Shown here: piece by piece, positions 1-36,727 of the stretch
How positions within the stretch are numbered: the stretch's first letter is position 1
Layout of the letters: each line of letters starts with the position of its first letter
Source of the DNA: Chromatiales bacterium
GTDB taxonomy: Bacteria; Pseudomonadota; Gammaproteobacteria; Steroidobacterales; GCA-2729495
Reading direction: 5' to 3'
Length of the DNA: 36,727 nucleotides
Assembly: GCA_018699155.1 (NCBI GenBank)
Contig: JABIQA010000103.1
Span: 1-36,727 of the forward strand
Made by a program: the position numbers and the translations under genes
The notes under the pieces: model-generated
What the model saw: the letters and a program-made list of their open reading frames with translations, nothing else
Database searches by the model: none
Told to the model about the DNA's origin: nothing

Positions 1-12
1 TGCGCTATATAT

Positions 13-46
13 AAAAAGGGCTTTCCTTTACTGGGAAGCCCTTTTT
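13..46. terminator. Bidirectional intrinsic terminator
   Basis: A 14-bp stem (13-26 with 33-46, one G-T wobble) closes a 6-nt loop. The stem has a GGGCTT core and is flanked by an A-run on the left and a T-run on the right, so it can terminate transcription from both directions. It probably ends a gene left of the window and the minus-strand dehydrogenase that stops at 104. Confidence 0.85.
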
Positions 47-103
47 ATTACCGATGAGAGCCCACAACTGATCAGTCGATGTTGATTCCGGCCTCTTTAG
101 TTT

Positions 104-1429
104 TTACTTCGATGACACTTTCCAAATACGACCGTGCTTGTCTTCGGTGATGTAGAGAGAGCCATCCGGACCTTCCGCCAAGCCGGTCGGGCGATAGGCC
201 GACTTGCCCGGATTCTTCACCGGCGCGGGGCCGACGAAGTCGGCAATGAACACTTCCCAATCGCCAGTCACGAGGCCATCTTGCATGGGGACGAACACCA
301 GTTTGAAGCCAGCCTGCTCGAAGGGCATACGATTCCAGGAGCCATGAAAAACAATGAATGCGCCCTGCGCGTATTTAGCCGGCCAGTTGTTGCCTGTATG
401 AAAGAGTAAATCATTCGGTGCCCAGTGGGCGGGGAAGCCAATCAGCGGGTCTTTGTAATCGCCAACTGCTTTGGTTTTACCATCGCCACCGTACTCCGGC
501 GACTGCATCCGCTGGTTGGTGCGCGGATCGAAATACGAATAGGGCCAACCGAAGTTGTCACCCTCTTCCGCCACATGAAATTCTTCTGCCGGTAACTCAG
601 CATTGTCCTGCTTGGTGTAGAAGTCGGGCCACAACATGCCAATCGAATCGCGTCCGTGCATCACGAAGTAGAGCTTATCGGCCCAAGGGTTCCAGGCCAT
701 AGCAACAATGTTGCGCGTGCCGGTAAAGTAGCGCACGCCATCACGAACCTGATCTTGATACAGCTTGTCATCGCTGAATCTCCAGACACCCGCGGAACGT
801 TCCAGATAGGGGCATGGATCAATACCCGGTGCTTCCCGCGACATCCGCTTACTCTCGCAAGCGTTTACCGGGGTGCCCGAATTAACATAGAAATTGCCAA
901 CTTTATCAAACGCCAGCGTTTTACTGCCGTGTGATGCTGTCATCGGAAACCCACCGGCCAGCGGCTCGGCAACCGTTTGCGGAACAAGGTTGTCATCCAG
1001 CGCCATGCGGTAGACCACCTGATCGGAAGAGAAATACAGATAGCCCTTATGAATACGAACTTCATCATCAACATCTGTAGGACCGAAGGTCTCAATGCGA
1101 TCGGCTACGCCATCGCCATTCTCATCTCGCAGCGCAATCAGCGCGCCCCACTCTGCTTCCTGCCCAAACATCTTGCGCTCAATTCGAAACTCACGCGCCA
1201 CATAAACATCGCCGTTGTCGCGCACAGCAATATGACGCGTTGCTCCAAGCCGATCAGCAAATACTGTGGCCTGAAATCCTTCTGGCACCGTTATCGGCGG
1301 CAAAGGCGGTTCACTGGCCACCTGATTCATCGGTTTTGAAGCAGTCGTGCAGGCCGCGAGTGCTGCGGCTGCAAAGATGATCAGTAACTTAAGAGAATAT
1401 TGCATATCCCCAATCATACTACGAGACAT
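104..1429 (-). CDS. PQQ-dependent sugar/sorbosone dehydrogenase-like lipoprotein
   Basis: Predicted periplasmic lipoprotein of up to 441 residues. The N-terminus carries a hydrophobic signal ending in a lipobox (LAAC), so the mature protein should be lipid-anchored with a beta-propeller domain. Motifs typical of the glucose/sorbosone dehydrogenase propeller are visible: HGSKTLAFD, the GDNFGWPY stretch, FHGSWNR, and the C-terminal RPTGLAEGPDGSLYITED. The family oxidises sugars or aldehydes with PQQ as cofactor; the substrate cannot be told. Three in-frame ATGs lie close together (1429, 1417, 1405). The last gives the most compact lipoprotein signal (MQYSLKLL), but no start has an ideally spaced ribosome site. 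It is the last minus-strand gene before the terminator at 13-46. Confidence 0.85.
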   Translation of the reverse strand: MSRSMIGDMQYSLKLLIIFAAAALAACTTASKPMNQVASEPPLPPITVPEGFQATVFADRLGATRHIAVRDNGDVYVAREFRIERKMFGQEAEWGALIALRDENGDGVADRIETFGPTDVDDEVRIHKGYLYFSSDQVVYRMALDDNLVPQTVAEPLAGGFPMTASHGSKTLAFDKVGNFYVNSGTPVNACESKRMSREAPGIDPCPYLERSAGVWRFSDDKLYQDQVRDGVRYFTGTRNIVAMAWNPWADKLYFVMHGRDSIGMLWPDFYTKQDNAELPAEEFHVAEEGDNFGWPYSYFDPRTNQRMQSPEYGGDGKTKAVGDYKDPLIGFPAHWAPNDLLFHTGNNWPAKYAQGAFIVFHGSWNRMPFEQAGFKLVFVPMQDGLVTGDWEVFIADFVGPAPVKNPGKSAYRPTGLAEGPDGSLYITEDKHGRIWKVSSK

Positions 1430-1499
1430 CCCCAGCCGCCGGTAGCATGGTAATCAGACCGGAACCACAGGGATTAAGCCACACTAGCCCATAGATAAG

Positions 1500-1955
1500 T
1501 TAGCCATCTGACAGCTTCCGCCACACACGATGGTACTTAGCCAACCGAGCCAGATCTTTTTCGGTCAACTCATTAGGCAACCGCTTAATGTTCATATTGT
1601 CACTAAGGTCGGCCAGTTTCACGCGCCGAGCGATCGGGTTTGAAGCAATCTTAGCGATGTACTCATCGTAATATGCCGGGTCTTTGTTAGTAGCATCACG
1701 CGTCAGCAACTCAACCGCGGTAATCACCGAATCCGGAATACCGGCCGCTCGTAAATCGGTCGCCTCACCATCGGTATCTTCAATCACATCGTGAAGTACA
1801 CCGGCCATTCGTTCCTCCGGTGTCTCCAGTGACAACATCACTCGCAGCGCATGCAGCAAATACGGATTGCCATTCTTTTCTAACTGTTCAGCTCTTTCAG
1901 GATTCAGCCCCCCGTGATACCGGCCAGCCAGTTCAACGGCTTTAGATAAACTCAT
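1500..1955 (-). CDS. RelA/SpoT-type HD-domain hydrolase
   Basis: This 151-residue single-domain protein resembles the stand-alone HD hydrolases of the RelA/SpoT-MESH1 type. Visible motifs are PYLLHALRV near residues 32-40, VLHDVIEDTD near 53-62 (the HD metal site followed by the ED pair), and VKLADLSDN near 112-120. Family members remove a 3'-pyrophosphate from (p)ppGpp or related nucleotides; whether that is the substrate here is inference. There is no synthetase, TGS or ACT domain, so it is much shorter than SpoT. An AAGGAG ribosome site sits just upstream of the ATG. It is 72 nt downstream of the ApaH-like phosphoesterase on the same strand, which may put two nucleotide-cleaving enzymes in one transcript. 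Confidence 0.85.
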   Translation of the reverse strand: MSLSKAVELAGRYHGGLNPERAEQLEKNGNPYLLHALRVMLSLETPEERMAGVLHDVIEDTDGEATDLRAAGIPDSVITAVELLTRDATNKDPAYYDEYIAKIASNPIARRVKLADLSDNMNIKRLPNELTEKDLARLAKYHRVWRKLSDG

Positions 1956-2027
1956 AAAAACTCCTTATTAAAAATGTCAAAACCAAATCGTTCAACAACG
2001 TCTGTGCGCATTGCCTCGTGACGAAGA

Positions 2028-3083
2028 TTAGTCTCCGGGTGATAACAGCTTTATCCGCTCACCATCGTCATGCATGACCTCGTACTCGGGCACCCGCAAG
2101 GCGGAAAGCCGGCCGGCATTTAGGTCGCCATCTTTATCCCGCAGCACCGCCCGTGCACCTGCACTAAAATCAATGCAGTAAACGTTGTTGCACGGACCCA
2201 TCCAATGATGCGCGTCAATGCCAGCAAACAGGTCGGGGCCGAAGCCCGGCAGATCATCGGCAGCTTTGCCGAACCGTCGCCAGTAGTGGCCAAAGATCAC
2301 GGGGGTTTCATCGGTGTAGTTCTCCCACCATTTCACCCGGTCTACCATGCGCCATTTGCCGCCGGCCCAAAACGGCTCAAGGGTGACGCGCTCTTCACCG
2401 GAGGTAGTCACAGCAACCGGGTTTCCCATCTGCCCCCGGAAATCGACTTCAGCTTTGGCAGCCAAAAACTCAGGCGTCCAGTCAGGATCAGTGATGCGTT
2501 CAGCGTATTCCTGCTCCTCAGCGGCACATTTCGTCATGACGCCGGTATCAGTAAGATTAGTAATGATCTGAGCTTCATATGCATTGTAAAGCTCAGCCAC
2601 ATCTGCATAGCTCTCTTCATCCAGCGCTTCTAAAGCATTGAGGGCAGTGTTATTCCAGCAAGCATGCACTATTCGCAGATCACCCCGGGTTAGCACCAAT
2701 GGGAGCGTTCTTAAAAACTGCAGCACTGCTTCGCGGTCAGCCTCGCTTACTGTGTTGGCCGGATACTTGCTGGGTTTATCTGTTGCGGTAAACCACAGGT
2801 TGTCGGGTTTTTCATCATCACGAAGCAGATTAAGCTCATGATTACCCAGCACCGCCTGCGCCATGCCACTATTAACCCACTTCATCACCCGCGAAAGGAC
2901 ACCCACGCTGTCTGGACCACGATCCACGAGGTCACCCACAAACACCAGATGGCGCCCGGCCGGGTGATTGCCTTCTTTATTGTAGCCAAGCTCAACTAGC
3001 AGTTTTTCCAATCCCTCCAGCTCACCATGCACATCACCGATCACATCTATCGGCCCTTCAACCAGTCTTTCGACTAACTTCAT
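2028..3083 (-). CDS. ApaH/PrpE-like metallophosphoesterase
   Basis: A 351-residue calcineurin-fold phosphoesterase. The metal-binding signature is complete: GDVHG near residue 17, GDLVDRGPDS near 50, GNHE near 80, a histidine in the IVHACWN segment near 139, and GHYWR near 266. The nearest relatives I recognise are diadenosine tetraphosphatases and PrpE/PP1-like Ser/Thr phosphatases. At 351 residues it is longer than typical ApaH, with an insertion between GNHE and GHYW. It has no signal peptide, so it is cytoplasmic. An AAAGGAG ribosome site precedes the ATG. The RelA/SpoT-type HD hydrolase follows on the same strand. The substrate (Ap4A, phosphoprotein or other) is not resolved. Confidence 0.85.
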   Translation of the reverse strand: MKLVERLVEGPIDVIGDVHGELEGLEKLLVELGYNKEGNHPAGRHLVFVGDLVDRGPDSVGVLSRVMKWVNSGMAQAVLGNHELNLLRDDEKPDNLWFTATDKPSKYPANTVSEADREAVLQFLRTLPLVLTRGDLRIVHACWNNTALNALEALDEESYADVAELYNAYEAQIITNLTDTGVMTKCAAEEQEYAERITDPDWTPEFLAAKAEVDFRGQMGNPVAVTTSGEERVTLEPFWAGGKWRMVDRVKWWENYTDETPVIFGHYWRRFGKAADDLPGFGPDLFAGIDAHHWMGPCNNVYCIDFSAGARAVLRDKDGDLNAGRLSALRVPEYEVMHDDGERIKLLSPGD

Positions 3084-3503
3084 TCAGACTCTCCTTTTGG
3101 CCGGACCACAGCTCGCATTAGCCCAGTGCGACATTAGATCCGGTTTCTTTAACTTACTGCATTTCTAGTTGTGTTAGGTCTTTACATGAAATCCCGATTT
3201 TCTTGCGCGATTAATGCAAAACATTAACGGCCGCATCCTCCGAACGGAGTCACCACCTTGCCCGGGAGGCAGGTTGGTGGAGCTTTTAAATCAAAAAAAG
3301 CTCACTCAAGATACAATTTAAATATAGCAGGATAGAACAGAAAAAGCAATCACTTAGGGCGATCTGACAGACTGGACCCTGATGTTTTTTTAGCATGGCA
3401 CTAAGGCTGGGGATGATAACTCAATGCACCCTCCATTGTTCTTGCAGCCTTTTCGTGACCGCGACTGTGCCTCATGATATGTTGAATATATGCGCTGAAA
3501 AGA
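3084..3503. other. Non-coding gap between divergent genes
   Basis: About 420 nt separate the ApaH-like gene (minus) from the small membrane-protein gene (plus). I find no convincing coding frame. The gap contains the stacked hairpin element at 3237-3303 and a CTGACAGACTGGACCCTGATG stretch followed by a T-run near 3365-3392. Promoters for both flanking genes must lie here, but no strong sigma-70 pair stands out. Confidence 0.6.
3237..3303. ncRNA. Three consecutive stem-loops, candidate structured RNA
   Basis: Three hairpins follow one another directly. The first is CTCC-GAAC-GGAG (3238-3249). The second is a stem of about 12 bp with one mismatch and a GC-rich core (CACCACCTTGCC pairing with GGCAGGTTGGTGG, about 3251-3280). 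The third is AGCTTTT pairing with AAAAGCT (3281-3302). The density of pairing is unusual for an intergenic region. It lies about 155 nt upstream of the ApaH-like gene and 200 nt upstream of the small membrane-protein gene, so it could be a leader element, a terminator pair or an independent small RNA. I do not recognise a known riboswitch family in it. Confidence 0.35.
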
Positions 3504-3881
3504 ATGAACTTTTCAGCCTCACATCTCAGCTCAAGGTGCTCCAAATTGGATATCTCATCAAAGATCGTGCTTTCTAACTTAGCACTCGCCGTTTATGGCA
3601 TGGGTCCGCCACTCTTTATCTTAATTTTTTACAAACGGTTTCCCTTCGGCTATTGGAAACAACTGATCTATGGAAAGCTTCTTATAGCCTGGGCGATTGT
3701 CACGTTTTCATTTTTCACAGGGGCGCTAGTATCACTTGAGTCCGTTGATATGAGCAGCGAATCGCTTAAGACCAGCATACTCGACAGCGTTACTTTATGG
3801 GTGTTCGCTTATCCCGCAATCGTCATGTCAATTGGTGCAAATTTTGTCACTCAGTTCTTTTTGAGCTGGGATGAAGGATGA
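3504..3881 (+). CDS. Small predicted membrane protein upstream of SLC13 permease
   Basis: A 125-residue protein that I do not recognise. Three hydrophobic segments are visible: about 23-43 (LALAVYGMGPPLFILIFY), about 57-77 (LLIAWAIVTFSFFTGALVSL) and about 95-118 (LWVFAYPAIVMSIGANFVTQ). Its stop overlaps the start of the permease gene by 4 bp (ATGA), which implies translational coupling and perhaps an accessory role for the transporter. GAAAAG before the ATG is a weak ribosome site. The first 20 residues are unlike a normal membrane N-terminus, so a later start is possible. A plain small integral membrane protein is the safest description. Confidence 0.6.
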   Translation: MNFSASHLSSRCSKLDISSKIVLSNLALAVYGMGPPLFILIFYKRFPFGYWKQLIYGKLLIAWAIVTFSFFTGALVSLESVDMSSESLKTSILDSVTLWVFAYPAIVMSIGANFVTQFFLSWDEG

Positions 3882-5647
3882 CCGACCAGCTCATTCTGTT
3901 CGCCCTTCTGTTTACTGTATTTATTCTCCTTATCTGGGGGCGCTGGCGCTACGACATTGTTGCCTTTGCTGCCTTGCTGGTTGCATTGCTTACCGGTGTC
4001 GTGCCTAAAGAACTGGCGTTTTCCGGCTTCGGCCACCCTGCCACGATCATCATCGCCTTGGTGTTGATTGTGAGTCGTGGTTTATCAAACTCAGGCGCGA
4101 TTGAATTATTGGCCCGCTTTGTTATCGATGGCTCACGCAAACTGGGCATGCATATTGCGATGATGTCGTCGCTGGCTGCGGTGCTTTCAGCCGTCATGAA
4201 TAATGTGGCGGCACTTGCACTGTTAATGCCGGTCGACATACAGGCGGCTGCCAAGGCAAAACGCAGCCCCGCACTCAGTCTCATGCCGCTGTCATTTGCA
4301 TCAATACTCGGTGGCATGATCACCTTAATCGGTACGCCGCCCAACATTGTGATTGCAGAGTTTCGTAACGAGGCACTGGGTGCTCCATACAGCATGTTCG
4401 ATTTTGCACCTGTCGGCCTCGCGTGTGCGGCTGTCGGCATCGCCTATGTCACACTTATTGGTTGGCGCTTGTTACCCAAAAACCGACAGCAAGCTGATTC
4501 ACCTACAGAGCTGTTTGATCTCGCCGACTATATCGCCGAGCTTAAAGTTACCGAAGGCTCAAAAGTCATCGGTAAAAGAATCAACGATCTTGATGCCGAA
4601 GCCGAAAAATCCGATGTTGAGATTATTGGTTTAATTCGTAACGGCAATCGCTTGGCCGGCATTACGCGCCGCGTCGAGATTAAGGCTGGCGATACATTAG
4701 TGATCGAAGCCAATCCGGAAAGCATCGATACTCTGCTGGGCAGCATGGAGCTCGAGTATGTGGGTAGCGGCCTCACCGCACTCCAGGATGAAGACCTGCA
4801 ACTCAGCGAACTCGTCGTACCGCCAAGCTCCAACCTTGCCGGCCGCTCCACCGCATCGCTGCGTTTACTGTATCGCTATGGTGTGGCGCTCGTGGGCGTA
4901 TCGCGGCAAGGCGTGCGTTTTCGCGACAACGTAAGACAACTGGTGATCGAACCCGGCGATGTTCTGCTGCTGCTGGGGTCGGATGAACGCCTGAGCGACG
5001 TCATCGGCCGGCTCAGTCTGTTGCCCCTTAAGGATCGCGGTCAGCGCGTTATCAAGCGGGACAAAGCTTGGCTTGCTGTGGGGACATTTGCCATAGCGAT
5101 TATTCTAGCCAGCGCCGGGCTTGTCTATCTACCGGTGGCACTCGGCTGTGTAACCACGCTTTATATTTTGCTGAATATTGTCCCCGTGCGCAGCATGTAC
5201 GATTCCATAGAGTGGCCGGTGATTGTACTGCTGGGCTCAATGATTCCAATCGGCGCTGCCTTGCAGTCCACCGGTGGCACGACACTCATTGTCGACTCTA
5301 TTTTAAGTGTCTCCTCCGAGTTTTCACCCGCCATCGTGCTCACGCTGCTCATCATTGTCACCATGACGCTCTCCGATGTGATGAATAACACCGCCACCGC
5401 AGTCATCGCCGCACCCATTGCGGTTGAAATTGCGACACGTCTGGATGTAAACCCCGACCCGTTCCTTATGGGCGTTGCTGTGGCCGCATCGTGTGCGTTC
5501 CTCACCCCGATAGGCCACAAGAACAACACCCTCATTATGGGGCCCGGTGGTTATAAGTTCGGCGACTACTGGCGTATGGGCCTGCCGTTAGAAATTATTA
5601 TCGTGGCCGTCTCAGTGCCGATGATCTTAATTGTGTGGCCGCTATAA
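3878..5647 (+). CDS. SLC13-family permease with two RCK_C domains
   Basis: An inner-membrane permease of 589 residues. N-terminal helices (about 1-200) carry SLC13/ArsB-type motifs: MNNVAALALLMPV near 107-119 and the GTPPN hairpin near 152-156. Two soluble RCK_C (TrkA-C) domains occupy roughly 215-300 and 308-390. A second helical bundle (about 400-589) repeats the pattern, with MNNTATAVIAAP and CAFLTPIGHKNN. This two-bundle layout with a central RCK_C pair is typical of the family, which imports dicarboxylates, sulfate or other anions, usually with sodium. The substrate is unresolved. The start overlaps the small upstream membrane-protein gene by 4 bp. The DUF547 gene follows after 68 nt. 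Confidence 0.9.
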   Translation: MTDQLILFALLFTVFILLIWGRWRYDIVAFAALLVALLTGVVPKELAFSGFGHPATIIIALVLIVSRGLSNSGAIELLARFVIDGSRKLGMHIAMMSSLAAVLSAVMNNVAALALLMPVDIQAAAKAKRSPALSLMPLSFASILGGMITLIGTPPNIVIAEFRNEALGAPYSMFDFAPVGLACAAVGIAYVTLIGWRLLPKNRQQADSPTELFDLADYIAELKVTEGSKVIGKRINDLDAEAEKSDVEIIGLIRNGNRLAGITRRVEIKAGDTLVIEANPESIDTLLGSMELEYVGSGLTALQDEDLQLSELVVPPSSNLAGRSTASLRLLYRYGVALVGVSRQGVRFRDNVRQLVIEPGDVLLLLGSDERLSDVIGRLSLLPLKDRGQRVIKRDKAWLAVGTFAIAIILASAGLVYLPVALGCVTTLYILLNIVPVRSMYDSIEWPVIVLLGSMIPIGAALQSTGGTTLIVDSILSVSSEFSPAIVLTLLIIVTMTLSDVMNNTATAVIAAPIAVEIATRLDVNPDPFLMGVAVAASCAFLTPIGHKNNTLIMGPGGYKFGDYWRMGLPLEIIIVAVSVPMILIVWPL

Positions 5648-5715
5648 CACGCGACGATTTGGACGCCGCAGTATTAGAGGCAGATACCAGAGCCTGTGGC
5701 TTCGGAAGCAGACCT

Positions 5716-6507
5716 ATGAAGCTCCTGAAAATAATAGCGCTGTCGGCAATTGCGTCAAGTATGTTGTCGCTAAGCGTGATGGCAGATGAACGCTCCGACT
5801 ACGCCGATGCACTCGACAGCTGGCAGTCTGTGCTCGAAACCCATGTGGACGAATCCGGTCGAATTAATTTTGCAGCGCTGGCCGCCAACCCGACGGAGCT
5901 AAAGAGCTATGTCGATGCGGTAAGAGTGTATGGACCTAGCACCGACCCGGAGACATTTGCCTCACGCGAAGCCACCCTCGCCTTTTATATCAATACCTAT
6001 AACGCCTTGGCTATGTATGGCGTAATAGATGAAGGCGTACCGAAAGACTTTGACAGTTTTTTTAAACGTGCCGGCTTTTTCAGGTTTCGCCGCATAGAAA
6101 TCGATGGCAAGAATACCAATCTGCACGACTATGAGAATAAAGTGATCCGGCCATTAAATGAACCACGGGTTCATTTCACATTGAACTGCATGGTTCGTGA
6201 TTGCCCACAACCGCCGCGGTCTGCATTCCAGGCGGCACAACTCGATGAACAACTCGAACAAGCCACGCGTGAGTTCATCAATAGCGAAAAATACGTCAGG
6301 GTTGATGACGAAAAGCAACAGATTTGGGTGTCGGCCATCTTCGATTTCTACACCAAAGACTTTGTGCCCTCAGGGAAAGCACGCGACCTGCCCGACTACA
6401 TAAATCACTACCGCACAGAGCCCTTGCCAGTTGGCTATAAGGTCAAATACCTAGAATATGATTGGGCGGTTAACGTAAAAGCTCACAGTGATAGTGCAGC
6501 AGAGTAA
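5716..6507 (+). CDS. Secreted DUF547-domain protein
   Basis: A 263-residue protein with a Sec signal peptide (MKLLKIIALSAIASSML, probable cleavage after VMA) and then a DUF547 domain. The conserved FYINTYNALAMYGV segment, the NCMVRDCP segment and the IWVSAIFDFYTKDF stretch are all present. DUF547 proteins are exported and of unknown biochemical role; the conserved Cys-Cys and Tyr/Asn pattern suggests an enzyme fold. The frame is open back to 5635, but the upstream part overlaps the permease and lacks a signal sequence, so the ATG at 5716 is chosen. It may be co-transcribed with the SLC13 permease. Confidence 0.85.
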   Translation: MKLLKIIALSAIASSMLSLSVMADERSDYADALDSWQSVLETHVDESGRINFAALAANPTELKSYVDAVRVYGPSTDPETFASREATLAFYINTYNALAMYGVIDEGVPKDFDSFFKRAGFFRFRRIEIDGKNTNLHDYENKVIRPLNEPRVHFTLNCMVRDCPQPPRSAFQAAQLDEQLEQATREFINSEKYVRVDDEKQQIWVSAIFDFYTKDFVPSGKARDLPDYINHYRTEPLPVGYKVKYLEYDWAVNVKAHSDSAAE

Positions 6508-6528
6508 ACACCCATTAGACTGCAGCAA

Positions 6529-6852
6529 CTAATCAGTTGACGCGATCCGGAGTCGGCGCTGCAACTCATCAATACGATCAAGCAAATCCAGTGCTAGCGC
6601 TGCACCCGCCAGGTTGACGCCCAAGTCATCCTGCAGGCGGATCGCTGTAAGAGTGATCCGTACACTGGTATAACGAAACCGCAGTTCGTTCGGGCCGGAG
6701 CCCAAGGGATCGAGCACACCCTCTTCAACCAATTGCTCAATGAGTGTCTGTTCCACTGAACATACCTCGCACAACTGAGTGAGACTGATTACTGCCGACT
6801 CATCAAACACTTCACCCGCAGGTGCGTTTCGATCATGTTCAATCATTTTCAT
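6529..6852 (-). CDS. cbpM: Chaperone modulator CbpM
   Basis: A 107-residue MerR-like regulator of the DnaJ homologue CbpA. Visible features are the N-terminal SLTQLCEVCSVEQTLIEQLVEEGVL helix-turn-helix-like stretch, the RFRYTSVRITLTAIRLQDDLGVN segment and a C-terminal leucine-rich helix (ALDLLDRIDELQRRL). In the known pair, CbpM binds the J-domain of CbpA and inhibits its co-chaperone and DNA-binding activity. The gene begins 3 nt after the cbpA stop, which is the standard cbpA-cbpM operon order. Confidence 0.9.
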   Translation of the reverse strand: MKMIEHDRNAPAGEVFDESAVISLTQLCEVCSVEQTLIEQLVEEGVLDPLGSGPNELRFRYTSVRITLTAIRLQDDLGVNLAGAALALDLLDRIDELQRRLRIASTD

Positions 6853-6855
6853 ACC

Positions 6856-7821
6856 TCACAGGTCTGCCCGCGGAGCAAACGGCAGCTCCTCCGACATTTT
6901 CTTATACAAGTCTTTAGCAACTTCGCTATCCGCTGGCGGCAGCTGCACATCAATCTGCACATACATATCGCCCGGCGTTTTGCCCGGCAGCCCTTTGCCC
7001 TTCAGGCGCAATTTACTGCCCTGACTGGAATTGGCCGGTACTTTTAACTCCACACTACCTGATGGCAGCGGCACGGCAATGGTTGCTCCCAATGCGGCCT
7101 CCCAAGGTGCCACCGGCAGGGTGAGATGGACATTTGCACCGTCAATGCGATAGCGCTTGGCCGGGCTAAACTCGACTTCCAGAAACAGATCGCCGGCTTT
7201 ACCGCCGCCCCTGCCCAAACCGCCCTGGCCAGCCAGCCGGATTTTTTGCTCCGCCTGGATACCTTTGGGAATTTTTACATTAAGGGTAATTTCTTTGGTG
7301 ACAACATGCCCGTCCGCGGTCACCTCGGGTGCATGCAAACTGATGCTTCGTTGCGTGCCGGTGTAACTGTCGCGAAAATCAATCACTATCCGCGCGTGTC
7401 TATCGTCACCCCGCATACCGAACTGCGAATCCTGATGCCGTCCGCCCGCTTTACGCTGAGCAAATAAATCCTCGAAAAAGTCGCTGTACTGCGCACCACC
7501 GAAACCGCCACCACCGGTGTACCCCCGACCTGCATTAGACCCCGCCCCGCTGAACTCAAAACCATCATCCCAGCCCGGCGGCGGCTGAAACTCCTGACCG
7601 GCCTTATGGTTTGAGCCCAACTGATCATAGGCTGCGCGCTTCTCTACATCCTTTAATACCTCGTAAGCTTCGCCCACTTCCTTAAAGCATTCCTCGGCAT
7701 CACCCTCTTTACTCACATCCGGGTGGTATTTGCGAGCCAGTTTTCGGTAAGCGCGCTTAACTTCATCCTGGGTGGCATCACGCGCCACGCCCATCACTTC
7801 GTAATAGTCTCTAAATTCCAT
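6856..7821 (-). CDS. cbpA: DnaJ-class co-chaperone CbpA
   Basis: A 321-residue class II J-protein. The N-terminal J-domain (about 1-70) includes [13 protein letters not shown] with the HPD tripeptide that stimulates DnaK ATPase. A Gly/Phe-rich linker (about 80-125, [17 protein letters not shown]) follows. Then come the two C-terminal substrate-binding beta domains (about 140-310), with the [17 protein letters not shown] and [10 protein letters not shown] repeats. There is no zinc-finger domain, which separates it from DnaJ proper. The length is normal for the family. cbpM follows directly. Confidence 0.95.
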
Positions 7822-7888
7822 CAGTCACACTCATGCTATTTTTTGGTTCACGAAAAAGCTTTCGCTTGTGCTAACCGGTTATTATGAG

Positions 7889-8905
7889 TTAGCCACCACT
7901 TAACGCGGGAACAATATGCTTGCCGATGGTTCGAATTGCAGCATCAGCATTCCCATAAACCTTTAATGCAATCTGGGTCAATCCAGCGCGCTTAAACTCT
8001 CTGAACCGTTCTACTTCCCTGTCAATATTATCAAGCGATGATGCGGAGGTGCCTCGATCTACTATTTTAGTCAAAATATTGTCGGGCACCTTCTTGATAT
8101 CAGGACTGCGATTATAAAATGCTTTTGCAAATTCACTGATGTTATCCGTCACGATTTTAGCTTCATCCTCATTGACAACATCACGAATATAATCCGGGTA
8201 TATCGTGCCGCGGACACACAACCAAATACGAGCCTCACGCTGCGCTTCTTCGGCACTGTCTTTAACATGCCAGGCCCAAAAATTATTTAGCGGATAGGTT
8301 TGCGGACTAAGGTCACGCTGCTGCAGAACAGGATCTATGATTTCATGCGCCCAACGGACTCTGTCGGGCGTAAAGTCGCTGAACATGATGCCCTGCGCAT
8401 AGGCCGCTGCCGATTTCAACATTTTAGGCCCGTTCGCACCAACGAACACCATGGGCGGTGCCTGCGTTACCCAGCGTGTATCCATCCAACTTACCGGATA
8501 AAGCTCACCCTCGTATTTTCCGGGCACGCCGCTGGCCGCTCGAGAAATCAATTCGGCGCATTCTCTGACTGCACGAATCATGCGTTTTGGTTTTTTACCC
8601 ATAGCATCTGCGGTACCACCACCAGCGCCAATAACTATCTGCGCCCTGCCCTTGGCTATCTCATTCAAGCTTAACAGCGACACCGCCATTTTTAATGGGT
8701 GCAATTCGAATGGGCTAACGGCAATCGGCCCCATCGCGATGCGCTCTGTCTGCGTGGCCAGTGGCGTGAAATTAACAAACGCATCTCTGCCATTCGCATT
8801 GTTGGCCACCCAAACACCACCCAGGCCAACAGACTCAGCCAACTTGCCCAGCTCAAGCCACCTCTCTACGGGCTTGTCCGATTCAATAATGACGTCAATA
8901 CGCAA
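7889..8905 (-). CDS. LLM-class (luciferase-like) flavin/F420-dependent oxidoreductase
   Basis: A 338-residue TIM-barrel protein of the bacterial-luciferase superfamily. Typical features are the N-terminal LAESVGLGGVWVAN segment, ATQTERIAMGPIAVSPFELHPLKMAVSLLSLNEIAKGRAQIVIGAG-type strands (residues about 51-96), and PPMVFVGANGPKMLKSAA near 150-167. The pattern resembles F420-dependent reductases such as methylene-H4MPT reductase homologues, but FMN-dependent members look similar, so the cofactor is uncertain. The start is a TTG at 8905, preceded by a GAGAGA ribosome site; no in-frame ATG fits. A Ddn-like putative deazaflavin enzyme lies 6 kb away. Confidence 0.8.
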   Translation of the reverse strand: MRIDVIIESDKPVERWLELGKLAESVGLGGVWVANNANGRDAFVNFTPLATQTERIAMGPIAVSPFELHPLKMAVSLLSLNEIAKGRAQIVIGAGGGTADAMGKKPKRMIRAVRECAELISRAASGVPGKYEGELYPVSWMDTRWVTQAPPMVFVGANGPKMLKSAAAYAQGIMFSDFTPDRVRWAHEIIDPVLQQRDLSPQTYPLNNFWAWHVKDSAEEAQREARIWLCVRGTIYPDYIRDVVNEDEAKIVTDNISEFAKAFYNRSPDIKKVPDNILTKIVDRGTSASSLDNIDREVERFREFKRAGLTQIALKVYGNADAAIRTIGKHIVPALSGG

Positions 8906-8999
8906 GATGTTTTCTCTCTAATTATTGTTGCTGCGGTATTCTCAATCTACCTAAGCAACCCTCAACTGCCGGAAGACACTTGACTGAAGGCAGAGCACG

Positions 9000-10052
9000 C
9001 TAAGTCGATGACAGCCATGGCTTAACCAACTGCGCAGACACATTCCACAGCTTTAATGCTAAGGCCTCGTTTTCCGCATGCGGACCTGTCATCGCTGAAG
9101 GATTACAGTCTTCAAAGTAGTAACCGGTAACGCCAGCCAAACGGGAATCTATGGCCACGTAAACCTGAGTGGCCGCACCCTGAGCAGGGTTTTTAAACCC
9201 TTTACGCAGAGGCTTATTCGGATCACGGGGTTTGCTGGACATATAGCGGCCCAGATTGGTCGCCACAATGCCGGGATGCACTGAGTTTGAGGTCAGCCCC
9301 GTATTGGCATAGCGACGCGCAACTTCATCGGCAAACAATGCATTCGAAAGCTTGGTCTGACCGTACGCCGAAAACGACTTGTACTTTACTGCAGCCGAGA
9401 GATTGTCAAACTGAATACCTTCAGCGGGTGCCAACGAATAACCCGTGCTGGATAGCATCACCACTCTGCCTGCGGCGGCCTCTACCTGCGGCAGCAGATT
9501 TCGGGTCAGCAGGTAATGCCCCAAATGATTGACCACGAATTGTTTTTCAAGGGTTACACCATTGACATCCACCTGTTCCAACTTAGGCAGCGCCATAATA
9601 CCGGCATTGCACATGAGCACGTCAAGATGCTTATTACTTTTATTAAGCAGCTCATCTGTGGCAATGGCGCATGCCGCTACTGAATCCATATCGGTGAGTT
9701 CACACACCAACGGTGTCGTTTGCCCCTCAACACTACTGCAGGCTTGCTGTGCCTTTTCCAGCGTGCGTGCGGTACCGATCACATGCGCCCCCCGGCTGGC
9801 GAGTGTGCGCATCGATTCATAACCCAAGCCTGAGTTGCAACCGGTAATGAGTATTGTCTTGCCGGAGAGATCGTATCCGGCTGCCACGTCATCGCAGGTC
9901 GTCGCAAAGCCGTAATCGCTGCGCGGAACCTCACTGATTAACGCCGGATTCGGACTCCGCCCGCGGGATGTCGCACAGCCTGGTAGCAGTGCGGCAATGG
10001 CTAAAGCTGAGCCTCCCTGAAGCAATAAACGACGATCAACACGTAAGGTCAT
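9000..10052 (-). CDS. SDR oxidoreductase with Tat-like lipoprotein signal
   Basis: A 350-residue short-chain dehydrogenase with an unusual N-terminus. It begins MTLRVDRRLLLQGGSALA, a twin-arginine-like n-region and hydrophobic core, and ends in a lipobox-like LLPGC. The Rossmann domain follows: TGCNSGLGYE nucleotide loop (about 70-79), the CNAGIM motif near 145, and catalytic YGQTK near 234. Closest in style are retinol-dehydrogenase or protochlorophyllide-reductase-like SDRs. Export by Tat would deliver a folded, cofactor-loaded enzyme to the periplasm, which is rare for SDRs. The frame is open upstream to 10109, but an AGGAATA ribosome site favours the ATG at 10052. The substrate is unknown. 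Confidence 0.85.
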   Translation of the reverse strand: MTLRVDRRLLLQGGSALAIAALLPGCATSRGRSPNPALISEVPRSDYGFATTCDDVAAGYDLSGKTILITGCNSGLGYESMRTLASRGAHVIGTARTLEKAQQACSSVEGQTTPLVCELTDMDSVAACAIATDELLNKSNKHLDVLMCNAGIMALPKLEQVDVNGVTLEKQFVVNHLGHYLLTRNLLPQVEAAAGRVVMLSSTGYSLAPAEGIQFDNLSAAVKYKSFSAYGQTKLSNALFADEVARRYANTGLTSNSVHPGIVATNLGRYMSSKPRDPNKPLRKGFKNPAQGAATQVYVAIDSRLAGVTGYYFEDCNPSAMTGPHAENEALALKLWNVSAQLVKPWLSST

Positions 10053-10304
10053 ATCAGTATTCCTTATTGGGTTTTTCATGAGATAAGCGAACTTAAGGGC
10101 TGCCCGCAAGCTGTGTTCCTGATAACAGCCACTCTACGTCAGGCAACCGCTATGCTGCAGGTTCTATACGCATGGGTGACCGCAGATAGACCGACCGCAG
10201 CGTGACCGGTCGCGGAATGAGAGACAAGCGCTAAGATCAGCCTAATGCTTAACTGCCGTGCCGGCAATGTGCCTTTAGCCTCCGGCGCTATCAAGGAGTT
10301 TAGT

Positions 10305-11339
10305 TTGCTTAAGTTTGTGACAATTTCGGGTTCGCTGATTCTGGTTGTGATTCTGCTTGCTGCCGCACTCGGCTTCTACAATGATTACGATGTGCAGCAG
10401 CGCGCCGCGGTTAAACCGGAAGATCCAAACGTGTTGGTGCTGCGCACCCCCGAATCGCGGTTTACCGTACTTACCGATTTTCCCTTCGAACCCCACTACA
10501 TCAGTATTGACGATCCGGAACTGGGTACGCTGCGAATTCACTACCTCGATGAAGGCCCTAGGGATGGCGAAGTCATACTTTTATTGCACGGTCAGGCCAC
10601 GTGGAGTTATTCGTTTCGTAAGATGATTCCCATTCTCACAGCGGCGGGTTACCGCGTTGTAGTGCCCGACATGGTCGGCTTCGGACGTTCCGATAAACCT
10701 GCCGACTGGAACGCTCACAGCTTTCAAAAGCAAGTCGACTGGCTTGATGCCACACTCGAACAATTGGATATCTATAACTGCAACGCCTTTTTATTCGACT
10801 GGGGCGGCTACTTCGCCTTGCGCCTGCTTGCCGAAGATCCGCAACTCTTTTCCCGGCTGATGCTGGTAACAACCACGATGCCTAGGGCCGACAGCATTGC
10901 CGGTGCCGTCTGGATTGCCGGCTGGCGACGCTATATCTATGGGCCGGAAGAGTTCCCGATCAGCGGCATGGTCAGCGATATGACCGGCACCGATATGGAC
11001 ACAATTACGTTGGCTGGGCTCGATGCGCCCTACCTCAATGAATCCTATAAGGCCGGACCAAAACGGATGCCCATGATGATTCCCGCCACACCGCTTCACC
11101 AAGCTGCCGGACCCAATCAGGAAGCTTGGAAGAAACTCAAAGGCTGGGATGGCCCTGCCATTACTATGCTGGCTCAATCAATTTCCGAGCGTGGCTTTAA
11201 TCCTCAGGATTTTTACAACCAAATGCCTGGTACAGCAGATCAAGCCCACAAAATTTATCCGGGCATGGGCTTTTTTCTTATCGAAGACGTTCCCGAGGAA
11301 CTCGCTGAAGCGACAGTCGAGTTTATTCAGGCTAACTGA
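10305..11339 (+). CDS. Membrane-anchored haloalkane-dehalogenase-like alpha/beta hydrolase with altered triad
   Basis: A 344-residue alpha/beta hydrolase with one N-terminal hydrophobic anchor (about 5-24). The haloalkane dehalogenase pattern is clear: HGQATWSYSFRKMIP (95-109), VGFGRSDKP (124-132), the nucleophile elbow FDWGG (164-168, Asp165 and Trp166) and the cap-region DAPYLNESYKAG (240-251). At the C-terminus, where the family has GHF with the catalytic histidine, this protein reads MGFFLIED (321-328) with Phe at the His position. The usual acid-containing DSDP stretch is replaced by AQSISER. The TTG at 10305 is chosen because AAGGAG lies 6 nt upstream; an ATG at 10245 is an alternative. 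Function may be non-catalytic or altered. Confidence 0.8.
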   Translation: MLKFVTISGSLILVVILLAAALGFYNDYDVQQRAAVKPEDPNVLVLRTPESRFTVLTDFPFEPHYISIDDPELGTLRIHYLDEGPRDGEVILLLHGQATWSYSFRKMIPILTAAGYRVVVPDMVGFGRSDKPADWNAHSFQKQVDWLDATLEQLDIYNCNAFLFDWGGYFALRLLAEDPQLFSRLMLVTTTMPRADSIAGAVWIAGWRRYIYGPEEFPISGMVSDMTGTDMDTITLAGLDAPYLNESYKAGPKRMPMMIPATPLHQAAGPNQEAWKKLKGWDGPAITMLAQSISERGFNPQDFYNQMPGTADQAHKIYPGMGFFLIEDVPEELAEATVEFIQAN

Positions 11340-11346
11340 ATAACTA

Positions 11347-11475
11347 ATGCAGATGGGCTGGCTTCTCGACCGTCCCCCAGGCGCAGCTCGCCATCAGGAC
11401 GTGTTTGCAGTAGTCACGGGTTTAGCCATACTGGGCATGCTTGCCAGCATTATCTTTCGCCGCGTCACAAAATAA
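11347..11475 (+). CDS. Possible 42-residue single-span membrane peptide
   Basis: A short frame 7 nt after the hydrolase stop. It encodes a basic N-terminus (MQMGWLLDRPPGAARHQD), one hydrophobic helix (about 19-37, VFAVVTGLAILGMLASIIF) and a positively charged tail (RRVTK). The ordering fits a small inner-membrane protein co-transcribed with the hydrolase. No homologue is recognised and the ribosome site is weak, so this could be chance. Confidence 0.35.
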   Translation: MQMGWLLDRPPGAARHQDVFAVVTGLAILGMLASIIFRRVTK

Positions 11476-11543
11476 TCTCATCTGAAATTTTTTAACTTTG
11501 ACAAAATCGAATCTTTTTTATAAACCCATACGAATTGTTCAAT

Positions 11544-12056
11544 ATGTGGAAATATTACGGTCAACATCGTCCCGATTTTGCAAACCAAGCTCATGACCAG
11601 CAAGAGTCTGTATGGGATTATCCGCGACCACCTGCACTGGTGGAGTGCGATCAACTCATAGAGGTTAGGGTCGCCAATCTATCTGTTGCCCGTTCAGATC
11701 GTTGCAAGCGGGTACTAGAAACAGCAAGCCCACCCACAATCTACATCCCACCCGAAGATATAGCCCTTGAACACTTAATTCTGGTAAGAGGAAACTCTTT
11801 CTGCGAATGGAAAGGTGCTGCTGTTTACTGGGCATTAGCAGAATCAGTCAGATCACAAGCCATCGGCTGGAGCTACCCTGACCCGAAACCAGCCTTCGAA
11901 ACCATCCATGACTGGATCTGTTTTTATCCTGGTAGGATTGAGTGCTACATCAATAACGAACGCGTCAGGCCTCAGGAAGGCGGCTTTTATGGTGGTTGGG
12001 TAACCAACAACATTGCTGGGCCTTGGAAAGGTGCGCCGGATACGGGGCATTGGTAG
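11544..12056 (+). CDS. DUF427-domain protein (long form)
   Basis: A 170-residue DUF427 protein. It has the VWDYPRPP segment common to long family members, a middle RVLETASPPTIYIPPED segment, the FCEWKGAAVYW core (the W-K-G-x-A signature) and the ending RVRPQEGGFYGGWVTNN. The fold is a small beta-rich domain of unknown activity. A TTG nine bases upstream (11535) is also in frame, but the ATG is preferred; neither has a good ribosome site. It converges with the egtB operon, whose first gene encodes a second, shorter DUF427 protein. That repeated association suggests a shared role. Confidence 0.85.
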   Translation: MWKYYGQHRPDFANQAHDQQESVWDYPRPPALVECDQLIEVRVANLSVARSDRCKRVLETASPPTIYIPPEDIALEHLILVRGNSFCEWKGAAVYWALAESVRSQAIGWSYPDPKPAFETIHDWICFYPGRIECYINNERVRPQEGGFYGGWVTNNIAGPWKGAPDTGHW

Positions 12057-12087
12057 CTTGGCTATTTGGTTTACCCTATGTCAATAA

Positions 12088-12207
12088 TTAGGCTGGAATG
12101 AAATATATCACGGAGAACCATCTTTGCTCGTCCTGCCATACTTTGCCTAAGGAAAAACCAGCTTCCTCTGCTAGAGCAATAAATTCACAAGGAAAGATTT
12201 GTTGCGC
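12088..12207 (-). pseudogene. egtD: Relic of the C-terminus of EgtD (histidine methyltransferase)
   Basis: Reading left from 12207 there are 39 open codons ending in TAA at 12088-12090. They encode a stretch with FIALAEEAGF, KVWQDEQ and WFSVIYF, which matches the pattern at the very end of EgtD-type SAM-dependent histidine methyltransferases (F-x-x-LA-x-x-AGF, VW-x-D, FSV-x-Y). There is no start codon, and an in-frame stop lies immediately upstream at 12208-12210. It begins only 14 nt after the egtB stop, exactly where egtD is normally found. I infer that egtD was lost by an internal deletion, leaving its last 30-odd codons. The match is from memory and needs a profile search. Confidence 0.6.
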
Positions 12208-12221
12208 TCATAAAATTGCCA

Positions 12222-13508
12222 TCAAATATCTGCAGCGAGACGAATACCAGAGCACTGCCAACGATCGCGAGGATAAAAAAAATTGCGATAACTTGAACGA
12301 ATATGAAACGCTTGACTTAGACATGAGCCACCGCGCAATACCATCTGACCATTCATAAACTTACCATTGTATTCACCCACGGTACCCGACAAGGGTTTAT
12401 AGCCAGGATAAGGAAGGTACGCGCTTTGGGTCCATTCCCAACAGTCACCATATAACTGATCAATCTTACCGCCAATATCACGACATGGTTGCGGATGTAA
12501 GCGACCTGTATCAGCCAAATTACCAGCGACGTTTTGCTGCTGAGCCACGCTTTCCCACTCCGCTTCGGTAGGCAGTCGCTTGCCTGCCCAAACCGCATAC
12601 GCTTGAGCCTCGAAATAACTTAGGTGGCTAACTGGGATTGACTCATCGAGGTTTTGCAAACCATCAAGCGTATATTCGAGCCACTGACCATCGAGATAAC
12701 CCCAGTACAATGGAAACTTCCAATTACTCTGCTGCACTTCGTGCCAGCCGTCTGCCAACCAATAATCTGGGTTCTCATAGCCGCCATCGGCAACAAACTC
12801 CAGATATTCGCCACTCGTCACCAAACGATCGGCAAATTTAAAAGGTGCGAGATATTCGATATGCCGTGGCTGTTCATTATCAAAACAAAACGCATTCTTG
12901 TAATGACCCGTTTCAAGCTTGCCGCCCTCACAGAGAATAAACTTCAAAGGCGCAATCTTACTATTCGGAATCGTAGCATCGACTTGCTGCCGATAAGCTG
13001 GAAATAAAGGGCTCTGAAACAGGTTGTATTTTACATCTGTAAGAATAAGTTCTTGATGTTGTGCCTCATGATGCAAGCCAAGTTCGATACGCTGATGAAT
13101 AAGGTCAATTTTTGGATGATCAACCTGACTCAATAAGTCAATAATCGAAGCATTCACAATTTCGCGATACTCGAACACCTCTGCCAATGTCGGGCGAGAC
13201 AATAGTGCCCGCTCTGCTCGGGGAAACTGTTCGCCAATACCGTTGTAATAAGAATTAAATAGCACTTCATACAGGGGATTAAGCGGCACATAATCCGAAC
13301 TGTATTCGCCCAGCACGAAAGTTTCAAAAAACCAGGTGGTATGAGCGAGATGCCATTTGGCAGGACTCGTTTCAGGCATCGCCTGCAAGTTGCAGTCCTC
13401 AGGTGTGAGCGTTGAGCACAGAGACACACTGGACTCTCGCAGCGCCATAAAAGTCCCAGCTATGGTTTCGGATTGTTGTGAAGCGAGGTCTATAGTATTA
13501 GATTTCAT
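12222..13508 (-). CDS. egtB: Ergothioneine-type sulfoxide synthase EgtB
   Basis: A 428-residue non-heme iron enzyme. The N-terminal DinB-like domain holds the iron ligands: WHLAHTTWFFE with His56, and H-x3-H-x-E (His147, His151, Glu153). The C-terminal sulfatase-modifying-factor fold (about 190-428) shows AVWAGKRLPTEAEWE, GDCWEWTQSAY and the RGGSC near the end. EgtB joins a sulfur donor to hercynine, using oxygen, to make the sulfoxide precursor of ergothioneine. The ATG at 13508 is 5 nt after the stop of the PhzF-like gene, indicating one operon. The usual partner egtD is reduced to a fragment just downstream, so hercynine must come from elsewhere or the substrate differs. Confidence 0.9.
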   Translation of the reverse strand: MKSNTIDLASQQSETIAGTFMALRESSVSLCSTLTPEDCNLQAMPETSPAKWHLAHTTWFFETFVLGEYSSDYVPLNPLYEVLFNSYYNGIGEQFPRAERALLSRPTLAEVFEYREIVNASIIDLLSQVDHPKIDLIHQRIELGLHHEAQHQELILTDVKYNLFQSPLFPAYRQQVDATIPNSKIAPLKFILCEGGKLETGHYKNAFCFDNEQPRHIEYLAPFKFADRLVTSGEYLEFVADGGYENPDYWLADGWHEVQQSNWKFPLYWGYLDGQWLEYTLDGLQNLDESIPVSHLSYFEAQAYAVWAGKRLPTEAEWESVAQQQNVAGNLADTGRLHPQPCRDIGGKIDQLYGDCWEWTQSAYLPYPGYKPLSGTVGEYNGKFMNGQMVLRGGSCLSQAFHIRSSYRNFFYPRDRWQCSGIRLAADI

Positions 13509-13513
13509 GGTGC

Positions 13514-14365
13514 TCAACGATACTCGACCCGTGCCGTCAAATCGACTGAATCCACATCGCAACCAAGCTGCAGCCATGCGCCCTTTACTGACAGCTGCAG
13601 AGCATTGAATCGCTTCCGTTGCAAACGAGACGACCAGTAAGCTGCCAACTGCACTGCTGCGGAGCCGGTTGCGGCATCCTCCGGCGAACCGTACTGCGGC
13701 GCGAAGTAGCGAAACACAATGGTAGAACTACCACCAACAGCATCACTAGAACCGTCTGCACCCTTAGACTTTGCCGTAACGATGAGAGCCCGCTGAGTCG
13801 CTACAATTAACGCGCCGAAATCGGGCTGCAAGGCTTTAAGCGCAGAACTATCTGCCAATTCCAATACTAGATAACTCGAATCACCGCCAACCGTTGCAGC
13901 AGCGATAGGTTCTACGTCGAGTATGGCCGCAGTGAATTCCGGCACGGGGCACTCTACCGGTGACGGCTTGCTATAGGTAAGAGTGACTTCGGAAACACCA
14001 TTGGCTGAACCTGCAGAAGCCAATCGCGCCTGCCAGTTTTGCTCTGCGTTTGAGAACTCAAGCACCGTTTCATCTTCTGTATCTGCTGCGAGCTGATCGA
14101 ACACCACATGTGCCGCGGCGAGCGCTCCAAGACCACAAAACTGTATGCGCTTGCCATCGGAGTTAAAGCTTTCGGCAACATAGTGCGTGCCATCACCTGC
14201 AACAAATACCTGCGTGTTATCACACGTGGCATCGCCCGCAAAAAACACCTCGGCGCTCGACAGTAGTTCGGTACCGGAAATACCCTCGATAAAATGCACA
14301 TTGGCCAGCCCCCCACTATGAGGGTTCAGATTGTGCATACAACGCACTAGTCGCTGCTCAGTCAT
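13514..14365 (-). CDS. PhzF-like isomerase-family protein
   Basis: A 283-residue member of the PhzF/diaminopimelate-epimerase-like fold. Diagnostic stretches are IQFCGLGALAAAHVVF (about 74-89), where PhzF proteins have CGHATLAAA, and FRYFAPQYGSPEDAATGSA in the C-terminal half. The N-terminus is divergent: at the place of the SETTFV-type motif with the catalytic glutamate, the sequence reads NTQVFV, so the glutamate appears to be replaced. It sits between a short DUF427 gene (17 nt gap) and egtB (5 nt gap), so it is very likely part of the same operon. A role in metabolising a histidine- or thiol-derived compound is inference. Confidence 0.8.
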   Translation of the reverse strand: MTEQRLVRCMHNLNPHSGGLANVHFIEGISGTELLSSAEVFFAGDATCDNTQVFVAGDGTHYVAESFNSDGKRIQFCGLGALAAAHVVFDQLAADTEDETVLEFSNAEQNWQARLASAGSANGVSEVTLTYSKPSPVECPVPEFTAAILDVEPIAAATVGGDSSYLVLELADSSALKALQPDFGALIVATQRALIVTAKSKGADGSSDAVGGSSTIVFRYFAPQYGSPEDAATGSAAVQLAAYWSSRLQRKRFNALQLSVKGAWLQLGCDVDSVDLTARVEYR

Positions 14366-14382
14366 AGAGGTTCTGTGACACG

Positions 14383-14664
14383 CTACTCAACAACTTGCAC
14401 GCCCTTCCAGAATGCGATGTGATCTTTAATTTCATCTGCAGCCGATTTGGTCTCCGGGTAGTACCAAGCCGCATCGGTATTCTCTGTGCCATCGACATCC
14501 AGAGTGTAATAGCTGGCGGTGCCTTTCCAGGGACAGACGCTTGTGGTCTCGCTGGGCTTGAAAAATTCACATGCAATCGAATCCTTCGGAAAATAATGAT
14601 TACCTTCAACCACCACTGTGTCGGTGGATTCGGCGATGACGGTGTTATTCCAGACAGCTTTCAT
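14383..14664 (-). CDS. DUF427-domain protein (short form), first gene of egtB operon
   Basis: A 93-residue single-domain DUF427 protein beginning MKAVWNNTVIAESTDTVVVEGNHYFP, the canonical start of the short family. VCPWKGTASYYTLDVDG (about 43-59) and AAWYYPETKSAADEIKDHIAFWKGVQV (about 65-91) complete the fold. The biochemical role is not known. It leads a tight minus-strand operon with the PhzF-like gene and egtB. A longer DUF427 protein lies convergently on the other side of the operon. Confidence 0.9.
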   Translation of the reverse strand: MKAVWNNTVIAESTDTVVVEGNHYFPKDSIACEFFKPSETTSVCPWKGTASYYTLDVDGTENTDAAWYYPETKSAADEIKDHIAFWKGVQVVE

Positions 14665-14797
14665 AAGTTTTCCAGCATAAAAAATCAGTAAAAAAATATT
14701 CAGGCGGAGATTATAAAACAGATCGTTTACTGCAGGTTAAGTAACCAGGGTTTCGACTCGTGCCAATCCCAAGCAGTAGGTGCCAAGAAAATACTAT

Positions 14798-15247
14798 CTA
14801 AGCCTCAACAGCCTCAACGACGATGGCTTTTGTCACTGCTAGCTCAAGGTCCTGTGCATTTAAAGACTTGTTTTTGTCTAGGCGAATCTCATGATATGCA
14901 GCATCCTCTGGAAACAACGAAAGATAAGAAACCAATTGCTCTTTTATATAGACAGGGTTATCAAATATCGCCTTTGCATCATATTCAGCAGATTGACGTT
15001 TTATCAGCAAGCTAACTCTGGCGCCCTCACGGAGATTCCTCCACCACTGATTTTCAGCCGCAGTAAAACACCTCACAGTATCACCCTTCTGGATGTAGCG
15101 AACCGGCGTCGTAAAACGCTTGCCACTTTTCCTGCCGGTAAAGGTGATAAGCATCAGACTGTCGCTCAACACACTATGAAAAGGAGATCTCAGCAAAAAT
15201 TTCATCATTGGATTAATGATCTTGAATAACCACTCAGGGAGTTTCAC
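14798..15247 (-). CDS. Ddn-like deazaflavin (F420)-dependent nitroreductase family protein
   Basis: A 149-residue split-barrel protein of the F420H2-dependent quinone/nitroreductase (Ddn) family. The diagnostic region is LMLITFTGRKSGKRFTTPVRY (about 31-51), followed by RCFTAAENQWWRNLREGARVSLLI. In actinobacteria such proteins use F420H2 to reduce quinones or nitro compounds. In a gammaproteobacterium the cofactor may be F420, but FMN or heme-binding relatives exist, so this is not certain. The start codon is GTG at 15247; no in-frame ATG is better placed. It lies upstream of the DUF427-PhzF-EgtB operon on the same strand, separated by 133 nt. Confidence 0.8.
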   Translation of the reverse strand: MKLPEWLFKIINPMMKFLLRSPFHSVLSDSLMLITFTGRKSGKRFTTPVRYIQKGDTVRCFTAAENQWWRNLREGARVSLLIKRQSAEYDAKAIFDNPVYIKEQLVSYLSLFPEDAAYHEIRLDKNKSLNAQDLELAVTKAIVVEAVEA

Positions 15248-15379
15248 ATTGACTCAACCTATAAATTTTAGTTAATAAACTATTCGCGACTTTAGGACGA
15301 CCAGATTCACTTTTCTAGGCTGACTAAGCCCATATGGGGGCTCGAGCACTCCATAAACTCAAAAAGGTCTAAACCCAAA

Positions 15380-15538
15380 TTAAATGCATATAATGGTCAC
15401 GCTGTACATGAGCTTGCGGCCGTTAAAGACACCCAGAATATGCGCGCCGGATTTCAGCTCAAAAAAGACCGAGCCATCCTCATTTATCGGCTTTTCGATT
15501 TCTCCATCAAGCGCTGCCGTCAAACCAAGTGTCAGCAT
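15380..15538 (-). CDS. Possible 52-residue protein of unknown function
   Basis: A small frame bounded by an in-frame TAA directly before its ATG. The product, starting MLTLGLTAALDGEIEKPINE and containing FFELKSGAHILGVFNGRKLM, has a protein-like amino-acid balance with alternating beta-type hydrophobicity. A weak GGAACGAG stretch precedes the ATG. I do not recognise a family. The opposite strand also has an open frame here with a poorer composition. Confidence 0.3.
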   Translation of the reverse strand: MLTLGLTAALDGEIEKPINEDGSVFFELKSGAHILGVFNGRKLMYSVTIICI

Positions 15539-15640
15539 TTACTCGTTCCGTCCACACATTGATTGCAGAAAACGATCGCATGGCATAGGAATCTCACCTC
15601 TGCTTAAATGCTACCAACATCAATCCAGCGAGCAGCACAC

Positions 15641-16441
15641 ATGAACATCGTTATCACCGGCAGCACCCAGGGTATTGGCTTAGGGCTTGCCAAAGAGTTT
15701 TTGCGGCATGGGCATGACCTGATTATTTCCAGCCGCAGGCAAAATGCTGTCGAAGCTGTTGTGCGCGAGCTGCAAAGCGACTGGCCGGAACGAAAAATTG
15801 CTGGCTGTGTCTGCGACGTTGGCGTTTATGCAGACGATCAGAAGCTCTGGGATTTTGCCATCGATGAACTGGGGTCTGTCGATATCTGGGTAAACAATGC
15901 AGGCACCGAAGTCGGTCAGGCCATGCTGTTTATGCAAGAGCCCGAAACCATTGCAGCAACCATACAAACCAACCTCACCGGCTTGATGTACTGCAATCAG
16001 ATTGCGATTAAAGGCATGTACGGCCAGCCTAACGGCGGCAAGATTTTTAACATGGAAGGTTTCGGCAGCAATGGCATGGTGCGCCCTACCGTGAGTGTCT
16101 ATGGCTCAACCAAATGTGCCGTCCGGCATTTCACCAAATCGATGGTGGCGGAACTCAAGGGCACCAACGTTAAAGTCTGCTACCTCAGTCCCGGTATTGT
16201 GATTACTGACCTATTGGTGCCACCGCCAGAAAAACGCGGACGTGGCTGGGAAGAATCGAAGAAAATCCTCAACCTACTGGCTGACACCGTTGAAACCGTC
16301 ACGCCGTTTCTTGTCGAAGGCATGCTTAACGCTAAAGACGGGGGCAATGCGGTTCGCTGGCTAACCCCACGCAAGGTGATCCGGCGAAAACTCATGTCTT
16401 ACTTTAAAAAGCGAGACATATTTACGCCACTGGGCTTATAG
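15641..16441 (+). CDS. SDR resembling chlorophyll(ide) b reductases NYC1/NOL
   Basis: A 266-residue short-chain dehydrogenase with no signal peptide. The nucleotide loop is TGSTQGIGLGLAKEF at the N-terminus, followed by SSRR, CDVG, IWVNNAGTE, and catalytic YGSTK near residue 155. The surrounding stretches (IFNMEGFGSNG, TKSMVAELKGTNVKVCYLSPGIV-TDLL and a following helix) closely recall the plant NYC1/NOL reductases, which reduce chlorophyll b. No other chlorophyll genes are in the window, so the real substrate is likely a different carbonyl compound. An upstream in-frame ATG at 15608 is less plausible than the one at 15641, which begins right at the Rossmann strand. Confidence 0.85.
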   Translation: MNIVITGSTQGIGLGLAKEFLRHGHDLIISSRRQNAVEAVVRELQSDWPERKIAGCVCDVGVYADDQKLWDFAIDELGSVDIWVNNAGTEVGQAMLFMQEPETIAATIQTNLTGLMYCNQIAIKGMYGQPNGGKIFNMEGFGSNGMVRPTVSVYGSTKCAVRHFTKSMVAELKGTNVKVCYLSPGIVITDLLVPPPEKRGRGWEESKKILNLLADTVETVTPFLVEGMLNAKDGGNAVRWLTPRKVIRRKLMSYFKKRDIFTPLGL

Positions 16442-16524
16442 TTAAAAAAAATAAGCCATAACAACTACTTTGGCGCCGCTTTTTTGGTCTAGATGCTAGC
16501 AACCTGACCCTGGTCGCAATAATA

Positions 16525-16550
16525 AAAAATCGCGAAGACCGCGTTTTTTT
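16525..16550. terminator. Bidirectional intrinsic terminator between SDR and katG
   Basis: A CGCG-AAGAC-CGCG hairpin (531-543 of the 16 kb segment) flanked by an A-run on the left and seven Ts on the right. It can end both the plus-strand SDR transcript and the minus-strand katG transcript, whose stop is at 16556. Confidence 0.7.
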
Positions 16551-16555
16551 CAGTA

Positions 16556-19109
<2,554 letters not shown>

Positions 19110-20141
19110 ATGGATCCCATTACTCAAGGCGTGCTCGGAGCGAGCGTCCCGCAGGCTATCGCCACGAAAAAACACATTGTTGCGGCGACTGTATTTGGTG
19201 CTTTAGCCGGTATGTCGCCGGATCTCGACAACCTCATCCGCTCGGGCACCGACCCGCTGTTACGAATGGAGTATCACCGTCAGTTCACACATTCGCTTGT
19301 GTTTATTCCGGTGGGTGCTCTGATATGCGCACTGCTGTTCTATTTTTTGTTTAGCCGACGTTGGCAAATCAACTTTAAATACACCTATATCTATTGTCTG
19401 CTGGGTTACGCAACCCACGGTCTACTCGATGCCTGCACCAGTTTTGGTACCCAGCTACTCTGGCCGTTCACTAACGAGCGCTTTGCGTTTAACACCATCT
19501 CGATTATTGACCCGCTATTCACATTGCCACTGCTGGTATTGGTAATCCTGGGCGTCAAAAAAAAATCGGCACGGTTCGGCCAAGCCGCCCTATGTTGGGT
19601 ACTGATCTATCAGGGTCTGGGTTTTTATCAACATCAACGGGTTATGGGTATCGGCGCACAGTTGGCCGAGCAACGCCAGCATGTTCCCGTGCGTATGGAA
19701 GTAAAACCCAGCTTTGGCAATCTGCTGTTGTGGAAAGTGATCTATGAAATAGAAGACGGCTACCACACCGATGCGGTGCGAGCAGCAAGAGACGTTACCA
19801 TCTACCCTGGCGGTTTTATTCCTAAGCTCAATATCGATAGCGACCTGCCCTGGTTAGACAAAGATTCGCAACAGGCGAAAGATATTCAGCGGTTTGGGTG
19901 GTTCTCCAAAGGCTATCTTACCCTCGACCCGACCAACCCGCTCCGGATCACCGACATGCGCTATTCAATGGTGCCAAATGAGTCACAAGGTATGTGGAGC
20001 ATATGGGTCGACCCCGCAGCCGCTGAGGGCGATCACGTCACAATGAAACAAGACAGAGACACGTCAGCATCGAGGCGTGCGAAATTAATGCTGATGCTTC
20101 AGGGTAAAGACTTGGAACCTGATTCGTCATCTGGCCTCTAA
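19110..20141 (+). CDS. YdjM-like membrane-bound metal-dependent hydrolase
   Basis: A 343-residue inner-membrane protein of the YdjM/DUF457 group. The start MDPITQGVLGASV is characteristic, followed by SPDLDNLIR and HRQFTHSLVF (His-rich, metal-binding, about 52-61) and GYATHGLLDACTSFGTQLLWPF (about 99-120). At least four hydrophobic segments are visible, including 64-84, 90-105 and 132-148. The C-terminal 170 residues form a soluble, likely periplasmic domain of the sort seen in longer family members. The substrate is unknown. The gene is transcribed away from katG. An ATACAAGGACTCAC ribosome site precedes the ATG. Confidence 0.85.
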   Translation: MDPITQGVLGASVPQAIATKKHIVAATVFGALAGMSPDLDNLIRSGTDPLLRMEYHRQFTHSLVFIPVGALICALLFYFLFSRRWQINFKYTYIYCLLGYATHGLLDACTSFGTQLLWPFTNERFAFNTISIIDPLFTLPLLVLVILGVKKKSARFGQAALCWVLIYQGLGFYQHQRVMGIGAQLAEQRQHVPVRMEVKPSFGNLLLWKVIYEIEDGYHTDAVRAARDVTIYPGGFIPKLNIDSDLPWLDKDSQQAKDIQRFGWFSKGYLTLDPTNPLRITDMRYSMVPNESQGMWSIWVDPAAAEGDHVTMKQDRDTSASRRAKLMLMLQGKDLEPDSSSGL

Positions 20142-20176
20142 GTAATTTTTAGGCGGAAATAATACGAGCGCAATTA

Positions 20177-20911
20177 CTAGCGCCTGCCGTCGTACCAAAT
20201 ACCTAAAGCCGACTTGTCACGCATAGTTTTAAGCGGTCGCCAGAGCAAACGGAGCATCTGCCCGGCTAACTCTCTCTCTGTATAAAGGCCGACTTTGCGA
20301 TTTGATGTGTGCAGCGGATGGTTTTTCAGCACCACAAATTTACTTTTGTTATGACGCGCATATTGCTTAATGCGGCGAGAAAAATCGATTTCTTCCGCAA
20401 CAAAAAGCTGCTCACTGAAGCCGCCCAACTCAGCAAAAACATCGGCACGACACACAACAAACGAACCCGCTGCCCAATTGAGGGTTTTGGACAACAATGA
20501 CCAGATGCGTAAAGCCCAACCTGCAAGCCCCGGCATATCATCCATATGCATCAAACTGCCGCAACCCACATGCTTACCCCCATCAATCATTTCCAATACA
20601 TCGGCTAACAGCCCAGACGATAGATCGCTGTCGGCATCGACAAAGATCAGCCAATCACCCGATGCCGCCATAGCACCTGCATTGCGGGCCCTTGATATTT
20701 GATTGACGGCCTCAAACACAACCAAAGCACCGGCCTGTTCTGCCCGCTGTGCTGTGTCATCGGTCGAATTGTTATTCGCGACGATATATTCAACAGCAAA
20801 CTCGTTGCCCGACTCAAGTCGGCAGACCTCAACAGCGGCAGCAATATGCTCAAGGCAGCGCTCTATCCACTCGGCTTCGTTATAGGCGGGAATGACAAAT
20901 GAAAGTTTCAT
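20177..20911 (-). CDS. Family 2 glycosyltransferase
   Basis: A 244-residue GT2 enzyme with a GT-A fold. SFVIPAYNEAEWIERCLEHI opens the protein, NNNSTDDT follows, and the DxD-type metal site is FVDADSDL (about 91-98). The acceptor-side motif EEIDFSRRIKQY is near 168-179. No membrane segment is present, so it acts at the cytosolic face. It converges with the membrane hydrolase gene. No other polysaccharide genes are nearby, so the acceptor cannot be inferred. Confidence 0.9.
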   Translation of the reverse strand: MKLSFVIPAYNEAEWIERCLEHIAAAVEVCRLESGNEFAVEYIVANNNSTDDTAQRAEQAGALVVFEAVNQISRARNAGAMAASGDWLIFVDADSDLSSGLLADVLEMIDGGKHVGCGSLMHMDDMPGLAGWALRIWSLLSKTLNWAAGSFVVCRADVFAELGGFSEQLFVAEEIDFSRRIKQYARHNKSKFVVLKNHPLHTSNRKVGLYTERELAGQMLRLLWRPLKTMRDKSALGIWYDGRR

Positions 20912-21082
20912 AGTTCACCACAGTAGCAGACTAAAGAGCGCACAGAGGGCGCGCGCATAGAATCGGCAGCAAACGCAGCCAACACCATCAATTGGCGCAA
21001 GGTTCAGCGCAACATACGTCCATTGAATCCATTCGCCGAGGGTCAACGTATACTTATTATATGGGCATTTGAGGAGAACGTA

Positions 21083-21685
21083 ATGACCATTAAGCGACGT
21101 TCACTATTAGCAATTGCAGCACTTTCACCAATCATGAATTGGAGCAAAGCAATGGCGGCATCAGACGACAGCGACAGGCTCATGCTCACGGACTTCACCC
21201 TGGATGAACCCTATTACATTGGCGGTAGTAGTTGGCGCGGTTTCAGCGACAGAGTCATGGGCGGCATCTCTGATGCGGCCTTTGGTGGCGACAACATAGC
21301 GGGCAAGAAATGCGGCCGCATGACGGGTGATGTAACCCGCGAAAGTAATGGTGGCTTCATTCAAATGGCCATGTCCTTTGGTGGTCGTAACGCCGAGCTC
21401 GATGCCTCCGGCTATGATGGATTAGAAATGCTCGTTTACGGCAACAATGAAGACTATAACGTGCACATACGTACGGCCGATTGTGGATGGTACGATCAGT
21501 CTTACCGCATGACCTTCTTCGCTAAACCCGAGTGGCAGATCGTCAAGGTGCCTTGGGGTGAATTCAAGCCCAATGGTCTCGAAGCCCCTCTTGATATTGC
21601 CCACATTAACCGGATTGCCATACTGGGTTGGATGCGCGAATTCAAAGCTGATATTTCACTGGCGGAAATTTCACTCTATCGCTAG
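21083..21685 (+). CDS. CIA30-family protein with signal-like N-terminus
   Basis: A 200-residue protein of the complex-I intermediate-associated protein 30 (CIA30) family. The N-terminus MTIKRRSLLAIAALSPIMNW is basic then hydrophobic, resembling a Sec or Tat signal. The typical CIA30 features follow: WRGFSDRVMGGIS (about 52-64), the GFIQMA stretch, YDGLEMLVYGN, and WQIVKVPWGEFKP (about 153-165). It has a carbohydrate-binding-like beta sandwich; bacterial members have no settled function. GAGGAGAAC lies ideally upstream of the ATG at 21083, so the longer frame from 21023 is not used. Confidence 0.85.
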   Translation: MTIKRRSLLAIAALSPIMNWSKAMAASDDSDRLMLTDFTLDEPYYIGGSSWRGFSDRVMGGISDAAFGGDNIAGKKCGRMTGDVTRESNGGFIQMAMSFGGRNAELDASGYDGLEMLVYGNNEDYNVHIRTADCGWYDQSYRMTFFAKPEWQIVKVPWGEFKPNGLEAPLDIAHINRIAILGWMREFKADISLAEISLYR

Positions 21686-21750
21686 CAGTGAACAACAATA
21701 TATTTGGTTGTGCTTTAAACCACATTCTCTGAAAATGCGAATAATTTATT

Positions 21751-22431
21751 ATGAATGAGTTGCTGAGAAACTATTTTTTTGTGAGATTAGCTTTACCTAA
21801 GTTTGCTTTATTGTTGATCTTCACACTCATATCTTTGTCGGGCTGCGAACGCCAGCTAACCCAGGCGGCGGATAGCGAGATGAATTTCAAGCAGATACCA
21901 CTGCAATTTATCGCTGCCTTGGGTGAACCCGATGCAAACTCAGGAACAGGTGCAGAAAACTGGGCCATTTGGCCTATTGATCCGGGTCCTCGAGGTGTTC
22001 GACTGGGCAGCTATGATCGCTTACAGGCAGCTGGCGGGGTTGCTCCAGCGGGTTGGCGCTTTGATGCCAGTGATTGGTGGCTTGAGGAGAATGGGCTGAT
22101 CATGGAGCCGCCCGACCTTCCCGTAGCTCCAGGCAGCTATATGGTCACTGGTGATCGTGAGGTCACCACAGTACTGACTGTTTTTCCTCCGGACCCATCA
22201 GGTGCAAAACGCTGGGAGCTGGCCGATGGAGCGACACTCTATGATGTGACTCACCTTGGGTGTCGTTCGGCTCGCTACTCACCCATGCCAGGTTCAGAGG
22301 CTGAATCATGCTCGCCGGCCAACGCGCCACAAGAGGCATTTCGGGTTTCTCCCGGGGCTGACATGCCTCCGGTAAACGGTTGTCAAAAACAGGATTACGC
22401 GGTGCTGTTTTTAGTTGCGATTGAATCCTAA
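21751..22431 (+). CDS. Predicted lipoprotein of unknown function
   Basis: A 226-residue protein with an N-terminal hydrophobic signal and LSGC lipobox (about 29-32). The mature part holds WAIWPIDPGPRGVRL and ASDWWLEENGLIMEPPDLPVAPGSYMVTGDREVTTVLTVFPPD-type beta-rich stretches (about 75-150) and conserved-looking cysteines near the end. I do not recognise a named family. It lies 65 nt downstream of the CIA30 gene on the same strand, so the two may be co-expressed envelope proteins. Confidence 0.7.
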   Translation: MNELLRNYFFVRLALPKFALLLIFTLISLSGCERQLTQAADSEMNFKQIPLQFIAALGEPDANSGTGAENWAIWPIDPGPRGVRLGSYDRLQAAGGVAPAGWRFDASDWWLEENGLIMEPPDLPVAPGSYMVTGDREVTTVLTVFPPDPSGAKRWELADGATLYDVTHLGCRSARYSPMPGSEAESCSPANAPQEAFRVSPGADMPPVNGCQKQDYAVLFLVAIES

Positions 22432-22484
22432 AGAACTCAGATCAATCGGGCTGACTCATGAACAAGAATCTCTGCCCCTGCCGC

Positions 22485-23354
22485 CTACTTCTCACGCTCT
22501 TTATTAAGTTCCAGCACAAAGGCTTCATCAACATTTGTCACGCCGCGTGCTTTGGCCTGTTTAACGATGCCGCCAAGTACATTCCTTAAAAATGCATTCG
22601 GAATACCGGTGAGCTGCTTGCAGGCATCCACAGTGAAACGCACCTCATCGTCAAGACGGTTGGCTTCGTAATGCACCAGTTCGTGCTTTGCGCCCAAATC
22701 AGGAATGGGCAATTTATACGCGGCCTGCACCTCGCCGAACCAAAATGAGCTGCCACCCCTAAAACCATAGGTCATAGGGATTCTAGGCATTTTCTCGCCA
22801 CTGCCGTCGATACCCCCCATCCACTTTTCTTTGACTAGAATATTGTCGATGTTCAGCAACAAATGGGCGGATAGTGAGTCACGCAGAATCGGGTTCTCAT
22901 TGATACGATCAACATCCAAGGTGCACTCATACACCTGATAGGCATCCGCCAGAATCTTTGGATAGACACTGTTCGACTCGCGCCCAGCAGTCGGGCTGTC
23001 AATCAGATCGAGGGTGTTATAGGCCATCTTCTCGGCGGTGGTCTGACCGGGGTACCCCAGCTTCAGGATGGTATCTATATGCGCTTCATCGTATTCGATA
23101 AAATTAAGCGCGCACTTCAAGGTGCGGTGCACATTAGTTGCCGTATTTGACGTATTGCGACTAATCACCATCCATGAGCGACCGGTGTTGACCTCGAACG
23201 GAAAACTCAGCTGGTATGGACCAATATTGGTCTGCCCATGCTCATCCACGGTGGTAATTAACGCAAAGGTAGAGCCCAAGTATGATGAACGCTGGTACCA
23301 GTTATCCCTCATAGGGCTAGAGACAAATTGATCCGAACTGCCTGAATCGGCCAT
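22485..23354 (-). CDS. Flavin-reductase-like split-barrel protein
   Basis: A 289-residue FMN-binding split-barrel protein of the flavin reductase (DIM6/NTAB) family. The SSYLGSTFALITTVDEHGQTNIGPYQLSFPF segment (about 23-54) and the SWMVISRNTSNTATNVHRT stretch (about 60-78) match the family's flavin-binding region. It continues with a CALNFIE strand. The C-terminal third is longer than in simple flavin reductases. Family members either reduce free flavin or act as oxidoreductases; which applies is unresolved. An AAGGAAAG ribosome site precedes the ATG. Confidence 0.8.
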   Translation of the reverse strand: MADSGSSDQFVSSPMRDNWYQRSSYLGSTFALITTVDEHGQTNIGPYQLSFPFEVNTGRSWMVISRNTSNTATNVHRTLKCALNFIEYDEAHIDTILKLGYPGQTTAEKMAYNTLDLIDSPTAGRESNSVYPKILADAYQVYECTLDVDRINENPILRDSLSAHLLLNIDNILVKEKWMGGIDGSGEKMPRIPMTYGFRGGSSFWFGEVQAAYKLPIPDLGAKHELVHYEANRLDDEVRFTVDACKQLTGIPNAFLRNVLGGIVKQAKARGVTNVDEAFVLELNKEREK

Positions 23355-23480
23355 CGTGCTTTCCTTATATTGGTGATTGGCAGGAAAGATAGCAGACCGC
23401 CTGCCGTATGGGCCTCAATAATCGTGCCACGTTCAGAGGGTGGACTTTTTCAGGGAACCGCTTCGGAGTTTTTCGCCATC

Positions 23481-23497
23481 GCCTGCCGATAGCAGGC
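23481..23497. other. Short perfect hairpin between divergent genes
   Basis: GCCTGC (481-486) pairs with GCAGGC (492-497) around a CGATA loop, in the gap between the flavin-reductase-like gene (minus) and pldA (plus). It may be a regulator half-site pair or part of the pldA leader. Confidence 0.3.
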
Positions 23498-23578
23498 TTC
23501 AATCGTTTAGACTTTAGAACATCACCCGTCTCGAGCTGGCTCAACAAACGGGCATTGCTGCTCCAAAGGACCACGATC

Positions 23579-24592
23579 ATGTCAACCGTTCGTTTGTTTC
23601 AATCGCTGATACCCCTTGCAATCATTCCCATAGCATTTACCGCAACTGATCTACTGGCGCTTGAGCAAGTCAACACAACAGAAGCCTGCCTAATCGACGC
23701 TCTTAGAACGGCAGAGCCCGAAACCACCGTCGAGGCCATTCGCGCTCAATGTACTGAGCAGGTATCACCGACACAAGCATCAGCAACTGCGGCAACTGAT
23801 AAGCAACTTACACCGATGCAAAACCGTATAGCCGATGAACATGAAAACTACGATCATCCATTTGCGATTACTGCCTTCAAACCCAATTACTTGATTGCCA
23901 CCTACTCAAAAGACCCGAACCCCTCTACGCTTAATTCGGGTGGGGGTAACAATTTATTGGACAATGAAGAAGCTCAGTTTCAAATAAGCATTAAAGCACC
24001 GGTGTGGCGCAATATGTTTGGTAGCAACAACGATATTATGGCGGCTTATACTTCCGTATCGTGGTGGCAAATACGCAATGATAGAATCTCTTCCGCCTTC
24101 AGGGAAACCAACTACGAACCGGAGCTGTATTTCAGTCATCGGGGTGGCCCATCGCTGTTCGGTGGCACTGTTGCGGCGTTCAATATTGGCATTAATCATC
24201 AGTCCAATGGTCGCTCGCAGTTACTCTCGCGCAGCTGGGACAGAATTATGGGTCGATTGTATCTGGATTTTAATAGCGTGGCCGTTGAGCTGCGGGCCTG
24301 GTACAGGCTTCCGGAAGACGATGAAGAAGATAACAATCCGAACATGTATCGATACTACGGTGCCGGCGATATTCGTGTGGCCTACGCACCCAACAAAAAC
24401 ACCTTCACTGCTATGTTCAGGCCCGGCACACAAAAAAATGGTCTCGAACTTACCTGGAGTTACCCGATGACAAAATCGTTGCGGGTTTATGCCCAGTATT
24501 GGAATGGCTATGGCGAAAGCCTGCTCGACTACGATGCGCGTATACAGCGCATTGGCATCGGCGTGTCATTAAACGACTATATACAGCGCTAA
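23579..24592 (+). CDS. pldA: Outer-membrane phospholipase A (PldA family)
   Basis: A 337-residue outer-membrane phospholipase with a signal-type N-terminus (MSTVRLFQSLIPLAIIPIAF). The beta-barrel starts near residue 90 (YDHPFAITAFKPNYLIATYS). The active-site block is GINHQSNGRS, with His207 and Ser209. Fourteen residues after the His, where E. coli PldA has the catalytic Asn156, this protein has Asp221 (SRSWDR). The ending is a typical outer-membrane strand pattern. It hydrolyses phospholipids that reach the outer leaflet. The frame is open back to 23408, but the signal peptide fixes the start at 23579. Confidence 0.9.
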   Translation: MSTVRLFQSLIPLAIIPIAFTATDLLALEQVNTTEACLIDALRTAEPETTVEAIRAQCTEQVSPTQASATAATDKQLTPMQNRIADEHENYDHPFAITAFKPNYLIATYSKDPNPSTLNSGGGNNLLDNEEAQFQISIKAPVWRNMFGSNNDIMAAYTSVSWWQIRNDRISSAFRETNYEPELYFSHRGGPSLFGGTVAAFNIGINHQSNGRSQLLSRSWDRIMGRLYLDFNSVAVELRAWYRLPEDDEEDNNPNMYRYYGAGDIRVAYAPNKNTFTAMFRPGTQKNGLELTWSYPMTKSLRVYAQYWNGYGESLLDYDARIQRIGIGVSLNDYIQR

Positions 24593-24602
24593 GCCTGCTC
24601 GG

Positions 24603-25091
24603 CTAAAGCAGTAAACCCTTCTCAACCGGAACATAACTGCTTGCCGCTGTAATTAATGCTGCGGCTGTTAACGGGAACACGCTATAGACCTCCGACCGAG
24701 TTTTAAAGCGCTCTCTGATACGTTCCAGCAAAATAGCAAAGTCACCATCGCCCGATAACAGCACCACTTTGTCACACTGTGATGCCGACTCGTATACATC
24801 CAGCGCAATGCCCACATCCCAGTCGGCCTTGGTAGAACCATCGGCTCGCTTGACCATAGGTTTCAGCAACACAGTAAAGCCTATCGCCCGCAGAATATTC
24901 TGAAACTGCTGCTGTTTTTCATCGCCTCGATCGGTGGCATAGGCATAAGCACCAACTAACTCGTTGCCGTCAGTCACTCTGGCCCAAAAAGCGTTGTAAT
25001 CGAAATTACGCCCATAGGCCTCCCGACAGGTGTAGTAGATGTTTTGCACATCGACAAAAATGCATATTTTTTCGGGGGCTTTTACCTTCAT
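24603..25091 (-). CDS. NYN-domain (LabA/DUF88-like) putative nuclease
   Basis: A 162-residue single-domain NYN protein with a PIN-like fold. The acidic catalytic residues are in ICIFVDVQNIYY (Asp14), KADWDVGIALDVY (about 88-100) and LLSGDGDFAILL (about 110-121). NYN proteins are metal-dependent ribonucleases or RNA-binding factors; LabA is a cyanobacterial relative. The stop is 10 nt from the end of pldA on the opposite strand. It follows the kelch-repeat gene on the same strand with a gap of 60 nt. Confidence 0.85.
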   Translation of the reverse strand: MKVKAPEKICIFVDVQNIYYTCREAYGRNFDYNAFWARVTDGNELVGAYAYATDRGDEKQQQFQNILRAIGFTVLLKPMVKRADGSTKADWDVGIALDVYESASQCDKVVLLSGDGDFAILLERIRERFKTRSEVYSVFPLTAAALITAASSYVPVEKGLLL

Positions 25092-25151
25092 TTTTTATGG
25101 CCTTTCATGTTTCATGACTTATGCACCGAAGCCAACGAAAAAACAGTTTCA

Positions 25152-26123
25152 TCAGGGTGCGTCCGCCACCCATACATCGTTATCCTGAGGCCATGGCGAG
25201 ATGCGCTCGCGATCACCGCCAAAGGTCCATATTTTGTTGTCGCGGACCTCGATCATAAAATCACTCTTGCCCTGCCCGACCGACTCGCAATTCCAGACGT
25301 TGTTGCTGTGAAGCTGCCAGCCTTCCATGCCTTCGCCGCAGGCCTTTGGCTCCCAGGTCCACAGATCATGGCCCAGATCCTGAATGTATTTGCCCTTACC
25401 CTGTTTATGGCCGCCAATTAAGGCCACCTTGCCATTGTGAGCGATCGCCTGATGTCCTGTGCGGGGAGACCACGGCGCGTGGCCCAGCATCTCCCAGGTC
25501 TCACCTAAGTCATCCGACTTCCACACATCATTGCGACGCCCGGGCCAATTGGCCTGCCAAACGGGATTGTCGTGATCACCACCCATGAAATAGATTGTTC
25601 CGTCGATATACACAACCTGCATACCGGCGCGGCCCATATCCTCGGGCAACTCGCCACGTAGCTCCCAGGTTTCACCCAGGTCTTTACTAACCCACAACTC
25701 AGGATAAAACTGTCGATCGGTTGAGTTACGGCCACCCCCGAACATATAAATATGGCCATCGATAACATGGCTGTGATGGCCTGCACGAACATTCCAAGGT
25801 GCTTGAGCGCACACCTGATCCCAGCTTCGCCCATGGTCAGCCGAACGCCAGACATCATTATAAAAAGTTTTAAGGCTCTGTCCGCCGTTAAGAATAAGGT
25901 GCCCGTCGATGCAATCGACTTCCGGATAACAGCGCTTACCCCAACCCGCTTTAGCTGACATCAACTCCCAGTTCACACCATCGGCACTGCGCCAGGTATC
26001 GGAGTAGATTTTAAACATCCCCTTACGGCCGCTAATGACATAGAAATAGCCGTCCATCTGACCGCCGCGCGGCATAGCCCTAACGCCCCATGGCGCTGCC
26101 TTCAAAAGTTGTTCCCATTTCAT
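25152..26123 (-). CDS. Cytoplasmic kelch/BNR-type beta-propeller protein
   Basis: A 323-residue protein made of about six repeats of a kelch/BNR type: each has a D-x-W-x-S-x-D or similar segment, a W-E/D core and a GHIYMFGG- or GTIYFMGG-like strand. Examples are DVWRSADHGRSWDQ, ELWVSKDLGETWEL and DVWKSDDLGETWEM. These should form a six-bladed propeller. No signal peptide is visible, unlike most galactose-oxidase-like propellers, so it seems to be cytoplasmic. No catalytic motif is recognised; binding or sialidase-like scaffolds are possible. Confidence 0.75.
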   Translation of the reverse strand: MKWEQLLKAAPWGVRAMPRGGQMDGYFYVISGRKGMFKIYSDTWRSADGVNWELMSAKAGWGKRCYPEVDCIDGHLILNGGQSLKTFYNDVWRSADHGRSWDQVCAQAPWNVRAGHHSHVIDGHIYMFGGGRNSTDRQFYPELWVSKDLGETWELRGELPEDMGRAGMQVVYIDGTIYFMGGDHDNPVWQANWPGRRNDVWKSDDLGETWEMLGHAPWSPRTGHQAIAHNGKVALIGGHKQGKGKYIQDLGHDLWTWEPKACGEGMEGWQLHSNNVWNCESVGQGKSDFMIEVRDNKIWTFGGDRERISPWPQDNDVWVADAP

Positions 26124-26187
26124 TGCAAATTGCTCTATTGAGTGCCCGAAACCAAATATAGCCTATCAACAGGAAAAGAAGCGAACC

Positions 26188-26207
26188 AAAAAAAAGGGCC
26201 TGACCCT
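26188..26207 (-). terminator. Weak terminator downstream of desaturase gene
   Basis: On the minus strand, AGGG-TCAGG-CCCT is followed by an eight-T run. The stem is only 4 bp, so the call is modest. It lies between the stop of the desaturase (26269) and the next minus-strand gene. Confidence 0.4.
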
Positions 26208-26268
26208 ACTTTATTCTGTGAATGACTAAAGTGGAGCAAGACCCTGACGGTGCTTTGGGTATTTTTTT

Positions 26269-27054
26269 TCAGCCGTTAGCCAACACAAACTTGGCGTTGC
26301 GGACCAGTTCCGGTGGAATATCACCTTCCAACTGCTTGTGCAGCTCAGGTAGTTTTGACCAATGCAGGCCCTGCTTGTAATGGTGGGCGGTGTGATACCC
26401 CAGGTTGCCCGTCATCAGATTAAAGAACGGGCTGGTATTGTTGTACGAAGCCTCCATGGGGTCGTCGCTATCCAGACCGCTGTGATGATCAAAGGTTACC
26501 CACGCAGTAAACAACAGCGCCAGAGCCATCGGAATAAGAAACACGAAAAGTGCGGGAACTGGGCGATAAACCGTTATAGCAATAACGCCGACAAGACTCA
26601 GCAAAGCGTAAGTAATGAAATCACGCTGCAGGCGCGGAAACTTTTTGCCAACTTTGTAGCCACGAGGGTAAGCGGTAGCAGCAATAGTAACGCTGTATTC
26701 CAAAACTCCCATTACAGTACCGTCTTTTCGCTTCCAGGCGCTTTCATCGCGCTCCTGATCAAGGAAGTTACGATGATGACCAAGCACATGATGCAACACC
26801 CAGAGGTTGGTGGTTACCCCTGTATGCAATGCATAGAAGAATTCGAGTACACGGTTAGCCCATGTAGCATGAAATGTTTTGGTGTGTTGGTGGTGATGAT
26901 TCCAAGCACAAACAATGCCCTTAGGAACAATCGTTAGCACTGTGTAGGTCACCAGCCACGCTAGACTATCAACGGTGAAATACACCGCGAAATCCACAAC
27001 GCTGAATGCCAACACGCACGCGACAGGAAAACGGTCTGCAGAAAATCGAAACAT
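26269..27054 (-). CDS. Membrane fatty acid desaturase
   Basis: A 261-residue integral-membrane di-iron desaturase. The three histidine clusters are present: WNHHHQHTKTFH (about 51-62), LHHVLGHHRNFLDQ (about 86-99) and YHTAHHYKQGLHWSKLPELH near the C-terminus. Four or so hydrophobic stretches surround them. The family introduces double bonds or hydroxyls into fatty acyl chains, or into carotenoids. Its substrate is not identifiable from sequence alone. A normal ATG is at 27054; the weak terminator lies 60-80 nt downstream. Confidence 0.9.
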   Translation of the reverse strand: MFRFSADRFPVACVLAFSVVDFAVYFTVDSLAWLVTYTVLTIVPKGIVCAWNHHHQHTKTFHATWANRVLEFFYALHTGVTTNLWVLHHVLGHHRNFLDQERDESAWKRKDGTVMGVLEYSVTIAATAYPRGYKVGKKFPRLQRDFITYALLSLVGVIAITVYRPVPALFVFLIPMALALLFTAWVTFDHHSGLDSDDPMEASYNNTSPFFNLMTGNLGYHTAHHYKQGLHWSKLPELHKQLEGDIPPELVRNAKFVLANG

Positions 27055-27409
27055 AGATAAGGTACTGAATCAGGTACTACCTGAGTCAACTCAATAATAG
27101 TAATAAATAATTGGACACAACAACCGGTGCAGTTTGCCTGACTTGGACGCCCAGCACCATGCCCAACGCGCCACTATGTGGTCTTGCGCCCATGTTGCAA
27201 ATATCAATAGTCGCGCAAGAGGCTAAATTTCCGAGCCCACAGAATCCACAACAGTGCTCACTCGGTCAGTCTGGGTGGCACAATTTGCAGTAATTACATG
27301 GTGTAACCGCTGTAATCACACAATACCCCAATGAGCGCGCTTGCGTTCCAGTGATAGCTTGCTGACAATCACCAGCCATCCGAAGCTAAGCTCAGCAGGA
27401 ACAAAGACC
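27055..27409. other. Non-coding gap between desaturase and SEC-C gene
   Basis: About 355 nt. I checked both strands for relic coding frames and found none convincing. A GTAATTAC palindrome and a GTGTAA/TGTAATCACAC stretch lie near 27290-27320; their role is unknown. Promoters for both flanking genes are expected. Confidence 0.5.
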
Positions 27410-27580
27410 ATGCCAGAACGCAAACCAATCTCGCCACAGCCGCATGTGCATGGTCCCGACTGCGATCATGGCTCCACAGCAACACCCTATCAGCGCAGCG
27501 AACCGAAAGTTGGTCGCAACGATGTCTGTCCCTGTGGTAGCGGTAAAAAGTTCAAAAAGTGCCATGGAGCGGCCAGTTAA
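27410..27580 (+). CDS. SEC-C zinc-motif small protein
   Basis: A 56-residue protein whose C-terminus is a complete SEC-C motif ([20 protein letters not shown]), as found at the end of SecA, which binds one zinc. The N-terminal half is hydrophilic with a His/Cys cluster ([11 protein letters not shown]), which could bind another metal. The ATG at 27410 is preferred over 27341, and AGGAAC is nearby. SEC-C peptides occur alone in many proteobacteria, with unknown specific partners. Confidence 0.75.
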
Positions 27581-27725
27581 AGCCGATCTGCAGAGTATTA
27601 AACAACGTTTTATTTTTAACCTACGCCGACATGACAACCCGCGCAGAAATAATGTTTTCCATTAAGTGTTAACTAAAATAAACTGTGAATTGGCATTAGC
27701 CTCAGAATTAAAAAGACGTAACACA

Positions 27726-28373
27726 ATGCAACCCACATCATGGACCCAGCCCGAATTCGAACGTATCGCACTTGTTACAATTGATGTACAACGCGACACG
27801 CTGGATGGTCAACCGTTTGAAATTACGGGTACAAGCAAAGCCTTGCCCCATATCAAAAGGCTCTGCCAAGCATTCCGCAGTAATGGCGCACCCATCGTTC
27901 ATATTCTTCGGCTTTATCTGCCTGATGGCTCTAACGCGGAATTATGCCGACGTGAAGCACTCAGCGAGGGCGCTCAAATGTTTCTTGCGGGCAGTGAAGG
28001 CAGAGAACTCGCGCCCGAACTACTGCCTCACAACGCTGCTGCGCCAGATGATAATTTGTTGCTAAGGAACCACCCTCAAGAGATCGGCACAAATGAGTGG
28101 TATATCTACAAGTCTCGTTGGGGCGCATTCTATAAAAGCTGTCTCGAGGAAACGCTGCGGGCACAAGGCATTTCAACGATTGTGCTCGCGGGGTGCAATT
28201 ACCCCAACTGCATCCGAGCCACTGTATATGAAGCAAGTGAACGCGACTTTCGTGTCGTAGCGATAACTGATGGCATCTCTAATTTTTCAGAGAACGGATG
28301 GAACGAACTAAGCTCCATCGGCATTAATCTCATGTCAGCAGAAGAGTTCATCAGCGAACTCAATGGAAACTGA
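27726..28373 (+). CDS. Isochorismatase-family cysteine hydrolase
   Basis: A 215-residue cysteine hydrolase. The Asp is in LVTIDVQRDT (about 16-25), the Lys is in WYIYKSRWGAFYKS (about 126-139) and the nucleophile Cys is in VLAGCNYPNCIRATVYEASERDF (about 155-177). The family hydrolyses isochorismate, nicotinamide or carbamoyl-type amides; the exact substrate is unknown. An upstream GTG at 27666 would add 20 residues, but the ATG at 27726 fits the family's start better. RecQ follows 36 nt downstream. Confidence 0.85.
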   Translation: MQPTSWTQPEFERIALVTIDVQRDTLDGQPFEITGTSKALPHIKRLCQAFRSNGAPIVHILRLYLPDGSNAELCRREALSEGAQMFLAGSEGRELAPELLPHNAAAPDDNLLLRNHPQEIGTNEWYIYKSRWGAFYKSCLEETLRAQGISTIVLAGCNYPNCIRATVYEASERDFRVVAITDGISNFSENGWNELSSIGINLMSAEEFISELNGN

Positions 28374-28409
28374 ACCCATTTTTCGACGTTTCCCTGCTAT
28401 CCTTCTCGC

Positions 28410-30233
28410 GTGACATCTTCGGCGCAACAAATCCTAAAAACCGTTTACGGCTACGATGAATTTCGAGGCCAACAACAGGTCGCTATTGATCGTGCCTTAA
28501 AAGGTCAGGACTCACTGGTCTTAATGCCTACCGGTGGTGGTAAATCGGTTTGCTACCAGGTGCCGGCACAACTGCTTGAAGGCACAGCCCTCATTGTTTC
28601 ACCCTTGATCGCTCTAATGCAGGATCAGGTAAGTGCATTGCATGAATTAGGCGTACCGGCTGCGTTTCTGAACTCGTCACTCACGCAGGAGCAACAACGG
28701 AAAATTACAACCCAGCTGCGTAACGGCGAGCTCAAGCTTCTTTACGTAGCCCCGGAGCGACTCATCCAGCTCGGCACAAGGGTTCTGCTGCAGAGCGTGC
28801 CTATATCGCTGATTGCAATTGATGAAGCCCACTGCGTATCGCAATGGGGGCATGATTTCCGGCAAGACTACCTATCACTGCATGAATTGCGAGAGTGGTT
28901 TCCGGGCGTGCCAAGAATGGCCCTTACCGCAACGGCCACTGCACTCACGCGAGAAGAAATTATCCAGAGACTCGCGCTCACCGATGCGGAGACTTTGGTT
29001 AGCAACTTTGATCGGCCCAATATCCGCTATCAAGTGCAGGCAAAGACCGATGCCAACAAGCAACTCGAACAGTTTTTAACTCGGCATCGCAATGAAGCCG
29101 GCATTATATATTGTCTCTCACGCAAGAAAACCGAGAGCACGGCCGAACGACTCAATCGACAGGGGTTTACTGCACTGCCCTATCATGCGGGCCTGGAACC
29201 GGATGTCCGTGCAGAGAATCAACGCCGGTTTCTGAATGAAGACGGCCTGATTATTGTCGCCACAATTGCCTTCGGCATGGGTATTGATAAGCCAGACGTA
29301 AGGTTTGTCGCTCATCTGGATTTGCCCAAAAGCCTTGAGGCTTATTATCAGGAAACAGGTCGCGCCGGACGCGATGGACTTCCTGCCGAGGCCTGGATGA
29401 TCTATGGCTTACAAGATGTCGTGCGGATCAGGCAAATGGCTGATGAATCGTTAGCATCAGAAGCGTACAAGCGGCATGAGCGACAAAAGCTGGACACCCT
29501 GCTTGGCTGGTGTGAAATCACGGCCTGCCGTCGCTCACCGTTGTTAACCTATTTTGGCGAACCGTCAATCGATAGCTGTGGCAACTGTGATAATTGCCAG
29601 CAACCGCCCCTCACTCGTGATGGCTCAAAAGATGCGCAGAAGCTCTTGTCTGCCGTATACCGCAGCAATCAGACATTTGGCGCTGCGCATATCGTCGATA
29701 TCCTACTTGGAAAACTCACGCCAAAAGTAAAACAGCACAGCCACAATGATCTAAGCGTTTTTGGTATAGGTGCCGACAAGCCTCAGCAAACGTGGCGTTC
29801 AGTCATCAGGCAACTTGTCGTGCATGGCTGCCTGCGAGCAGATGCCGATCGCTACGGCGCACTGGTATTAACCGAGAGTGCCCGTGCCATTCTGCGAGGC
29901 GAAGAACGTGTTGAGCTCCGGATAGATGCTGATACGCCGAAGAAACTCAGAGCAAGCGGCAGCGGCAGCGGCAAAGTGCGTTCGACGGCGACCGATGCCG
30001 ACATCGATACAGCCGATCTCCCTATGTGGGAAGCACTGCGCGAATGCCGGCAGCGCCTCGCCTCGGAGCATGGTGTGCCGCCTTATGTGGTCTTTCACGA
30101 CAGCACACTCAAGCAAATGCTCACCAATCGACCTCTAGATCTGGACGATATGCTCAGCATCAGTGGCGTAGGTCAGTCAAAACTCGATCGTTATGGCGAA
30201 GAGTTTTTAGCTGTACTCAGCGGAGTTGGTTAA
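28410..30233 (+). CDS. recQ: ATP-dependent DNA helicase RecQ
   Basis: A 607-residue 3'-5' helicase. [12 protein letters not shown] (Walker A, about 40-51), [14 protein letters not shown] (about 138-151), [12 protein letters not shown] and [12 protein letters not shown] complete the RecA-like motor. A zinc-binding cluster of four Cys follows ([11 protein letters not shown] through CGNCDNCQ), then the winged-helix RQC domain (about 410-500). A Gly/Ser linker (SGSGSGK, near 517) leads to a C-terminal HRDC domain. It unwinds recombination and repair intermediates. The start is a GTG at 28410; no ATG upstream is in frame. Confidence 0.97.
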
Positions 30234-30258
30234 CCTTTCTGCATAAACCCTAACTAAA

Positions 30259-30282
30259 AAAAGCATCAAAATGTCGGCTTTT
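30259..30282. terminator. Weak bidirectional terminator between recQ and hydroxylase gene
   Basis: AAAAGC pairs with GCTTTT around a 12-nt loop, flanked by A and T runs. The genes on both sides converge here, so it can serve both. Confidence 0.45.
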
Positions 30283-30292
30283 ATAGTCTGAC

Positions 30293-31072
30293 TTAAACCG
30301 TATCGGTTCGTACAACCTCTGACGGCACATCCATCTCATCTGTATCCATCACCCTATCCCAGAAGCGAAAATACAAAGCGTAATTGGTTTTGTATTTCAG
30401 GTGATGCATATTGTGATGGGTTGCCGATATCCAGTGGCGGCCGACAAAGCCCCGCATCCAGCTGTCGGGAAAAATCTCATAGCCCGCATGATTGGTAATA
30501 CCGGTCACCGTCATCACCACCAACATAACAATCAATACGCCAACATGAATAGGGATTGTGTAGACCAATACGGGCAAGATTAAAGCGCCCAGCACAGCCT
30601 CAGTCGGATGGAATGAAAAGCCAGCCCATGGGGTCGGCTGCCGTGACTCATGGTGCACCTTGTGCATCACCGGAAAGATCTTAGGATGATGCATGGCACG
30701 ATGCGTCCAATAGAAATAGGTATCGTGAAGAAACATGTATATCGGCAAACTCAGCAGCAGATAAATCACACCGTACTCAGACACATCGAAATAGATCTGA
30801 GTACCACCGCTGCGCCAGGCCTCTATAACCCAAACGCCCGATGCAGCATAAATAAATGACGATACAACCGACCAATAAATCTCATGCCGCATGATTTTTT
30901 TAGACGGCTCATTTTTTGCGAGTCTGCGGGCATGCACTTTTTCAGCAGGTCGCTTCCACAACGCCCAATAGAAGAAACCCGCCAACAACAGGTAACGCAG
31001 CACAATAAAAAAAGTAAGGACCAACTCAGTGAGTACCAAACTGGCTAGGCTAAACGGCGGAAATTGAATCAT
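30293..31072 (-). CDS. Sterol desaturase / fatty acid hydroxylase family protein
   Basis: A 259-residue integral-membrane di-iron enzyme. The His clusters are HDTYFYWTHRAMHH (about 114-127), HKVHHESRQ (about 137-145) and HHNMHHLKYKTNYALYFRFWDRVMDT near the C-terminus, the standard pattern of the superfamily. Three or four hydrophobic stretches are visible from the start. Members hydroxylate or desaturate sterols, fatty acids or carotenoids. A lycopene cyclase is encoded 4.5 kb away, but a link to carotenoids is speculation. Confidence 0.9.
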   Translation of the reverse strand: MIQFPPFSLASLVLTELVLTFFIVLRYLLLAGFFYWALWKRPAEKVHARRLAKNEPSKKIMRHEIYWSVVSSFIYAASGVWVIEAWRSGGTQIYFDVSEYGVIYLLLSLPIYMFLHDTYFYWTHRAMHHPKIFPVMHKVHHESRQPTPWAGFSFHPTEAVLGALILPVLVYTIPIHVGVLIVMLVVMTVTGITNHAGYEIFPDSWMRGFVGRHWISATHHNMHHLKYKTNYALYFRFWDRVMDTDEMDVPSEVVRTDTV

Positions 31073-31414
31073 AGATTAAAGACAAATATTGGGGATTATC
31101 GACTAATAGTAACGCCAAACTGACAATCCGGTTAGCCCATAATTGAAAAGGCGGCCAATAATGGCAGCATCTGTCACACCTGACCAATGGCAAGCGTGCT
31201 TTCATTCAAACCTGTTGAATCCTCAGCGTCTTCCAAACCCCTATCAGTAGATTAGTCATAGATAAGTATCTGACCTGAAATACCCCGCATGAAAACTGAG
31301 ATTTCGGTATAGTGCACGCCTTCTTCAGGTCCAGAGCTCAACTCGGCCTCCTAAAATCCCGACTGATCCCACAAACTGCTGCGCGATAGCGCGGTTATAG
31401 CGAACTATTTGCAA
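31073..31414. other. Divergent intergenic region
   Basis: About 340 nt. A TATAGT (31308-31313) could be a -10 element for the SulP gene, but there is no fitting -35. A small hairpin (GCGC-GATA-GCGC, about 31381-31392) lies just before the SulP start. No coding frame is evident. Confidence 0.45.
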
Positions 31415-32992
31415 ATGATTTTTAACATCTTCGTAAAAAAGAACGGCAACTGGAAAGATGACACTCTCTCCGGCTTAACCGTCGCCCTCGCACTGGTACC
31501 CGAAGCCATTGCGTTCTCCTTTATTGCCGGCGTTGATCCGATTGTCGGGCTCTGGTCTGCTGTATTTTTAGGGCTTATCACTTCGTCCTTCGGCGGCCGG
31601 CCCGGCATGATCTCCGGTGCTACAGGCGCCATCGCTGTCGTTGTTGCGAAGGTTGTCGATATTGGTACGCAGGATGGTCTCGCAATGGGCATCGATAACC
31701 TAGGTATGCAATACCTGTTTGCTACGCTCATGCTGGCCGGCATCATTCAGGGCTTAGTGGGCGCTTTCAAGCTGGGTCGGTTTATCAGACTTGTGCCGCA
31801 CCCCGTGATGATGGGTTTTGTGAACGGTCTGGCTATTCTCATTTTGCTGGCGCAATTTGATTCATTCCGTGGGCTCGATGGCAACTGGCTGCCCGAGCAA
31901 CAACTTTACGTAATGGCTGGCCTTGCCGCGCTCACCATGTTTATCATTCAGTTCTTCCCCCGCATCAGTAACGCCGTACCTTCGATTCTGGTGGCGATTG
32001 TGGGTGTGAGTCTGCTCACATACTTCGACGTGGTGAGCACCAAGACCATTGCCGATGTGTTGTTCGAAGGCACCGGCAGTGCGGAACTCAATGGCACAAT
32101 GCCGATGCTGGTATGGCCCGGCGATATTGTCTGGAATCAGCAAACCATTATGCTGATTGGTGGCGTATCACTTACCGTGGCGATGGTCGGGCTCATTGAA
32201 TCGCTCATGACCCTTCAGCTGATTGATGACATGACTGAAACACGGGGTCAGGGCAACCGTGAATGCTTCGCACAGGGTGGCGCCAACTTCCTGTCGGGAC
32301 TGTTCGGCGGCATGGGTGGCTGCGCAATGATTGGCCAGAGCCTGATTAACATTAAATCGGGAGGTCGCGGCCGCACCTCCGGTGTGGTTGCCGCACTAAC
32401 CCTCACCGCACTGATTATGGTGGGTGGCCCGGTTATTAGTCAGATTCCGATTGCCGCACTCGTTGGGGTGATGTTCATGGTCGTTATTGGCACCTTTGAA
32501 TGGTCAAGCTTCAACACCATCGGCAAAGTGCCCTCCAGTGAAGTCATTGTCATTCTCGTGGTCACACTGGTTACCGTATTTATGCACAACCTGGCACTTG
32601 CTGTGTTTGCCGGCGTTATTGTTTCGGCACTGGTGTTTGCCTGGGAAAATGCACAACATGTGTGGCTAAACCCGCATGATATCGATGATAAAACCCGCAT
32701 CTATAACCTACAGGGTGTGCTCTATTTCGGCTCAGTAAGAGAATTTTCAGACAGCATGTCGCCAGCCACAGATCCGGATCAGGTCATTATTGATTTCAAG
32801 CATGCTCGTGTTGCCGACTACTCCAGCATGGAGGCGCTCAATGCATTGACCGAACGGTATCGTAAAGCAGGCAAACGGCTGCGACTCCGCCACCTAAGCC
32901 CTGAGTGCCAAAAAATGATTAAGACCGCCGGCAAGCTTATTGAAATTGAAGTGGCCGAAGACGATCCACATTACTCGGTAGCACGCATCTGA
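31415..32992 (+). CDS. SulP/SLC26-family anion transporter with STAS domain
   Basis: An inner-membrane transporter of 525 residues. Characteristic stretches are LSGLTVALALVPEAIAFSFIAGVDPIVGLWSA (about 18-49), GGRPGMISGATGAI, and GGMGGCAMIGQSLINIKSGGRGRTSG (about 304-329). Roughly ten or more hydrophobic helices lead to a C-terminal STAS domain (about 425-510, VLYFGSV, VIIDFKHARVADYSSMEAL). SulP proteins move sulfate, bicarbonate or other anions. A TTG six bases upstream is in frame, but the ATG is chosen. The ABC exporter follows after 100 nt on the same strand. Confidence 0.9.
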   Translation: MIFNIFVKKNGNWKDDTLSGLTVALALVPEAIAFSFIAGVDPIVGLWSAVFLGLITSSFGGRPGMISGATGAIAVVVAKVVDIGTQDGLAMGIDNLGMQYLFATLMLAGIIQGLVGAFKLGRFIRLVPHPVMMGFVNGLAILILLAQFDSFRGLDGNWLPEQQLYVMAGLAALTMFIIQFFPRISNAVPSILVAIVGVSLLTYFDVVSTKTIADVLFEGTGSAELNGTMPMLVWPGDIVWNQQTIMLIGGVSLTVAMVGLIESLMTLQLIDDMTETRGQGNRECFAQGGANFLSGLFGGMGGCAMIGQSLINIKSGGRGRTSGVVAALTLTALIMVGGPVISQIPIAALVGVMFMVVIGTFEWSSFNTIGKVPSSEVIVILVVTLVTVFMHNLALAVFAGVIVSALVFAWENAQHVWLNPHDIDDKTRIYNLQGVLYFGSVREFSDSMSPATDPDQVIIDFKHARVADYSSMEALNALTERYRKAGKRLRLRHLSPECQKMIKTAGKLIEIEVAEDDPHYSVARI

Positions 32993-33092
32993 TTCCTCCA
33001 TAACGGAAAATCGTTACTCTGGCTTAGCCCCATAGCCTGTTTGCTCCGGCAAAAGGCTACAATAAGCGCTCACAGATATAAGAGCATTCAAC

Positions 33093-34952
33093 GTGGCATC
33101 TCCGCACGGCAAAACTCCTGCTACCCCGGCCAACACTTGGCGCGAAGCACTGACCCGCAACATGGCCGTATTCGTCTACTCCCGGCGGGCGCTCGCACTG
33201 GTATGGGCAACCAACCATCGCCTAGCAATAACACTTGGTCTGCTAACTCTGGCGGCCGGCTTACTGCCTGCCGCAATGGCCTGGGTCGGCAAACTGATCG
33301 TTGATGCCGTTGTGCTGCAAATGAACCTGGTCCGGGCCGGCAATATCGCCGACTACTGGGTGGTATTAAAGCTGGTGCTACTGGAGGGAGGCATTATTGC
33401 CTTGCTGAACGTTGCCCAACGCGGCATCAACGCCTGTCAAGCGTTACTGCGCGCCGAACTTGGTCAGCGGGTAAACGAAATGATTTTGGAAAAAGCCCTC
33501 ACGCTGGACCTCAGCCAGTTCGAAGACTCCGAATTCTATGACAAACTGCAACGCGCCCGTCGTGAGGCATCGAGTCGTCCTCTTAGCTTGGTGATGCGCA
33601 GCTTCGCGTTAATCCAACAACTCATTGCGCTGATAAGCTTCAGTGTATTGATTGCCCAGTTCTCTATCTGGGCCATGGTGCTGCTCATAGTTGCCGGCCT
33701 ACCCGCGTTCTTTGCCGAAACCAAATTCTCTGGCGATGCCTTCCGACTGTTCCGCTTTCGTGCCCCAGAATCACGACTTCAGAACTACCTTGAAATAGTG
33801 TTAGCGCGTGAAGATCACGCACAGGAAGTAAAACTCTTCGGACTTGGCAACATGTTGCTCGAGCGCTACAGGGCAATTTTTCGCAAGGTCTATGCTGAAG
33901 ACCGTGCGCTCACTATCAGACGTGAAACCTGGGGGCTGCTGTTAACTCTCGTAGGAACCATTGCCCTTTATGGGGCTTACGCGTGGATTGTTATTGCTGC
34001 GATCAACATCACCATAACGCTCGGCGCGATGACCATGTACCTTCTGTTGTTCCGTCAGGGGCAATCGGCGGTTTCTGCCGGACTCGGTTCCATTGGCGGC
34101 ATGTACGAAGACAATCTCTACCTCACCAACCTCTACGAGTACTTAGAACAGGCACCACAGCAGCACCAAGGCAGTGCCATGGATGGTCCTGACCCCAAAG
34201 ACGGCGTTCGCTTTGAGAACGTGAGCTTTAAGTACCCGGGTGAAACTACTGCCACGCTGGTGGATATTAATCTGAACGTGCGACTCGGCGAAAGCCTCGC
34301 CTTGGTGGGTGAAAACGGTGCCGGTAAAAGCACCATCATCAAATTATTATGTGGCTTTTATACGCCCGCATCAGGGCGCGTTTTATTGCATGGTCGAGAC
34401 ATACAGGAATGGGATAGAGACATCTTGCACCGACGCATAGGGGTAATCTTTCAGGACTTTAACCGCTATCAGTTCAATGTCGGCGAAAACATCGGTGCGG
34501 GCGATGTAGAGGGTTTCAGTGATGAAGGCCGCTGGAAGGACTCTGCGAACAAAGGCATGGCCACGCCGTTTATTGAGCGCATGGAGTATGGGTTCAAAAC
34601 ACAATTGGGCAACTGGTTTAAATACGGCAAAGAGCTATCAACCGGGCAGTGGCAAAAGATTGCTCTCTCCCGTGCCTTCATGCGCAGTGGCGCGGAAGTC
34701 TTAGTACTGGATGAACCGACCGCTGCGATGGATGCTGGAGCCGAAGCGGAACTGTTTGAATATTTCCGCGACCACACCAAGGGGAAAATCACCGTTTTGA
34801 TATCGCATCGATTTTCAACTGTGCGCCAAGCTGACCGGATTGCCGTACTGGAGCATGGCCAAATTATTGAATGCGGCACGCACGATGAGTTGATGGCAAA
34901 ACCCGATGTATACGCCAAGCTATTCAGATTGCAGGCCGAGGGTTATCGCTGA
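33093..34952 (+). CDS. ABC transporter, fused permease/ATPase (exporter type)
   Basis: A 619-residue half-transporter of the MsbA-like exporter class. Membrane helices extend from about 45 to 330. The ATPase domain (about 370-615) has Walker A GENGAGKST, Q-loop VIFQDFNRYQFN, signature LSTGQWQKIALSRAF, Walker B VLVLDEPTAAMD and H-loop ISHRFST. The signature STGQ differs from the usual SGGQ. It should dimerise to export a lipid, peptide or small molecule. The start is a GTG at 33093. No accessory exporter genes are adjacent, so the substrate is unknown. Confidence 0.95.
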   Translation: MASPHGKTPATPANTWREALTRNMAVFVYSRRALALVWATNHRLAITLGLLTLAAGLLPAAMAWVGKLIVDAVVLQMNLVRAGNIADYWVVLKLVLLEGGIIALLNVAQRGINACQALLRAELGQRVNEMILEKALTLDLSQFEDSEFYDKLQRARREASSRPLSLVMRSFALIQQLIALISFSVLIAQFSIWAMVLLIVAGLPAFFAETKFSGDAFRLFRFRAPESRLQNYLEIVLAREDHAQEVKLFGLGNMLLERYRAIFRKVYAEDRALTIRRETWGLLLTLVGTIALYGAYAWIVIAAINITITLGAMTMYLLLFRQGQSAVSAGLGSIGGMYEDNLYLTNLYEYLEQAPQQHQGSAMDGPDPKDGVRFENVSFKYPGETTATLVDINLNVRLGESLALVGENGAGKSTIIKLLCGFYTPASGRVLLHGRDIQEWDRDILHRRIGVIFQDFNRYQFNVGENIGAGDVEGFSDEGRWKDSANKGMATPFIERMEYGFKTQLGNWFKYGKELSTGQWQKIALSRAFMRSGAEVLVLDEPTAAMDAGAEAELFEYFRDHTKGKITVLISHRFSTVRQADRIAVLEHGQIIECGTHDELMAKPDVYAKLFRLQAEGYR

Positions 34953-35041
34953 GTCGATTAGCTATCAATACGGCATATAGAAAAATGCCACGCCACAAAA
35001 AATACCGGCGCTCGTCATGCCGATGAGCAATAATACGCAGC

Positions 35042-35557
35042 ATGAAGAGACTCACCCTGACCCTGCTGTTAGTACTCGGCTCTGCGCTAAGCCATGCCGA
35101 AACGGCAATACCGCCGGAACTCACCGATCAATACGGCAAACCCTACAGCTATGAGAGCATGTCGGGGCAGCCGCTGCTGCTTATTATTGCTGATGCGCGC
35201 AAGCTGCGATGGATAGGCAGCTGGGAAAAAAAGCTTCGCCGGAAGCTCCCAGAACTGCGCAGCTACCGTGTATCTGGTGTGCTCAAAACACCAACGCCCA
35301 CGGTTGATGAGGTGGCCAAGGTACTCCGACGCTGGGTACCCGAGAACGTGCCTATCGCTATCGACATTAATAACTACTGGGCCACGCGCTTTACACTCGA
35401 TATTGATCAGCCCTGCCTGGTTCTGCTCAACGCCAACGGCGAAGTGGTAGCGAAATGGCGGGGACGACCAAAAAAAGCGCTATTGCGCGAAGTGCTAGAA
35501 ACGCTGCAGCCCTACTTCGACACGCCAACTGCGAACACCACCCCGTCACCGGAATGA
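35042..35557 (+). CDS. Secreted thioredoxin-fold-like protein without CxxC
   Basis: A 171-residue protein with a clear Sec signal (MKRLTLTLLLVLGSALSHA). The mature part resembles a redoxin/TlpA-like fold: LTDQYGKPYSYESMSGQPLLLIIADARKLRW near 28-58 and CLVLLNANGEVVAKWRGRP near 130-148. The usual CxxC is missing (ADARKLRW occupies that position), and only one Cys remains in the mature protein. It should act in the periplasm, but not as a classical thioredoxin. Its stop overlaps the lycopene cyclase start by 4 bp (ATGA), so the two are translationally coupled. Confidence 0.7.
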   Translation: MKRLTLTLLLVLGSALSHAETAIPPELTDQYGKPYSYESMSGQPLLLIIADARKLRWIGSWEKKLRRKLPELRSYRVSGVLKTPTPTVDEVAKVLRRWVPENVPIAIDINNYWATRFTLDIDQPCLVLLNANGEVVAKWRGRPKKALLREVLETLQPYFDTPTANTTPSPE

Positions 35558-36726
35558 ACGATCCTATGCATGCTGATCTGATTCTGGTGGGTGGCGGACT
35601 CGCTAACACGCTGATTGCCCTGCGTCTTAGTGACGCACTGCCCGAAATCAAAATCATGATTCTGGAACAGGGTCCGGCACTCGGCGGCAATCACACGTGG
35701 TCGTTTCACGGCTCGGACTTAAATGATGCTCAGCGCGACTGGCTGAAACCGTTGATTGACTTTAGTTGGGATGAATACGAGGTTCGGTTCCCGAACCGGC
35801 AACGCACACTGCCTGGTAGCTATCACAGCATCACCTCTGAAAACCTCGATAGCATTGCCCGTAATCGGGTCTCTGGCGCTATTATCTTCAATACTAAAGT
35901 AGCCGAGGTGCACCCCGATGCCGTAATACTGATGAACGGCAGCAGACTCGAAGCCCGGGCTGTGATCGACGGTCGTGGACCCAAACCCAGCCCGCATCTC
36001 GACGTTCGCTTTCAGAAGTTTGTCGGTCGCGTGGTGCGCACGAAGATGCCTCATTGCCTGACCCGACCCATCATTATGGACGCCACCCAGAGCCAGGATG
36101 ACGGTTACCGATTCTTTTACACACTGCCCTTTGATGCAAACACCCTGCTCATTGAAGATACCCGCTACAGCGATACTCCTGATATTTCTATTAGTGGCTA
36201 CAGTGATGCGATCGATGCCTACGCAGCGTCACAGGGTTGGCAGATTGAAACCACTTTGCGCAGAGAAGACGGCGTACTGCCGATTACACTGGGCGGCGAT
36301 ATAGATGCGTTTTGGGAGCATCTACCGGGGGTCCCACGATCCGGACTGAATGCCGCACTGTTTCAGCCTGCTACCGGCTATTCTTTGCCCAACGCTGTCA
36401 GGCTCGCCGATAAACTTGCATTAGAGCTGGAAACAAATCCCGACTGGGCAGCTGACGACGTCTATCAGGTAACTCGTCATGCGAGTCGCAAGCTCTGGCG
36501 GCAAACCGGCTTCTATCGTGTATTAAATCGTATGTTGTTCCTTGCCGCCAAACCAGAAGAGCGGCGCCACGTGCTTGAACGCTTTTATGGACTGGGCACG
36601 GGCCTAATTGCACGGTTTTATGCCGGCAATAATGGTCTTGCCGATAAAATGCGTATCCTATCGGGCAAGCCTCCGGTTAAGATACGCAAAGCGTGGCGAG
36701 CCGTCTTTAAGTACCCCAATGCCTGA
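35554..36726 (+). CDS. crtY: Lycopene beta-cyclase
   Basis: A 390-residue flavoprotein of the CrtY family. The N-terminal dinucleotide loop is LILVGGGLANTLIALRL, followed by GGNHTWSFH (about 47-55), both typical of CrtY. Further signature stretches are VRTKMPHCLTRPIIMDAT, YRFFYTLPFD and FQPATGYSLPNAVRLAD. It closes both ends of lycopene into beta-rings, giving beta-carotene. It begins inside the stop of the preceding thioredoxin-fold gene and ends one base before the window edge. The rest of a carotenoid cluster (crtI, crtB, crtE) is expected beyond the right edge. Confidence 0.93.
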   Translation: MNDPMHADLILVGGGLANTLIALRLSDALPEIKIMILEQGPALGGNHTWSFHGSDLNDAQRDWLKPLIDFSWDEYEVRFPNRQRTLPGSYHSITSENLDSIARNRVSGAIIFNTKVAEVHPDAVILMNGSRLEARAVIDGRGPKPSPHLDVRFQKFVGRVVRTKMPHCLTRPIIMDATQSQDDGYRFFYTLPFDANTLLIEDTRYSDTPDISISGYSDAIDAYAASQGWQIETTLRREDGVLPITLGGDIDAFWEHLPGVPRSGLNAALFQPATGYSLPNAVRLADKLALELETNPDWAADDVYQVTRHASRKLWRQTGFYRVLNRMLFLAAKPEERRHVLERFYGLGTGLIARFYAGNNGLADKMRILSGKPPVKIRKAWRAVFKYPNA

Positions 36727-36727
36727 A

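Follow-up and report, generated by a model that had tools for sequence, protein, structure and literature searches.

What a protein can still do when it carries the fold and nucleophile of a haloalkane dehalogenase (HLD) and has lost the histidine of its active site is the question raised by one gene of a Chromatiales bacterium of the family GCA-2729495. The gene lies on contig JABIQA010000103.1 of the assembly GCA_018699155.1, and the whole stretch of 36,727 bases analyzed is called the window here. In HLDs, according to the accessible part of PMC6100074, the reaction proceeds in two steps: an Asp displaces the halide to give an alkyl-enzyme ester, and a His-acid pair then serves its hydrolysis. 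The catalytic pentad, as given in the available sections of PMC6920932, consists of the triad and two halide-stabilizing residues, which are Trp-Trp in HLD-I.

By sequence and predicted fold, the window protein is a close relative of the subfamily-I haloalkane dehalogenases. It matched the curated NCBIfam model NF002043 (“haloalkane dehalogenase”) with 304 bits, above the cut-off of 265, which only this protein and a soluble second copy passed in the host genome. All 29 members of set A1 also matched this model at an E-value of 0.001 or better. The structure model (mean pLDDT 94.5, pTM 0.91, from 64 aligned sequences) has the HLD-I fold with its helical cap, and HLD-I enzymes ranked first when it was used as a Foldseek query, with target-normalized TM-scores of 0.95 to DmrA (4mj3) and 0.92 to DpcA (6f9o). 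These two were also the best solved relatives by sequence, with identities of 40% (4mj3) and 41% (6f9o) in the Foldseek alignment. The window protein shares with DpcA, DmrA, DccA (5esr), and DhlA the fold, the cap domain, the N-terminal signature RTP...FP.PHY, the nucleophile Asp, and the halide Trp pair; unlike these HLD-I enzymes, the window copy has a membrane anchor. The features discussed below are located in Table 1.

Table 1. Location of the gene, its signals, the residues discussed, and the divergent neighbor in the window.
Feature	Position	Strand	Remarks
Divergent neighbor: SDR with twin-Arg-like and lipobox-like N-terminus	9000..10109	-	Signal by eye; only a possible partner
AAGGAG, likely ribosome-binding site	10293..10298	+	6 bases before TTG; direct sequence reading
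CDS, membrane-anchored His-less HLD-I-like protein	10305..11339	+	344 aa, TTG start; NF002043 match
N-terminal helix, residues 2-34, predicted membrane anchor	10308..10406	+	Structure model and hydropathy
Juxtamembrane motif N26-x-Y28-D29-V30-Q31	10380..10397	+	Invariant in 11/11 subclade A rows
Gln97, replaces Glu of HGE	10593..10595	+	31/31 clade; canonical Glu 66/73, Gln 4/73
Asp165 (nucleophile) and Trp166 (first halide-stabilizing Trp)	10797..10802	+	Both 31/31
Trp203, cap helix, new clade-specific invariant	10911..10913	+	31/31; canonical Ala 58/73
Trp207, second halide-stabilizing Trp	10923..10925	+	31/31; canonical 68/73
AQSISER, residues 290-296, canonical catalytic-Asp stretch	11172..11192	+	Ile at column 293, Glu at 295
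Phe323 (TTT), in place of the catalytic His	11271..11273	+	Alignment, clade counts, codons

The residues of the active site were counted in 31 rows of the clade that contains the window protein and in 73 canonical rows. Before counting, four near-duplicates (L065, L006, L007, and L092) were left out, as were L062 (in two pieces), L064, L030, L139, L052, L055, L058, L060, L061, and the 6f9o reference, which were partial, duplicate, X-containing, or too distant. In the rows left out, the His column held Phe in all four near-duplicates and His in 10 of the 11 others, with a gap in one L062 piece. L062 (6049-7108, a record of the OM182 clade) is a canonical HLD-like gene split over two frames by a frameshift or an assembly fault.

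Aligned with 6f9o and 4mj3, the window protein has its Asp165 in the sequence FDWGG, so the nucleophile elbow DWGG reported by the initial annotation is present. Both Asp165 and Trp166 were invariant in the two sets (31/31 and 73/73 each), and W100 was kept in all 31 clade rows; we take Trp207 to be the equivalent of DhlA W175. The further statement that the other dehalogenase motifs were intact did not hold, because HGE is HGQ and QDWGG is FDWGG here; the residue before the nucleophile, a canonical Gln, is Phe164 in the window protein and Phe or Leu in the clade. The two losses that had been described were found again in the same alignments: the His of GHF is replaced by Phe323 (MGFFLIED), and the acid-bearing DSDP stretch reads AQSISER. 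Its second Asp, presumably the counterpart of DhlA D260, aligns to Ile293. Among the residues that characterize haloalkane dehalogenase (EC 3.8.1.5), the window protein thus has the nucleophile Asp and two halide-stabilizing Trp, and has neither the base His (F323) nor the acid Asp.

These differences from HLD-I extend beyond the window. The catalytic-base column holds Phe in 31/31 clade rows vs. His in 73/73 canonical rows. At the acid column 293, Asp occurs in 3 and Glu in 1 of the 31 clade rows, whereas Asp occurs in 71 of the 73 canonical rows; the four clade rows with an acid make up subclade C (Asp 3/4, Glu 1/4), and subclades A and B have none. Near this column, Glu291 and Glu295 are each found in 5 of the 11 subclade A rows, and the window protein combines Gln291 with Glu295. 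H95 and G96 are kept in 24 clade rows each, against 73/73 each in the canonical set, so that the HG motif is broken in 7/31, and P98 falls from 73/73 to 0/31. A conservation of at least 95% is seen at 42 columns of the canonical rows, and 25 of these keep it in the clade. In addition to the changes of Glu to Gln97 and of Gln to Phe/Leu164, the clade has newly fixed F170, W203, M222, and F323 (31/31 each, canonical at most 5%) and has gained R208 and P252 (31/31 each) and R254 (29/31). Judged by these counts, the clade no longer has the His base or the strict HG-x-P loop, and subclades A and B have also lost the acid column. These are the residues assigned to the hydrolytic half of the reaction, an assignment to a “first step” or “second step” that was made after the data were seen.

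The initial annotation suggested a check of the TTTTTT run in the Phe-Phe codons and a survey of homologues for the same loss. The run is read correctly: the subclade A orthologues spell Phe-Phe as TTT TTT, TTT TTC, or TTC TTC, the codon of Phe323 was TTT or TTC in 29 of 29 rows examined, and this variation among genomes indicates that the T run in the window was not misread. The survey showed a trait of a whole clade. The host genome, which is 94% complete, contains a soluble second copy with the same losses (G000:C164:24321-25178). In the family GCA-2729495, a match was found in 23 of 40 genomes; the other 17 gave none within the E-value limits applied (1e-60 in one search and 1e-80 in another). 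Together, these 23 genomes have 32 such places; in every one of them Phe stands where the His would be, and the nucleophile lies in FDWG or LDWG.

In a tree of 111 rows, one branch with a support of 100/99 split off the 31 non-duplicate rows, and a single change of state was obtained in 100% of 200 bootstrap trees. The clade is divided into subclades A (11 rows, membrane-anchored, including the window protein), B (16 rows), and C (4 rows). The pairwise Nei-Gojobori dN/dS was 0.08-0.25 in 12 of 13 pairs, and the remaining one, L081/L083, had reached saturation. The tree, the residue counts, and these ratios together show, at the level of sequence, that the nucleophile Asp and the Trp pair have been kept under purifying selection in a clade of single origin.

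The clade profile was also applied to overlapping samples of 396 genomes of the order, 369 of the class, and 398 of the phylum. Scores within the family went down to 391.6 bits, whereas no outsider exceeded 361.4 bits (best non-family scores: order, 354; class, 361; phylum, 360). Loss of the His was not found beyond the family in these samples, in which only family scores reached ≥ 391 bits. All 28 outside loci read by residue keep the His (25 from the order and 3 from the class and phylum); 64 of the 89 non-family order genomes with a match were judged by score alone, as were the other outsiders.

The membrane helix proposed by the initial annotation is supported by the structure model of pLDDT 94.5, in which residues 2-34 form a single helix that is hydrophobic at its start, and by the Kyte-Doolittle plot, in which there is one N-terminal membrane helix with a maximum 19-residue mean of 2.66, residues 4-22 being the most hydrophobic part. 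From this N-terminal signal-anchor pattern, with a weak charge bias, the window protein is probably tethered to the inner membrane and faces the periplasm. The conservation of the juxtamembrane NxYDVQ of subclade A is above that of a plain linker. The anchor was present in all 11 subclade A rows. For subclades B and C, the upstream open frames of 18 of the 20 rows were inspected (L134 and L135 were left out), and none contained a comparable stretch. In these 18 frames, no 19-residue stretch rose above 1.52, with five frames too short to contain one; that of L084 is too short because the contig end cuts it. Upstream of the chosen start of L080 (subclade B, minus strand, upstream of 2400) is a lipobox-like hydrophobic stretch, a possible lipoprotein version, which makes this start unsure. 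Subclades B and C therefore look soluble in the 18 rows checked, with L080 doubtful and L084 cut by the contig end. Since the anchor was seen only in subclade A and F323 occurs throughout the clade, the anchor and the loss of the His are not linked.

The same annotation offered a pseudoenzyme, a binder, or trapped-ester chemistry. Its basis, the loss of base and acid, stands, and the sequence does not decide among the three. That Asp165, W166, and W207 never vary in the clade speaks against a plain degenerate pseudoenzyme; furthermore, the losses sit on features of ester hydrolysis and those of the alkylation step are intact, which favors capture through Asp165. We tentatively prefer, at rather less than an even chance, the reading that the protein is a non-hydrolytic derivative of a dehalogenase that captures its ligand via Asp165, possibly as a covalent ester. 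Asp165 would still engage a hydrophobic ligand, and the aromatic residues F170, W203, W207, and F323 would have reshaped the pocket around it, perhaps lining it together as a cage. Most likely, only the first half-reaction would take place, in which Asp165 would displace a leaving group held by W166/W207, and the resulting alkyl-enzyme ester would not be hydrolyzed at a useful rate. In this way, the protein would work as a covalent trap or sensor, like a naturally occurring HaloTag, and the window version would do so while tethered to the membrane.

Several observations weigh against capture. Asp165 could serve structure or hydrogen bonding, and a protein that acts only once is expensive to make if it is not a sensor. 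The change of Glu to Gln97, that of Gln to Phe/Leu164, and the broken HG change the environment of the nucleophile, and the first half-reaction may itself be impaired as a result. Subclade C has an acid at 293, some A rows have Glu291 or Glu295, and H138 of A and C is a candidate base. No link to organohalogens was found in the gene contexts of the loci examined. A broader version, by analogy with the His-to-Phe change of HaloTag, would make the clade a natural self-labeling family that evolved once, with an anchored branch that scavenges or senses alkylating compounds (e.g., environmental organohalogens) and a soluble branch tied to c-type cytochromes; we regard this as unlikely.

A non-covalent binder, that is, a true pseudoenzyme, would hold a hydrophobic or cationic ligand in the aromatic cage and use Asp165 as an anchoring charge, and its anchored copies would be receptors or carriers. 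This alternative, which we judge somewhat doubtful, agrees with the missing base, the changed acid column, and the fixation of F170, W203, W207, and F323 together with F/L164, and also with the purifying selection and the anchored subclade A with its invariant NxYDVQ. However, the leaving-group set of Asp, W166, and W207, invariant in 31/31 rows, exceeds the needs of binding alone, and hydrolase-fold pseudoenzymes usually lose the nucleophile, which also counts against a binder.

The gene surroundings bear on another alternative, an enzyme that works independently of water. In such an enzyme, Asp165 would form an ester or act as a base, and the product would leave by elimination, decarboxylation, rearrangement, or transfer to another nucleophile, with no need for a His. 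At least 7 of 20 B and C loci, all seven of subclade B, have an ORF for a c-type cytochrome on the same strand and ≤ 250 bases upstream; seven is a lower bound because several loci end early. In the canonical control, CxxCH ORFs occurred within 1.5 kb in 3 of 61 loci, none of them cytochrome-like by eye. In the subclade B locus of the host genome, the cytochrome c has two CxxCH and is preceded by genes for a cytochrome c' and an alpha/beta hydrolase. Subclade A loci have little context in common (the gene-by-gene contexts leave out L146 and L152, where the gene has no ORF call), and the window gene stands between the divergent SDR and a DUF427 gene. An SDR with an apparent signal peptide adjoins the gene in L148, L150, and L151, and the same SDR cluster occurs about 4.4 kb from the gene in L146 and also in the subclade B locus L159. 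Both the cytochrome gene before the B genes and the SDR beside A suggest a role in a pathway, the cytochrome c' and intact alpha/beta hydrolase near B in several genomes are in line with such a role, and OleB, in the accessible literature, is a precedent for other chemistry. Against this alternative, there is no new catalytic group across the clade, the context points to no substrate, and the contexts of A and B differ; we consider it quite improbable.

Some further features of these loci were observed. A cytochrome c gene of one cluster lies beside the B gene in L144 (9277-12670), L153, L154, L156, L160, and L163, and a cytochrome c', an alpha/beta hydrolase, and a MacB-like ABC pair recur near several of these six loci as a conserved cluster. 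The export signals of the SDRs in L148 (10736-11524), L150 (10573-11382), and L151 (5460-6293) are apparent by eye, and an exported SDR beside a subclade A gene would be an unusual location for a nucleotide-dependent enzyme. On the minus strand of the window are a luciferase-like F420-type oxidoreductase (7889-8905) and an F420H2-quinone-reductase-like gene (14798-15247). A CofD match elsewhere in the host genome (G000:C209:13064-13972) scored 299.6 bits (cut-off, 257.45), and the Escherichia coli control also matches this model; judging from these genes, the host bacterium may make or use F420. The window also encodes EgtB, an ergothioneine synthase (12222-13577, minus strand; TIGR03440, 537.8 bits, cut-off 360), which adjoins a PhzF-like gene.

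It is very unlikely that the protein is still a hydrolytic haloalkane dehalogenase that takes its base from H138 (in subclade A) or H315. Both copies of the host genome exceed the NF002043 cut-off, H138 is new and fixed in subclades A (11/11) and C (4/4), and H315 is invariant in 31/31 clade rows. However, subclade B has Tyr138 in 16/16 rows alongside the same F323, 27 of the 31 rows have no acid at the acid column, and H315, although invariant, is ancestral (59/73 canonical rows) and is placed by the model just before strand 316-318, a position that should not be near the catalytic ends of the strands. No non-ancestral candidate for a replacement base was conserved across the 31-row alignment. 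A sequencing error or a decaying gene is hardly credible, given the same Phe in 32 places of 23 genomes with both TTT and TTC codons, the absence of stops inside the 32 matches, and a dN/dS well below 1.

The system closest to the preferred reading, capture through Asp165, is HaloTag, an engineered subfamily-II protein in which the acid is retained. Unlike HaloTag, the clade acquired its change naturally and in subfamily I, and its acid column is altered too; the likeness is one of sequence. In the available parts of the reports on HaloTag (DhaA H272F), the change of His to Phe blocks hydrolysis and a stable ester remains (PMC12118198; PMC10586770; PMC13376172), and the clade resembles it in that Phe replaces the His while the nucleophile Asp remains. 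Natural HLDs with an odd halide-stabilizing residue, DmxA (5mxp) and DatA, are described in the accessible text of PMC6920932. DmxA is, like the clade, a natural departure from the pentad: the Gln (Q40) that replaces the usual halide-stabilizing Asn is reported there to be unable to stabilize the halide. Unlike the clade, it keeps the triad D105, E129, and H273 (PMC6920932). OleB, an HLD-III beta-lactone decarboxylase, uses an HLD-type active site for another reaction; in the excerpts available, it is among the aligned HLD-III members that keep the pentad, and its subfamily differs from that of the clade. The HLD-III pentad, Asp-His-Asp with Asn-Trp as defined in the same part of PMC6920932, was not found in the window protein, which has no His, no acid at the column, and Gln97.

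In the open literature, mostly without subscription papers, we found no description of natural HLD homologues without the His, which is weak evidence of absence. According to the accessible description of EnzymeMiner 2.0, HLD mining screens matches for user-defined essential residues, the pentad; such screening discards sequences of this type, which may be why the clade was overlooked. Automatic annotation with NF002043 would label the clade haloalkane dehalogenase despite the absent hydrolytic residues. Even if its members only bind a ligand, the clade would be a clear natural case in which base and acid were lost and the nucleophile was kept. If they are traps, a role in trapping an intermediate would be shown for the hydrolase fold, nature would have arrived at the HaloTag principle on its own, and the clade would be a source of natural self-labeling proteins with other pockets.
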